Shown in pieces: positions 1-64,000 of a stretch of 64,000 bases of DNA. The position numbers and the translations under genes were made by a program. Numbering within the stretch: the stretch's first letter is position 1; every line of letters begins with the position of its first letter. The notes beneath the pieces were generated by a model. That model saw only the letters and a list, made by a program, of their open reading frames with translations, was not told where the DNA came from and searched no databases. The DNA is from Rhabdophis nuchalis (Eukaryota; Chordata; Lepidosauria; Squamata; Natricidae): positions 189,472,462 to 189,536,461 of the forward strand of contig CM077644.1 of assembly GCA_039707465.1 (NCBI GenBank), written 5' to 3'.

Positions 1-1326
1 GTCTATACCACAGCCTTATGTTCCCTTGAGAATCCAATCATCTGAGGGTAAAGAGCCACAACCCAACATAAGAGAGAGTGAGATAACACCATGCCCAAGC
101 ATGCCAAGAGACTCCTGAACTAAGCTAGAACTTTTTTTTTTGACATAGCCTACAAAGACATCTCAGCAGCAAGAACAGTTGTGCTTAGATGGGTTCTTGG
201 TTTTGGGTTCTTGGATGGTTTCTTGGTACTGAGGGGAAAGTAACTTAGCCTGAGAAAATGGAACTACATTGATCCCTGGAGGCCCTCTGTAACTACAAGC
301 ATAACATAATACTTCCTATAGAAATCCCTGGCATTTGATCTGGGCTCATTTCTTCACTTCCAAAACACATTTTTATCCCTTTCAATGCTGGTTCTTTGAT
401 TGCTTGCTTTTGTGTTTTGAACCAGGACTGGATTTACAGTTTGAGACTGATGGATTTACTGCAGTAATAAAAGAAATAATAAGCTGCCATTTGTTGAGAC
501 CAGGGCAGCAGTACATGTTCATTAGGACTTTGCCTCTTTAAAGAAAGAGGTTCTGGCATATCCTTTCCCCAAAGCAAAAGAATAAAATGCAACTACATTT
601 GTAATTGTTTAACATTTATCAGTTAAAGATTTCAATATGTCCCACATTAAATCATTAATTAAATAAAGATCTCCAGTATTTGGGGCTCGTAAAGGACATG
701 CTGACATGGCTATCCTATTAAATTAAAAGATAGCATAAAATGTGGGTATTCATAAAATACTACAGTAGGTAGCATTGAAGCTATATATCCATTTGTTAGA
801 AATAAATCTATTCCACTGAATTCACATTTTTTTGCTCCACAAAATGTCTAGTTTATAAAAGACAAAACACATGCCACAAATCATCTATAAATCAAGTATT
901 CTAAACTTAAATCTGAAATGTAGTTTCCTCAAGATCATCTAAAAAAAAAAAAAAGTTTTCTCCAAACACACAACATAATCACAAACACACAGCTGTCACA
1001 TAATAAATCCCACACATAAAAATAGTTCAGTCAGGATTATTTCACCCCCCTCAAAGCCCCCACATTGTCTTTCTTCATTTAGATTACCTTCTAAACCCTT
1101 CATTTTATCTATCTTTCTCTCCCTCCCCAATCTCTTTTACTCAAACAAACACATAGAAACATTCCATTTTTTTATTTTTCTTGGAATTTAATGATCCAAA
1201 CATAGTAATGGCTGAGCCTCAGCCTCCCTAACTTTTTTTTTTTTACAAAATTTAAATAAGCAGAATATAATTATCAGATTGAGGATGCTAATGAGGCACC
1301 AAGCAGTTTTTTCAGATGGTACTTAT
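1..1326. other. Gene-free AT-rich stretch
   Basis: I see no gene or recognisable repeat here. It holds an A-run near 941-954, a pyrimidine-rich patch near 1108-1140 and a T-run near 1231-1243. The longest open frame is 68 codons (335-541) and resembles no family I know. Confidence 0.6.
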
Positions 1327-1418
1327 ACAATACAATACAATAGCAGAGTTGGAAGGGACCTTGGAGGTCATCTAGTCCAACTCCCTGCCTAGGCAGGAAA
1401 CCCTATACCATTTCAGAC
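1327..1418 (-). mobile_element. CR1-type LINE, extreme 3' end
   Basis: Short remnant of a chicken-repeat-1 type LINE, read on the minus strand. The plus strand shows a run of the pentamer AATAC (the 3'-terminal simple repeat) followed by the CR1-typical block 'agcagagttggaaggg' and then 'ctagtccaactccctgcc'. The larger copy at 1780 has the same terminus. Only the 3' untranslated end is present, as expected of a heavily 5'-truncated copy. Confidence 0.85.
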
Positions 1419-1779
1419 TTGTCACAGGAGCTGTATATGAGGAATTCCAAGATATACACCACAGGGACAAATACCAGTGAAGACGTTTGCATAGGGTGCA
1501 GTAGCTGAATTCAGAAAGGCACATATCCATAAAACAAAACTGTAAGTTTACCATATGTGTTAGTGCCAAAATTATTGAGTGCTATATACCAGAAGACAAA
1601 ACACAAACTCTGACTTCATTAGCAACTCTGACATTGCTTCTATCAGTTCTTCATGGTAAAATGTAGTTTGTGTATGTATTGTAAATATAGATGGTGTGAG
1701 GGTATGATAGACATATGTAACTCCCTAATTGGTCACAAATGGAAGTAGGCCCCAAAGTCAAGCTGGTGTCCACAGATAA
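1419..1779. other. No recognised feature
   Basis: Unique-looking sequence between two CR1 3' ends. I see no coding frame or repeat in it. Confidence 0.5.
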
Positions 1780-2580
1780 ATACAATACAATACAATACAA
1801 TAGCAGAGTTGGAAGGGACCTTGTAGGTCTTCTAGTCCAACCCCCTGCGTGGGCAGGAACCTTATACCATTTCAGACAAATGGCTATCTAACATCTTTTT
1901 AAAGACTTCCAGGGTTGGGGCATTCACAACTTCTGGAGGCAAGCTGTTCCAGAGGTTAATTGTTCTAACTGTCAGGAAATTTCTCCTTAGTTCTAAGTTG
2001 CTTCTCTCCTTGATTAGTTTCCACCCGTTGCTTCTTGTCCTGCCCCCAGGTGCCTTGGAGAATAGTTTGACTCCCTCTTCTTTGTGGCACCCTCTGAGAT
2101 ATCGGAACACTGCTATCATGTCTCCCCTGGTCCTTCTCTTCATCAAACTAGACATACCCAGCTTCTGCAACCGTTCTTCATATGTTTTAGTCTCCAGTCC
2201 CCTAATCATCTTGGTTGCTCTTCTCTGCACTCTTTCCAGAGTCTCCACGTCTTTTCTACATCGTGGCAACCAAAACTGTATGCAGTATTCCAAGTGTGGC
2301 CTTACCAAGGCACTATACAGTGGCATTAACACTTAACGTGATCTAGATTCTATCCCTCTGTTTATGCAGCCTAGAACTGTGTTGGCTTTTTTGGCAGCTG
2401 CTGCACACTGCTGGCTCATATTTAAATGGTTGTCCACTAGGATTCCAAGATCCCTCTCACAGTTGCTACTATTGAGCAAGGTACCACCTATGCTGTACCT
2501 GTGCATTTTGTTTTTCTTGCCTAAATGTAGAACTTTACTTTTTTCACAATTGAATTTCATTTTATTAGATAGTGCCCAAT
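1780..2580 (-). mobile_element. CR1-type LINE, 5'-truncated copy
   Basis: Minus-strand CR1 copy that keeps the last part of ORF2 (the RT thumb and C-terminal region) and the 3' end with its AATAC pentamer tail at about 1780-1802. It begins inside the reverse transcriptase near 2575, so it is a typical 5'-truncated, non-autonomous insertion. The short CR1 3' end at 1327 shares the same terminal sequence and orientation. Confidence 0.9.
1862..2574 (-). pseudogene. CR1 ORF2 C-terminal fragment (reverse transcriptase)
   Basis: Reading the minus strand from about 2574 gives the CR1 RT C-terminal region: 'KMKFNCEKSKVLHLG', then 'ERDLGILVDNHLNMSQQC', then 'LYSALVRPHLEYCIQFW', 'LERVQRRATKMIRGLE', and finally the CR1 terminus 'NLWNSLPPEVVNAP'. 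The frame is interrupted once, by a TAA at 2333-2335 between 'GIESRSR' and 'VLMPLY'; otherwise it stays open for about 235 codons. The catalytic palm motifs lie upstream of the truncation and are absent, so no active enzyme could be made. One stop in this length suggests a moderately young insertion. Confidence 0.9.
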
Positions 2581-3147
2581 GTTCAAGTGGGAATGGGAAA
2601 ACCTCTTCAGGATGGAATCCTGAATTTAATCTTTGATAAAGGTGAACAAAGATATGAAGACCTCATATTAATTAAATATCCATTACACTGGATAAATAAC
2701 ATATACAAAATTTCAGAGGTGACATTATTGACATAATGCTTTTAGTCATATAATATTTGTATGTGTGAAATATATTAGAATTACTTGAATTCTGTACTGA
2801 ACATTGAATAAAGTACAAGAAACCTACCTGGTTTAGAATTACTAATTTTTTGTACAATAGGGTAAATTGTATTTTAGCATGTTTTATTAATTTGATTTCA
2901 ACAACGTTTGGAATTTTCCCATAGATAAAATATAATACAGTTACATGCACATGAGTTCAATTATTTGGACAATGGAAAATGATTGCTTGGGATATATAGA
3001 GGTATATAATGGGCAATTTTATTATTGTATAATATTTTGATATGTAAATTAAAAGAATTACTTTTGATTAATACAATGGAACTGACATTTGCTAAGGAAG
3101 GGGAAAATAACCAGAGATCTTTCTTTATTATATAAGGTTAAATAAAA
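2581..3147. other. No recognised feature
   Basis: AT-rich sequence with a 92-codon minus-strand frame (2672-2950) that has no recognisable domain. I would not call it a gene. Confidence 0.5.
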
Positions 3148-3466
3148 CAGGGGTCCCCAACCCCCGGTCCGTGGACCGGTGCTGGTCCGTGGCTTGATAG
3201 GAACCAGGTCGCAGGGCCGGAGAAGAGGAGGAGGGACGACGGGGCAGCCCCCTGGGCAGATCGTGCACCGGGGGCAGGAGGGTGCAGGTGCGGCTACTCA
3301 CACCATTGGGGGCCCTAGAGGGGCGAGTGAGCCGACTGACCCCCCCGCATGCACATGTGCTGCCTATTCCCCCTCCCCCCCCCGCTCCCCCTCTTCACCG
3401 GCCAGTCCGCGGAATTTTCTTTAAAATGAAACCGGTCCCTGGTGCAAAAAAGGTTGGGGACCCCTG
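3148..3466. mobile_element. Non-autonomous hAT (Charlie-like) element
   Basis: Terminal inverted repeats start with CAGGGGTCCCCAACC on the left and end with its reverse complement GGTTGGGGACCCCTG on the right. The flanks AAATAAAA (3140-3147) and AAGTAAAA (3467-3474) match at 7 of 8 positions, as expected for an 8-bp hAT target-site duplication. The 319-bp interior is GC-rich, contains no transposase and includes a C-rich run near 3368-3393. It was presumably mobilised in trans by an autonomous hAT. Confidence 0.85.
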
Positions 3467-4324
3467 AAGTAAAATACCATTATTCCTTTAAAGTTATTTT
3501 AAATATATTATTATTTAACATTATGTAAATGTTTTACAAATGAATGGATGAGCTGAATTTAAATTATGCTAAATTAATAACTAGTCTAAAGGATGTGTCC
3601 TTAATGGGAATTTCTGGCTGCCATCTAAAGCATGCCTCACTAGGACTAACGTAATGTCTATTAATAATAAACTATATATTGAAACTCAAATGATCCTAGT
3701 TAAAGACACTGAAATGTTAGATCTAAGCAAAATAATTTTAGCACACAGTTATAGTCTAAACATAGGAAGCTTAGAAGAAGTATGGAATGAGCATGGGCTG
3801 GGGGAAAAATTCAGTGGGACTGGGAGAGATTTTCATCATCCTATCATCATCCCCACTGAGTTTTCTTGAGGGAAGCTGGCAGTGAGAGAGAGAGATCTTC
3901 CTTCCTCTTCCTCTTCCCTTCCCTTCCTTTCTCTGGTGGGGGAGAGAGAGTGGGAGTTTGATGTAAGAGCAGTAAAAAAAAAGGAGTCTTGAATAGAAAT
4001 AAAATATAGATGTGGGGTGCTTTTCCAGTAGATTGAGGGGAGGGAATGAGAGGATGTAGTCAGTTCCTGCACTCATTGTGCAATGGGACAGGTAGAAAAT
4101 GCAGATCTGCCCTTTGTAGAAAACCCACTTGGTATTAATAAAAGGACTGTCAGATCATTAGCCTGTAATAATGCCAATGCAGATCTGTAACCTAAATAGG
4201 GTTTGAGGGGAGAGATTTTGTCAACTTTTGTACAAGTGAATTGATATAAGCATTAAAAGCCAATGGTTTAAACATGTAAGCACACCTCACCCCTTTAAGG
4301 TTGTGAAATGCAAGTGAAAGATGA
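3467..4324. other. Gene-free; purine/pyrimidine patch
   Basis: No gene seen. Positions 3876-3955 alternate GA-rich and CT-rich blocks (a degenerate simple repeat). The overlapping minus frames of 101 and 78 codons are products of this low-complexity tract. Confidence 0.5.
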
Positions 4325-4925
4325 TCTTCAGAGTGTTATTTTCAAGAAATATTGATCAATGCATGTAGCAGCCAATTTCTTCCAGTGAATATCCTTGGGG
4401 ATACAGTCAAATGACACGTTTAAATCAATACAGGCAACATAAAGGTATTCCATTGATAGCTAGAGTATTTTCCTATTCAATAATGTAAAATAAGACACTG
4501 AACAAGGGTCAAATATTCTTCTCCAAAATTGGTGTACTATTCCTCTAAAGTGTTATCCCATACCTGCCAGTCAATATTTTTCCAAGAAGGCGTCGAGCAC
4601 AGACCTTGCTAACTACACTAAATGGGTTGATGGGACAGACTTTTTGCCAGATTCTTCCTATCTCATTTTTATATTGGGATTTCAATATATTTAATTTAGC
4701 CTTTATGAATATATGTGTGAACAGTGATGCAAAACTGAAGTCCACAAATCCATGCTCACAATTCTACAAATATTAAAACAGGTCCAGCTGCTTTACCATT
4801 TTTGATTTGTGTGCAATTAATTTAATGATCCCCAAGTAAGACTGTGATGGCTAATTTGGGATGGCATCAGGACAAAAATCCAACATTGTTGGAGACTTGG
4901 GCTAAACATGGAACAAACAAAATTC
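4325..4925 (-). pseudogene. LINE reverse-transcriptase fragment (clade unresolved)
   Basis: On the minus strand this degraded stretch reads as the N-terminal half of an RT domain. In order: a 'GKAAGP' linker (before 4750), 'DFSFASLFTHIFIKAKLNI' (about 4740-4680), 'RIWQKVCPINPFSVVSKV' (about 4650-4600), and then 'YVACIDLNVSFDCIPKDIHW' (about 4450-4390), which is RT motif A with both aspartates. Frames shift between blocks and stops are present. The endonuclease and the rest of the palm are missing. A C-terminal LINE piece at 30305-30768 may belong to the same family, judged only from how such proteins are usually composed. I cannot assign the clade. Confidence 0.65.
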
Positions 4926-5335
4926 AGCTCATATTAGGATCTATGAAGATTGCAACATGCCAGAGACATAAGGGTAAAAGTTTCTAGTCGTGTCTTACTC
5001 TAGTAGAGGGAGTGCTCATCTCTGTTTTCTTTCTGAGGAAGCCAGCAATGTCTAAAGACAGTTCCATGGTCATGGGACTGGTATGGCTATACACAGACAT
5101 GCCTGGAATGCTGTTACCTTCTCACCAAAGTAGTACCTATTCACTTGCATTTGCATGCGTTTGAATAGCTAGGTTGGCAGGTGCTGGAGCCAGAATTGGA
5201 AGTCATCCCATCACACAGTGTTTGAATCTCAAATCTGCTCAAATCTGGTGACAAACCCAAGAGACATAGGAAGCCACCAAAACAAAAATAAAGTAATAAT
5301 TGTGTAGTTGACTCCTAGAAAATGTACATTTATAT
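4926..5335. other. No recognised feature
   Basis: Sequence between a LINE remnant and a MITE. I see no coding frame or repeat boundary. Confidence 0.4.
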
Positions 5336-5520
5336 CAGGGGTGTAAAATTCAAGGCCCATGGGGCCACCCTGGAAACAACCCATTTTTGCTGGCAGATCT
5401 CTGGGGCCACCACAGGCACCCCTGACATGAGTGATGTATAGTTGGCCATCCCCACCCCACCTCCCAAGGTCAAACACAATGTTGATGCCGCCCTCAATGA
5501 AATTGAGTTTGACACCCTTG
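5336..5520. mobile_element. hAT-like MITE (CAGGGGTGT family)
   Basis: 185-bp element. The left end CAGGGGTGTAAAATTCAAGG and the right end, ending AGTTTGACACCCTTG, are imperfect inverted repeats. Flanks ATTTATAT (5328-5335) and CTTTAGAT (5521-5528) agree at 6 of 8 positions, a decayed 8-bp duplication. Related copies occur at 51833 and 52468. No coding capacity. Confidence 0.7.
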
Positions 5521-5530
5521 CTTTAGATTA

Positions 5531-5748
5531 GAGAAACAATTTGGTGTAGTGGCTAAGGGATCAGGCCAGAAGCCAGGAAAGTGTGAGTTCTAGTTCTGTT
5601 TTAGGCACAAAGCGAGCTAGGTGAACTCAGGCCAGTCATTCTTCTCAGTCCTAGGAAGCAGGCAATGGCAAACTACTGAAATCCTGGCATGAAAATTGCA
5701 GGAACTCGTTCAAGAATCAACAGTGAGTTGAAAACACAAAATATACAT
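5531..5748 (+). mobile_element. Sauria-type tRNA SINE
   Basis: tRNA-derived SINE. An A-box-like block 'tggtgtagtggctaaggg' (5551 on) is followed by a B-box-like 'gtgagttctagttct', then by the conserved body 'ggcacaaagc...ctaggtgaactcaggccagtcatt'. The 3' part 'ggcaatggcaaactactgaa...' and 'tgcaggaactcgtt' is the Bov-B-LINE-like tail typical of Sauria SINEs. The final tail is degenerate. It lies 10 bp after the MITE at 5336. Confidence 0.8.
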
Positions 5749-6331
5749 CGTAGCTGTAGAAAATAATAGTTTAATATAGTTGACAATGGATTTGAGTGTT
5801 CCAGTTCCACATGGAAATGTCTGGCTTATGGAAAACCTGGAGCAGGGAACAGCATGGTCCCAGTGGACTCTAATATGTCCAATGTTACATGTTAGCAATA
5901 AAGGTGTTTTCACTCCCATCATCAACTGCTGGTTTTAGAAAGTTTACCTGTATATATTACTTGGGTTCCAAACTCTGGAAATAGCCAGAATGTATCATCT
6001 TGGCTGAACCATTGCTTTCTTGCTTGTATGATCTTTGCACATTCAAGAGCCATGAACAAATTTCAAACAGCTAAATAAAATGATGAAGTATCAGCTGCAT
6101 GATGAAATTCACTTGTTAGATGGTCATTTTTTGTAGATGACCAGTGTTCCGTACATTGGTCACTTAACCTTGACAGCTATTGTATGAAAAGCAAAACATT
6201 TGTCCAATAAAGTTCTAACTGAATGCATTTATCTGAAGAGAAAATGCTGAATGTAGAAGAATAAAGTACTGTTTTTCAGGTAAATAGCATCTACTGCATT
6301 TTCTTAGCATTTCTTTTAACTCATCAGTTCA
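5749..6331. other. No recognised feature
   Basis: AT-rich sequence before the L2 tail. No gene or repeat is identified. Confidence 0.4.
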
Positions 6332-8398
6332 TTTTTTTATTATTTTTTATTTTTTTATTTTATTAAATTTATACCCCGCCCTTCTCCTTGTTAGGACCCA
6401 GGGCGGCGCACAGGGATGTTAAAATACATACAAAATATATAAAATATATGAAATTTAAGATTATTATTCTAATAAATAAACCCTGCGCTAAAATCCGAAT
6501 TAAAATCCCAAGTTTAAAAACTATCTAATAGTCAGTATGGAGGTTACGCTAGGCCGGCTAGATGAAATAGGTGTGTCTTCAGACACTTGCGGAAGAGGCG
6601 GAGGTCGGAGATGGTGCGGAGTTCAGGGGGTAAGTCGTTCCAGAGGGCTGGGCCCGCCACAGAGAAGGCTCTCCCCCTGGGTGTCGCCAGTTGGCATTGT
6701 CCAGCCGACGGCACCCTGAGGAGGCCCTCTCTGTGGGAGCGTATCGGTCTGAGGGATGTATGGGGCAGGAGGCGGTCTCGCATATAACTAGGCCCCGAGC
6801 CATGGAGCGCTTTAAAGATGGTCGTTAAAACCTTGAAGCGCACCCGAAAGACCACAGGAAGCCAGTGCAGCTCGCGCAGGATAGGTGTTATGTGGGAGTG
6901 TCTAGGCGCTCCCGTAATCACCCGCGCGGCTGCATTCTGGACCAGCTGCACCTCAAGGGAAGCCCCATGTAGAGAGCATTACAGTAGTCGAGTCGAGAGG
7001 TGACGAGTGCTTGAGTGACTGTGCGTAAGGCACCCCGGTCCAGTAAGGGGCGCAATTGGCGCATCAGGCGAACCTGATGAAACGCCCCCCTGGCCACGGC
7101 TGCCACATGATCTTCCATAGACAGCCGGGAATCCAGGAGGACACCCAAATTACGCGCCCTCTCCACGGGGGCCGGTGTTTCGCCCCCAATGGCCAGAGTT
7201 GGAATAATCTGGCTGAACCGAGGCGCCAGAAGCCACAGCCACTCAGTCTTGGACGGGTTGAGCCTGAGTTTGTTACCACCCATCCAGATCCGTACGGCTT
7301 CCAAGCACCGGGACATAACCTCGACGGCATCGTTGGGGTGGTCCCGCGCCCTCCAGAGATCATCAACCAACGCGACCAATGCCGTCTCGGTGCTGTGCCC
7401 GGGTCGGAAGCCGGACTGGCGCGGGTCTAGATAATCAACTTCCTCCAAGTGTCGCGGAAACTGTTGAGCCACCACACTCTCAACAACCTTCACTAGAAAG
7501 TGGAGGTTGGAGACGGGACGATAGTTCTCTAATAATGCTGGATCCAGGGACGGCTTCTTGAGGAGGGGCCTTACTACCGCCTCTTTCAAGATGGCAGGCA
7601 AGGACTCCTCACTCAAAGATACGTTGACAATGCCCTGGGGCCAGCCTCGTGTCATCTCCCAGGATGCCAGTACAAGCCAGGAGGGACACGGGTCCAATAA
7701 ACATATGGTAGCCCTAAGTCTCTTTGACAACTTGTCCATATCCTCGGTGGTAACAAAATCAAACTCCTCCCAAGATGGTGTCACAAGAACAGCCTCGGCC
7801 CGCTCGACTGGGCCACTGTCGATGGAGGGTAGCTCGTTCCGAATCCGAGTGATTTTCTCCTGCAGATAAATCCCAAATTCCTCTGCTCGACCCTGTAAAG
7901 GGGCTTCCCGCGGCCTCTGTTGAAGGAGGGAGAGGGTCACCCCAAACAGGGCAGCAGGGCGGTTATCTGCGGATGCAATAAGAGTGGCACAATACTCACG
8001 TTTGGCCACTCTTATCGCCACTAAGTAAGTCCTAATATGGTCTCTCACTAGTGTTCGGTCGGCTTCGGAGCGAGAAGATCTCCAGCTGCTCTCTAGGCGT
8101 CTCTTGTGGCGCTTCATCCCCCTAAGCCCCTCGGTAAACCAAGGAGCCCAGGTGGTTCGTCGCCGCAAGAGAGGCCGCAAGGGCGCGACTCGGTCCAAGG
8201 CCCCCATGGCCGCACTTAACCATGCGGCCACTAGGTCCTCAGTCGAGTCGCGGGGCAAGTCCACAGGAATTGGCCCAAGCTCCCTTTGGAACCTTATCAG
8301 GTCCATCAGGAGCCTGGGGCGGAACCATATAGGAATATCCGGTTCCGCCTCCCCGCAGTGAGGTGCGGCAATCGGAAAGTCGAGCCGAAGGAGAGCGT
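6332..8398 (-). mobile_element. L2 LINE, 5'-truncated copy with internal deletion
   Basis: Minus-strand L2 copy. Its 3' end lies at 6332-6420 (TTTATT tail, then 'ataccccgcccttctccttg'), matching the 3' end of the fuller copy at 40020-40088. Its 5' end near 8398 aligns to about 37676 of that copy, inside the endonuclease. GC content is far above the flanks. A possible short target duplication GTTCA occurs near 6326 and 8399, but it is too short to be conclusive. Confidence 0.9.
6541..8398 (-). pseudogene. L2 ORF2 fragment lacking the RT catalytic core
   Basis: The frame runs 8306 to 6918 for 462 codons, then shifts into 6951 to 6544. It starts near the end of the endonuclease, covers the linker ('PWFTEGLRGMKRHKRRLESS') and the RT fingers ('PLLKKPSLDPALLENYRPVS', 'SGFRPGHSTETALVALVDD'), then jumps from 'LWRARD' straight to 'HPNDAVEVMSRCLEAV'. 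Compared with the copy at 36144, exactly 336 nt (112 codons) are gone, removing AFDTID, GVPQGS and YADD; the join is at about 7341/7342. A second lesion, an 11-bp deletion near 6955, shifts the frame before 'QLVQNAAARVI'. The last block, 'ELHWLPVVFRVRFKVLTTIF', is the L2 C-terminal signature. It cannot encode an active polymerase. Confidence 0.9.
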
Positions 8399-8808
8399 TC
8401 AGATGGTTATTTGTTGTCCTTTTCTAAACACTGCACAATTGTGCCAGTTTGTTCAAATAACTTCACTTACAGTTCTATTATAAATAAGTAATAGTACAGC
8501 AATATAAAAATGAACACAGTTATAGGGTTTATTTCAGAGCAGAGCATCAGGAAATATTATTTTGTGTATCCTGTAATTAAAGCATTCAAATTTTACTTAA
8601 AAATAATTAACATGCAGAAAATCAAAGAATGTTGACAATGATGCAATGAAATATGGATATTTAGTTTTTCTAATTTATAATAATTATTTGATACTATGTG
8701 TATTTTCCATTAAAAGTAAATGTTTTATTTCAGTTGTCTGTTTAAATCGATTAAAGGATCTTCTTCAATCAGATGTAACCACTTGAATTCAGCTGAACTA
8801 TCTTATCA
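8399..8808. other. No recognised feature
   Basis: AT-rich flank of the L2 copy. Nothing identified. Confidence 0.4.
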
Positions 8809-8816
8809 GTTACCAT

Positions 8817-8940
8817 TAGTGGTGGGATTCAAATAATTTAACAAACCAGTTCTCTGCCCTAATGATTTATTCCAACAACCAGTTCACCAAACTTCTCAGA
8901 AAGTTAACAAGCGGTGCAAACTGGCTGAATTCCACCCCTG
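8817..8940. mobile_element. hAT-like MITE with perfect 8-bp duplication
   Basis: 124-bp element beginning TAGTGGTGGGATTCA and ending TGAATTCCACCCCTG, imperfect inverted repeats of the CAGNGGTGG type. It is flanked by a perfect direct repeat GTTACCAT (8809-8816 and 8941-8948), the 8-bp duplication of hAT transposition. The interior carries 'aacaaaccagttctctgccct' and 'ccaacaaccagttcacc', which reappear in opposite orientation in the longer relative at 25123. Confidence 0.85.
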
Positions 8941-8948
8941 GTTACCAT

Positions 8949-9449
8949 ACAGTGAATTATAATCATACTAAGTACATGTTTTAAGGAACGATTTTGTTAA
9001 TTGTTATAACGCTTTCATTCATTAGCTTATTTTGAAAAATAACATATATTTCTTGGAGATCTGACTGTTGGGTAAGGGAGGTAGTATAGTGAGATCTTGA
9101 ACTTCAAAGTGATAATGATAGTATAATAAATAAGATTGCATATATCTAATGGTGATTTTGAGAAATATTCAGACTGAAACTGTGAATTGTAGTCAACAAA
9201 ACTTTTGTTAGTTAAATAAAAATGACTAAACAATCCCACTTAGATTTTTTTTAAACATTTCAGTATTTATTTTATTGTTCCTTACCGTTCATTTTTTCCA
9301 CATAATATAATAGATAAACCCAACAGTGAAATGGATATTCTCATCCTCCTGATCCAGATGATTAATCACCTCATCCCTAGGAATGTAAAAAATTGAAGTG
9401 CACCAAAATAAACTACCCAAAAACTCACATTTTTCAAATATATGTACAA
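8949..9449. other. No recognised feature
   Basis: AT-rich sequence leading into a microsatellite. Nothing identified. Confidence 0.4.
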
Positions 9450-9459
9450 TGTGTGTGCA

Positions 9460-9492
<33 letters not shown>

Positions 9493-9595
9493 ATTTATAT
9501 ATATGTATGTATGTATGTATATGTATATGTGTGTGTATATACACATACATATATACACACACAAACATAGATACATACATACATATGTGAATATT
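9450..9595. repeat. Compound TG / GTAT / CATA microsatellite
   Basis: A (TG)n tract passes into (GTAT)n and then into the complementary (CATA)n with TATATACACA blocks, so the two halves can pair as an imperfect hairpin around 9520-9560. The open frames on both strands here are translated repeat. Confidence 0.95.
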
Positions 9596-10959
9596 TTATT
9601 GAATAAATAAGAAATTATGAGAAAATTATGGTGGTTGGAAATTAAAAGTCAAATTGAATATTTATTTATTTAATATTGAACTTCCTCTTTTATGAACAAG
9701 ATGCTGTATTAAGAGCTATACAATGTTATGTCCAATTTTGCAGTAATTAAGAATAACAAAATTGATATTGAGCATCTTTTCAAGTCATAAAAATAGGGTT
9801 ATCTTGTATGTTCTATAGACTATTTCTGATCTAATCTGAGAAGAGGTGATCTCTCTAAAAATAGCTATGAATACTACTTGGTGCAAATGGTAGAGACCAT
9901 TTCAGAGGAAAAATACTTAAGTATCTATAAGAATAGCTGGTCACTCTTGGAATTCTGCCAGCCAAATTACATTAGAAGGAATCAGACATCTTAAATTACT
10001 GACCTATGTAATCCTTTCCTTAAAGGCTTTTGGAGATTCTATCATCACAAACAGATGATGTGATAACAAAAAGAGAACTTCAATGATTTTTTTCCCCAGT
10101 TATGCTGCCAGTTCTTGTTCACAACAGTACTGACAGGCAAATACAATACCAAACCGAGTGCTTGTTTATACTGTCAGTCTTGGTTTTCCCACTTACTTCT
10201 TTCTTATCAATCCATGCTTCTACTCCATATGGGCAAAAAATTAAAACAGCACTAAGAAATTCTGGACAGTGTCTCAAACTTCTAGTCTCCAGTCACATGT
10301 ACAAGGAGTTTTATTCCCTTTCATCCAGATGGTGAGGGAATTAGAAGAAGATAAACTAAGGTACTATGAATATTGAGATTTCTGTGCTACTCACACATAC
10401 TATGTTAATAGAGTAGCATAGAATTGTATAAATACATTATAGCTGCCCTTTACCATATTTTAAAAAGATGAGATTTTCACTTTTATTTGCTTAAACCAAT
10501 GTAAATCAATCTCAGCAACTCCCAGAATTTCCCAGCCAGCATGTTTAAACTAATGGACATTGCATTCATTATGTGTCATATTTAAAAAAAGTGATCTGAG
10601 ATTACAATTTTGTGCTGATTGAAGTAAATTATTCTTACATATTTATCTCAATCAACCCAAAACAAAATAATGTATGTTAAAGCACTTCTACTTGCCATTC
10701 CATCTATCGTATAGTCTTATTGCGGTAGGATTCATACAGAGGGAAATGAAGTATGGAACTATTATAAAATCCATTGCCTGATTACTTCCACCAATGGAAT
10801 ATAGATTTTCAGGGACAGTTTCTTTGTATAAAATCAAAAGACAATGAACACTCATCATCCAATAAAGAGCCTATCAAGATTTAGAACATGAGAACTTCAA
10901 GAGACATGACAGGTTATAACACCAAATACTTGTAGATCAATTAATTACTTGTAAATAAT
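9596..10959. other. No recognised feature
   Basis: Unique-looking AT-rich sequence. The longest frame, 77 codons at 10102-10335, shows no domain. Confidence 0.4.
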
Positions 10960-11280
10960 TTTAGGTGTCAAAATACAGACCCCAAAATTGGTTTGACTTA
11001 CCCATGGATGTCATTATCTATGAGTAAAGAGAGTAACAATTTTTTAAATTACCCATATAACTTGTATTTACTCATGGATAAGCCCATCTGCAGATAAAAT
11101 GATCTTCAAATTTTTAACCAAAATATAGTACCATGAAATATATATGATCTATGATTTAGCCATTCTAAGCCAATTATGAAAATAAAAATATATGTAAACA
11201 CTTATCTGCAAAAAGCACATTTTTCATGGTATTTTGATTCAAAATTCAGCTTATCCATGGATAGGCCATGAGAGACTTTA
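10960..11280. mobile_element. Possible decayed MITE
   Basis: Contains 'gacttacccatggatg' near 10996, 'actcatggataagcccatctgc' near 11069 and 'cttatccatggataggccatg' near 11250, related blocks in opposite orientations as in a decayed inverted-repeat DNA element. I find no clean ends or duplication, so the call is weak. Confidence 0.35.
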
Positions 11281-11507
11281 TAGGTCAAAAGCAGCATTTT
11301 TCATTGTACCTAGAAGATAATAGAAAGCCAATGTAGGGTCTGCAAACTGGTGTACCATGTGCCTACCAACAAGCATCTGTAAATATCCAGGTGATTGTGT
11401 ATTACACCTATTAAATTCCTTGTACCATATTTTAATCTATAGGGTTTTAAAACTCCCTCATTTTGGAACCACTTGGCGTCATAATTAGATAACATAATTA
11501 CATCCAA

Positions 11508-11655
11508 TTAAGGAACTGACCTAGAAATCAGAAGACTTGGAGTTCTAGACCACCTCAGGGACAAAATCCCACCTGGGTTGTTGTATGAAAAATAGGAGAT
11601 GGGACTATTAAGTATATTAGACACTCTCTCTTTGTCTTTCCCCCTAAAATAAGAA
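11508..11655 (+). mobile_element. tRNA-SINE remnant (CORE/MIR-like), 5' truncated
   Basis: Degraded SINE body: 'acctagaaatcagaagac', 'gagttctaga', 'ccacctgggttgttgtatg' and 'aataggagatgggac' keep the order of the CORE-type SINEs found in reverse at 20938 and 45003 ('ctagaaaccagg', 'gttgttgtggggaaaatagg'). The 5' half of the tRNA head is missing. Confidence 0.5.
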
Positions 11656-12872
11656 CAATAACAACAGCAGAAATAAACTTAATTTGTCTTTAGTATGTCT
11701 ATACAGTGTGCAAAACGTAACAATATTCATTATCCTCCCCCCAAGAAGTGTGACTGAAAATGTTTCAAAGGTACAATAATGTATTTTAAATTGTCATTAA
11801 ACAAATGAAGCAGTCTGCATAAGATCATTAGCAACTTAGAGGCTTGGTCCATAATTATTTTGATTTCATCAGAGGCAGGCCTGAATGTATTGTTAACTGC
11901 CATTTTCACCACAAAAGCTTGTCAGAAGCACTCTGGATCTGGGATTAAAAACACAAAACCAATTTTGTTTCTGAGCTCTTACAATGGAATTAGGTTTATT
12001 TGGGGGGGGGGGAGGTAAAATCCACCAAAATGGACATCTTCACATCAAAGGCAAGCAGGAATAAATAAAGATTGGTTGAATTTGTTATTCCCATTCAAAA
12101 ACTCATACAAAGAAGGATATACTTCAGAAACATGAATCTAACAGTATATGTTGGACAAAACAAGTTTCTTTTTTTCTTTTTAACAAAACAGACATTGCTT
12201 TAAAAAAAATATACACTAGTAACAGTTGCAGATAAAATAGCACTTTATATGTACAGCTTTTCAGAATGGAATAATATTAATTTGCAATATTGACTGGCTT
12301 TAGATTAATCTATACATCCCAATATTTTAACCTTGCAACCTGAAAGGCAATATATTATCTTTTCAAAGATTACTTGCGACCCAACATATTCTAATACTGG
12401 ACTTGTGCTACAGACTTGGTCTGTAACACAATAATGGAAAATGAGTGTTGTAATTCACTGTAGGTGAGTTAAGGCACACTCTCTTCACAGATTTATTTCA
12501 AATATTTGATATAGCAGAGGACCAATGCAGGTTAAAACTTGCTCAAGCAATGTATGGAGTTATACTGTATATGATGGGATTGAAGGGATTTCTGGAAGAG
12601 ATGAGAGGGAGGGAGGGAAGATGATGAGTTTGTCAATATTATGAAGAGAAGGTCAGAAGTTATTAAGTATTTAAAGGTATTTCATACCTTTCAATTTCTT
12701 TTTTCTTTCTTGCCTTGCAAGGTTTTTTTCTTTTCTATCTTTTTCTTTACATTTGTCTTTTACTTTATGTAAAATCCTCAATAAATATATATTAAAAACC
12801 CATTCAACATCTTCTCTCAAACTGCTTAGAAGCAGGAGTTATCCCTGTTCAGCGCTGTCTAGATAAGACTCA
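11656..12872. other. Gene-free; possible conserved block
   Basis: No gene seen. A G-run occurs at 12001-12010. The stretch 11790-11930 has no repeat character and dense AT-rich homeodomain-like words (for example 'gtccataattattttg'), so it could be regulatory; that is only a guess. Confidence 0.35.
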
Positions 12873-12880
12873 TATGTTAC

Positions 12881-13157
12881 CAGAGGTGGGTTGCTGCCAG
12901 TTCAGCCCAGTTCGGCCAAACCAATAGTTGAATTCAGGTTTGTGTCGCAGATCTGGCAGCAACCCAAGCTTGCCAGACCCCCAAATTAGATTCCTCGCTG
13001 CCGCTTGGCCACCGCCATTTTGGATTTTAGTGACTGTGCATGCACAGTTCACTGTAAATTGTTCTGCGCATGCACGCAGAACAATTTACATTGAACAGCG
13101 CATGCGCATGTGTGTGGGTTGCAAACTAGCAGTAATGCTGGCAGCAACCCACTCCTG
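12881..13157. mobile_element. hAT-like MITE with internal perfect hairpin
   Basis: 277-bp element. The left 20 bp (CAGAGGTGGGTTGCTGCCAG) and the reverse complement of the right 20 bp agree at 18 positions. The flanks TATGTTAC (12873-12880) and TACATTAC (13158-13165) match 6 of 8, a decayed hAT-type duplication. The middle contains a perfect 16-bp hairpin: 13053-13068 pairs with 13075-13090 around the 6-nt loop CATGCA, with further imperfect GCATGC repeats beside it. No coding capacity. Confidence 0.85.
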
Positions 13158-13165
13158 TACATTAC

Positions 13166-14861
13166 CGTTATCATCCTGTCTTTTTTCAGATACCTTTCCC
13201 CCCAATCCCATTTTCCAAATCCAAGGCAAACTTTTAAAACACCATCAAAATCTAGCCCCTAACCTCTGCAACAAAGAGGAGACACCCTCAACCCACACCC
13301 ATTATAAATCAGGTGGCTAAAAATAAACCGTGCAAAGCTTTTCGGAATAAAAGACTTCTCCTGACTCCCATTCAACTCAGGAAAAGCAAGCCACATAAGA
13401 GTGAATTAACGATGCGGAGACAAAGGCACTGTGAGAGGAAACTTAGGGATGTAGAGCTTGACAATTGGAGTGCCGTGGGAGCTGGGAGATGTGTACTCTG
13501 CATATTGCCTACCTCATTACCCGTGAGAGAAAGGTCAACAAAATCAATTTGCAGCCTGGTGTACAAAGGTCATTATCAGACGCAGATTTTCTGTGCCTAT
13601 TTAAAACACAATAAAAACACCTAGAGCTCCCTTTAATAACTGTGATTAGTAAAAGAAAACAACAGATTATGGAGCCATTTATTTCAACATTTGTGCTGCC
13701 TCCGTTTTTATTAAAGACATCAGAAATAATGAGTGTGTGTGGGGGGGTATTTTTTAAAAAGCTGTTCAGTGTTATTGCACTTTGGATTTAATAAAATACC
13801 GTAGACAGAAGCTGGGTCTTGTCTGCCAAACAACAAAAATTTAACGAAATATATATTTTAAAAAAAGAGCTTGAAAGGAGTTTGTTTTTTTAGGAACCAT
13901 TTAATGAGACTTCATGATTATTCATGTGATTAGTTATGGGATTAAGTAAATAAGGGTTTTCCCCCCCCCAATTTCATTATTTTGTTCTTTGCCAGAATAT
14001 TATCTAAAAAGCTTCTAAATGAAATCCTGAAATACAAACCAATATAAGTCAACAGGAAATTATTTTTAAGAAGGGGGAAAAAACCCTTTAACAAGTATAA
14101 GGAAAAGCAAACAATAGTTATTTATTCTGAAAACACCGATGGTGTGCAGTGAAGCGGAAAGGCTGATGGAAAAAAAATTGGCAGCAGGGAAAATCTCTGC
14201 TAGGTACGGTTCCCAGGTTTTTCTAAGGAAGAATGAATCCATTTGCAGTAACTAGCACATGGGAGGAATGTTTCTAGCTTGAATAAGCTGTTACTTCATT
14301 GTTAGTCAATAAAAGGAAAACATTTGATTCAGGGGATATCACCGCTTCTGTATATTGAAAATGGATACTGTCCATTAGTACGTGTTGTGGATTCAGTGCA
14401 GGGGTGAAATTTCTATTTTACTTGCTACTCTTTGATCTTCCATGATATAATCCTCTACCAATATATCTTCCATTACAAATATTAAAAAAAAAACAGGAAG
14501 GGAAAGTTAAATGAAGTACAGTTAGAAGGTAATGAGCTAAGGCTTTTTCTCCACCCTATTCTGTTATTTGAACTTTTAGCTTTTGAGATTGTCTCTCTTA
14601 AGAAAGATGGGGGAGGGGGGGAGGGAGGGAGGGGCAGAAGGAAAATACATGAAGATGCTTGTAGATGATCTAATAGCCAAAAAGATGTCTGTGTTGACAC
14701 TGATTTTCTACCTGCCTCATATTTCATATTTAAGAATATATAACTGGTATGGGATCTGTTAGAAACTGAACCACACAGCTGGAGGTGAGCAACCGGTGAG
14801 TGTGCAAAATCGAAGCCACCACATATACATGGTCGATGGAAAAAACTGTGCTTTATGAACC
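13166..14861. other. Gene-free; candidate conserved noncoding block
   Basis: No gene seen. The stretch from about 13310 to 13740 lacks repeats and has high-complexity sequence ('cctcattacccgtgagag', 'ggtcattatcagacgcag'), the look of a conserved noncoding element. A G-rich tract at about 14607-14636 contains four or more runs of at least three G and could form a quadruplex. Confidence 0.35.
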
Positions 14862-14885
14862 TGTGTGTGTGTGTGTGTGTGTGTT
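14862..14885. repeat. (TG)n microsatellite
   Basis: About twelve TG dinucleotide units. Confidence 0.95.
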
Positions 14886-14960
14886 CTAAATTCCTTGCAT
14901 AACAATGCTTTGCATAATAATAATGACAGCTCATATGAGTACCAAGGGGAATTAATTAAT

Positions 14961-15010
14961 TGAATGAATGAATGAATGAATGAATGAATGAATGAATGAA
15001 TGAATGAATG
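14961..15010. repeat. (GAAT)n microsatellite
   Basis: About twelve tandem GAAT units after an ATTAATTAATT lead-in. Confidence 0.95.
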
Positions 15011-15011
15011 A

Positions 15012-17149
15012 TGCAATAGATGAAGTGAAGAGGTGAAAACATGTAATAAATGATCATAATCATTTATTTTTTTTCATATTCATAACTGTATAGTTGTTTT
15101 CCTCTTATGGAACTGGCTGGAGTTCAGTGCTTTCTTAAAGTAAGTTGCAACTCCATTTTCTTTTTGACTACTGCATTGTAAACGTATCATATAATTGGAA
15201 TTGAGCAGTTAATAAATTCACACAATCAAATAAATAAATAACAATAACTTCAATAGACATTTTACTCCACATATGATATAAAGCCTTGGTTTGTACACTG
15301 CAATGCCACTGTTTATACTCGGAATCACTTAATATTGCCAGAATGGTGTTTTTATTTCAGTGTAGGGATTTTATTATATACGTTTTATATTGTATTGTTT
15401 GTATTGCTGTTAAAAGTTGTAATATGCAAAAAGGAGAGGGGGGCAAAGCTTATTTGCTGGAATAAATTGCACCCAATGTGTAGTTTTTCCTCATTAAACC
15501 TGGACTGGAGGGGAGGGCAGAATCCTGAATCCCCAAATAAGCCTCCTTACAATACTTTGAAATAAACAAATAAAATGTGTTACAGTACATAAAGCTCATT
15601 AAATCCAGAGTCTCCAATTACCTAATTGCACCACTGTTTTCTTCTTTGCTGTGCTATGTACCATCTCCACATGCAAGAAATAGCCTAGCATATTCATTTT
15701 TCTGCAAGAACACTTCATTATAATCACAAGACATCTGAGATATAGTTAGTTCTGTCCAAAATGAGCCATTCTGTGAATAATGTATTGCACTACTAAATAT
15801 ATATTTTCCTGTTCCAAATTCCAGCATACTTGTGGTAAGCAGCCTTAAATTAAAGCTAATTTAGCTGGCTCGCTGCCTTGCAGCAAAGGTCAGCATGTCA
15901 CTTCCTGCTTCCTTTTTTGAGATCAGTTCAAGCTTTCCTATCAGTTGTTGACATGTCGTTTACTGATGAATGAGTCCTGGGAGGATCATAAAACAATCTA
16001 GGGAGCAAATGAGTAGAAATGTCATACAAAGCTCCTTCCGTATCACAGCGTAGATCCTTACCTGCTATATAATATGCACAAAAGATGAAGGAAGCTAATA
16101 ATAACCCTTTATGTACTTCGCAAGCCTCTTCTGCCCTTTCTCCATTGGACTTTTCATAGGACTAGTTCAACAGAAGGATAAAGGACCCTATTCACTCGAA
16201 AACAGCTATTTGGAAACAATCATTTGTACTTTGTCATAATATAATGGAGAGTGTAAATTTGTCTTTGAAGCATGTTTCATTAACTTTTTTCTCTCTCTCC
16301 CTCTCCACAGAGTTACATCAAAAGAGTCTATAAATAAGTGATGTGTTCAGTCTGCCAACTCTTACATGCATACCAATTACCTCTATTGGTTTCAGGGCAC
16401 GTAGTTAGTATTTTAACCAACTCAGATAATATTGCCAACTGAAATATTCAACATCTCCATCTTGGTATGCTGTCACCAAGCATAGAATGATTATAATTGT
16501 TAATCAGTTTCTCTGCTGGTAAGTTGAGTGGCATCATGCATTTTATATCCATGCTTGTGTCAAACTCAATTAACATTCTAACACAGTATGTTTCAGAGAC
16601 ACAAATCTAATCTGAGTGAACAACTCATTTATTTTCCCTCCCTTTTTTAAGGTTGGGATTTCTTCTCTTCCATGAAGAGATCCTGAAATGCAAATATGTT
16701 TGTTAATACAATCATATTTTTCCTCTTTTTGGGGGTGCTTTCCAGGAAGAAATGGATTTCATGTCTTCTATCTGTATTCTGTGCAGTGCATGGTAATGAT
16801 ATGACAAAAGGTAGAGTTGAGACACAGAGATTTCTGGGGGAAAGAAAATAGCCTTTGTAATAGCAACTAAGCCGATGCACTTGAATCTGACTTTTCCTGT
16901 GATTCAGCCACTTTTATATTTTTGTTCCTGATTTTTTCCCTTTTTTAAAATTAAGCTTTTAGATGCTTTTTAGAAAGCTAAAGATAAGACAAAATAAGAA
17001 AAGGAAAGCAACTACAGAAAAAGACAGTAGAACCTTTTAGTGATACTTTCTCTCGAATCCTTTCATTTGTTTCTTAAGCACTAAGCCAAACATTTGTACT
17101 TTGCACTGAAGATTGAAAACCATGGCTAATATATTTTTATTGGTCTCAT
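15012..17149. other. Gene-free; candidate conserved noncoding block
   Basis: No gene or transposon recognised. The part from about 15590 to 16000 is repeat-free and rich in homeodomain-like words ('tctccaattacctaattgc', 'taaattaaagctaattt'), which would fit an enhancer in a gene desert. Only an alignment to other vertebrates could show this. Confidence 0.35.
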
Positions 17150-17900
17150 AAATATTTTCCTAGAAACCATACTCCAACTGTCTAAATTTGCAATGTTGTG
17201 AGATGTGCAGTATATAAAAGGGCCATGCCTGCTTAAATTTGGCTAGACTTCTGCTTGGAATGTATGCTGTCAGTTGTGGCCAGTGCTGCCATACTCTTGA
17301 GTTTTGATCTCCCGATCTTGTGTTATTTGCAAAGTTTCTATTTTCCAATGCTGAGCCCCATATGATCTTAGAGCTGCCAGCATATATCTCAGTAAATTGT
17401 CAGATTTTTCATTTACATTTTACAGAGTTGTCTCTAACAGAAATATTGGTAGATCCAGTTCAAGTTTCTTTTGAATTTTCTCAATTTTTGATGGATTTCC
17501 CTTTAGTATTGTTTCGGGTGTCTTTTTTTTACACAACCACCACATATTATAAAATGTTCCTCTTGTGTTGTGCATGTACAGTGTTTTCTGTTATATGATT
17601 TGCCTATCTTGGTATAGACTGCTGAAGTTACACACCATCAGTGAAAGATTTTATATACCAATTTTCTCTTAAATTGTAGTTTGCAGTAAATTAATCAGTT
17701 TTTTTCCCCATAGCTCTTCCTAGTCTTCTTTTGTAATACTTTAGGGATACTTTGCATCTGCTTTATCACAAAGTTTTGATTTGTTTGACCTCTGTGTCAT
17801 ATATCCATTATGATAGTTTTCTATGAGTATATTGTCATTCTTCTCAGGAATCTTCTCATTCCTCCTCCTTTCTTGAAATCACTCCTTATTCTTCCAGCAG
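17150..17900 (-). pseudogene. L1 LINE ORF2 C-terminal remnant
   Basis: On the minus strand the sequence gives L1 ORF2 C-terminal blocks in order: 'GTFYNMWWLCKKKTPETIL' (about 17560-17500), 'KIEKIQKKLELDLPIFLLE' (about 17490-17440), 'LLRYMLAALRSYGAQHWK' (about 17390-17340), then 'LTAYIPSRSLAKFKQAWPFY' (about 17270-17210) just before the end. These correspond to the zinc-knuckle-like and C-terminal region after the RT. Several frameshifts and stops interrupt it, so it is old and dead. The 5' limit is uncertain. Confidence 0.7.
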
Positions 17901-18227
17901 TTTGTTAATAAGCAGCAATTCTTGTTGTGCATATTTTCAGACTCTGGATGTATCATATTAGCATACAGTATCTGATTAAATCTTCTTTCTTCTTATTGCT
18001 CCTGAACTAAAAGTATTTGATACTGATAACACAGAGATCACTGGACTTATCCTTTAGAAGATTCCATAAAAAAAAAATCTTTATCTTATACTATGTCTGC
18101 ACAAAATAAATGTCAAGTAATTTATGTGTATAAACTCCTTACTATTGCTGGTCTATAAATATAAATAATTCTTTTAAGATAAAGAATCATACCAGTGTAA
18201 GGTTGACTAGAAATTTCGTGCAAAGTA
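17901..18227. other. No recognised feature
   Basis: May contain more of the decayed L1 upstream part, but no readable protein blocks remain. Confidence 0.3.
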
Positions 18228-19122
18228 TTTATTTATTTATTTATTATTTATTTATTTATTTGGATTTATTGACCGCCCCCTCTCTCCAAAGAGACTCGGG
18301 GCGGTGTACAGGAATTTAAGAACATATACATATAACAAATTATAAATAATTAAAACTAAATTAAATGTTTTACCCTGTGTTAAAAAGTACCTTGTTTAAA
18401 TTTATATCGTAAAAACCCGATTGGTAATATTTACTAAAACTAGGCTGGTATGGTAGGTTAGGCCAGGCCGGCCTGCTGGAAAAGATGGGTCTTTAATTGT
18501 TGACGGAAGGAGCGGAGATCAATGATAGATCTAAGTTCGGGGGGTAGGTCATTCCAGAGGGTTGGGCCCTGGATGCCGCCTGTTGGCATTGCCAGGTGGA
18601 TGGCACCCGGAGAAGTCCCTCTCTGTGTGAGCGAATCGGTCGAAGGGATGTGTGGGGTAGGATACGATCATGCAGATAGCTAGGACCCATGCCATGGAGC
18701 GCTTTAAAGATGGTAATCAACACCTTGAAGCGCACCCAAAAGGCCACAGGTAGCCAGTGTAGCTTGCGCAGGAGCGGTGTTACGTGGGAGTACCTGGTGG
18801 TACCCATAATTGCCCGCGCGGTCGCATTCTGGACTAGCTGTAGTCGTCGGGTGCACCTCAAGGAGAGCCCCATGTAGAGAGCGTTACAGTAGTCCAGTCG
18901 GGATGTCACGAGCGCATTAGTGACTGTGCGAAGGGCGTCCCGGTCCAATAGGGGCCGCAACTGGTGTACCAGGCGAACCTGGCAGAAAGCCCCCCTGGCC
19001 ACGGCTGTCACATGATCTTCCATAGACAGCTGAGTATCCAGGAGGACGCCCAAGTTGCGAGCCCGATTCACGGGGGCTAGATGATCACCCCCTACGGCCA
19101 GTGATGGGATCAACTGGCTGTA
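18228..19122 (-). mobile_element. L2 LINE 3' fragment
   Basis: Minus-strand L2. Its tail is a TTTA/TTAT repeat at 18228-18262, followed by the 3' terminus 'ccgccccctctctccaaag'. The coding part (19122 to 18493) runs from 'GGDHLAPVNRARNLGVLLDT' through 'LRPLLDRDALRTVTNALVTS' and 'LQLVQNATARAIMGTTRYSH' to 'LRKLHWLPVAFWVRFKVL'. A deletion near 18560 removes most of the conserved 'GRAFSVAGPALWND' block. It is 5'-truncated after the palm domain. The ORF2 region equals about 39197-39874 of the copy at 36144. Confidence 0.9.
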
Positions 19123-19599
19123 TTCTTTTAAGCAATACAAAAGGATAGAACTGTTTTATTCCTCAACTATTTTTTTGTCTAAATCCAGAGTTAGGTCACA
19201 AAAATCAAAGAAAGTTTACAATCATAAACCAATATTCAAAATGTTAGTGTTTATTTCTTCAGCACAGCGCTGTTGTCATTTGTTTGTAGGACATCCAATC
19301 CACTTAAAGCACATTTTTCTTTGGAAAATAATGTAAGTAATGAACCACATAGCCAGTGTTTATTATGACTCCCTACTTCTTCCAGGAGAAAAAGAAATGT
19401 TCAAAGTATTTCTTTCAGCATTTTAGAATAATTACACAATTAATGGAGAGCAGAAACACTGAATAGAACAAAGTATCTTTTAAGCTTTGTCAAACAAAAA
19501 AACCAACCATACAATACAAGAGTTATTATTACCACCTGAACTGACACAAATTTTGCAGAATGATTGGAAGAGGTATTGCTTCAGTTGTCAAGGTCCTAA
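19123..19599. other. No recognised feature
   Basis: Nothing identified between the L2 and CR1 fragments. Confidence 0.4.
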
Positions 19600-19802
19600 A
19601 ACAGTATAAGTTATTAATAGAACAATTAATCAGTGGAACAACTTGCCTCCAGAAGTTGTGGGTGCTCCAATACTGGAGGATTTTAAGAAGAGATTGGACA
19701 TTTGTTTGAAATGGTATTTTTCCTGCCTGAGCAGGAAACGGTTTCTTGTTTGAACAGGGGGTTGAACTAGACCTCCAAGGTGCCTTCCAACTCTGTTGAT
19801 TA

Positions 19803-19846
<44 letters not shown>

Positions 19847-19862
19847 CTTGATTGCTTGATTA
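19600..19862 (+). mobile_element. CR1-type LINE 3' end with (GATT)n tail
   Basis: Plus-strand CR1 terminus. The end of ORF2 reads 'WNNLPPEVVGAPILEDFKKR' (about 19630-19695), followed by the conserved 'gaacagggggttgaactag' and 'cttccaactctgtt' block, then (GATT)n from about 19797. Its orientation is opposite to the CR1 copies at 1.3-2.6 kb, so it is an independent insertion. Confidence 0.85.
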
Positions 19863-19945
19863 TGTGCCTTCAAGCCACTTTTAACTCCTGGTGACCAAAT
19901 AGATAGATTTATTTTTCCATTATGATCTCCTTCTAAACCCATTCT
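19862..19945 (-). mobile_element. Possible Bov-B / Sauria-SINE 3'-end remnant
   Basis: 'gtgccttcaagccacttttaac' and 'tcctggtgacc' look like the reverse complement of the Bov-B-type tail shared by Sauria SINEs and their partner LINE. Short and decayed, so only a suggestion. Confidence 0.4.
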
Positions 19946-20096
19946 TTACATAATGAGTCCAAAATAGAATAATTTGAATCTAATCATTGGCCTTTGTAAG
20001 AACTCTGGTTTGATTTGTTTCATGATTCAGTTGCTTCTTGATTGTCCACAGTATTTTCAGGAATCTTCTCCAACACCAAGGTTGTATCAATATCCC

Positions 20097-20121
20097 TATC
20101 CTCCTCCTCCTCCTCCTCCTC
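20097..20121. repeat. (TCC)n microsatellite
   Basis: About seven tandem TCC units, 20100-20120. Confidence 0.9.
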
Positions 20122-20564
20122 TGTCAATGTTTACTGAGAGTAGTATATTATTTAGGTCAGTTTGAGGGCAAATGGATAGCTTGCACTAGAAAAAAATTCT
20201 GGAGGCAGGTTTGTTATGCAAATGAAAAATTGACCATATATGTCCTGGGAAGAGAAAATTGGCAACAAAGGGAACTTGTGGTTTCTTTGAGTATAACTTT
20301 AACATGTGGCATAACTTGCTTTATCCATTTGCCTCCAAAGTTCCCAAACATTATCTAGTATTTTGGATTTCTACACTAGGAGTTACAGTGACCCCCCAAC
20401 CAGAATCTGGAACAAAATATCCTTTCCTTGGCCTAAACACATGGGAACTAGGAAATGTAGATGTATTTCTAGTCCAACATCAACATCTGCCCTGAATATG
20501 TCTGGTTTTTTTGTTTTTTGTTTTTTTTGTGAGACTGAGTCTATATAGGAACAGAACAAAAAAG

Positions 20565-20870
20565 AATTATTGATTGATTGACTGATCAATTGGCTTTATT
20601 TATTGGCCAATTGGGATTGGACTCACAATGAATCTGTTTCCAGTATAAAGGCTCTTAGTGTACATACAAGCAACAAGTTCTAAATCATGATCATAATCAT
20701 AACTACAATCATCATAAATCATAAGATACAACAGTCAGTGATAGTCATAGGATACTAAATAGCAATCAACATAAATCATAAAAGGATACTAAATGGAAAC
20801 AATCAACATAATCATAAAATACAAACAACAAAGGTATATGAGTGATGCTTTGCCATTTGTTTGTCTCTGA
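20565..20870 (-). mobile_element. LINE 3'-UTR-like remnant (class unassigned)
   Basis: Read on the minus strand, this ends in 'ggccaataaataaagcc' followed by an ATTG-type tail, the form of a LINE 3' terminus. It is preceded by an ATCATAA-rich 3' UTR with internal near-repeats ('ggatactaaat' occurs twice, 'aatcataa' several times). No coding part remains, so I leave the family open. Confidence 0.5.
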
Positions 20871-20937
20871 GCAGATGGGTTTTTTCTATCAAAATTGCTT
20901 TAGAAAAAGATCAATTTTTATAATTTTTTAAAGATTA

Positions 20938-21180
20938 TTTTTAATCCCACCTTTATTATTTTTTTATGAGTAACTCAAGGTGGCGAACATACCTAATACT
21001 CCTTCCTACTTCTATTATCCCCACAACAAGCTTAAGAGGTGAGTTGCACTGAGAGAGAGTGACTGGCATAAAATCACCCATTTGACACATTAATGTCACA
21101 AGGGTGAGGAAGCACTACCTCGCTGGTATTTTAGCCAGTAGAATAACAGAATTTAATTGCAGAAAATAGTTCCATAATCT
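20938..21180 (-). mobile_element. CORE/MIR-like tRNA SINE
   Basis: Antisense SINE. The tail side 'cccacctttattattttt' is followed by 'aactcaaggtggcgaacata', 'ctaatactccttcctacttc' and 'gtgagttgcactgagagag', ending near the tRNA head at about 21150. The copy at 45003 has the same block order and orientation. The 3' end resembles the L2 terminus, as in MIR-type SINEs that borrow L2 machinery. Confidence 0.75.
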
Positions 21181-21475
21181 CCTCCACCTATAAGAAAAAC
21201 AAGCAAATTGACACCCTGCCAAGAGTAGCCAGAGGAGATCTTAGAAGAGAGTTCTTAATGATACTATTGCCATATTGCATGTTTGTAAATAATTCATTAA
21301 GTCAACCATCCCTTTGTTTTAAGCAAACTTGAACATATGCCTTTTGAAATGAAATCCAGGCACCTTTTCATAGCAAAACATGAACATAAAATGTTACTTG
21401 AAGATAATGTAGTTTAGATATTTATTTTTGGTCTCTCATAATTAACAAAGGTTATTATCTGACACCTAACAAATC

Positions 21476-21545
21476 CTTCCTTCCTTCCTTCCTTCCTTCC
21501 TTCCTTCCTTCCTTCCTTCCTTCCTTCCTTCCTTCCTTCCTTCCT
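21476..21545. repeat. (CCTT)n microsatellite, about 70 bp
   Basis: About seventeen uninterrupted CCTT units. A homopurine/homopyrimidine tract of this length can form triplex DNA and is likely to vary in length. Confidence 0.98.
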
Positions 21546-22098
21546 GTAAATTTTGAAATATTACTTTACTGGAAAGTAATTTGCTTAACAAATGACTAAA
21601 ACAGTAATTGTTAAGATTTTAATTTGTGGCTTCATGTTTTCATTAAATAGAAACAAGGCAGGTGTATATCAATATACAAACTCCCAACAAGCAGGCACCT
21701 TGCTCCTGATTGACATGTGGAATTTGGAGAAGGCCAAGGCATTTGATAAAATGCTTCCTGTGACATCTTTTTCCACATATCAGCCCCAAGTGTGAAAACT
21801 CCTTGATTTATTGGGAGAAGCACAATGCTTGTAAAAATGGCTGGAATATGCACCTAAGATCAAAAGTGAATACAACTGAGCAGTAAGCTTCCTTCAGAAA
21901 GAGATCCACTTTTCCTGGATAGGCAGCTGATAGAAGGCAGAAGCCATGGTCATCTTCACCCAGCTCTGGCTCCTATTTTATACCTACATGAAACTGGGTG
22001 AGATCATCTGGGGTTAAATATGTTCAGTATGCTTTTCCATTCTAGGCTATCTAAGTAATGCCATTAAGGTGCTATCTGAGTGCGTAATAGCTATATGG
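21546..22098. other. No recognised feature
   Basis: Short open frames (67 and 73 codons) without domains. No repeat recognised. Confidence 0.4.
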
Positions 22099-22106
22099 AC
22101 CTGGAT

Positions 22107-22356
22107 CAGGGGTGGGTTCTGGCTGGCATTACTGCCAATGCACTCGTGTGTGCACTTCACAAACATGTGCAGTGCAATTAAAATTGTTTTGTGCATGCGC
22201 AGAACTGGAAAAACAAGATGGTATAGTCAATTGCGCCAAATGGGGAACTGGTTTGGGGGCGTGGCAGGCCTGGGTTACTGCTGGTTCCAATGACCCAGGC
22301 CACCAAACCAGTACTGGTTCGGCCGAACTGGTCTAAGCTGGTAGAAACCACCACTG
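22107..22356. mobile_element. hAT-like MITE with perfect 8-bp duplication
   Basis: 250-bp element. Left end CAGGGGTGGGTTCTGGCTGG; right end AGAAACCACCACTG. The two ends are imperfect inverted repeats of the CAGNGGTGG type. A perfect ACCTGGAT direct repeat flanks it (22099-22106 and 22357-22364). The interior contains 'gttttgtgcatgcgcagaac', similar to the GCATGC-rich centre of the element at 12881. No coding capacity. Confidence 0.9.
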
Positions 22357-22610
22357 ACCTGGATGCAAAAGAACTAGCTTCAGTCAACCCAGACAAGGTT
22401 GAGTAGCTATAGGTTTTAGTTCCTACCACAGCTTTCTGGTATATAGTAATTTTTCACTGTTAACTTTGCACAAAGTTCAATCTGGGGATTTTTCTAGGAT
22501 TGACCTCCTGCTCAAGCCCAGGAAGCTTGCACATCTGTGTCTAGGAAAAAGTTGACATAAATAACTTGTGTGGAAATAATGCCTATTCCTAGTTTGAAGA
22601 CATCATTCCT

Positions 22611-23098
22611 CGAACTATTGCAATATGCTATACATAATGCTTCCTGGAAGAACATTCAGAAGTTGAAACTGGCACAGAATCCAGCAGTACATTTCTGGTG
22701 CAATTCAAGATGTTTCTTCATGTCCACTTATCCCTGATTTCTGCTTATCCCACTAGATTTGGCAAAGAGGGCATGTCATGAATCCTGACAATGAAGCAGT
22801 GCCATTTAGCAGGCGCTAGGAAACTTGCTTTTTCTATCATGATGCCTCACCTATGGAACCGCCTCCTTATAAAGATACAGAAAGTCCCAATCCTTTTGGC
22901 TGTTTGAAGGGCCATGAATACTAGGTATTTTTTCCAGGCATTGGGGCTAGAAAACTAATGTATTAGAATTCTGATGAGAGGAACATGAAGAGTGGGGAAA
23001 TGAAGCCTTTGTAATGAATTGGGATTTGTTTTTTGTTCACTGCTTAGAGGTTGTTTTGTTTTTTGATAGATGGGAAGCCACAGAAATTAGACAGACAG
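22611..23098 (+). mobile_element. Old L2-type LINE remnant
   Basis: Strongly diverged plus-strand L2 C-terminal part. 'LQYAIHNASWKNIQKLKLAQ' with a following 'NPAVHFW' corresponds to the L2 'YCNALYxGLP...LQLVQNAAARV' region, and 'LLFLS...LTYGTASL' to the 'FSVAGPALWNDLP' region. It ends near a 3' tail-like 'gatgggaagccac' and a short (GACA)n run. Many stops; much older than the copies at 6.3 and 36.1 kb. Confidence 0.55.
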
Positions 23099-23104
23099 AC
23101 AGAC

Positions 23105-23525
23105 AGATGTCATGTTTAAGTTTGGCGTGCAGTTCAAAGTGCTGGTTATGTATCATTATACGTTGAACCACTAAGATATAAGAAAGACTACCTTGTCACA
23201 TCTGACTTTTTGTGTCAATTGAACATCTAAGAGGTGCCTACAGAGGATGCCATCTCCTTGAGAGGTCCATGAGATTTAATCTAGATGAAGAATTCAGTGG
23301 CACACTTTTCCTGGATATTTGGCCCTGTCATTCTTTGCAATTCACAAGATCTTTCAAACAGTTCTATTTCATTGGCCTTAAATGATAGTGACTGACCATT
23401 GTTTTGTCATCATGTTATATATCATGTTTTGTTCATCACATTGACTGTTCTTCTATGCTGCACTTCATTACATATCACCTAGAGTTTGATTGCTGTTGTT
23501 TACAAAAAATGTAAATAAATAAATA
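23105..23525 (+). mobile_element. Old L2-type LINE remnant, 3' end
   Basis: 'gtgcagttcaaagtgctgg' (VQFKVLV) aligns in sense with the L2 'RFKVLTTIFKALHG' block. The far end 'tcacctagagtttgattgc' followed by (AAAT)n is an L2-like 3' terminus. The reading frame is destroyed. It may be a second piece of the same insertion as 22611. Confidence 0.5.
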
Positions 23526-23754
23526 AGCACTGTCACTTTAATGTTAAGATTATCTAGACTAGCATTTCGGTTTCATAAATATTTTTTAAATTCTTGTTAT
23601 TTGGAAATAATATCTGCAATTTGTAATCAAAGCCACAAAGCATAAATCGATTTGAAATATTAAATTCAACTTATGCAAAATATTTTTAGTATTAAATTAA
23701 GAAAATGTAATATGAAATGTCATTGTATGAAAACATCAATAGAGGAGCAGTGTA

Positions 23755-23815
23755 GCTGAGGAACTCTGGGAATTGAAGTCCACAAAATTTAACTGTGAGT
23801 GCTGAGATTGCAGTC
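23755..23815. mobile_element. hAT MITE fragment
   Basis: 'gaactctgggaattgaagtc' plus 'cacaaaatttaac' is the interior of the MITE found with both ends at 25982, in the opposite orientation. Only a fragment remains. Confidence 0.55.
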
Positions 23816-23995
23816 ATTGTGTGAACCAGCCACATGATATCTCACTTAATTATTTCTTTACTCAATGATGAAGACTCTAGTTCCAATTGTGGTAGTAAGT
23901 CCAGATCTATTCTTCTTCATAAATTTTAAGCAAAAACGTGTTTGCATGAGGAATTTATTCTGCAAATTCCCTATGATCATCCTTCCATGGTGTAG

Positions 23996-24343
23996 TTATA
24001 TACAAGATGCACCTTTTTCCCTCAAAAAATAGGCTGAAAATCTGGGTGAGTCTTATACACTGAATACAGCATTTTCTGCCTCCCGAAACCCTGCCCCTTC
24101 ACCACAATGGCCGTGCATAGCTTTTAGAAAGCTTTCAGAGCGCTCCTGGCGGCTGGGGAGGGCAGAAATGAGTGAAAGATGGCTGGGTTTTTTTGAAAAA
24201 AAACAGGCCAATTTTCGTGGAAAATGGGCCATTTTTGGGGGGGTTGCAGAGTGCGAAAACTTTTTTTTAAAATGTTCCCCTTCAAAACCTTGCTGTGTCT
24301 TATACTCTGGTACGTCTTATACTCCCAAAAATATGGTAAACAA
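23996..24343. mobile_element. Inverted-repeat DNA element (TATAAGAC type)
   Basis: Left part 'acaagatgcacctttttccc' and right part 'ggtacgtcttatactcccaa' are opposite orientations of one motif (TATAAGACGCACC in better-preserved relatives, from memory). Inside, 'gggtgagtcttatacactga' and 'ctgtgtcttatactctgg' repeat it. No transposase and no clear duplication. Superfamily not determined. Confidence 0.6.
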
Positions 24344-24429
24344 TTTTTTTTCATCTCAAAGTTGCATAGTGTTATTCCTTAGGGATGTACAAAATGTTTT
24401 GAGTTTGAAATATGAGCTCAAAACACTCT

Positions 24430-24770
24430 GTTCCTGTTAGCATCCTTATCTACCTCTTTTCCTGCAGAGTCAGACACTTCAGTGTGCATTTCATCTACAT
24501 CTGGTGCTTTCTTATTTGACAACTGGTCAATAGCTTGTCATACTTCACTTTCCAGTAAAATTGGCTCCTGAATAAATTCTCTGTCTGCAAATATTTCTGT
24601 CATTCTATAATCTTGTTTCTAAATGGTTTCAATGTAGTCTATCTTCTTTAAACTTTATTTTTACTATTAGGTTTTTACCTCCACAATTTTTCTTAAGAAT
24701 TCTTATCTACATCTAAATTTTCCTGTTATTTTTCTGATCAAAACTATTTCAGAACTCCCTTGTTTTCTTT
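24430..24770 (-). pseudogene. LINE reverse-transcriptase N-terminal fragment
   Basis: The minus strand reads 'EFIQEPILLESEV', one stop, then 'QAIDQLSNKKAPDVDEMH' (24580-24485), the linker just before RT motif 1 in many LINEs ('...KAPGxDxIPxE'). Diverged and short, with no palm motifs. Clade not assignable from this piece. Confidence 0.55.
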
Positions 24771-24889
24771 TTATTATTTTGCTATGTTTGTTGACATTCT
24801 TCATTGAAATTTCATTTCATTTCATTGCTTTTTTCTTTGTGATTAGTCAAGTAGTGCCGTTATTAAATTTATTTATACTTGTGATAAAA

Positions 24890-25005
24890 GTTGAAGTTAC
24901 TTCCTTATATATTTCTTTTTTCTTTTTCTTTATTATATTCTTTCTTTTCTTTTTCTTCTTTCTTTTATTTTTTCCTGCATTTTCTTCTTTCTTTCCATTC
25001 TCTAT
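24890..25005. repeat. T-rich polypyrimidine tract
   Basis: Mostly TTTC/TTCT repeats. The 87-codon frame over it is low complexity, not a protein. Confidence 0.8.
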
Positions 25006-25122
25006 TTCTAAGTTTAGTTTGTATAGATTTTTACTACAGTAATTAAAATTCTTAATAAAAAATTAATTGCCTAGAGAGACAGAGAGAAACAAAGAGATGC
25101 CATCCCTGCCTTACAACCAGAC

Positions 25123-25491
25123 CTGTTTTGGGATATAGCCAGTTTGCACGTATTCAGGAAAACCGGTTGTTCACTTTCTAAGCAGTGCAAAGAACTGGTT
25201 GTTGGAAGAAATCTCATTTTGCTTTTTTCCACTTTACAGGGCTAATCCTGTAAGAAAGACAGGAAGGAAACATTATGGTGTTGTTTCTAGCCTAATCTTT
25301 TTGCCCTGCTTACAGAAACTGCCTCTCCAGTTCACCCTTATTACATTGTAAGAGCTAAGGCAAAGCGCCCATCGACATGAGTGATGTTGAGTTGGCTACG
25401 CCCACCCAGCCACATGACCACCAAGTCACACGTACCCAGCTGGTCATTAGGGCAGAGAACCAGATGTTAAATTATTTGTATCCCACCACTG
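25123..25491. mobile_element. hAT-like MITE with perfect 8-bp duplication (long form)
   Basis: 369-bp element ending GTATCCCACCACTG, the same right terminus as other CAGNGGTGG elements here; the left end CTGTTTTGGGATA is diverged. A perfect AACCAGAC repeat flanks it (25115-25122 and 25492-25499). The interior 'aaccggttgttcact' and 'aactggttgttggaagaaat' matches, inverted, the interior of the 124-bp relative at 8817. Confidence 0.85.
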
Positions 25492-25828
25492 AACCAGACC
25501 TCCATCTTTTGTGGATCTCAAAAGAAAAAGAAGTGACAATAGAAATCCATCAAACTAGAGCAAAAGGCTAAAACTGTGGCAAACCTTGCTTAATGCTGAG
25601 CTAATACTCTTATGAGCTTGTTAGCATTCAGCTCAAGAGAATCATTTTGTTCTGGCCATCGTATTTACAAAATGTCTTTGTGTGTATGTATGCTTGAAAA
25701 AAGAATCTTTTCTTTAGCCTTGTTCTCTCTCTCTTTTTCCCCTCAGACTAAACATAATGTTTTTAGTCAAAAAAATGTCATAAACCTGTTTATGAAATAT
25801 GACCTGAACATAATTGCTATTTGGATGT

Positions 25829-25841
25829 GGGGGGGGGGGGG
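25829..25841. repeat. G homopolymer
   Basis: Run of at least twelve G. Confidence 0.9.
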
Positions 25842-25981
25842 TTTCTTTTTTCACTGATGTCATTTTCAAGCTTCACTACATTTTACATATGCCTTTTTAA
25901 AAACTTTTTAAAACAAAGGTTGCTACGTGCCTTTTTTTTAAAAACCAAAGTATTCCTAGGATTATAAACAAGAGGCTTTAC

Positions 25982-26123
25982 CACTATTTCTCAACCTTGG
26001 TAACTTTAAATTTTGTGGACTTCAATTCCCAGAGGTCCTATAGCTATGCCAGGTATGGCTGTCTGGGGGACTCTAGGAGTTCAAGTCTACAAAGCTTAAA
26101 GTTGCTAAGGTTGAGAAACACTG
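25982..26123. mobile_element. hAT-like MITE (CAGTGTTTCTCAACC family)
   Basis: Left end CACTATTTCTCAACCTTGG and right end AAGGTTGAGAAACACTG are inverted repeats. The body 'gtggacttcaattcccaga' and 'ctaggagttcaagtctacaa' is itself an inverted pair. Flanking 8-mers agree at only 4 positions, so the duplication has decayed. Confidence 0.75.
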
Positions 26124-26131
26124 GTCTGCTC

Positions 26132-26238
26132 CAGGGGTTTCCAACTCCTGTGGCCGTAGCTCACTACTGGCCTGTGTCCTGTTCAGAACCTGGCTGCAGA
26201 AACAGTGGGCAAGCGTGCGTTCATGCAAACATATCTGA
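26132..26238 (+). mobile_element. Charlie-like hAT fragment
   Basis: CAGGGGTTTCCAACTCCTGT, then 'tcactactggcctgtgtcct' and 'cagaacctggctgcag', follow the left half of the element at 3148. The right half is missing where the L2 fragment begins. Confidence 0.6.
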
Positions 26239-26395
26239 TTTAATTTAATTTAATTTAATTTATTCAAATTTGTATACCGCCCTTTCTCCCTTTCGGGACT
26301 CAGGACGGCACCCTGAGGAGGCCCTCTCTGTGGGAGCGGACTGGTCGGAGGGAGGCATTTGGTAGGAGGCAGTCTTGCAAATACCCAGGTCCATT
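26239..26395 (-). mobile_element. L2 LINE 3' remnant with internal deletion
   Basis: (TTTAA)n tail, then 'ataccgccctttctcccttt' (L2 3' end, minus strand), joining within 'caggacggcaccctgagg' directly to ORF2 C-terminal sequence. Most of the 3' UTR is lost at a CGGC-like microhomology. Confidence 0.8.
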
Positions 26396-27281
26396 TCAAT
26401 CCATTCTAATTAAAATATTATAGGAACATCCAAAGGTATTGCATATTTCCCTTCGGATCTTAGTATTTTGGGAACTACAGCTTTTGTGACACATGTTACT
26501 ATTAAAACTTCCTGTCATACAGTGGCAGCTGACAGATGTCTTGAGTTGTTTTCCAATCTATTATAAATAGATTTTCCAATCTATTATTATAAAATGGAGT
26601 GCAGAAGAATGCTTTATTAGACCAGTTTAATAAATTACTGTTACTGAACATTATACCCTTTTGCTTTTTAATATTTAGCAGTAGGATGAGTTTACCCAAG
26701 ATAAATTTTTTGTGTAGGAATTAACTTTTATGCAGTACTTCAAAGCTCGATTAAATGATTTGTTGTTAAATGGTTATGGTTGCTTGGGGTTGCATCCCTA
26801 CATTATTATGATGTTCCAATGAATCAAATGAACTTCTGTGACTGACAATAGACTAAAACCTGAGCCTCCCAGTATTGTTCAAATGTCTTAAGCCAATATA
26901 ACTTTTTTGCCCCCACACCACTCCTCTTTTTTTATATCATAATCACAGTGTGCAGAATGACTTTGTCTTATGATACAAGCTTGGGTAGAAAATGCATGAT
27001 GCCCTATCTATTTATTGTTCTCTACGCTTGAGATTTAATTGAAATTAATTCAATAATATCCTGATTGCAGAAGGCAAATTATCTTCATAATGGTTGATTC
27101 CTATCCTACTTTTAGGGAAGATTTCCTAATAACAATTTATATTATGTTAAAAATAAAATAATCATACAATAATTTGCTCCTTATAAGGTTAAATAAAATG
27201 AATGGCATTATTTTCTCTTTCCCTTCCTCCATTCCGAATGAGGAATACAGTACATTTAATTTCTCTTTAATTTGGATATAT
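26396..27281. other. No recognised feature
   Basis: AT-rich sequence ahead of the ribozyme cluster. No gene or repeat recognised. Confidence 0.4.
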
Positions 27282-27414
27282 ATATTTGTTCCACAACACC
27301 CTGTTAGGGCCCCAATTAAGGGAGGAGACATACTGTTTCCTTTTCTGCCTTTTCTGCCTTTTGGCAGAAACATATATATATGTTAGGTTTTTGAGCTGAT
27401 CAATAAATATAGTT

Positions 27415-27420
<6 letters not shown>

Positions 27421-27457
<37 letters not shown>
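27421..27457. repeat. (TA)n microsatellite
   Basis: About eighteen TA units inside the tail of a minus-strand unit. Confidence 0.95.
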
Positions 27458-27459
<2 letters not shown>

Positions 27460-27610
27460 GTGTCACAACACCCTGTTAAGCCCCAATTAAGGGAGGAAGC
27501 ATACTGCTTTCCTTTTCTGCCTTTCGGCTCATCACCAGAGACCATCTAGACAGAAAGCTATATATATATGTTAGTTTTTATGAGCTGATCAATAAATTAA
27601 ATTAGAGAGA

Positions 27611-27657
27611 GACCAGGATAGATCTATTTCGAGCTTATTAGCTCTCATCAGCTGGCC
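27611..27657 (-). ncRNA. Hammerhead ribozyme copy 1 (intact core)
   Basis: Read on the minus strand: stem I 5' arm GGCCAG; core CTGATGA; stem II GAGCT-AATA-AGCTC (5 bp, tetraloop); GAAA; short stem III ATA-GATC-TAT; C17; stem I 3' arm CTGGTC (5 Watson-Crick pairs plus one G-U). Every invariant core base is present (C3 U4 G5 A6 G8 A9, G12 A13 A14, A15.1-U16.1, C17). Predicted cleavage is 3' of the C at 27617. Stem I is the open stem, so type I. The 3-4 bp stem III is the minimal form typical of retroelement hammerheads, which often act as dimers. Confidence 0.9.
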
Positions 27658-27660
27658 ATA

Positions 27661-27737
27661 CCCCTTACTGGGATTCGAACCGGGGCTATGTTGCATGCTA
27701 AGCAAGGAACCTAGCACTTTAGCCAAGCCGGTTCCCC
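27661..27737 (-). promoter_or_regulatory. tRNA-like segment with Pol III B box (copy 1)
   Basis: Minus strand 'ggggaaccggcttggctaaa' through 'ccccggttcgaatcc'. The B box GGTTCGAATCC (27671-27681) is an exact match to the consensus. The A-box-like 'ttggctaaagtgctagg' is about 45 bp upstream of it. The segment lies directly 5' of hammerhead copy 1, so a Pol III transcript would include the ribozyme. The arms do not fold into a full cloverleaf, so this is tRNA-derived, not a tRNA gene. Confidence 0.75.
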
Positions 27738-27940
27738 TTATTGCATCAGCAGACAGGGTATATTAGTATAGGTAATTGTTTCTCAACAACCTGTTATTAG
27801 GCCCCAATTAAGGGAGGAGACATACTGTTTCCTTTCCTGCCTTTCGACTCATCACCAGAGATCATCTAGACAGCAAGCCAAGAAATATATATATATATGT
27901 TAAATTTCTTTAAGGGATGATTAATAATAATTAATTAAGA

Positions 27941-27987
27941 GACCAGGATGGATCCATTTCGGGCTCCTTAGCCCTCGTCAGCTGGCC
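27941..27987 (-). ncRNA. Hammerhead ribozyme copy 2 (intact, covaried stems)
   Basis: Minus strand: GGCCAG; CTGACGA (position 7 is C, which is tolerated); stem II GGGCT-AAGG-AGCCC; GAAA; stem III ATG-GATC-CAT; C17; CTGGTC. Compared with copy 1, stem II pair 2 changes A-U to G-C and stem III pair 3 changes A-U to G-C, both compensatory. The predicted cleavage sites of copies 2 and 1 are 330 nt apart in head-to-tail orientation. Confidence 0.9.
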
Positions 27988-27990
27988 ATA

Positions 27991-28068
27991 CTTCCCTACA
28001 GGGATTTGAACTGGTGCTCTCCAGCATTCGAAGCAGGCTTCTCTATGCCTTGAGCTAACCAGTTTCCC
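27991..28068 (-). promoter_or_regulatory. tRNA-like segment (copy 2)
   Basis: Minus strand 'gggaaactggttagctcaag' to 'agttcaaatccc'. The B box AGTTCAAATCC (28002-28012) differs from the consensus at two positions. The A-box-like 'ttagctcaaggcatagag' resembles a standard SINE A box. It is placed just 5' of hammerhead copy 2. Confidence 0.65.
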
Positions 28069-28101
28069 TGATTACATCATCCTTTCTACAGGACTTTATT
28101 G

Positions 28102-28218
28102 ATGAAGTGGATATATTGTTACAGCTTCCTGTTAGGTCTATTTAAGGGAGGAGACAAACTTGTCATCCTTCTCTGTCCTTCGACTCAACCTAGAGACCAT
28201 CCAGACAGAGACCTATTA
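28102..28218. repeat. Left arm of a 117-bp near-perfect inverted repeat
   Basis: Pairs with 28281-28397 across a 62-nt spacer with a single mismatch seen (ggtcta versus ggccta). Both arms are the leader of the ribozyme unit, so two units meet head to head here. Confidence 0.9.
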
Positions 28219-28280
28219 AAGATTATTATTAATCATCCCTTAAAGAAATTTAACACATATCTAAAAAGACAGCAGTAATT

Positions 28281-28397
28281 TAATAGGTCTCTGTCTGGAT
28301 GGTCTCTAGGTTGAGTCGAAGGACAGAGAAGGATGACAAGTTTGTCTCCTCCCTTAAATAGGCCTAACAGGAAGCTGTAACAATATATCCACTTCAT
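28281..28397. repeat. Right arm of the 117-bp inverted repeat
   Basis: Reverse complement of 28102-28218. It marks the switch from minus-strand to plus-strand units and would fold into a long hairpin in single-stranded form. Confidence 0.9.
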
Positions 28398-28500
28398 ATA
28401 TATATATGCTTTTATATGTATAAATATGCTTGTGTCACAAATCCCAGTAAGGGTATGGCTAGCTGAACATGGCCCCGGTTTGAATCCCAGTAAGGGGTAT

Positions 28501-28547
28501 GGCCAGCTGATGAAAGCTAATAAGCTCGAAATAGATCTATCCTGGTC
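28501..28547 (+). ncRNA. Hammerhead ribozyme copy 3 (one stem II mismatch)
   Basis: GGCCAG; CTGATGA; AAGCT-AATA-AGCTC; GAAA; ATA-GATC-TAT; C17; CTGGTC. All core bases are present, but the first stem II pair is A opposed to C, which should weaken the fold. The upstream tRNA-like part is disturbed, with a partial duplication of 'agtaagggtatggctagctg' at 28446-28465. C17 is at 28541. Confidence 0.85.
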
Positions 28548-28768
28548 TCTCTCTAATTTAATTTATTCATCAGCTCATAAAACTAACACACATATCTAAA
28601 ATATTATACAACGTAATTCTTGGCTTGCTGTCTGGATGGTCTCTAGTGATGAGCCAATAGGCAGTAAGGGAAACAGTATGTCTCCTCCCTTAATTGGGGC
28701 CTAATAATAACAGGTTGTTGTGAAACAATTACCTATACTAATATACTCTGTCTAAACTGATGCAATAA

Positions 28769-28846
28769 GGGGAACTGGCTTGGCTCAAGTGCTAGGCTTC
28801 TTGCCTTGCATGCAACATAGCCCCGGTTCGAATCCCAGTAAGGGGT
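28769..28846 (+). promoter_or_regulatory. tRNA-like segment with Pol III B box (copy 4)
   Basis: 'ggggaactggcttggctcaa' followed by 'gtgctaggc' is the A-box region. GGTTCGAATCC at 28825-28835 is a perfect B box, about 45 bp downstream of it. It ends at 'agtaagggg', 3 nt before stem I of hammerhead copy 4. Confidence 0.75.
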
Positions 28847-28848
28847 AT

Positions 28849-28895
28849 GGCCAGCTGATGAGAGCTAATAAGCTCGAAATAGATCTATCCTGGTC
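28849..28895 (+). ncRNA. Hammerhead ribozyme copy 4 (intact core)
   Basis: Same sequence as copy 1, on the plus strand, with all core bases and all stem pairs intact. C17 is at 28889. With copy 3 it defines a head-to-tail monomer of 348 nt (28542-28889). Immediately upstream is a perfect B box, so this is the best-preserved transcribable unit in the cluster. Confidence 0.9.
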
Positions 28896-29062
28896 TCTCT
28901 CTAATTTAATTTATTGATCAGCTCATAAAACTAACACACATATCTAAAATATTATACAACGTAATACTTGGCTTGCTGTCTGGATGATCTCTAGTGATGA
29001 GCCGATAGCAGTAAGGGTATCCTTCCTTAATTGGGGCCTAATAATAACAGGTTGTTGTGAAA

Positions 29063-29100
29063 CAATTACACACACACACACACACACATATATGTGTATA
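29063..29100. repeat. (CA)n/(TA)n microsatellite
   Basis: CA repeat passing into TA/TG repeat where a plus unit meets a minus unit. Confidence 0.9.
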
Positions 29101-29153
29101 TATATATGCGTGTGTTAGTTTTAAGAGCTGATCAATAAATTAAATTAGAGAGA

Positions 29154-29200
29154 GACCAGGATAGATCTATTTCGAGCTTATTAGCTCTCATAAGCTGGCC
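29154..29200 (-). ncRNA. Hammerhead ribozyme copy 5 (inactivated)
   Basis: Identical to copy 1 except that the core reads CTTATGA: G5 is replaced by U, and G5 is essential, so no self-cleavage is expected. Followed by a partial duplication of 'cagctggccatacccc' at 29209-29224. Confidence 0.85.
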
Positions 29201-29225
29201 ATACCCCTTCAGCTGGCCATACCCC

Positions 29226-29235
<10 letters not shown>

Positions 29236-29262
<27 letters not shown>
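29236..29262. repeat. (TG)n microsatellite
   Basis: TG repeat at the tail of a minus-strand unit. Confidence 0.95.
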
Positions 29263-29264
<2 letters not shown>

Positions 29265-29298
29265 TTTTATGAGCTGATCAATAAATTAAATTAGAAGA

Positions 29299-29325
29299 GA
29301 CCAGGATAGATCTATTTCAAGCTTA
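29299..29325 (-). ncRNA. Hammerhead ribozyme copy 6 (3' half only)
   Basis: Keeps the 3' strand of stem II, GAAA, stem III, C17 and CTGGTC, then joins leader sequence of an opposite-strand unit ('attggggcctaataataac'). The CTGATGA half is missing. Confidence 0.8.
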
Positions 29326-29383
29326 ATTGGGGCCTAATAATAACAGGTTGTTGTGAAACAATTACATATATATATATATATAG

Positions 29384-29446
29384 GAGAGATAATTATCACA
29401 GCTCCTGTTCAGAGGTCCCTTTAAGGGGAGGAGACTCAACGTCATC
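29384..29446. repeat. Left arm of a 63-bp inverted repeat
   Basis: Reverse complement of 29634-29696, no mismatch seen over 63 bp. The arms are unit leaders; hammerhead copy 7 lies in the spacer. Confidence 0.85.
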
Positions 29447-29560
29447 CCTCTCTGCCCTTCAACTCATCCTAGAGATCATCCAGACAGAGAACCTAATTAG
29501 ATTACTGCTGTGTAACATTTTTTAGACATGTGTTAGATTTTTAAGGGCTGAAAATAAAGA

Positions 29561-29607
29561 GACCAGGATGGATCCATTTCAGGCTTATTAGCCTTCTTCA
29601 GCTGGCC
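29561..29607 (-). ncRNA. Hammerhead ribozyme copy 7 (intact, covaried)
   Basis: Minus strand: GGCCAG; CTGAAGA (position 7 is A, tolerated); stem II AGGCT-AATA-AGCCT; GAAA; stem III ATG-GATC-CAT; C17; CTGGTC. Stem II pair 1 is A-U here and G-C in copies 1, 2 and 4. Pair 2 is G-C here and A-U in copies 1 and 4. All invariant bases kept. Confidence 0.9.
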
Positions 29608-29633
29608 ATACTCCTTCTACTGGGATTTGAACT

Positions 29634-29696
29634 GATGACGTTGAGTCTCCTCCCCTTAAAGGGACCTCTGAACAGGAGCTGTGATAATTATCTCTC
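29634..29696. repeat. Right arm of the 63-bp inverted repeat
   Basis: Pairs with 29384-29446; together they bracket a minus-strand tail/ribozyme segment. Confidence 0.85.
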
Positions 29697-29731
29697 TCAT
29701 TTAAGAGTCCTGTAAATTGGCTGATATATCA

Positions 29732-29810
29732 GGGATACTGGATAGCTCAAGGCATAGAGAAGCCTGTCTCATATGCTGGAAAGCACCAGTTCAAATCCCA
29801 GTAGAAGGAG
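29732..29810 (+). promoter_or_regulatory. tRNA-like segment (copy 8)
   Basis: 'gggatactggatagctcaag' and 'gcatagagaag' resemble the copy 2 A-box region. The B-box-like AGTTCAAATCC is at 29789-29799. It precedes truncated hammerhead copy 8. Confidence 0.6.
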
Positions 29811-29813
29811 TAT

Positions 29814-29842
29814 GGCCAGCTGAAGAAGGCTAATAAGCCTGA
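29814..29842 (+). ncRNA. Hammerhead ribozyme copy 8 (5' half only)
   Basis: GGCCAG, CTGAAGA and a complete stem II AGGCT-AATA-AGCCT, then GA, where it breaks into an inverted leader ('gaccatcaccagag'). Stem III and the cleavage site are lost. Confidence 0.8.
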
Positions 29843-29845
29843 GAC

Positions 29846-30014
29846 CATCACCAGAGACCATCGAGAGAAAGCCAAGAATTCCGTTGTGTAATTTTTTATA
29901 TGTGTGTTACGTTTTTGAGCTGATCAATAAATAAAAAATGTAAAACGTAACACACATATAAAAAAATTAAAGAACCGAATTATTGGCTTTCTGTCTAGAT
30001 GGTCTCTGGTGATG
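29846..30014. repeat. Fold-back palindrome of unit leader and tail
   Basis: 29846-29914 is nearly the reverse complement of 29942-30014 (a few mismatches and about 4 nt of indels) around a 27-nt centre. A third head-to-head junction in the cluster. Confidence 0.8.
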
Positions 30015-30127
30015 AGCCGAAAGGCAGAAAAGGAAAAGCAGTGTGCTTCCTCCCTTAATTGGGGCCTTAACAGGGTGTTGTGGAAACAATTATATATAAC
30101 TATCGTCCTGTCTCAGCTGACAAGAAC

Positions 30128-30200
30128 AGAACCTAGCTGGCTTAATGGCAAGGCTTTCGCCTGGCATGTAATACAGCCCTGGTTCGAATCCCAGTAAGGG
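30128..30200 (+). promoter_or_regulatory. tRNA-like segment with Pol III B box (copy 9)
   Basis: 'tagctggcttaatggcaagg' is an A-box-like start. GGTTCGAATCC at 30181-30191 is a perfect B box, and CTGG/CCAG around it gives a T-arm-like stem. Its anticodon-arm region differs from copy 4, so it is a distinct subfamily. Confidence 0.7.
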
Positions 30201-30203
30201 TAT

Positions 30204-30250
30204 GGCTATCTGATGAGAGCTAATAAGCTCGAAATAGATCTATCCTAGTC
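30204..30250 (+). ncRNA. Hammerhead ribozyme copy 9 (stem I variant)
   Basis: GGCTAT; CTGATGA; GAGCT-AATA-AGCTC; GAAA; ATA-GATC-TAT; C17; CTAGTC. Stem I pair 3 changed from C-G to U-A on both strands (compensatory), but pair 1 is now U opposed to C. Core complete. It ends the most complete unit (about 29980-30300), whose tail is (CA)n. Confidence 0.85.
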
Positions 30251-30285
30251 TCCCTGACTTATTTATTGATCAGCTCAAAAATGTA

Positions 30286-30307
30286 ACACACACACACACA
30301 CACACAT
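30286..30307. repeat. (CA)n microsatellite
   Basis: CA tail at the 3' end of the last ribozyme unit. It also borders the 3' end of the minus-strand LINE that follows. Confidence 0.95.
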
Positions 30308-30768
30308 AATTTACGGTCACAAACCAAAACACAAGTACTACAAAAAGAAACATAAGAAAATTGATCACAGCATCATAGCAATCCGTTGCCAAAAACTTAA
30401 CTAAGGGAAGTTACAGCGTTATCCTCTAATGGTTACAGCTCTTAATAAGAATTTTGAGACCTGAAAGGTGATGTATGGGGAGCCATCTCCTAGGCAATAT
30501 ACCATCAAATTACAGCCATTGGATCTAGTAAGGATAGTTTCAAGGAGAGACTGTAACTTAGATCTATCTGCATTGTACATGGGGCCAGATAAAAGGATAT
30601 GCTCCACAGTTTCAACCTCAGCTCTGTCACAAGGGCATAGCCACTCATTAATTGGAAGCCTCTTGAAACGACCATCCAAAAGTGCTGAGGGCAAGACATT
30701 AAAGCGAGCTAGGGAGAAAACGCTTCTATGCTTAGGAGTGGTTAAAGTATAGAAATAGGAAGCCATTC
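30305..30768 (-). pseudogene. LINE C-terminal fragment with zinc-knuckle-like motif
   Basis: Minus-strand frame 30766 to 30419 (115 codons). 'LARFNVLPSALLDGRFKRLP' is followed by 'LCPCDRAEVETVEHILLSG', a C-x-C...H pattern like the RT-associated zinc-binding C-terminus (zf-RVT type) of some LINEs; the usual last cysteine is not visible. After the stop comes about 110 bp of 3' UTR ending 'gtttgtgaccgtaaat', then a TG repeat. 5'-truncated; clade not assigned. It abuts the ribozyme cluster tail to tail. Confidence 0.65.
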
Positions 30769-30774
30769 TCAGTC

Positions 30775-31252
30775 CGCAATCCTACGAGATCGTCTTCTAC
30801 CACTGAGAGCCTCCCACTGGCCCATACGCTCCCATAGAGAGGGTCTCCTCATGGTGCCGTTGGCTAGACAATGTCGACTGGCGACACCCAGGGGGAGAGC
30901 CTTTTCCGTGGGAGCACCTACCCTCTGGAACGAATTGCCCCTGAATTAAGAACTATCCCTGACTTATGCACCTTCCTCCGCGGTCTCAAAACCTTTCTCT
31001 TTCAACAAGCCGGGCTGGCATAAAGCATGTTTTTTAAATTTTAAATTTAAATTTTTAAATTTAAATTTTTATTATTTTAATTAGGGTTAGTTTGGGTTTT
31101 TTCCACGTTTCGGCCAATATTTTAATGATGTCTTTTTATTATGCCTTTTAAAAGTTTTTCAAAAACTTTTATATATTTGTTTTTATTTTGGCTGTACACC
31201 GCCCTGAGTCCTTCAGGAGTAGGGCAGTATAAAAAAACCAATAAATCTAAAC
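30775..31252 (+). mobile_element. L2 LINE 3' fragment
   Basis: Plus-strand L2 starting in 'ctacgagatcgtcttct' (YxRDRLL region), then 'catagagagggtctcctcat' and 'actggcgacacccaggggg' (C-terminal end of ORF2, frame broken). The 3' UTR follows, with the terminus 'accgccctgagtccttcagg' at about 31197 and an AAATCTA-type tail. Diverged from the copy at 36144. Confidence 0.85.
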
Positions 31253-33348
31253 CTAAACCTAATTATTGAATTGGTTGAAGGTCATGGGGGAGCAAGTTTG
31301 TTGGCTCTGGCTCATAAATATTGTAGATCAATGTCCACAAGTTGTTAGACTACTCTAAATTGGGCGTCCTTAAGGCCATAGTTTCCCAAGTCGTCCCCCG
31401 TAAAGCCTAGCACATGTGGTTTCTTCAGCAGCTCTTTTTTCCCAACAAGAAATATGGGAGTCTGCTAAAAAAAAAAAAAAAAGCATTTGCAGTATGCCTA
31501 ACTACATTAAGGTCACAGACTTCATGCAATTCCCTATACATTTTTTAAAATTATGGATTAAAATGTAACTTGATCATGAAATACAGTCCTATGCATCTAG
31601 GCTTTTGAGGATTCAATAAGATTTTCAAAGTCTAGACTGTTATTTTCAGCCTCTATTTCGAACTACACTTCATATTGGCTAGAGTCTCTAAGTAGTCTTA
31701 TTATCTCTACTTTGGCACTAACTCAATGTTCTGCAGCTATTCTCATTAATAAGGCTAAATCCTCCAGGCTCATGTTTTGACATTCACAATAGCTCCAAAG
31801 GGAAGTAATAGGAAATACAGAGACCAGTACAAACTTGGAAGAAATTATATATAACTTTTGTTCAAATATACTACTGGCAAAACAAAAACTTATTAATAGA
31901 AAGGCATCAGAAAAGATAAACTCATGATACTCCCTCATTTCTTAAATCATTTTCCAGGCAGAAAGTGTTGTAGACTAATATAACCCATATTCATTCTTAA
32001 GGATAAACCATACTTTCTTCTTCATGAAACATTTCAAATGAATATTCCATTACATTTGTGGATTCAAAAAAAGTGCTGCCTTGAAGAAAACACTGTAAGA
32101 AGTACCTGACTTCCAGAAACTGCATTAGAACTACTATGCTATAGTGACTTGACCCCTGTGCTGGTTGTTTCCATCAAAGTACTCAAGATATTTCTCTCAG
32201 GAATTTCAGGGGAAGAAAAAGTGAAGCAGCATGTCACCAACTGGTTCAACATGTTGACTGAAAAAAGATAATAACTGTGTCTGTGATCTGGATGGCTGGT
32301 CCTCACTAGGAGATTACAGGGTTGCAGTTTTCCTTGGGCCTGAGCACCACGAGATGAAGAGAAGCCACCATACTCACAACCACATCTTTTAAAGGATACT
32401 GGGTTGGCTAACTTGTCTTTCCAAACACTTTCAGAAATTACATATTTTAGTATCATAAGGGTAATAATGATCTTAAAATGACAAACTTGAAAAGCCACCT
32501 TGTATTTGGGAAAGGTAGTTCTGCTCTATGTCCCATCATAAAATCTCTATAAATTGTACTCCCTGAATATAATCACTTGATATGGAAGTTTGGAGACACA
32601 CAAATCCAGCAAATAAAATTATTTTTTGGTGTCTTTTTGAAAAAAGAGAAGTGATCTTCAATTATTGTCAACACTTCACAATATCAAAATGAAGTGCATA
32701 TTCCTGAATATCACAGATATTAATATTTGTAATTTTTCTATTATGGCTATGTTAGCTACTTACAAAAAATTGCCAAATTTAGCTTTATGCAGAACTGATA
32801 CTTACATATTACAAATCACAGCACTGATCTTATTATCTCACATGGTATTATTATGAACTATAATTCAGTTGACTGTTCGGATATCATGTATTAAACTAGT
32901 TTTACAATTAATCAGTTAATTTATGACTTTTGGCCATGTACAAAGTATAAGGCTTTTAGCAGGGTCTTATTAGTGCAAACTGAAATCCAGAACATAACCA
33001 GAAATGTAGGGAAGTTTTGCACTCTAAAATAGATGGAGCTGTCTAACTTGCTACATCTCTGATTCAAAAATATATTGCAGGTCTGTTTCTGATATGTAAT
33101 TCAGAGGGTGAGAAGATGAAAGTACTGGCTTTGTAGATTAATACATCCAAAGTAAAATAATGTAAAATCAAAGCTAAATAGTAAAATAAGAAATAAATTC
33201 ACCCTCAATAAGTTATGCCAATCACAGTCTTTTGAGTCAATGGTAAGTTCATGGAGAGATAAGAGTCTTTTATATTTATATCCACGGCATTTGCAGTACA
33301 GTGTTGATTAGATAACACTGTTTATATAATGTGTGTGTGGTAGCACTG
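31253..33348. other. Gene-free stretch
   Basis: A-run at 31467-31483. The 119-codon minus frame at 32139-32498 has no domain I recognise and AT-rich codon use; I would not call it a gene without transcript evidence. No repeat recognised. Confidence 0.4.
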
Positions 33349-33350
33349 TA

Positions 33351-33574
33351 CAGTAATCCCTCGTTTTCCGCGGTTAATGGGGACCACAACCTTCCGCGAA
33401 AACCGGAAATCCGCGAAGTAGGATTCGCTAGGAAACTTGAATTGGTGGACATGTTTAAAGCAACCACTAGGGAGCGCTTGCCTCCTACCAATGCATTTTT
33501 TTTCTGTATTTTTTACAAATCCGCGAAGCACTGAAGCCGCGGAAAACAAAGCCGCGGAAAACGAGGGATTACTG
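33351..33574. mobile_element. Tc1/mariner (Tigger/pogo-like) MITE
   Basis: Perfect 23-bp terminal inverted repeats: the left begins CAGTAATCCCTCGTTTTCCG and the right ends CGAGGGATTACTG. It is flanked by TA on both sides (33349-33350, 33575-33576), the target-site duplication of the Tc1/mariner superfamily. Length 224 bp, with CpG-rich ends and a subterminal repeat of 'atccgcgaag'. No transposase. Confidence 0.9.
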
Positions 33575-33699
33575 TACACTGCAAATGGCCAATTGATTTA
33601 ATTTCATTTTATCATTCTTAAATGGGATTTATTCATTTAGATTTAACCCATTCCTAGATATTTTACAATCTTATTCTCTCTCTCTCTTATCTATGTTAT

Positions 33700-33975
33700 G
33701 AGCCGCTCTGGCACAGTGGTTAGCGTGCAGTACTTGCAGGCTACTCCTGCTGACTGCTGGCTGACAGCAATTTGGCAGTTCAAATCACACAAGATTCAAG
33801 GTTGACTCAGCCTTCCATCCTTTTGAGGTAGGTAAAATGAGGACCCAAACGGTTGGGGGCAATAGTCTGACACCATAAACCGCTTAGAGAAGACTATAAA
33901 GCACTTTAAAGTAGTATATAAGTATAAGGTATGTAAGTGCTATTGCTATTGCTATCTATTATCTATCTATCTATT
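33700..33975 (+). mobile_element. tRNA-derived SINE (CORE/MIR-like)
   Basis: tRNA head 'gagccgctctggcacagtgg' containing the A box 'tggcacagtggttagcg'. The B-box-like 'ggcagttcaaatcac' is near 33773. Then come the CORE-like 'gaggtaggtaaaatgaggac', 'aaaccgcttagagaagac' and 'tagtatataagtataagg', ending in GCTATT and (TATC)n repeats. Both Pol III boxes are recognisable. Diverged from the SINE at 5531, a different family. Confidence 0.8.
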
Positions 33976-34694
33976 AATCATCTTCACACACATATCTAGC
34001 TTTTCCCATCCAATTCAATTTCATTAGTTTCTACTTCTTTACAACTGTGTAAACCATTGTAAAATGAATATTGTTATTTTATATGTGTGTTTGTTCTGAT
34101 ATGTAATATCCCAGTCCCCCATTCCATTTTTACTCGTAGATACATGGATTGATTTTATGACATTGATTCTACCTCATCTCTTCAGAGTTCTAGTTGTCCT
34201 ATGTTTCATATGAATCTGATAAACTGTCCTCCCTATTCCTCCACCCAAAAAAGTTGATGCTATTTCATAACCTGTCTAAAGAACACATGTCACTCAAAAC
34301 ACCTAGTATTTAATGGTCAGAAATGTGTTGAGTTCATTCAATGATAAGGCTCTAATGTTCCTTCACGTTATTTTCATTATCATTTGAAAAAAACAATATT
34401 TGGAATATGCAGGAAACATATATAGCTCTTTTTAAATCAAACACTTCTTTCCATGGATTTGACACCAACTGCAGATAGCAGCTATTTGGAGGCACAGGTT
34501 TAAAGGTTGCTGTTACTCATTGAGGAAAATTCTGTTGGCTTCTTCTCTACTGTTCTCAAAGGGAACTTAATTCTGAGGAAATTAAGTTAGAGTTGCTTTA
34601 CCAATAGTTTTGAACAAGAAAGGGAAAACTTTGTTGACCTAAAGTTAGTATAAGTGAAAATGTATACATATTTACAAATTTGTAGACAGACAGA

Positions 34695-34729
<35 letters not shown>

Positions 34730-35449
34730 TACGTATGTATATTTGTGTGTGTGTGTGCATATACATATATATTTCAGTAGGGTGCTTTCATATTAAAGAT
34801 TTATTCCTGAAAACTGCTTCTTTTGTCACTTTCTTTTGAGGCCGCTTTAAGGCAGGGTGGTAAATTTCTTCATCTTCATTCTACCCATTACACTTTTTCA
34901 TGTTTCTGCTTCTTCAACCTGTTTTTTCTGTAAGATCTTACTTTAAACTTTCCCTTCTTTTTGTATCCCAATAACAAAAGATCCATACTTCTCCCCCCCC
35001 CCCCCCCATATTTATAATTAAATGTCACAGACATATCAATCTGGCTGGGTGCTTTGTGTCCCTGAGTTTTTTCTTTTCTCTTGGAAATCTCCTTCTTTCC
35101 AACTTTACTTTGGCTTTTCTCTAACACACAGAAGCATAGCATGAGAGATGAAGAAAAACAATAGCTAGAGAAAATGAAAAAACTATGGTGGGAGGTAGAC
35201 CAGAAAGGAATTTGGGAAGTGGACAGTATATGTAAGGCCCTAACCCACTGAAGAATTTGGAGTACTGCCCAATAAGAAGACTACACCATGAAAAATAGAG
35301 TGCAGAAAAGTAACATTTTATTATTTTTATAATTTCTTAGCTGAAAAAGATATATCCAATAGCAAAGCTATACCAAAATCGTATCATAACTACACACACA
35401 CACACACACACACCCCACACACACATACACACACACACACACACAGAGT
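33976..35449. other. Gene-free stretch with simple repeats
   Basis: No gene. Holds (CA)n at about 34698-34726 followed by a TG-rich stretch, a C homopolymer at about 34991-35006, and a broken CA repeat at 35391-35445. Confidence 0.6.
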
Positions 35450-35589
35450 AGTTCGCAGAACTGGTAAATACCACTTCTGACTGCCCCTGCCCCCATCTAT
35501 TCTCTACTTCCTGAGTCCCAGCTGATCAGGAGGGGATGGGGATTTTGCAGTAACCTTCCCCTGGAGTGGGGAGGGAATGGAGATTTTAC
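35450..35589 (+). mobile_element. MITE, left part (split by LINE insertion)
   Basis: 'gagtagttcgcagaactggt' and 'aaataccacttctg', then 'gagtcccagctgatcagg' and 'gattttgcagtaaccttccc'. It continues at 40176-40292, where it ends GAATCCCACCACTG, the terminus of the CAGNGGTGG hAT-like elements here. The break falls inside a 42-bp sequence present on both sides. Confidence 0.65.
35548..35589 (+). repeat. 42-bp direct repeat flanking the LINE stack (left)
   Basis: Matches 40176-40217 at 39 of 42 positions (core 'cttcccctggagt' ... 'gggagggaatggagatttta'). Most simply a long target-site duplication made by the Rex1-like LINE; alternatively a repeat already present in the MITE. Confidence 0.75.
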
Positions 35590-36143
35590 TGCCCCACTGT
35601 ATATCGAGGAGGGTTGTGTGGAGAGGGTTTCCTCTTTTAAATTCTTGGGAGTGCTTATTAGTCAAGATCTCATTTGCAAAAACAACACATCTCTGGTGAT
35701 TGGAAAGGTCCAACAGAGACTTCATTTCCTTAGAGTCCTGCAAAAAAATCAGGTGGAACAATGGCTGATGGCCTATTTCTATCTGTCCACCACCGAAAGT
35801 GTTCATACATATTGCATTACAGTATGGTATGCTGGTTTAAACTGTGTGCACAGGAAGGCACTACAGAGAGTGATCAATTCGGCACAAGAAACCATTGGTT
35901 GCCCTCTGACACCACTGGATGACATTGCCAGATCTCGTTGCTTTCACAGAGTAAGGAAGATACTGAGAGACAATTCACACCCTGGTAGATTTCTTCTACC
36001 ATTGGGCAGAAGAAATCAAAATACAGCCAGCCGAACAAATAGGTTTAAAGATAGTTTCTATCCTTGGGCTATCATAAGTTTACATACAACCATAATCACT
36101 CCATGCACATGCTAGTTTTTTTCTCTTTCTTTTTTCATTTCTG
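35590..36143 (+). mobile_element. Rex1/Babar-like LINE, 5' part of a split copy
   Basis: 5'-truncated plus-strand LINE holding the RT C-terminal region. Its own 3' UTR end has been pushed to 40096-40175 by the L2 insertion at 36144. Rejoining the two pieces gives a short truncated insertion of about 0.63 kb between the 42-bp direct repeats. Confidence 0.75.
35605..36115 (+). pseudogene. Rex1-like RT C-terminal fragment
   Basis: Open plus-strand frame of about 170 codons. 'VSSFKFLGVLISQDL' is followed by 'KVQQRLHFLRVLQKNQVEQW', 'STTESVHTYCITVWYAG', 'HRKALQRVINSAQETIGCPL' and 'SHPGRFLLPLGRRNQ...TNRFKDSFYPWAI'. This order (FKFLG; AQQRLxFLR; YCITVWY; ALQRVI..A..IIGCPL; HPG...LPSGRR; TNR..SFFP) is the C-terminus of Rex1-type LINEs as I know them from fish. 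The catalytic palm is absent because of 5' truncation. The frame is undamaged, so the insertion is fairly recent. Confidence 0.75.
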
Positions 36144-39100
36144 GTAGAAGATCTCTGTTGAGTGGCGGGGAGCGGTTGGGCGGCCTGAAATGGCCCCGGC
36201 ACCGGCGTTTGTCCCGGCACGGGCCGGAGTGGAACCAAGCCGACAGCTGGAGAGGAGCCTGGAGTGGTGTGCCAGAGACAGAGATATGGACTCATGGAGG
36301 GCTTTTGGACCATTCTCCCTCCTTATGAACAACTAGGCACAAATCCACTAACTTTTACCATCTATGCGTACTATGATTCATCTTTATGCCCCCCTCCCTT
36401 CCCCCTGGAAAAGATCTCTCCATCCCATGTGTTTTTAAATATCTTTCCTACCCGTCCGTCCTGTATATATTTTCGATCTGCACTGTCGCCACTTTAGTCG
36501 GGCTTGCTGTTGTATAATTTTATGCATTTTACCATCTTAAGCATGTTTACCATCTTTAGCGTTCCTCCTTTTATAGCCAGTGTGGCCTGGGAATGCTAGC
36601 GTATTCAAGGTTAGACCTTCTTTGCCTGCGGGAGTCTCCCCTCTCGCAGGCCTGGCCCCCGGGTCTAACACGGGCCCACCTCGAGGATGGATTGATTGAT
36701 CCAGAGAGGTGGGCGCAGCGCAAACTTAGGGGGTTTTTAAACAAATTTTTAATTCGGCTTTTAAGGGGTTCTGGGGCGGGGGGAGGGCTCATTCAGTCAG
36801 GGGGGGGGTCAAGATATAGGGCCGGCTGGCGGAAGTAGGATAAAGGAGGGGTCCATTAGGGAGGGGGGATTGGGGGTTGTCTCTGTTGAGGGCCGTCCCA
36901 TTCGATTGGTCTTGGGGAGGGGCAGGGGCGGTGGGAGGCAGGATGTCCATCGTGGGTTGGAGGCTCGTGGTCGCTGGTTACGAGCGGTCGCTTGCCCCAA
37001 CCCCCTGTACTCCACTCGTGGGCTAGGCGGTCAGGGATTACAGAGCCGGGGGCCCAGGCTGATGTTCTGCAACGCCAGGTCCGTGGTGAACAAAGCCCCC
37101 CTCATAAATGACCTTGTGTCAGAGGGGGACCCGGACCTGGTGGGAATTACGGAAACCTGGTTGGGCCCCGAGGGGGGTTTACCCCTCGTGGAAATGTGCC
37201 CACCAGGCTACCGTGCATTTCATCGGCCTAGGGCCCTAGGCAGGGGTGGGGGGTGGCGGTTATTGTTAAGGAAAGTCTGGAGCCGAAGGAGACCACTATG
37301 CCTCAGACGACCGGCTGTGAGTCCCTCTTCGTGAAATGGGGCCTAGGGAGGCAGTTGGGCTTGCTGCTTGTATACCTGGCTCCCCGCTATGTAACAGCAG
37401 CCCTGCCCGAGCTACTCGAGGTGATCGCCGCGATGGCGGTGGAGACCCCCAGACTTATAGTCATGGGGGACTTTAACCTGCCATCGGCGGGCGAAACATC
37501 CGAGGTAGCTCGGGAGTTCATGGCTTCCATGACGGCCATGGACCTGACCCAAGTAGTTCAGGGCCCCACTCACGAGGGAGGACACACGCTGGATCTGATT
37601 TTTGTCTCTGGACACTGGATTAGTGATCTCGGAACAGGGGATTTAGTCATCTTACCCTTGTCATGGACAGATCACTCTCTCCTTCGGATAGACTTTCCAA
37701 CCGTCACACCTCACCGCGGGGAGGCGGAACCGGAAACACCAAGTTGGTTCCGCCCCAGGCGCCTGATGGACCCGGAAAGGTTCCAGAGGGAGCTTGGGCC
37801 AGTACCTGTATCCCTGCCCCGCGGCTCGACTGAGGACCTAGTGGCCGCGTGGTATAGTGCGGCCACGGGGGCCTTGGACCGAGTCGCGCCCTTGGGGCCT
37901 CTCATGCGGCGTCGAGTCACCCAGGCTCCTTGGTTTACCGAGGAGCTTCGGGAGATGAAACGCCGCAAGAGACGCCTAGAGAGTAGGTGGAGATCTTCTC
38001 GATCCGAAGCTGACCGAACACTAGTGAGAGACCATATTAGGACTTACTTAGTGGCGCTAAGAGTGGCCAAACGTGAGTATTGTGCCACCCTTATCGCGTC
38101 CGCGGAAAACCGCCCTGCCGCCCTGTTTGGGGTGACCCGCTCCCTCCTTCATTTGAGGCCGCGGGAAGCCCCTCTGCAGGGTCGAGCAGAGGAATTTGGA
38201 GTATTTCTGCAGGACAAAATCACTCAGATTCGGAACGAGTTGCCCTCCACTAGTGGCCCAGTCGGGGCGTCCGGTGCTGGTCTTGAGATAACACCTTGGG
38301 AGGAGTTCGACTTTGTTACTACCGAGGATATGGACAGGTTGCGGAGGAACCTTAGAGCCACCACATGTTTATTGGACCCGTGCCCCTCCTGGCTTGTACT
38401 GGCATCCTGGGAGGTGACACGAGGCTGGCTCCAGGGCATTGTGAATTCATCTCTGAGTGAGGGGTACTTGCCCACCGTTTTGAAAGAGGCGGTGGTGAGG
38501 CCCCTCCTCAAGAAGCCATCCCTGGATCCGGCTTTATTAGAGAACTATCGTCCCGTCTCCAACCTTCACTTTTTAGTGAAGGTTGTTGAGAGTGTGGTGG
38601 CTCAACAGTTTCCCCGACATCTGGAGGAAGTTGATTATCTAGACCCGCGCCAGTCCGGCTTCCGGCCCGGTCACAGCACCGAGACGGCATTGGTCGCGTT
38701 GGTTGATGATCTCTGGAGGGCACGGGATAGAGGTTGTTCCTCTATCCTTGTCCTATTAGACCTCTCAGCGGCTTTTGATACCATCGACCATGGTATCTTA
38801 TTGCACCGATTGGGGGGGTTGGGGTTGGGAGGCACCGTTCTACGGTGGTTCTCATCCTACCTCTCTGGTCGGTCGCAATGGGTGTTGGCAGGAGGGCAGA
38901 GGTCGTCCCCGAGGCCCCTCATATGTGGGGTCCCTCAGGGGTCGGTCCTCTCTCCCCTTCTGTTCAACACCTATATGAAGCCGCTGGGCGAGATCATCCG
39001 TGGTTTTGGGGTGGAATACCATCTGTACGCTGATGACACTCAGTTGTACATATCCACCCCAAACCACCCCAACGATGCCGTCGAAGTGCTGTCCCGGTGT

Positions 39101-40088
39101 CTAGAGGCCGTACGGATCTGGATGGGTAGTAACAAACTCAAACTCAACCCGTCCAAGACCGAGTGGCTGTGGTTTCCGGCACCCCGGTTCAGCCAGTTAA
39201 GTCCAACACTGGCCATTGTGGGCGAACAACTGGCCCCCGTGGAGAGGGCGCGCAACTTGGGTGTCCTCCTGGATTCCCGGCTGTCCATGGAGGACCATGT
39301 GGCGGCCGTGGCCAGGGGGGCGTTCTATCAGGTACGCCTGATACGCCAGTTGCGCCCCTTACTGGACCGGGGAGCCCTTCGCACAGTCACTCAAGCGCTT
39401 GTGACATCCCGGCTGGATTACTGCAACGCTCTCTACATGGGGCTCCCCTTGAGGTGCACTCGAAAGCTACAGTTAGTGCAGAATGCGGCCGCGCGGGTGA
39501 TTATGGGTGCCTCAAGGCAAACCCACGTAACACCTCTCCTGCGCGAGCTGCACTGGCTGCCTGTGGCCTTTCGAGTGCGCTTCAAGGTGTTGACAACCAT
39601 CTTTAAATCGCTCCATGGCTCGGGGCCTAGCTATATACGAGACCGCCTCCTGCCCCATACATCCCTTCGTCCGATCCGCTCCCACAGAGAGGGCCTTCTC
39701 CGGGTGCCGTCGACGGGGCAATGCCGGTTGGCGACACCCAGGGGAAGGGCCTTCTCTGTGGCGGGCCCGGCCCTCTGGAACGACCTACCCCCCGACCTTC
39801 GCACTATCTCGGACCTCCGTCTCTTCCGCCAACGTCTTAAGACGTATTTATTTCAACAAGCCGGCCTAGGATAGCCCCCTGTTCCTGACTTTTTTTTTAA
39901 AAAAATAAATAAATTATAATTTGGGAAGGTTTTTTAACATGGGTTTTAGCACGGGTTAATCTAATTTAATATATTTTAAATTGATATTTATTGTATTTTT
40001 GTGGTTTTAATAATGCCTGTGCGCCGCCCTGGGTCCTAACAAGGAGAAGGGCGGGGTATAAATTTAATAAAATAAAATAAAAAAATAA
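36144..40088 (+). mobile_element. Nearly full-length L2 LINE
   Basis: About 3.95 kb: a GC-rich 5' region (36144-36869) with no recognisable ORF1, ORF2 with endonuclease and RT, a short 3' UTR, and the L2-like end 'gccgccctgggtcctaac' with an AATAAA-type tail. Possible 7-bp duplication ATTTCTG at 36137-36143 and 40089-40095. It sits inside a Rex1-like LINE. GC content and CpG density are far above the flanks, consistent with a recent insertion. It is the reference copy for the L2 fragments elsewhere in the window. Confidence 0.9.
36870..39874 (+). pseudogene. L2 ORF2: endonuclease-reverse transcriptase (one frameshift)
   Basis: Encodes the replicase that nicks target DNA and reverse-transcribes the element RNA there. 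Endonuclease (APE type): 'LMFCNARSVVNKAPLINDLV' (Asn near 37071), 'VGITETWLGP' (Glu near 37152), 'LIVMGDFNLP' (37460-37485), 'SWTDHSLLRIDF' (37660-37690). RT: 'PLLKKPSLDPALLENYRPVS', 'LLDLSAAFDTIDHG' (about 38755-38795), 'CGVPQGSVLSPLLF' (38926-38967), YADD at 39026-39037. C-terminus 'LQLVQNAAARVIMGASRQ' and 'ELHWLPVAFRVRFKVLTTIF', the L2 signature. The only lesion I see is a frameshift in a G-run at about 37244-37253, between 'RALGRGGG' and 'VAVIVKES'. The first ATG of the recognisable domain is 37062; the true start is uncertain because the frame is open further upstream. All catalytic residues are present. Confidence 0.9.
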
Positions 40089-40095
40089 ATTTCTG

Positions 40096-40175
40096 CTATA
40101 ATTTTGCACCAGTGAGGTTAAAACCAATATTGTTGTATTTAAGTACAATGACAATAAAGATTATACTTACTTATA
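40096..40175 (+). mobile_element. Rex1-like LINE, displaced 3' end
   Basis: 'gttgtatttaagtacaatga' followed by 'caataaagattatactt' is the type of 3' terminus seen in Rex1-like LINEs, with an AATAAA signal and short terminal repeat. It lies directly after the L2 tail and belongs to the fragment at 35590-36143. Confidence 0.65.
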
Positions 40176-40292
40176 CAGTATTCTTCCCCTGGAGTAGGGA
40201 GGGAATGGAGATTTTACAGTATCCTTTCCATGCCACACCCACCAAGCCACACCTACAGAACTGGTAGTAAAAAAAATTGAATCCCACCACTG
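40176..40292 (+). mobile_element. MITE, right part
   Basis: Starts with the 42-bp repeat, continues 'ccacacccaccaagccacac', 'ctacagaactggtagtaaaa', and ends GAATCCCACCACTG. Completes the element begun at 35450. Confidence 0.65.
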
Positions 40293-40300
40293 ACATAGGC

Positions 40301-40372
40301 ATACACATACACATTCACATACACATACACATAAACATACACATACACATATACATACACATACAAACAATA
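40301..40372. repeat. (ACACAT)n minisatellite-like tract
   Basis: Tandem ACATAC/ACACAT units, 12 or so, slightly degenerate. Confidence 0.9.
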
Positions 40373-41909
40373 GAGCAGTTCCTATAAGAGATACACCCAT
40401 GTATCTCTTATATCTACGTAATAGATTGAATCTCTTTCCCTGTGTACCATACTATCTTCCTCTTCAGCAAAGAGGCAAAAAGCTCTGACAATAATAACAA
40501 TAACAATTAGTGACTTGAAGCAAGAAACAGGGTCAAGAAGGTTTCCAATTACTTGTTATTGTAGTTGTACAGAATAACAGAATCTCATAAGCCAGTCCAT
40601 GTTTCTGTGCCATTTTGTTTTACTAAACAAAACAAATAAGGGGTTTGTTTTAATTTCTCATGCTTTCATCTTTTTCAGGACTGAGTAATCTTGTCTCCAT
40701 CCATCCATAATGATTCACCTTCTCTCCTTATTCCCAAGGTTGCATCGGTATTCCCTCACATGGTGCTAGAAATATTAAGTCTAGAAGCAGCATTTTAATT
40801 AGCAATGTCCTCATTTATGAGCCTAAATGAGGTGAACTGGATATCCCTCAGTGAGCCTCTTTGCACTGTAGAGGTGATGTAATTCTCCTGACTGAGATGA
40901 AGAGGCAATAGGATGTGACTCCATGAGGTGTTTCGTGTCACCTTGTTTGTCGCTTGCAACAATCTGGAGGAGGATTCCAGGCGTGGGCAGAACCCCTTCC
41001 TGCTATTATAATTACTAATGGAAGTCCCAGAAGACAAGCAAGGTGAAATCGTACAGCCACTTTGCTCTTAAAAGCAAGTACTGCATTAGGCTTTACAAAT
41101 CACCTTTGAGAAGGTCTTTCTCTCACGCAGTCATTCTGTATGTAGCTAGTTGACTAGTGGCACACTTCATTGTAACTAAATTATATTCCTTACAGTTTGG
41201 TGAAGCTGAAGAAGATTCCTTACATCCCAACTGGTACAATTAGTGTCCCCAAAGTTGAGGTAATGCCTTTTGAATTTCCTTGGTGGATATATTTTGAGAT
41301 TAGCCTTGATATTATCTCTTTATTATAGCTGCGCAATAGGTACATTTGTCCTCTGAGGATCGGGATTATTCCTCCCCTCTCCTTTTAAGGATATATTTAA
41401 AAACAAGACTAATTGACACATTTATGGTTTTTTCTATTAAAAATACTTACCTTATGTTAAATAAAATCAACATAATGTCACTCATGGAATAAGCAATTAC
41501 AAAGAGCAGAGACAGTGTGCTCAATTGGAGTTTTTTGTTCTTAGGCAAGTAACAGATGCAATGATCATGATGCACAAGGGTTAAAATGTTTGTAATTTTT
41601 CTTCTTATCAAGTGGTACCCATCTTTCTCTGTACTGATCCATCTAGCTTATTATTGTTCAGTCTTCTCAATTGCATGCCCTTCAGATCTATTGGATTTCA
41701 AATGCAATGTTCACTTACAAGATGGGCTAGAAATGCTGATATAAAAAATATCTGTATTTTAATACAGTGATCAACAAAATTAATGACAAGGAAAAAAAAG
41801 AAATGTAAGAAAAAGTGCATAGGAAATTGTACAAAAGTAAGTCAATAAGACATTCATAATTTGGGAACATTCAAATTCAATATTTTTATCACAGTTAATA
41901 TGCATCCTT
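40373..41909. other. Gene-free; candidate conserved noncoding block
   Basis: No gene. The stretch 40790-41120 is repeat-free, with 'cagaagacaagcaagg' and 'ttacaaatcacctttgagaa' (a TCF/LEF-like word), and could be an enhancer-like conserved block. Untested. Confidence 0.35.
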
Positions 41910-42083
41910 ACATATAAGTAGTTACATTTCACTTAGTTTGAACTTCCAACAGCACTGAAAAAGTGATTTATGACCAAATTTTCCATTCATGAACTTGCAG
42001 CATCCCTGTGATTTGCATTTGGATGCTTGACAAGTGACTCATATTTATGATGTTGCAGTGTCCTGGGGTCATGTGACCCTTTT

Positions 42084-44158
42084 TTTTTTGATTGAAAAAA
42101 GTTTTATTGGTTTTAACATTTTTAAGAAGGAAAGGAGTAGATAAGATATTAGATAATATTTTAGAGCTTCCACGTCGGGTTTGGTGACCGCCTCCGAATC
42201 TTCATACATGTTCCATTAGGAAATAATAAAAGGAAGGGGTACATACATTTTAAATCATAAATTTTCATATTATTTTATACATTCAACTAGTTTGTTCTAA
42301 CATCCGTACAGGAATTACCGTCATAAAAAAAGAGATAAAAAGTTATGTTTGCGATCTGAGCCTCTTTGCTATAGTCTCTTCCTCCTCCATCCCACCAGCA
42401 GGCGGACCCGTGGCCCCTCAGGTTCCCATCTCACCATCATCCAGGATTGAGGAACGTTTTTTAAGAAAATTCTCCGCCTCTTCTACTGTTTTAATTCTAA
42501 CTCTTCCTCCCTCCCAGAATACCAGCATCCCTTCAGGCATCAGCCACTTGAACCACACCCCCTTTTTAAATAATTTTTTAGTTACGAAGGAATAATTCCT
42601 TCTTATATCTCGTATTTTCTTTGGGATCTGCTTCAATATGGCCACCTCGTTTTGCTGATACATCAGAGGGCCCCTCTTTGTGCTCTCAGTATCTCGTCCC
42701 TCGTTGACCTTCTTATAAATTTAATATGTATCTCTCTGGGTACCTCATTTATTCTGGCAAATGCTGAATTAATTCTATAAATCAAATCAATGTCCCCCCA
42801 AATAAATTCCTTATCTTTCTTAATGTAATTCGCTAACATAGTAGCCATCAACTCTTTTAAATTCTCATTAGGTGATTCTGGAACATTCTGAAATCTTAAA
42901 AAGAAAGTCATACGTTCAAAATCAATTTTAGACATTTGACCAGTAATATCTGTAATTTCTTTCTTAAAGTCTTTTATCCCCTCCTTCATCTCAACCGCCC
43001 CCCCTTCCAGCCCCTCAATTTTTTGTTTATTATTTGTTATTTCTCTTTGCGCCTCCAATAGTTCCAATCTTGTACTTAAATTGTCTTTCCGAATTTGTTG
43101 CATTTCATTCATTATTTTTTGAAACATCTCCTCTACGTTTAATGGCTTAGGATCCTCTACTTCTGTTTCCCTCTGTAACAAGGCTGAAATCTTAGGTTGT
43201 GAGGATGGACTAGGCTTTGCAGATGTTGGAGCAGAGCTTGATTTTCCAGATGGAGGTTTCTTCGATGCCATAATTAAAGTTTTTAATGTTGGTGTAAAGA
43301 GAAGAAAGGGGGGGAAATGGTGCTGTTGGGTGGGCAGTCCGTGAAGTCTGAGACAAAAGCAGCTGTAGTTCAACTTAAATTCCAACGTCCAGAGAGAAAG
43401 TTACAAAAAAGGAAAAAACTTTCCAAACAAAGCAGAAGGTTTCCCAAGGGAGGAGAGCACCGAAAGACACCAAAGCAGGTCCTTTTTTATATATTTTAAA
43501 GTTAGTCTGATTTTGTTAAAAGGAAGGAATGCTTATTTCCAAAGAAAAAAAAGTTCCATCCTGGGAACAAAGAGAACGCCATCTTTCCGCCTTGCCGGCA
43601 GGGTGAACAAACCAAAAGTGAAAACAATCAATTTAAAATGTAGCAAGGCTCAGGATACATTGTCTGACAGCAATCCCTTATTTGGCAATAAATTTCCATT
43701 TTCAATAAATCCAACGGATGTCACTTTCACTCACTCCGAATCACGGGACTGTTTCTTTAATGCCGCTTTGGTTCCAGGGGGTTGTTTCCAACTCCCCCCT
43801 ATCTTCTCTTCCCTTAAAATTGAATGCAAAAAGTCCAAATAAGGCACATACCATTTTTCTATTCTGGAGCCTCGGCGCAGCCATTCAGCCCCGGCGTTTC
43901 AGCTCCTTATAAAAATCCTCCATGTTCCAGCTCCTTCTGCGAAAGGGAAACTCCCCCCACGAACGTTCCTCAGCCCCTAGGCCGAAGCGGGAGAAGCCCC
44001 CCGATCGCCGTCGGGATGGGGGCCCTCACCGCAAGCCGCCCGTATGGAGGGGGGGATTATGCCCGTCCCCCCCTGCCCCCGAAGGCGCAGCTAAGGCAAC
44101 ACAGCGGCGGACGTGGAATCCACGTCCGTCCACGTCCGAAGCCGGAAACGATCTCCCA
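42084..44158 (-). mobile_element. Half-L1 element (5' UTR, ORF1, 3' UTR, no ORF2)
   Basis: Minus-strand L1-type insertion of 2.07 kb with a perfect 17-bp target-site duplication 'ggtcatgtgaccctttt' (42067-42083 and 44159-44175). In sense orientation the duplication starts AAAA, as expected for L1 endonuclease. In order: a GC-rich 5' UTR of about 0.9 kb starting at 44158, ORF1, about 0.33 kb of 3' UTR, and an A-tail (T-run at 42080-42089). ORF2 is wholly absent, so it resembles mammalian HAL1 elements. It must have used ORF2 protein in trans. Confidence 0.85.
42418..43271 (-). pseudogene. L1 ORF1 (RNA-binding chaperone), one frameshift
   Basis: ORF1p trimerises and coats L1 RNA. I chose the ATG at 43271-43269 ('MASKKPPSGKSSSAPTSAK'); the frame upstream of it reads 5' UTR. 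Regions in order: a Ser/Pro/Lys-rich N-terminus; a coiled coil ('EEMFQKIMNEMQQIRKDNLS' through 'GIKDFKKEITDITGQMSKI', about residues 60-130); an RRM-like domain ('MTFFLRFQNVPESPNENLK', 'IDLIYRINSAFARINEVPRE'); and the C-terminal domain ('VTKKLFKKGVWFKWLMPEG', 'KTVEEAENFLKKR'). One extra G in the 'aggggccc' run near 42670 shifts the frame between 'RAQRG' and 'MYQQNEV'. Total about 280 residues, slightly short of typical vertebrate ORF1p. Near-intactness points to recent insertion. Confidence 0.85.
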
Positions 44159-44311
44159 GGTCATGTGACCCTTTTGTGACCTTCTGGCAAGCCAGAGTCA
44201 CTTAACAACTGTGTTACTAATTTAACAACTGCAGTGATTCACTTAACAAATTTCTCATTTAGCAGCATGAATTTTGAGCTCAATAGTGGTCTGAAATTGA
44301 GGACTGCCTGT

Positions 44312-45002
44312 AACAGATTGATAGAGATTACTTGGTTGAAATAACTAAAAATAAGTATCATGTCAATAAAATAGTATTTAATTTCTTTTAGACTAATTGC
44401 TGAAGTATTTGCTTTAGTAAATCTGACAGTTATCAACCAAAAGAAACAAAAACAAATTTGTATACCCCACAAAAAGTGGGCAATAAAACTACCCTAAAAT
44501 TATCCATTGGAGACCATTATATTTTTTTACTTTATAGTGTCCTCACATTTTGAAAAAAAAGAGCAATCAAATAGACATTGGCATCAATCATTGGCTTTAA
44601 TTATAGATACTTTAGTACTTTGATTAATATACAGTATTGCAATGTTAAAAAGTGCATTTGTGCATTTTTAAATCATCACTTCAGGGTTACAAGCCAACAT
44701 TTAAATTTAGCTTTCTACCATGAAGATTTCTAATGTCAGTCATCAAGTTCAATTTTCAAGTTCTCTTTCTATTTATTTTAAGACTTACAAGAGAGCCTGG
44801 CTTGTATTTCATATAAGACTTTGTACAATTTAAATGATGTAGATGAACAGAATTTATCAAATATTGCAGTTGGCTTTGATTGATATGCTCATAAAGAAGA
44901 TTTAGAAGGTGAAAATTAAGTCATAAAATTCAATCTCCTCTCAGTACTGGAATCTAGATTAAAGCACCTTGAATGGATGTCTCTCTAACTGCTTGAACAT
45001 AT
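44312..45002. other. No recognised feature
   Basis: AT-rich; nothing identified. Confidence 0.4.
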
Positions 45003-45245
45003 CAATTTATTTTTTAATTTATTTATATCCTATCTTTATTATTTGTATGAATAATTCAAGGTGATGAAAATACCTAATACCCCTTCCTCCTCTTATTTTC
45101 CCCACCACCACAACAACTCTGTGAGGTGAGTTGGGTTGAGACAGGGTAAGTGGTCCAAAGTCACCCAGCTGGCCCTCATACCTCATACATCACAAGAATT
45201 CTCCTGGTTTCTAGTTTGGTGCCTTAACTATTCAGCCAATTGAAA
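45003..45245 (-). mobile_element. CORE/MIR-like tRNA SINE
   Basis: Antisense copy: 'tttatatcctatctttatta', 'aattcaaggtgatgaaaata', 'ccaccaccacaacaactctg', 'gtcacccagctggccctcat', 'tctcctggtttctagtttgg', 'tgccttaactattcagccaa'. The last block is the reverse complement of a tRNA A-box region (GGTTAAGGCA type). More complete than the copy at 20938. Confidence 0.8.
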
Positions 45246-46589
45246 GAGAGACCATCAAAAATGTTTCCACTATTGAATTGCTCTTATTGTTAAGAATCTG
45301 TCTTCTTGAAGCTTAAAGTAATTGTTCTGTGTTTTGTTCCCTGGCGTTATGGACCACAAATCTCAACTCCTTTTTATGGCCAGAGAATAAAACTGGGATC
45401 TTTTCTTTGAAGCAGTGAGGGTGTTTCCTTAAAATAATTTCCTTAAACATTATTTAAACATGAATCATAATCCTGTTGTTTAGATCTGTTAAGACCCACA
45501 CTTTTCACAATTCCTAGCTAGCATTGCATCAGTTGAGGCACATTTAATTATGCTTTATATAATTAAAATATTGATGAATAAGAATTAATACATTGTCACT
45601 TTTTTAACTCATTAAGATATTTGACGGGTATAATTTGGCATTGATGTTATTAGATTTTTTTTTAAAAAAAATCTCTTTTCAAATATAATGCAATCTTTGA
45701 GATGAATGATGGTTGGTCTAAATATACGAACGAATAAATTAGACCGTAAAAAAAGCAGAAGTTCCATCAACCCATCAACAGCGTTTCTGTCTTCACAGTC
45801 TAATTACAATAATCTGGGAAGAAGTTCTGACAGTTATATTAAAAAGAGTTCTCATTGAACCTTGTGATCTCTTTTCTTTCTAAGCCTTGCCAATGTTACA
45901 TCTATCCAATCATTCTGTTTGTTAAATCATTCCTCATTAGGTTTCCTCAGAGCGCTCGGAGACAGCAGTATTGAGCGTTGCCATAGCAGTAGGTTATTAC
46001 TTCCTAAGGACAAGAAAACATTGTTGACATTTTTGCTTCCTGCTTCTTTACAACAATAAAAGCTCAGCTGATTTCCTCTAAAAGAGGGAAGCACTCTCAC
46101 CCCAAATGAGAAGGAAAAAGATTGCAAAAAGGACTAAGAGAATCTCTTCCATTATTATTTTTTTGCCTCCATTTATTTACTCTGATATAGTCACAAGTTC
46201 CTAATGAGGTCGAAGGCTATTTTCAAGCTACCTGCATCTTGTAGAACAAGCAAAGGAAAGCTAGTGCCTTCCAGATATTTGGGCTTTGAATTCTCAGTAG
46301 TAAACAGGCATCACAGTCAATAGTAAGGAACTATAAATCAAAACATCTGGGGACACTGAGTTGCCTATTCATTTTATTACACCATGTGATGGATTAAAAA
46401 CAATACTTGTTTCCTTATTCAGATCTGCAGTGTAGTGATTCTCACCCTCCCTGTTAGAAATGAAACATGGAGATTTGTAACAAGGTGATAAAGTATATTC
46501 TATTGAAGCTTTTAGTGATTCATCTTCATAAGACCTCCCTGACTCCAGTTCTTGAAGTGGCATTTTGGAAATGAAGGAAGTTCAAGGTA
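45246..46589. other. Gene-free stretch
   Basis: No gene recognised. 45780-46110 is repeat-free and includes 'gcgttgccatagcagtaggt'; possibly conserved noncoding sequence, unverified. Confidence 0.35.
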
Positions 46590-47142
46590 GTTGTTCTGAT
46601 CTAGGCTTCCCAAAAGCATGAAGCAAACTCCTTGTCCCAACAAATTTACTGTGAATTCTGCTCATTCACATCCAGCAAAGTCTTTTAAGGGAGGATTTAT
46701 AGTCACAGACCTTAACTGGCTTGGAGAGCTGACAGGCCGATATCTGCAAAACTTGGCAAGGAGTCTTGGAGAGTCATGAACCAATTAAGCGAACTAATTG
46801 TCTCTTGCAAACTCCTCTCCCTTTCACTCCTCTTTTATTTCCTCTGGGAGGGGCCATTCATCATCCACCTGTGGCCTTACTTCCAAGTCAACTCTTGTTC
46901 TTTAGCTGTTCCCTTCATCTGGAAACTGTGCATGTGCACACTGGAAACAGGCTCCAGCTGTTCATCTGCCTCACTGATGTCTGATTCTGAAGACAGCTGA
47001 TAACTGGCATATGGCTCTGCCCCCCCTTCTGCCTCTGTGCCCTCATCAGAGCCTTCCCCAGACTCCAGGATTGGCCCATGTTCCTCCCCAACCTCCTCAC
47101 TGTCTGAATCTGCTGCCAGCTCTGCTAGAGACTGGCAGGCCA
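46590..47142 (-). mobile_element. Probable solo LTR or LTR-like repeat
   Basis: On the minus strand it begins near 47145 with TGTGGCCTGCCAG (retroelement LTRs start TG) and carries an acidic 88-codon frame (47143-46877, rich in E, S and D). A promoter-like 'aggaaataaaagaggag' follows near 46830, then 'cagctctccaagcc', with no clear end. I recall similar sequence as a repeat in squamates, but neither the family nor the 3' boundary is certain. It adjoins a Tigger-like MITE. Confidence 0.45.
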
Positions 47143-47511
47143 CAGTAGTAATTCTTTACTTACAGCAGTTCATATAATGACTGTTCAGTTACAATGGCAC
47201 TGAAAAAAGTGACTTACGACCATTTTCACCCTTATGACCATTGTAGCATTGCTCACATGATCAAATTTCAAATGATTGGCAACTGCCTCATATTGATGAT
47301 GGTATCAGTGTCCTAGGGTCATATAATCACTTTTTGCCATCTGCTGAAGCAAAGTCAATGGGGAAGTCAGATTCATTTAACAACCATGTTATTAACCTAA
47401 CAACTGTGGCAGGAAAATGTTGTAAAATAATACAAAAGTCACTTAACAAATGCCTCATTTAGCAACACAAATTTTGGGCTCAATTGTGGTCATAAATCAA
47501 GGATTATCTGT
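47143..47511. mobile_element. Tigger-like MITE (complete copy)
   Basis: Left 'cagtagtaattctttactta', right 'aatcaaggattatctg' followed by TA: inverted ends of the element seen split at 41910. Interior landmarks: 'gcactgaaaaaagtgactta', 'cagtgtcctagggtcat', 'aagtcaatggggaagtcaga', 'cacttaacaaatgcctcatt'. Non-coding, 369 bp. Confidence 0.75.
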
Positions 47512-47529
47512 AATGATCAAATTGAGCTT

Positions 47530-47866
47530 CAGGTAGTCCTTGTCTTATGGCTGGTTGTTTTGAAATTATGATGGCTCTAGCATGGGCCCATAACGCATGG
47601 CCACCTGTTGTAAATGGTTGCACGGTCCCTCCTTGCAGTCATGACCCGTTATGGCATTTCACAGTCACAAGAATTGAATTTGCAATGGCTTTTGCTGATT
47701 TTTGGCATTTTTAGCTGGTTTTCCACAAAAATCACCCATTCAAATGAATGGGTTCACTTGATGATCCTGGCCGGAAAATGTGGGTGCCTCAACTTACTAC
47801 CATAATGACTTACAAACAGATCTTCGGTCCCAATTATGGACATTGGTAGAGGTAGAAGACAATCTA
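47530..47866. mobile_element. Related inverted-repeat DNA element
   Basis: Starts CAGGTAGTCCTTGTCTTATG, the terminus type of the Tigger-like MITEs, and ends near 'gtagaagacaatctatg', a decayed inverted copy. The interior ('catggccacctgttg', 'gctggttttccacaaaaatc') differs from the element at 47143. The 63-codon frame inside is not a known protein. Confidence 0.6.
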
Positions 47867-47959
47867 TGTTTTAAATTAGCAAAATTATTTAAATAAAAAA
47901 GATTTTTAACCAAACTTCTCTTTTTGTAGCTTATGAATTAATCTGATAACTGGAAACTT

Positions 47960-48190
47960 TACAGAGGGAGAGCTAAACTTGAAATACTGAGGAATTTCTT
48001 GACTGTGAGAGCTATTAAGCAATAGAAGTGCTTGCCTCCTAAAGCTGTGGATGCCCCCAAATTTTCTAGTGATGGAAAAGATTGAACAATTGTTTGTCCA
48101 GAATGGGGCAGAGATACCACCATGGCAAGGGGGATAGGCTCAGCTAAAGCAAGACTTCTAAGGTCATTTCAACTGTATGATTTTATGATC
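47960..48190 (+). mobile_element. Old CR1-type LINE 3' end
   Basis: Translates in part as 'LEILRNFLTVRAI' and 'KCLPPKAVDAPKF', matching 'LRRNFLTVRTINLWNSLPPEVVNAP' of the copy at 1780, then 'aagacttctaaggtcatttc' at the 3' end. Stops and gaps; old. Confidence 0.75.
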
Positions 48191-48344
48191 TAGAGAAAAG
48201 GAGAATAATTGCTGACACACATCTAACTGTCTTTTCAAAATCACACCAGTAAAACTCAATAGTAAAATGACAATTTTCAGCTTCTGATGTTTCTTTTGTT
48301 GTATTATTATGACAACAATGAAAACAAGCACTAAGTCCTAAACA

Positions 48345-48432
48345 TCCAAAATGAACTTCAGAAGTTGCTTCATCAATGCATGTTTTTAAGAAAAGAGTAG
48401 ACAGCCATCTATCTGAAATGGCATAGACTTGA
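48345..48432 (+). mobile_element. CR1 fragment
   Basis: 'TSEVASSMHVFKKRVDSHLSEMA' in the plus frame is the CR1 terminal 'VFKKMLDSHLSEMV' block. An isolated piece; possibly the displaced remainder of another copy. Confidence 0.7.
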
Positions 48433-48587
48433 TTGAACTTCAAGCAACACGGATACTTAATCCTATTTCCTCTTTATTTTGTAAGATATTCTTTACAAAC
48501 TTTTTAGTGCTTCAAATGTGTTTGTGCTACTGAACCCCAAATCTCAAACCTTCTTTTTATGGTTACTTCCCCCCCTTTTTTTTTTAG

Positions 48588-48703
48588 GCAAGAAGCACCC
48601 ACATCTGCTTTGGAGGGTGCTGTTGATCAACATCCCCCAAGACAGACCATTAATTTGGAGAGACCAGGCCAGCATCTTCAGGAGCAAAAATCTCTTTTGA
48701 ACA
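48588..48703 (+). other. Possible orphan exon with strong splice signals
   Basis: A polypyrimidine run (48567-48585) ends in AG at 48586-48587, and GTAAGC follows at 48704. The 116 bp between hold one frame open through all 38 codons (phase: 1 nt, 38 codons, 1 nt), including 'RQTINLERPGQHLQEQKS'. I recognise no protein. It could be an exon of a host gene whose other exons lie outside the window, an exon of a noncoding RNA, or chance: a random 116-bp segment often has one open frame. Confidence 0.3.
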
Positions 48704-50414
48704 GTAAGCGAAGCTAGCTAGTCAATGGACACAGACCACTTAATCGTATTTATATATAACTTTCATATTAAAAAGCAATATCCAGTGTCAATGGCTTTGA
48801 TATAAAAATATCTTAATAGTCAGTAAGTGACTAATGAATACTACAGTAATAACAGTTTAATTTGAAGAATTCTGGCAGCTGGTTGCCTTGATGAGTGCTG
48901 TAACCAAGGAGCTTCTGCCACATGCTGGGAACATCCGTAGCCTGCTGATTTATAGCAGCAGTGCAGAACTGTTTAATGTCAGCGCCTCTCGGCTAAAGCA
49001 ATAATAAACAGGAATGTTATGCTTTATTTTTCTGTATGGATTGTTCAGGATCTGAATGGTTAAGTACCAACTCAATAGGGGATAATAGCTGGATACCCAA
49101 GAGAGATGTAGTGGAGGCTGAAGCATTTTTATTATCCAAGTTTGTTTAGAAAAATTAATCTAGTGCAGATGGTGTTTGGGTTTTTTTGTTTTTTTTTTAG
49201 CGTCCCTTTTAAGAGAAGAAAAAGAAAATGGGGGGAAAAAATGTCACCGACTGAGGGAACTTCTCTGGCAGACGTTCAAGGATTTTGCTTTCACACCCCA
49301 ATTATTCAGGGCAGGAGTACCAGTGGTGGTGGGGGCATGAAAAGAGTCAAGAGAGGGGCCACAACTGCACAATTAAAGCCTGACCCTTTTTACATGAGGC
49401 AATCCTTTGGTGCAATTGCAGCTTTGATTGTGCGATCACAGCTTCCATCTTGACTTGCCTGATATGCATACAGTCAGTCCCCACATTGTGCTCCCTCTGA
49501 GAAAGAACGTTTGCTTGAAAATCAATCTTTAATGCAAGAAGAAGAAAAAGGCGACATTTAGATGCAAAGCCAGTAGGAAGTAATTTGTATTCCAATTAGC
49601 AACCTCTGAGAGTAACTTTGAAACCACAAATATGCATCAGCTTTTTTGCTAGTAGGAGACTTCTTTGCCAGTACAATTTAAATGAACTGTAGATCACTGA
49701 ATATATATGGAAGGGTAAGGACGTTGCACATTTTATTACACAAAAATGAGGTATTTTTCCAGCTTTTGTATGAAAATGTGCTTAATACTTGCTTATAAGA
49801 TCTGAAAACAGGAAATAGCTTTATAGAAATTGCAGTACGAGATATGAGGCATGAGATTCAGTCCACAGGCCTCCATGATCAGAATTTTTTTTAATGCAAA
49901 TCTGCTAGTAAGCATAATCAATCCCCAGTATTTTTCTATGGAATTTGAATTGCCTTGTTTAGGCCTTCAAAATCCACAAAACATAAAAACTAAGAATGGA
50001 CTGTACAACTGCAATAGCAAAAACTCAATAGCAGAGTAACGATGTACGTATATCATATTATCATTATACAGTAAATAATTTTTTTGTCTGCAGACCATAA
50101 TAATTCTTGACTTTTATACTGACATTTTTATATTAAGAATACCAAGATATAAGAATGCTTCCTGGAACATAAAGTAATCAAACTGTGTATCATAGTATTG
50201 ACTTAGGTTCATTAATATTACAGTCTTGTTTCCTCAAAAACAATGTAAATCTTTCTTTAGATTCATTTTCCATTCTAAAGATGTCTTATTCACAGCACTG
50301 GCATATTACAACTGTGAAATATAGCTCCTTTTCAGTACCATTCCCACAAAAAGCATGGCATACAGTCTCCTATACCTTAGCTAACATCAAGATAAAAATA
50401 ATAAGAACCACATA
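48704..50414. other. Gene-free; candidate conserved noncoding block
   Basis: No gene recognised. From about 48860 to 49030 and 49250 to 49640 the sequence is free of repeats and compositionally complex ('gggccacaactgcacaatta', 'ttgcagctttgattgtgcga', 'cgcctctcggctaaagc'), the best conserved-noncoding candidates in the window by eye. Confidence 0.4.
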
Positions 50415-50422
50415 GCTGGGAT

Positions 50423-50583
50423 CAATGGTAGTATTCACTTACTTTCCCTACCTGTTCGCAAATATGTGTGCACGCCATGTCTGCGCATGCACACTGCCTT
50501 CTGCACATGTGCAGTGGGCGGAGCCTCCAGCAGCTGCTACCAGTTTGCCTGAACCAGAGAGAACTGGCTGAATACCACCTCTG
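50423..50583. mobile_element. hAT-like MITE with perfect 8-bp duplication
   Basis: 161 bp. Left CAATGGTAGTATTCA and right TGAATACCACCTCTG are inverted. Flanked by a perfect GCTGGGAT (50415-50422, 50584-50591). The interior is GCATGC/GTGCA-rich ('catgtctgcgcatgcacact'), as in the elements at 12881 and 22107. Confidence 0.9.
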
Positions 50584-50591
50584 GCTGGGAT

Positions 50592-51832
50592 GAATTAGAA
50601 GGTGCAAAAAGTGTTCCAGGTTATTTATTCACAGGTGCAACTAAAGTGCTATAACTGAATTATTTTAGAAATTATTAATCATCCATCTATTTTGATACAT
50701 TTGAAAATTAGTTTTAAAATTCAGTGTTTTTTTTAAAAAAAAAATGCCTTGCAGTAAACTCTTATATTTATCAACTTAAAAATGAAGCCCATTTTTGAAT
50801 TCAGTGTTTTTTAATCAATCCACATCTCACTAAATACTGCCAAATTATTGTTTAAATGTCCAGATTAGTTTGCACCCAGCACATTTTTAGACAATCCTTC
50901 TATCCAGATGAGAATAAGTACATGGGCCAGCCACTCAGTTCAGCTAGCCAAAAAATATAGCTTAATTGTTAAACATCAGCAGACAACAAAAGAATTCACT
51001 GATAAAATGAGACAAAGGCAAGGAAAAGCAGAGAGAGAGAGAGAGAGAGAGATGAACAATGGGCAAGAGATAAAGGGACAGAGGATTTAATAACAACAAT
51101 CTAGATGATGGTGATGATGATTTATTAAACTTCTATGCCATCTAACTCTTAACAACATTGAAAGGCTACAGCTCTATAAATCTACCTCTCTACTAAGTTC
51201 CAAAGCCACTGGAAACAATTTTGTGGGTAATTAGCATGGACTTTTCCAAAGAGTGCATTAACAGCCGCAGAATAGAAAAAGAAAATAGAACACCAGGTGA
51301 TCTCCGTTCTTTTCTGCAGTATAAAAGAAACAATTTGGTAGATGGGAATTATAACAACACTATGCACAAATACACTTATGCACACATAGGCACACGCTTA
51401 TGCACATGCATAAATATTGTTCAAGGCATTGAACTCAGTAAGAGAGACTCTCAGGTACGTCTGTCTACGAATATAATTATTTATATTTGTTTCTTCCTTT
51501 TACATTCTGCCAATAAAACTCATGACCAGTAAAAGCACCACCACAGAGACAGTTGGGTAAAGAGAAGTGAGCTCTCAATTTGAAACTGCAACCATCCAAT
51601 TAAACAAAGACTGCCAATAATTAAAAGATAATAATAAAATACCATTAAACATCTGACAAAATGAGCAGTCTGTTTAATTACCCCCCCAAAAAAAGTACAG
51701 AAATCACCTGGGAAACAAATGTAAGCACCACGATTACATATAACACCAGTGAAAAGGCTCTTTTTCTAAAAAGTACAAGTCATGATGCAAAGGAGTAGTT
51801 AATCAAAATATGTCCCAATGGTTAGTCTAGAC
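50592..51832. other. Gene-free stretch with simple repeat
   Basis: (GA)n at 51029-51052. A weak LINE/SINE 3'-end-like block 'gatttattaaacttctatgc' lies at 51118-51137. No gene. Confidence 0.45.
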
Positions 51833-51960
51833 CAGGGGTGTGAAACTCAAAGCATCACGGCATCATCCAGTGATGTATCGGGACTTTATCCCCCTTCAAT
51901 AAATGGGGATGGGCGTAGCCAGTGAATGACACATCCAGCCCATTATATAGATGTTTTTCA
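51833..51960. mobile_element. hAT-like MITE, left part
   Basis: CAGGGGTGTGAAACTCAAAG is the left end of the family complete at 5336 and 52468. No right end is found, so the boundary is approximate. Confidence 0.55.
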
Positions 51961-52467
51961 TGCATATGTGCCTGTTGATGGTTAACTTGTCAAAGTGTCT
52001 GGCTTTCATGAATACTCTGACATTTTTGGACTTGGCTTGGTCTAGTTTGGTCACAGTTTCCTAGTTGAAACTATGGTTAAATCTGACTTTAGATTGACCG
52101 TCTCCGGGGGGGAGATATCCCCAACCTGGTCTTTCAATCTTCCAATGATGCACCCATTCCCACTATACCTAAGTTCATTCAATTTGCTGATAATCATTCT
52201 CTTTCTCTCTTTCCTTGCACTTTTCCCACCCTCCAGAGATCTAGGCCTTTTCATAACGTGCATAAAGCAGGATTATATAAATCTGGTCATTTGTACCTTG
52301 GGAGAACTCTGTGTTCATTTATTCAATTATCTGTTTGGGGTTTTTTTCTCCCTGTCCACTATATTCTTAGGTGTTTGTTCCAATACCAAAGTTCAAAGGT
52401 ATCAGTTCTCTTTCTGTTTTGAATCTATCACACAAGCAACTATAAAAGTAATGTGGAGGAATTAGAC
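51961..52467. other. No recognised feature
   Basis: The overlapping frames of 130 (plus) and 70 (minus) codons share no domain with any family I know. Confidence 0.35.
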
Positions 52468-52592
52468 CAGGATTGTCAAATTCACAGCCCCTCGGCCGGA
52501 TGAATCACATGCTGGCCTTACCCACCCCCATTTTAACAAAAGTCATGATATATCATGTGACCACAATGTGACACCGCGAGTTTGACACCCTG
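52468..52592. mobile_element. hAT-like MITE (CAGGGGTGT family)
   Basis: Left CAGGATTGTCAAATTCACAG and right GCGAGTTTGACACCCTG are inverted ends. Length 125 bp; flanking octamers are only partly alike. The interior includes 'tcatgatatatcatgtgacc', a short palindrome. Confidence 0.65.
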
Positions 52593-53469
52593 AGCTAGAA
52601 GGAGAAGCTTGTATGCTACCTTGAATTTCTTAAAGGAAAGTGGCTAACATTAAAAGCATCAAATAATAAAATTGATTCTGCATCTATTCTCACTTTAAAA
52701 AATGCTGCTTGGGCTTATTTATATGGACATTGCTTTTGGTGCAGTATTTTGGCTGACTATGTTCTTTCTTTGCCTCTCTCTCTCTCTCCCTCCCTCTCCC
52801 TCCCTCTGCCTCCTTCCTAAATAACCTTAGAGTTAAAGAGTTAAAGGAGAAGATTGAAAATTAGAAATCCTTGTTGGTGTTCCTGGCTGGACTGCTGATT
52901 CACTACCTTACTTTACAGATCATTTCTATTCTTTGTGCTTGAATTTACTGTTCCCTAAAGAGAGATTTAACTGTGTATTGAGAATACAGAAACATGAATA
53001 ACTATGAAGTGTTTTGAGAAATGTAGCTTTAATATACTATGGGAAAGCATCACTCATTATTTATGGCCACTTGAGCATTACATTATACTGGTATGTTTAG
53101 CTTTCAGCTATATGAAATATTTGAATATATGGTTGGAATCGTTGGAATGTGTAGTACATGAAACGTTGATAGCAAGTCATGTTATTGAAATGTTGGCTAC
53201 CATGGAGTGTCCACACTAATGGGTCTACTTTAATAAAATACCCTTCATGCCTTTAAAATCTGTACGTATTTATTTAAATATTTTAACCCATTCTATGCAA
53301 TAAATTTCATGGATACAATGAATGTAAATAAGTGAAACCACAATAATTATCTAAATCATTGCAAATACTGAGTGAACCAATGTCACTGAGATGTAAAACT
53401 AATCTGGGACTATCTAGCTTAATCAAGGGCAATAGCCAAGAATTGCTGTGGTATTGGCTGTGGTATTCT
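52593..53469. other. Gene-free stretch
   Basis: CT-rich simple tract at 52770-52812. No gene recognised. Confidence 0.4.
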
Positions 53470-53762
53470 TTACTGTATTTATTTATTTATTTATTTAAAT
53501 TTATATCCCGCCCTTCTCCACAGAGGACCCAGGAAAACTTAAATTATATACAGGAAATTTAAAACATACCAATACAAAGATAAATATATAATTTAAAATA
53601 AATATTAAACAATCCTATCCTGTACTAAAACCAAATTTAAAATACCCAATTTAAAAACTTCCTAAAAGTCCCCATGGGAGGTTAGGCTAGGCCGGCTTGT
53701 TGGAACAAATATGTCTTTAGACATTGGCGGAAGAGGCGGAGGTCGGTGATGGTGCGTAATTG
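53470..53762 (-). mobile_element. L2 LINE 3' end
   Basis: Tail (TTTA)n at 53476-53500, then 'atatcccgcccttctccaca', an AT-rich 3' UTR, and the last ORF2 codons up to 'cggaagaggcggaggtcgg' (antisense). Same end and orientation as the copy at 6332; only about 290 bp kept. Confidence 0.9.
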
Positions 53763-56700
53763 GTGCATGGTATACTGCTTTCACTTGAAGATAAAACAAA
53801 GCTCCCTTCTGATGTTTTAATATTCTGGAAATGTATGCATGCAAAAACACATACCAAATATGAATGTTCTTTTAATGCAAACTTACAAACTTCCTTTGAA
53901 CTAAGAGCCACAGTTGGTTTTCCAGTGGATTCATTCAAAAAATTTGAGAGAGTACAGATAAAAGACCTGGGTAGATTAAAGTACAAACTACATATATTTT
54001 TATTTAATGAAACACTTAATGTGACTACTACTTTGTATTTAAAATATTTATTCTGTCACATTAAATATTGGTGAGACTAATGAAAAGGCCTCTTCGGTAT
54101 TCTTCTTGGGGTTATGGAGGGTTAGAGATTGAGATCTAGATTGAGACATTTGAAAGTCATTCCTAATACTTTGGATTTTAACAAGCAGTATTTTGACAGC
54201 TGGTGTGGTTTGCTCATCTTTATCTTAGAATAGTAGCCTTTTTGAAAATAATCAGCCCAATAGCTATTCCAATCTAAAATATTAAATAATAATATCCATG
54301 TGAGTGTACATGAGAAAATATCATTCTCACAAACAGTATAAAACTAATGGTAAAACAACATTTAAAACTTAAAGTTTAAACAATTTGATTTTGAATTTTT
54401 GAAAAAACAACAATTAAAAGAAATCCTAAGGAATAAAAATAAATGTATCTACGCTCCTTTTCTTTGATAAGGAGATTTCTTTGAACTACATTCCTTTGAA
54501 CTTGAAAGATGTGTGTAATGGACAAACAGAGCCAGCTAGGACCAACATCAGAAGACATTCCTAAAACTCTAGAGGGACCGTGAATGGTATTTACACCCGA
54601 AATATGCTGTTACTTTAAGTGGTTTTAATGCAGAAACTTAAAAGCAATTGATTTTTTAAAACAGGTTTGAGAGCCATTTGAAAAGCTGACGTTGAGAATA
54701 GCTCATGGGTAAATGAACACCCTGGAACAACAACAAAAACATCAGGTATAAGAAGTAGAGGCTGTCTAAGTAAAGTTGAAAAGAATTAGAGAGAGAGGAA
54801 GAGACTAAAAGTTCAAATTCCTTTATGAGAAACAAAAGAAACATATCTAATAGTTCAGTACTGGCTTACTGCAAAGCAGTCATACTGAATAATTATCTGA
54901 AGCTTTCCTAAACCATGGTTTAGATTTATTTATTAATTAAAGAGAGACATGCAGTGCAGAATAGTGCAAATTTTTATTAGAGCCCAGTCTTAATGCACTT
55001 AAAAAACAAGAAACTTCCAATGGTGTATTTCAAGATGGAATACTCAAATTGCGTTATTTTGATTAGCTTAACTGTACTACATCAATGTATTTCAAATATA
55101 TGTATCCAGGTGAAACCTAAACCATGGCATTTGTTTGTTTGTTTAGTGTATGGCATATCATTCATGGAGTAGCAATTTAAATTAACATTTCAACTCAATT
55201 AGATTAGTGTAGCACTGATAATTTATTTGGAATAAGGCAAGTAACACTGAAAGAGTTCAGATAAACTGTGTTGTAGATCAAAGGGTACTACAGAAATAGA
55301 CAGCAAACTGAAACTGAAAATTGAGTAGTGCTGGAAGTGGAGAAGAGAAAGAAAAGAAGCAAAGCAAGGCATGCAAGATGAAAACAGAATGGCTGGAACA
55401 AATATGGGGAGCCTAGGTGCTCCTTGTTAGACTGCATGCATTGTGCCTATGAACCCAGCAACTTACAATATTGAATTAAAGAGCTTGATCATTAGGAGCT
55501 CTGAGAAGCGGTATAACATCCCCTTTCATAAACATTAGGAAGGAAAAGTGTATTTTATTTACAATTATATTTTATGAATCTAAATGAAAGCTGACAGTAA
55601 TGAGGAGCAGGTGTCACTAAATCTATTTTTATGTTAATTACCACAGTTAAAATATTCCAAGAGCTGTGAGGACAGTTTAATGAACCCTGTTTGAAATGTT
55701 TGCTTCAGACCTTGATCTTCTCTTGAAGCCATGATAATGATTATCCCTTCATAGCTGAATATGTTTATTGTTTTTCTTCATGACACTGCAATTAGAGCAC
55801 TTTATCTTACATTTTCTCTCTTATTACTGGGCACGTAACCAATAATGACTGATTAAATATGAAGAATTATTAGGGTGTTACACATCAATTTAAAAATCAA
55901 GACTCTTGTTAGTTGCTTGTCCTGAAAGGGGAAAAAGAAAGAGAACTGGTCTCAGCGTAAAAGTAAGATCGTATGAACTGGGATTGAGAAAAGAAAGTTC
56001 ATGTTCTCTTCAATATAGCTGCAAGCTGTTTTCCTTTTTCCAGTGGTCTTATCCACACTGCTAGATTGTCCATGGCTAGTTCTAGTGAAGAGCATTTCTA
56101 GAGAGAAGGATTGGATAATATTGTTCTGTACTCAGCCCTTACAACTCACCTTCAGTTGCATTTCCCCAAGTACTGCTTTCCTGTTTTGTCTTTGGCTGGG
56201 TAACATTAAACTAAGTTAATTGTGGTTGCCCTACAGGTCTCAAGTGTCTAGTGGCATGGCTGTTGTAACATCATAATGCTTATGTGCTTAGCATAAATAT
56301 ACTCTAGATGGTTGTTTGTTTGAAACCAAGGCAGAAAAACATGTTTAAAAAGTACTATTTTTCTTTCTCTTGGCTATTTACTTTTCTCTTGGCATTTCGC
56401 TTTTTTCTCCTAACTCTATACATAACTTCATGCACTGTTTCATTCTTCAAATAATTGAATTTCAATTGGCAATGGCAGTGACAAGTTACAGAAACTTTGT
56501 CCAATATTTTCTCTTCCTTATTAATTATTCCCCTACTTCACTTCATAGTGATTTGAAATCTTCTATCATACTTAATTCATCTTTCCTGCCCAATTGTGAT
56601 TTTTGCCATCCTTTTGTTTAATTAGTATTGCGTTTTTTTTAAAACATGATTAGTTATTGCAAGGGCTTAGAAAATGAGTATAAGTAATATAATAAGACTA

Positions 56701-56873
56701 AACTAGAACCAAATAATTCACAGAATACAAAATTTCTTTATCTGAATATTCAATATTTCTTTTATTCTGAGCTGATATTCATCCACCAATGTTCAAATGA
56801 TGAACAATTCCATTCTCTTTAAGAAGGGAAAAATATTATACTATATGCTATCTCATCTTTATGTTTCAAAGCA
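53763..56873. other. Gene-free stretch; candidate conserved block
   Basis: No gene or clear transposon. 55480-55830 is repeat-free, with 'atgttaattaccacagttaa' and 'ccatgataatgattatccc', words common in conserved regulatory DNA. Frames of up to 104 codons (53760-54074) have no domains. Confidence 0.35.
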
Positions 56874-56874
56874 A

Positions 56875-56966
<92 letters not shown>
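56874..56966. repeat. (GAAA)n microsatellite, about 93 bp
   Basis: About 23 nearly perfect GAAA units; the Lys/Glu-rich frame over it is an artefact. The longest pure microsatellite in the window. Confidence 0.98.
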
Positions 56967-56967
<1 letters not shown>

Positions 56968-57689
56968 TATATACTGTATGCCTCCAGCTTTAACAAATCT
57001 TTAGCTTAGCAATGTTTTTTTTTAATCAAGCATTTAGTATCATTTCTCAGACTAATTGAAGATAAGAGACTAGAGTTGACATGTGCATTGACTTGGTTAA
57101 GAGTATATTTATTAAACTGATTCAAGATCTCTTGGACTATAACCAAACAGGAAAATTGTGCTTGCATGATTAGAAGTGAAAAAAGATGCACTGAACTGAA
57201 TCAAATGTTTCATACAATACGATGTGATTTAAGAGTGAAAGGTAGAAACTGTCTCTGTGTTTTTCCAGATTTTGGTTTCTTGTTTGGTTTCTCATTCTGG
57301 TGAACTTTGCAAAGTCGGGAATCTTTGAGAAAAATAAATCAAACAAACAAGCAAACAAACAAACAAAATGCATTTATCATGCCTGAACCATTTAGGCTGC
57401 CCAATGTTTGAGATCCGCTACCCTGGCAATAGAAGATTCTGCCAAGAGTCAGAACTGTAGCAAAGCAACCTGGCTCTCATCTTCCAAAATCTTTTGACAT
57501 TTTATGGAGATGTTGATTATGAACCAAAGAGTCCATTGGAATGAATTTATTTCTGTATGAAATGCCAAGTGTCAAATGTCATATTCAGTATATCATAAAG
57601 CTGGATTGATCTTTTTAAAGTGAATATTCTGATAGATTTTCTTTTTCCAAGTTCACTAAGACAATGTCATTAGTCTCTTTCAAAATATT
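56967..57689. other. Gene-free; short (CAAA)n
   Basis: (CAAA)n at about 57340-57366. Nothing else recognised. Confidence 0.5.
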
Positions 57690-58290
57690 GATAAAATGGT
57701 CTTTGCAATTCTCCCATCTATGAATAGACCAAAAAATGTGGTCTTTGAAGAAGAAATGTGGTCATCTGGGTTCAGTTCCAAGTGGGGGAAAAGACACTGG
57801 ATTCATGGAAGTTGCTTGGAAAGAAGGTTTATGGATGAACAGGATCACAAGCTGGGCAAAAAGGGAAAAAATGCTGATAATGCCTGGGTTTTATGCCTTC
57901 TTTTGGGCTTTGAATTTGAGCTTGTGTTCTGATTGGTTGTCAGACTCCAATGGGAACATGCAAGGGTAACTTTGTAGGTTGTCTTTTGAGTCCCAGGCTT
58001 GGTTGAATCTTGCTGGGTGATGTAATCTTCCCAGGTGCCATGTGGTGAGTTGTGTTGCTACCTTTGTTGGATCTTGGATGTGGGCATTTGCTTATGAATA
58101 GACTTAGTTATCTCTTAAGTGCTCACATCTGCTGTGGGCTATTGAGGAGGGTGGGGGCTATTAAAAGCGAGTCTGCTTTCTGCCTAAATGTTTCTCCATT
58201 TCTCATCCAGGGAAATATAATATTCTGCCTTTTTAATATTTCCTAGAATATTTCATTCTTCTAGGAGAGGTGTGGGTACTAACTTCCTAC
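57690..58290. mobile_element. Possible unclassified repeat
   Basis: 'gagtcccaggcttggttgaa', 'tcttgctgggtgatgtaatc', 'cttagttatctcttaag' and 'cacatctgctgtgggc' resemble sequence I have seen repeated in reptile genomes, but I cannot name the family or see termini. The 78-codon frames here are probably not genes. Confidence 0.3.
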
Positions 58291-60109
58291 AATGGATATC
58301 ATTCTGTATTCTTTTTAAATAGTAGCATGCCTGGTTAGTTCAATTCAACAAATTTTGCTACTCTTATTTTGTTAATATGAATTTACAATTTTTAAAGTCT
58401 CATCACATCTGGTAAACTAAGACACTTATCTACAAAACTCATGTTATAAAATATGTCTAAAGGTTCCTGTGGCTTTCTCATCTAAGACACTATTTTGAAA
58501 TATTAAACAGGTAGCAGAAGAAAACCAATTTTAAGATTTAAACAAAGAATAAAGAACCAATTATTTCCTTTAGGCTTGGATGCAGGAAATGCAAATACCA
58601 TTTAGTGAAAATGTTCTGAGAAGAAGGAAGTTGCTTATCAAAGTGTAGATCTCTGGAGTAATACTATTCTGTCTTCCTTTCTCTTGCTCCTTAAATAAAT
58701 ATAATCATTCAAAAAATTATGTTATTCTCATCCAAAAAGTATTGGACATATTGAAGCATATAATTCCATGTTTGCATACAGACAGGTATTTATATCTAAA
58801 TTATCTCCTGAAGATATGAGTCAATTATTCCAGCAAAAGCTTTTAACTGGGAAATGCATTCCAGTTTATCCCCGTAATTCCCTGTGAACTCCTTTCTCAA
58901 GATAATGCATATACAAATATATGTTTAGAAGGTTTTGTCTTTGTTCAGCAAAATTTATGTTTTCTTTAAAAAAAATTTTTGCTCCAAGATGTGGCTAAGA
59001 TGGTATGTTTGAATGAACATTTCACTAAAGATATATATCACAGAGAAAGAGAGAAAGAGATTGAAAGAGACAGAGAGGATAAACTGATAAATGTTGATTC
59101 GGTCAGCAATACTGACTGAAAAGGTATTCTTAACATGCTTGAGTCTTAGTGAATTTGTCAATTTGTCATTTTAAAGATAAAGATGAAAAACATTTAATTT
59201 ATTTCATCATATGATAAGAGTATTTTACCAATAGACAATTAAATACATCATAAGAAATATAGCAAACCTGATATTATGCTTCTCCGAAAATATAACTAAG
59301 TACTAAACAGTGTAGAGTTGTGAATTAGAATCAAAGACATTTGTATGACTAAAAACCTTTTTCTGCTCTTCAACCCATTAACAGGATATGTGAACTTGTT
59401 TAAAAATTCACTTTAAATACCTGCTTGAGTAAACATTTTAAAAGAGACCATTTTAAAATTTTGTTAAATGGCCAGAAAATGCAAGTAATCCAGGCCACTT
59501 AGTTTTAGAAGATCAAGTTGAAATAAACATCAAATGGTAACTGGACAATGGGGCTGAAAAGTCCTGAAAATGTTATGTCAACTTGCAGAGTAAATAGATT
59601 CCTATCTGGTCATGGTTCACTGCCTTTAATGAGACATCAGAATTCAGAATTCAGCTTTTATGTAGAAATCATTGCCAATGTCTTGGCTTGACACATAATT
59701 CTTTATAAAGTCTTTAAAATGCATTTCATTTAAAATGGGATAATAATTGTAGGACACAAGGAGATGTTATTAAAAGTTGTTATTTAAAATACTATTTTTA
59801 AAAAAAGACTAAAATGGGGAAAAAATCCATAAGGCTCAGAGCTTCTCCTTTTCTCTGATTTCCTTCCAAAAGTTCTTTTTGAAGTAAAGATGAAAGTAGC
59901 CAGCCTAGAAAAAGTGTAAGGCTTACACAGACATGAGCTTAAAGAATGGTCATTCTTTTTTGCAAGACAACACTGAATAAAGAATTCAATATTGCTCTGA
60001 ATGGGCTCCAATTTAGTCAGTTAAACTAAACTTTGTCACAATTCAAAATTATATTTTGCTCCAGCATACATTATAAAAAAAATTAAAAATCCCTTCTCAT
60101 AGGAGGTCT
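58291..60109. other. No recognised feature
   Basis: AT-rich. A GA-rich tract lies at 59041-59080. No gene. Confidence 0.4.
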
Positions 60110-60610
60110 GTTTCTTCCTCAAACTTGGGTCCTCCACCAGAGGTCTGGGAGTTTGAAGGTTATGCATAGTATCTTAGCTGTTCTTAGCACTGCATTCTTC
60201 TGAACAAAGACCTTGGATGCTATTCCTGGGATCTATTGAAGCCAGTTTAGCAGTTACAGCTTTGTTCCTACCACTACTAAGACCACTTTGGCCTTTACTT
60301 TCCACACCTTCTCTAGTTCCCCCTTCAGGCCCTGGTACTAGTCAAGTTTCTCATACTCCTTCTTCCTAATGTTTCTTTCATTTAGTACTGCTACATCCAT
60401 CACTACTATTATCTTCTGGTCTTTATCTTATATCCTAATACCTGGTTGTTTGTCTAGTATCTGCCTGCTATCTGGATATGAAAATCCTATAGGATCTTAT
60501 CCCTTTTATTTTCCACAATCTTCTGTGGGATCTCCCATCTAGACTTAGAAGGATCTACTGCATATTCTGAACCAATTTTCCTGTGCATAATGCCAAAGTC
60601 TTTTACCACT
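60110..60610 (-). pseudogene. RLE-type LINE C-terminal fragment (R4/Dong-like)
   Basis: The minus strand reads 'KSRWEIPQKIVENKRDKIL' (60550-60490), then a block near 60470-60400 with an 'RPDI'-like stretch, 'VVMDVAVLNERNIRKKEYEK' (about 60400-60345), 'YQGLKGELEKVWKVKAKVV' (about 60340-60285) and 'IPGIASKVFVQKNAVLRTAK' (about 60235-60175). This is the restriction-like endonuclease domain (PD...D type) found at the C-terminus of R2/R4-group LINEs, as opposed to the APE nuclease of L2. Frameshifts and stops show it is dead. The exact clade is a best guess. Confidence 0.65.
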
Positions 60611-60689
60611 TTGGAGGCAATTTTAAAGGAACAGGACTGGCTATGTGGGAACAAAGTCCAATTATCCAACATAGATTCGTGACTAAGAA

Positions 60690-60795
60690 TGTAATTAGTA
60701 AGAGTTAGTAAGGCAATCAAGCCACCCAGAATCCCCTTGTGGAGGAAATGGGCAGCATAAAAGTGAAGTAAATAAATAAATAAATAAAATAAAGA
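60690..60795 (+). mobile_element. L2-like 3' tail
   Basis: 'agccacccagaatccccttg' and 'aaatgggcagcataaaagtg' followed by (AAAT)n form an L2-type 3' terminus on the plus strand. It may also be the end of a CORE SINE that shares it. Confidence 0.55.
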
Positions 60796-61594
60796 GGTGA
60801 TAGGACAATCAAAATGCATGATATGACAGTGTGGGGAGAGTGGTTGGTGTAGGTGGTCTTTCTCTGCATATTTTTCTCATTTCTTGGCCTTTTGTTAAAA
60901 TCAAATGTAATAATAGAATATTAAGAATCCAAGTAAATAAGTATCATTGTACTGAAATAACATACTGTTATCAAAATAGAACAATGGATGGTCTGGAGGG
61001 TTAAATACATTAAATGATTGAGGATCAAGTTAATTCCATATTAGCTCATTATGAATATATATTTTAGTTTCCTCAAATGTCCCCCATTTAATCACTAGTC
61101 TGTATAGTGATTAAATGAGTGACATTTGTTTTTATTAACACTGCTACATTTTGGTTATACTTCGTTGTGTCTTCTGTTTAATAATGTGTGCATGCGTATG
61201 TTGTCTTTGTATTTATTACAGTTTTCACATTCTTGTTCACAAATAAAACCCACATTCTTTAGTTAAAGGAATGACTTTAAGTGATAATGCTTTAAAATGG
61301 CCAATATCAAATAAACGTAGGGAGCAAATATCATTGCAACATGGTAAACAAGCTATGAAGTGCAGTTGAGTGTGAAGATGATTATCAAGGGAAAGGAGCT
61401 TGTGAGTACAGGGCAAGTAAACCAATCTGCTTTCAGATAATAATGTAATTTTGTCATACAATGCCAGATTACTTCTCCCTCAGCTCCTCTTGTGCTGCTC
61501 TCTACTTCAATAACATCATCCATTTGGTGCACTCCACTCCTGAGCTGCAGCTCACAAGGCCAATGCTGATGAGGCAATGTGAGAGATAAAAGGA
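60796..61594. other. No recognised feature
   Basis: No gene or repeat recognised. Confidence 0.4.
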
Positions 61595-61628
61595 TGTGTG
61601 TGTGTGTGCGTGTGTGTGTGTGTGTGTA
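61595..61628. repeat. (TG)n microsatellite
   Basis: TG repeat with one CG interruption. Confidence 0.95.
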
Positions 61629-62151
61629 TTCATGCACGTGTTGTATGCATATACAAACTACTGTTACAATAACGTATTCAGCTACTGTAAGACATTTACA
61701 GCTTCCAAAATGCTCACTGATTTGTTTCAATGAGCATTTCAAATAGAAACCACTGAAGTACTTGTAAACCAAAGCACATGAAATATAATTAATCTGTCCT
61801 CTCCCAGTAGAATTTTTTTTTTTTTAAATCCATGATTCAAAACAGCTTTAATTGTACTTGGCTGATTGTTTAACTTGTGGGGTTTTTTTCTTCCAAAAAA
61901 AAAAAAGGACTACGCTTAATTAGATGGATAAAGAAAAATTCAACATTACCATTTTGCAACTTGTTAATGTAGTTGCATCGCCTACAGTCCCCTGCTTATT
62001 CTCTGCCTGTCATTGTTGCATGATGGACGTATGTCGAACTACATAGAGCTGAGCGTTCACTTTGAAATTAAACATGAAGCTTGAAAGCAGCCATGCAAAT
62101 CATACTGATATCAAAAAGACAAAATCATAATGCAGCCCAGAGGTCGAAGGA
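61629..62151. other. No recognised feature
   Basis: No gene; T-run at 61810-61824 and A-run near 61896. Confidence 0.4.
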
Positions 62152-62188
62152 TGTGTGTGTGTGTGCGCGCGCGCATTTGTGTGTGTGC
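62152..62188. repeat. TG/CG alternating tract
   Basis: (TG)n, (CG)n, then TG again: an alternating purine-pyrimidine stretch able to adopt Z-DNA. Confidence 0.9.
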
Positions 62189-62844
62189 TTGCTTTGTTTT
62201 TCATTGTACCATCATGTGGTTTGCAGTTTCCCACACAACTATTCAGTTTGCAAGGGAATACATTGTATGAGGGATTGTATGAAGACATTGTATGAAAGAA
62301 AAAGAGGGCTTCTTTTAATTCAGGCACAGTGGGCAACCATGAAGATTGCAGAAGTTTGTAAAGACACAGAATATATTTATATGCATTTAGGTGTCTGTAT
62401 ATATAATAGTATTCTCAGTATTATATACTACTAGCACACACATGTATATACTCACATTTATATCCTCCATGTATAACACAGTTACAGAAAACACTTATTT
62501 TCAAGAACAAAAGGTGAACAGGGGACAAAGGGTTGAAACCATTGTACCATGAAATGTCTCAGCAATTATTTTCTGAATTTGCAATGCTATGTGCAGGTTT
62601 TTTTTTTTACTTCTGCTGATTGTTTTTAAAAATCATTTTATCATTTTCATATACTGTATGTCTAAAAATTGAATGTTTTCATGTACTAAGGAAAGATTCT
62701 AGGTCTTTTTATTGCTTGATGGAAAAGTGTATCCATATCTAGTCCAATCTCTCTCTCTTCATGACCATTTTGGGTATAATTTAAAAAGAAAAGAGAGATA
62801 TTCCATATCATTTTTTTTTAATTGTCAGGACAAAATGCCTTGGT
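62189..62844. other. No recognised feature
   Basis: AT-rich; a 117-codon frame (62081-62434) spans the microsatellite and has no domain. Confidence 0.4.
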
Positions 62845-63297
62845 GTTACTGCCCCATACATCCTGCCCCATACATCCTCACGGCCGATTCGCTCCCACAG
62901 AGAGGGACTTCTCCGGGTGCCGTCCACTAGACTTTGTCAGCGGGCGACGCCCAGGGGAAGGGCCTTCTCTGTGGCGGGCCCAGCCCTCTGGAATGACCTT
63001 CCCCCCGATATCAGGACAACCACGGACCTCCGCTCCTTCCGCTTAAAATTAAAGACACACTTTTTTCGTCTGGCCGGCCTTGGGTAGTCTCTTTTTAGGT
63101 TAAGGGTTTTTAGGGGTAATTTTTAGTTTAGTTTATGGGTTTTAGCGCAGGATCAATTTAATCTATTTTTAATTTTGTATTTTGTATTTGTCTGTGGTTT
63201 TATTTGTATTTTTAATTGCCTGTGCCCCGCCTCGAGTCCCCTTGGGGAGAGAGAGCGGGATATAAAATTAAATTATTATTATTATTATTATTATTAC
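62845..63297 (+). mobile_element. L2 LINE 3' fragment
   Basis: Begins with a duplicated 'tgccccatacatcc' (the ORF2 'LPHTSL' codons twice), then 'cgctcccacagagaggga' through 'ggaatgaccttccccccga' and the ORF2 end ('LRSFRLKLKTHFFRLAGLG'-like). The 3' UTR terminus 'cgcctcgagtccccttgggg' is followed by (ATT)n. It differs enough from the copy at 36144 in the 3' UTR to be a separate subfamily. Confidence 0.9.
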
Positions 63298-64000
63298 CCT
63301 CCTTCCACATAACATCCTTAAGTTTCATGATGATGAAGTAAGCCCAAAAATCCCACAAAACCATAAACAAAAATCTGAAGTGTCTGAAATGAGATAGAAG
63401 AGCAGATGCTTATTTTGCAGAGGGAGAACAATGAAGGGGAAAGTTAAAGGCAGATTTTAAGACAATTTTATCACACATATGCCACTGAGTCAGTGATCTC
63501 TTCTAGAGATAGTAGAGGGAAAGCTCGGGTGGGAATTAATATAACTGAAGAACTTGAGCCATCCTTCAGTCAATCCGATTCAGTAAGCTAAATAAAATGG
63601 CTTATTTGATAATGGATTCATCCCTTTACAGCAATAATATTTTAATATTGGAGGACAAGTGATGCATATAGCATAGGGAGAATACCATTTACAGAATTTG
63701 CAGCAAAAATCCATTACTGTTCTCATACAGTGTCATTTAAAATAAACAAAATCACCAATTACACTGAAGAATCCATTATGTTAAAGAAGACTTCACAGAT
63801 GATGATTTAATTAATTTCTCTAGCTCTCTATTTTATTGTATGTTGTCCTTAAAGCTCTTGCCACTGGATGACTAATTCAATTTAAAAGAAGAAAGAACAG
63901 CAAATGATATAAAAGTTTCATTAAAAAAATATCCAAATGAAATTTGCTTCAAACACACTGAATTGGAAATGTTTGCATGTTGGCTGAAAGAAACTAAGAT
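63298..64000. other. No recognised feature
   Basis: AT-rich end of the window; nothing identified. Confidence 0.4.

Follow-up and report, generated by a model that had tools for sequence, protein, structure and literature searches.

Between positions 27609 and 30252 of the window (the whole 64-kb stretch of snake DNA analysed here) lie seven near-complete type I hammerheads. The copy at 28845–28897 (+, subfamily A; HH9 35.2 bits) is complete, with a 6-bp helix I, CTGATGA, a 5-bp helix II, GAA, a 3-bp helix III with a GATC loop, and C17; all core parts are present next to a B box, as the initial annotation had claimed, and the predicted cut falls after 28889, the position it had given. A second forward copy (28497–28549, 28.6 bits) has one pair broken at the base of helix II and a predicted cut after 28541, 348 nt upstream of the next one at 28889, and a third (30200–30252), with a compensated pair in helix I and one mismatch, is predicted to be cut after 30244. 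On the reverse strand, 27609–27661 (subfamily A, 35.2 bits; predicted cut after 27617, reading down), 27939–27991 (subfamily B, 25.6 bits; predicted cut after 27947) and 29559–29611 (B-like; predicted cut after 29567) are complete; the second has compensated pairs in both helix II and helix III, and the last has three such pairs. A reverse-strand copy at 29152–29204 (31.9 bits) has a changed core G5 and is expected to be inactive. Compensatory changes in the window copies affect helices I, II and III.

A strict descriptor recognised four of the seven near-complete copies (28855+, 27651−, 27981− and 29601−), vs. none in 500 dinucleotide-shuffled windows. The Rfam model Hammerhead_HH9 (RF02275), which we take to be the conserved intronic hammerhead of amniotes, tied to a gene, matched five window copies at 35.2 to 25.6 bits (E-values 2.4e-6 to 0.0028, gathering score 52). 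No match in the Rfam scan of the window reached a gathering score, and the covariance-model check proposed earlier came out as sub-threshold HH9 matches in these five copies. Elsewhere in the window, a weak model match at 52463–52521 (−, E 0.0067) is probably due to chance. Matches to mir-789 (58 bits) and other miRNA models within the cluster were rejected, as they stem from head-to-head palindromes and lie below the gathering scores.

Adjoining the window hammerheads are five heads that resemble tRNA and contain both an A and a B box: 28768–28844 (+; A box 28781–28791, B box 28825–28835), 27662–27737 (−; 27725–27715 and 27681–27671), 27992–28068 (−, subfamily B; 28057–28047 and 28011–28002), 29732–29808 (+, B-like; 29743–29753 and 29789–29798) and 30130–30199 (+; 30138–30148 and 30181–30191). 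The three exact copies of the B box GGTTCGAATCC reported previously were all located, at 28825–28835 (+), 30181–30191 (+) and 27671–27681 (−), and the spacing between boxes (start to start) is 43–46 nt in all five heads. Because the Rfam tRNA model gave no match, even at an E-value of 10, the heads were tested by their boxes, ARAGORN and tRNA alignment. The alignment score exceeded that of all 300 shuffles for four of the five window heads, and 2 of 300 shuffles were as good for the B-like one (29732–29808). ARAGORN at default settings found no tRNA in the window, and one of five heads tried, a C-type head, passed; at a relaxed threshold, 30130–30199 was called as tRNA-Ala. The motif TTTT, a Pol III terminator, is absent from four of five units (348, 348, 343 and 333 nt) and occurs four times in the fifth, but 27–60% of shuffles of the four TTTT-free units also lack it, and this non-significant depletion was rejected as a sign of Pol III transcription.

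Segments 28466–28660 and 28814–29008 are 96% alike, which bears out the 348-nt unit of the initial annotation as a tandem period; the distance between successive predicted cuts defines 28542–28889 (+) as the expected monomer. Its coordinates for the units also held, whereas the simple row of units did not: the 3-kb cluster is a mosaic of pieces alternating in orientation. These comprise a tandem array of ~2.3 units by alignment (27441–28208, −; 3′ end at 27441 beside (TA)n), a B-type piece at the centre of a palindrome (28226–28367, +), a second array of ~1.8 units by alignment (28466–29069, +; 3′ end beside (AC)n), partial copies covering unit positions 72–171 (29110–29209, −; 3′ end beside (CA/TA)n) and 101–172 (29255–29325, −; 3′ end beside (CA)n), a B-like partial copy (29421–29632, −) and about one unit at 80% identity (29941–30292, +; 3′ end at unit position 172, beside (AC)n). 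The CA/TA repeat described as a tail lies at insertion junctions. The sole open frame in the cluster spans 109 codons on the antisense strand, and LINE frames elsewhere in the window have squamate relatives, with snakes giving the top identities.

Across the genome, the repeat family is young and dispersed, and often tandem. A 161-base query matched 41 genomic places at 99–100% identity (the query itself included), and 22 of 55 young segments are longer than one unit. Three subfamilies were distinguished, with units of 348, 343/342 and 333 nt. The hammerhead core is intact in 74 of 87 copies, the others having lost core residues, and covariation keeps all three helices across genomic copies. 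A- and C-type copies have HH9 as their top Rfam model; the B-type copies of one locus (L023) gave no Rfam match at an E-value of 1. At its own thresholds, Rfam detected the family neither in the window nor in any of 15 scanned loci, and similar elements may therefore be overlooked. Control regions totalling 60 kb, a sample too small for estimating copy number, held no hammerhead and one 42-nt C-type fragment, and exact-pattern scans of viral and prokaryote collections, uninformative on squamates, returned 0 matches. The claim of a SINE-like or retrozyme-like family in a reptile is supported overall, by the squamate LINE relatives, tRNA-like heads, covarying hammerheads, tandem units and young copies.

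Within a single unit, the computed pairing probability of helix III is ~0. This helix is a 10-nt palindrome, retained in 83 of 87 hammerheads, and its predicted weakness points to a dimeric ribozyme. Compared with shuffles, the circular fold of the unit is more stable (z = −3.0; 1 of 200 shuffles reached so low a value) without being more paired (60% vs. 58%).

Of 55 young 3′ ends, 46 map to two internal sites and one to the ribozyme cut. A microsatellite lies within 30 nt beyond the end for 39 of 55 3′ ends; for 5′ ends the figure is 7 of 54, and for random places 97 of 2000. Among 35 multi-piece clusters, 3′ ends occupy both outer sides in 23 and 5′ ends in 2. Elements of the Penelope type are characterised by two internal starts, by copies in tandem or head to head and by AT-rich targets, and the ends seen here suggest a Penelope-like signature of insertion, which is the new finding. 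The two-site 3′ ends do not separate circular from uncut multimeric RNA as the template. The insertion signature, like the three subfamilies and the weak helix III, goes beyond the initial annotation.

We read the family as a retrozyme of the non-LTR type that has a tRNA-like promoter and is cut by hammerheads acting in pairs; of the traits of metazoan members of this class, a canonical type I hammerhead, a tandem unit of a few hundred bp and the lack of a protein-coding frame are found here. The whole scheme, from Pol III multimers through paired-hammerhead cutting and ligated circles to Penelope-like insertion, we put at a probability of roughly 0.6. Pol III would start at the tRNA-like head, tandem copies yielding multimeric RNA, and the hammerhead, observed as a motif, would cut once per unit to release 348-nt monomers. 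By itself helix III is too weak, but its sequence is a 10-nt palindrome, through which two hammerheads of one multimer could pair and then cut. A host RNA ligase would presumably close the monomer into a circle, and with the cut located where the head meets the body, closure would retain the promoter with the body. The genomic anatomy suggests that a Penelope-like reverse transcriptase with its GIY-YIG endonuclease may then cut AT-rich or microsatellite DNA, Penelope ends included, and that circular or multimeric RNA may be copied from two internal start sites on both target strands, which would give tandem and head-to-head insertions with 3′ ends on both outer sides.

Penelope-like sequence was found at 13 of 34 loci (in one case a 25-nt match 1.9 kb away) vs. 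none of 20 control regions, which were few and of 3 kb against ~4 kb for the loci; the 64-kb window had no match to the Penelope-like piece. Two clusters are flanked by direct repeats of the Penelope end. This frequent proximity, the identical insertion signature and a hammerhead-like stretch 3′ of the frame in the genome's own Penelope-like element (L038, ~1536–1575) would also fit a trimmed, non-autonomous derivative of that element which gained a tRNA-like promoter, and not a retrozyme borrowing Penelope proteins. We consider such an origin unlikely: Penelope-like matches adjoin retrozyme segments and never lie inside them, on the sense strand the units show no similarity to the Penelope template of Anolis (the reverse complement of the B unit scored 36, the highest sense-strand shuffle 31), and Penelope hammerheads are described, in the portions of PMC7761336 and PMC6155905 available, as lacking the helix III that the snake repeats have. 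For the snake Penelope terminal repeat, the comparison covered a 150-base piece from the end and a 1330-base piece of coding sequence.

Less probable still is that a LINE copies what is an ordinary SINE of tRNA origin, with tandem and inverted copies arising through template jumping and twin priming by the LINE enzyme. The head with its A and B boxes and the LINE frames in the window agree with this, and twin priming by LINE-1 also yields inverted pieces. A SINE would, however, have one fixed 3′ end, in common with a partner LINE, where these repeats have two internal sites; Penelope-like sequence lies near copies at a share of the loci, and LINE-1 and R2 are reported, in the part of PMC11167929 available, to extend the bottom strand only, at odds with the 23 clusters bounded by 3′ ends on both sides. 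A satellite-like repeat in decay, dispersed through DNA recombination and carrying its hammerhead as a functionless relic, would account for the tandem and inverted arrangement and the core residues lost from some copies, but is very improbable given paired changes preserving all three helices, the retained palindrome, and dispersed copies at 99–100% identity adjoining microsatellites.

The retrozyme reading has several precedents, which we compare from partial accounts. Axolotl Rtz331 and Rtz353 share the ~330–350 bp tandem repeats, a type I hammerhead of canonical form, a weak helix III closed by a palindromic tetraloop, and the presence of more than one family per genome (PMC7229834); the snake family differs in its amniote host, in having insertion junctions and Penelope neighbourhood examined, and in its tRNA-like head, no mention of tRNA or polymerase III being found in the axolotl account as available (PMC7229834). 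The combination of tRNA and hammerhead is already known from Schistosoma, where Sm-alpha unites a tRNA-derived part with a type I hammerhead within a single short repeat (PMC2770079, PMC4918200). Sm-alpha has a tRNA-Gln origin, and the heads in this vertebrate are mostly tRNA-Ala-like; in the part of the literature covered, we found no report of such an element in amniotes. The Anolis Penelope protein (Poseidon) is reported to cut and extend both strands from two internal starts with an AT-rich preference, tandem copies being common to this element and the snake family (PMC11167929), and head-to-head is the commonest inverted form in rotifer Penelope (PMC3846280); the snake unit, unlike these elements, has no reverse transcriptase or GIY-YIG endonuclease frame and carries helix III and a tRNA-like head. 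Amniote intronic hammerheads (HH9; PMC6155905, PMC3088659) are linked to the A- and C-type copies by their shared top model, whereas the snake copies score below gathering and are multicopy, mobile and tandem.

Penelope-like elements have been proposed as partners of animal retrozymes on the grounds that the two co-occur and have features in common (as put forward in PMC7229834). The insertion anatomy in this snake supports the partnership, and both elements can be tested in one genome. It is tempting to go further, at slightly less than even odds, and see here a SINE-like, tRNA-headed, self-cutting element that relies on a Penelope-like partner in place of a LINE, has its circular RNA copied into microsatellites by two-sided target-primed reverse transcription, and may represent, in a living amniote, the mobile elements thought ancestral to the intronic hammerheads conserved in reptiles, birds and mammals. 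Human and other mammalian hammerheads are described as isolated motifs, from which no circular RNA is expected (PMC7229834, in the part available); given a young, tandemly repeated family in a snake, circles produced by a ribozyme would become testable in an amniote.

At 27282-30300, where the initial annotation placed a type I hammerhead fused to a tRNA-like head, both parts are present. A complete hammerhead spans 28845-28897(+) and is predicted to cut after 28889; the window holds seven near-complete copies (3 on the plus strand, 4 on the minus strand) besides fragments. A strict descriptor accepted 4 of these seven and none in 500 dinucleotide-shuffled windows. Covariance-model matches came below threshold: at gathering scores Rfam returned none in the window or in the additional loci scanned (15 of the 34 from this genome), and the nearest model, Hammerhead_HH9, picked up five window copies (best score 35.2 bits vs. 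a gathering score of 52).

Standard pairs fill 97.6% of 84 pair cells in the 7 window copies (six distinct), with two-sided changes at four pairs spread over helices I, II and III, whereas a control with the partner slid by 1-3 bases left 24-44% pairing and 0 double changes. A model built from these copies gave 96 matches in the window and the 34 genomic loci, which are the best matches to window 28760-28920, a choice biased toward intact copies; 87 matches were ungapped. Taking all 96 matches (51 distinct rows), pairing held in 95.6% of 685 cells, with double changes in 46 cells vs. at most 8 when slid, although independent events are fewer than cells because double changes are common to members of subfamilies. 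The 9 gapped matches were left out of the counts that follow. In 42 distinct rows, 36 double changes preserve pairing and 1 does not; single changes disrupt the pair in 19 cases and give another standard pair in 8. The catalytic core is kept in 74 of the 87 ungapped copies, and the core plus all 14 pairs in 61. Judged from these sequence patterns, the hammerhead structure is under selection.

Pair probabilities in a single unit were 0.90-1.0 for helices I and II and about 0 for helix III. The perfect 10-nt palindrome comprising helix III and its loop is kept in 83 of 87 copies, as ATAGATCTAT or the doubly changed ATGGATCCAT, and such a conserved palindrome is what a hammerhead working as a dimer needs. 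A study on axolotl retrozymes describes hammerheads with a weak helix III, one family having a palindromic tetraloop, that cleave efficiently as dimers (PMC7229834).

A 161-base query matched at least 41 places in the 1.9-Gb genome, eight at 100% (query included) and 33 at 99%, a lower bound since 40 of 762 candidates were scored. Three subfamilies were recognized: A (348 nt), B (343/342 nt, locus L023) and C (333 nt, locus L013). L023 carries a subfamily B trimer at 434-1411(+), with three identical hammerheads in a row at 646, 989 and 1331. The hammerhead is the most conserved part between subfamilies (84% A to B, 90% A to C) and the head among the least (59% and 69%), yet A and B boxes persist despite this divergence. 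Both boxes occur in 5 of 5 window heads tested, with a start-to-start spacing of 43-46 nt, and in alignments to tRNA sequences four of these heads beat 300 of 300 shuffles and the fifth beat 298. ARAGORN at default found no tRNA in the window; at threshold 80 it accepted 2 of 6 heads vs. 1 of 500 shuffles. Among five heads taken from other copies, one passed at default (a C-type head in locus L024, read as tRNA-Ala).

We delimited 113 segments in the 34 loci and the window cluster, leaving out those <40 nt or overlapping, of which 55 were ≥90% identical and ≥60 nt long. Counting unit positions from the tRNA-like start, 3' ends of these 55 fell at 165-182 (24) or 303-329 (22), with one coinciding with the hammerhead cut and eight at other positions; in the remaining 58 segments the same two sites recurred with more scatter. 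The 5' ends are scattered (14 of 55 at 303-329). In the 30 nt outward of an end, a microsatellite was present at 39 of 55 3' ends and 7 of 54 5' ends, compared with 97 of 2000 random positions in the window. Of the 55 segments, 22 exceeded one unit, the longest reaching 1032 nt. Neighbouring segments no more than 60 nt apart were head-to-head in 35 cases, tail-to-tail in 12 and on the same strand in 6. The outer sides of the 35 multi-piece clusters (13 more are single-piece) were both 3' in 23, both 5' in 2 and mixed in 10. The window cluster shows this two-sided pattern, with a minus array at 27441-28208(-) and plus pieces at 28226-28367(+) and 28466-29069(+) arranged around a palindrome whose centre is near 28250, both outer ends being 3' and adjoining (TA)n and (AC)n. 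Putative miRNA precursors at 28174-28325 and 29848-30010 were rejected as mimicry by head-to-head palindromes, their scores (mir-789 58 bits, MIR7996 52 bits) lying below Rfam gathering scores.

Elsewhere in the window, a LINE frame of 880 uninterrupted codons at 37232-39874(+), related to squamate endonuclease and reverse transcriptase sequences, suggests a fairly young copy. At the protein level, 37232-39871 matches squamate sequences. Varanus gives the best E-value, and identity is highest in snakes: 84% in Pituophis (23% of the query aligned), 74% in Naja (54% aligned) and 73% in Erythrolamprus (53% aligned). A 245-codon open frame at 42663-43400(-) resembles, in its translation, a LINE-1 first frame. 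Perfect tetranucleotide microsatellites occur at 21474-21545, (TCCT)18, and 56874-56966, (AAAG)23.

A candidate partner retroelement is also present in the genome: locus L038 contains, at 162-1490(+), a Penelope-like gene remnant interrupted by an in-frame stop. A hammerhead-like stretch comes after it, and a second piece lies inverted at 15-318. Its RVT_1 piece scored 26 bits (cut-off 29.6) and its GIY-YIG piece 17.4 bits (cut-off 22.6); among the relatives listed, which include Ahaetulla, Crotalus and Vipera, most carry PF26215 and some also RVT_1 and GIY-YIG. This sequence matched 13 of 34 retrozyme loci (one, L025, by 25 nt only and distant from the cluster) vs. none of 20 control regions, each 3 kb long (Fisher p 0.0008), and had no match within the 64-kb window. 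In L038 and L016, the retrozyme cluster sits between direct repeats that come from the same place in the Penelope end, one pair being 43 bp long and exact, the other 27 bp long with a single mismatch, and L063 holds a further copy of this end without insert. The Penelope-like protein is also matched by two snake gene models, P0121 and P0239, which bear the names P2Y purinoceptor 1 isoform and acyl-CoA thioesterase 12; fragments of this kind thus seem incorporated in predicted host proteins.

The purified Anolis Penelope-like protein cleaves and extends both strands, prefers AT-rich DNA and begins copying at two adjacent internal sites, mostly an AC-rich stem-loop (PMC11167929). Head-to-head is the commonest neighbour arrangement in our clusters, as among inverted copies of rotifer Penelope (PMC3846280). 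Since the retrozyme units do not resemble the Anolis template on the sense strand, the link to Penelope is drawn from the way the copies are inserted and from what lies beside them.

Beyond what is observed (the anatomy, the covariation, dispersed copies that are highly identical, and the insertion pattern), we propose that the element would be transcribed by Pol III and cleaved as a dimer by paired hammerheads, that a host ligase may close the cut RNA, and that the circles could then be copied. As cleavage is predicted to separate head from body, the promoter would be lost from a linear product and retained in a circle. The 3' ends avoiding the cut and the frequent multimers fit circles and uncut multimers alike and do not discriminate between them; in the Anolis system, uncut RNA is enough in vitro (PMC11167929).

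Among the papers listed in a literature search that covered few subscription papers, none reported a tandem or tRNA-headed hammerhead repeat in an amniote. The tRNA and hammerhead combination is already known in Schistosoma (PMC4918200, PMC2770079), salamanders and invertebrates have retrozymes with type I hammerheads in tandem (PMC7229834), and amniote intronic hammerheads are thought to derive from retroelements (PMC6155905, PMC3088659). We classify the snake element as a retrozyme with a head built like Sm-alpha and an insertion like that of a Penelope element.
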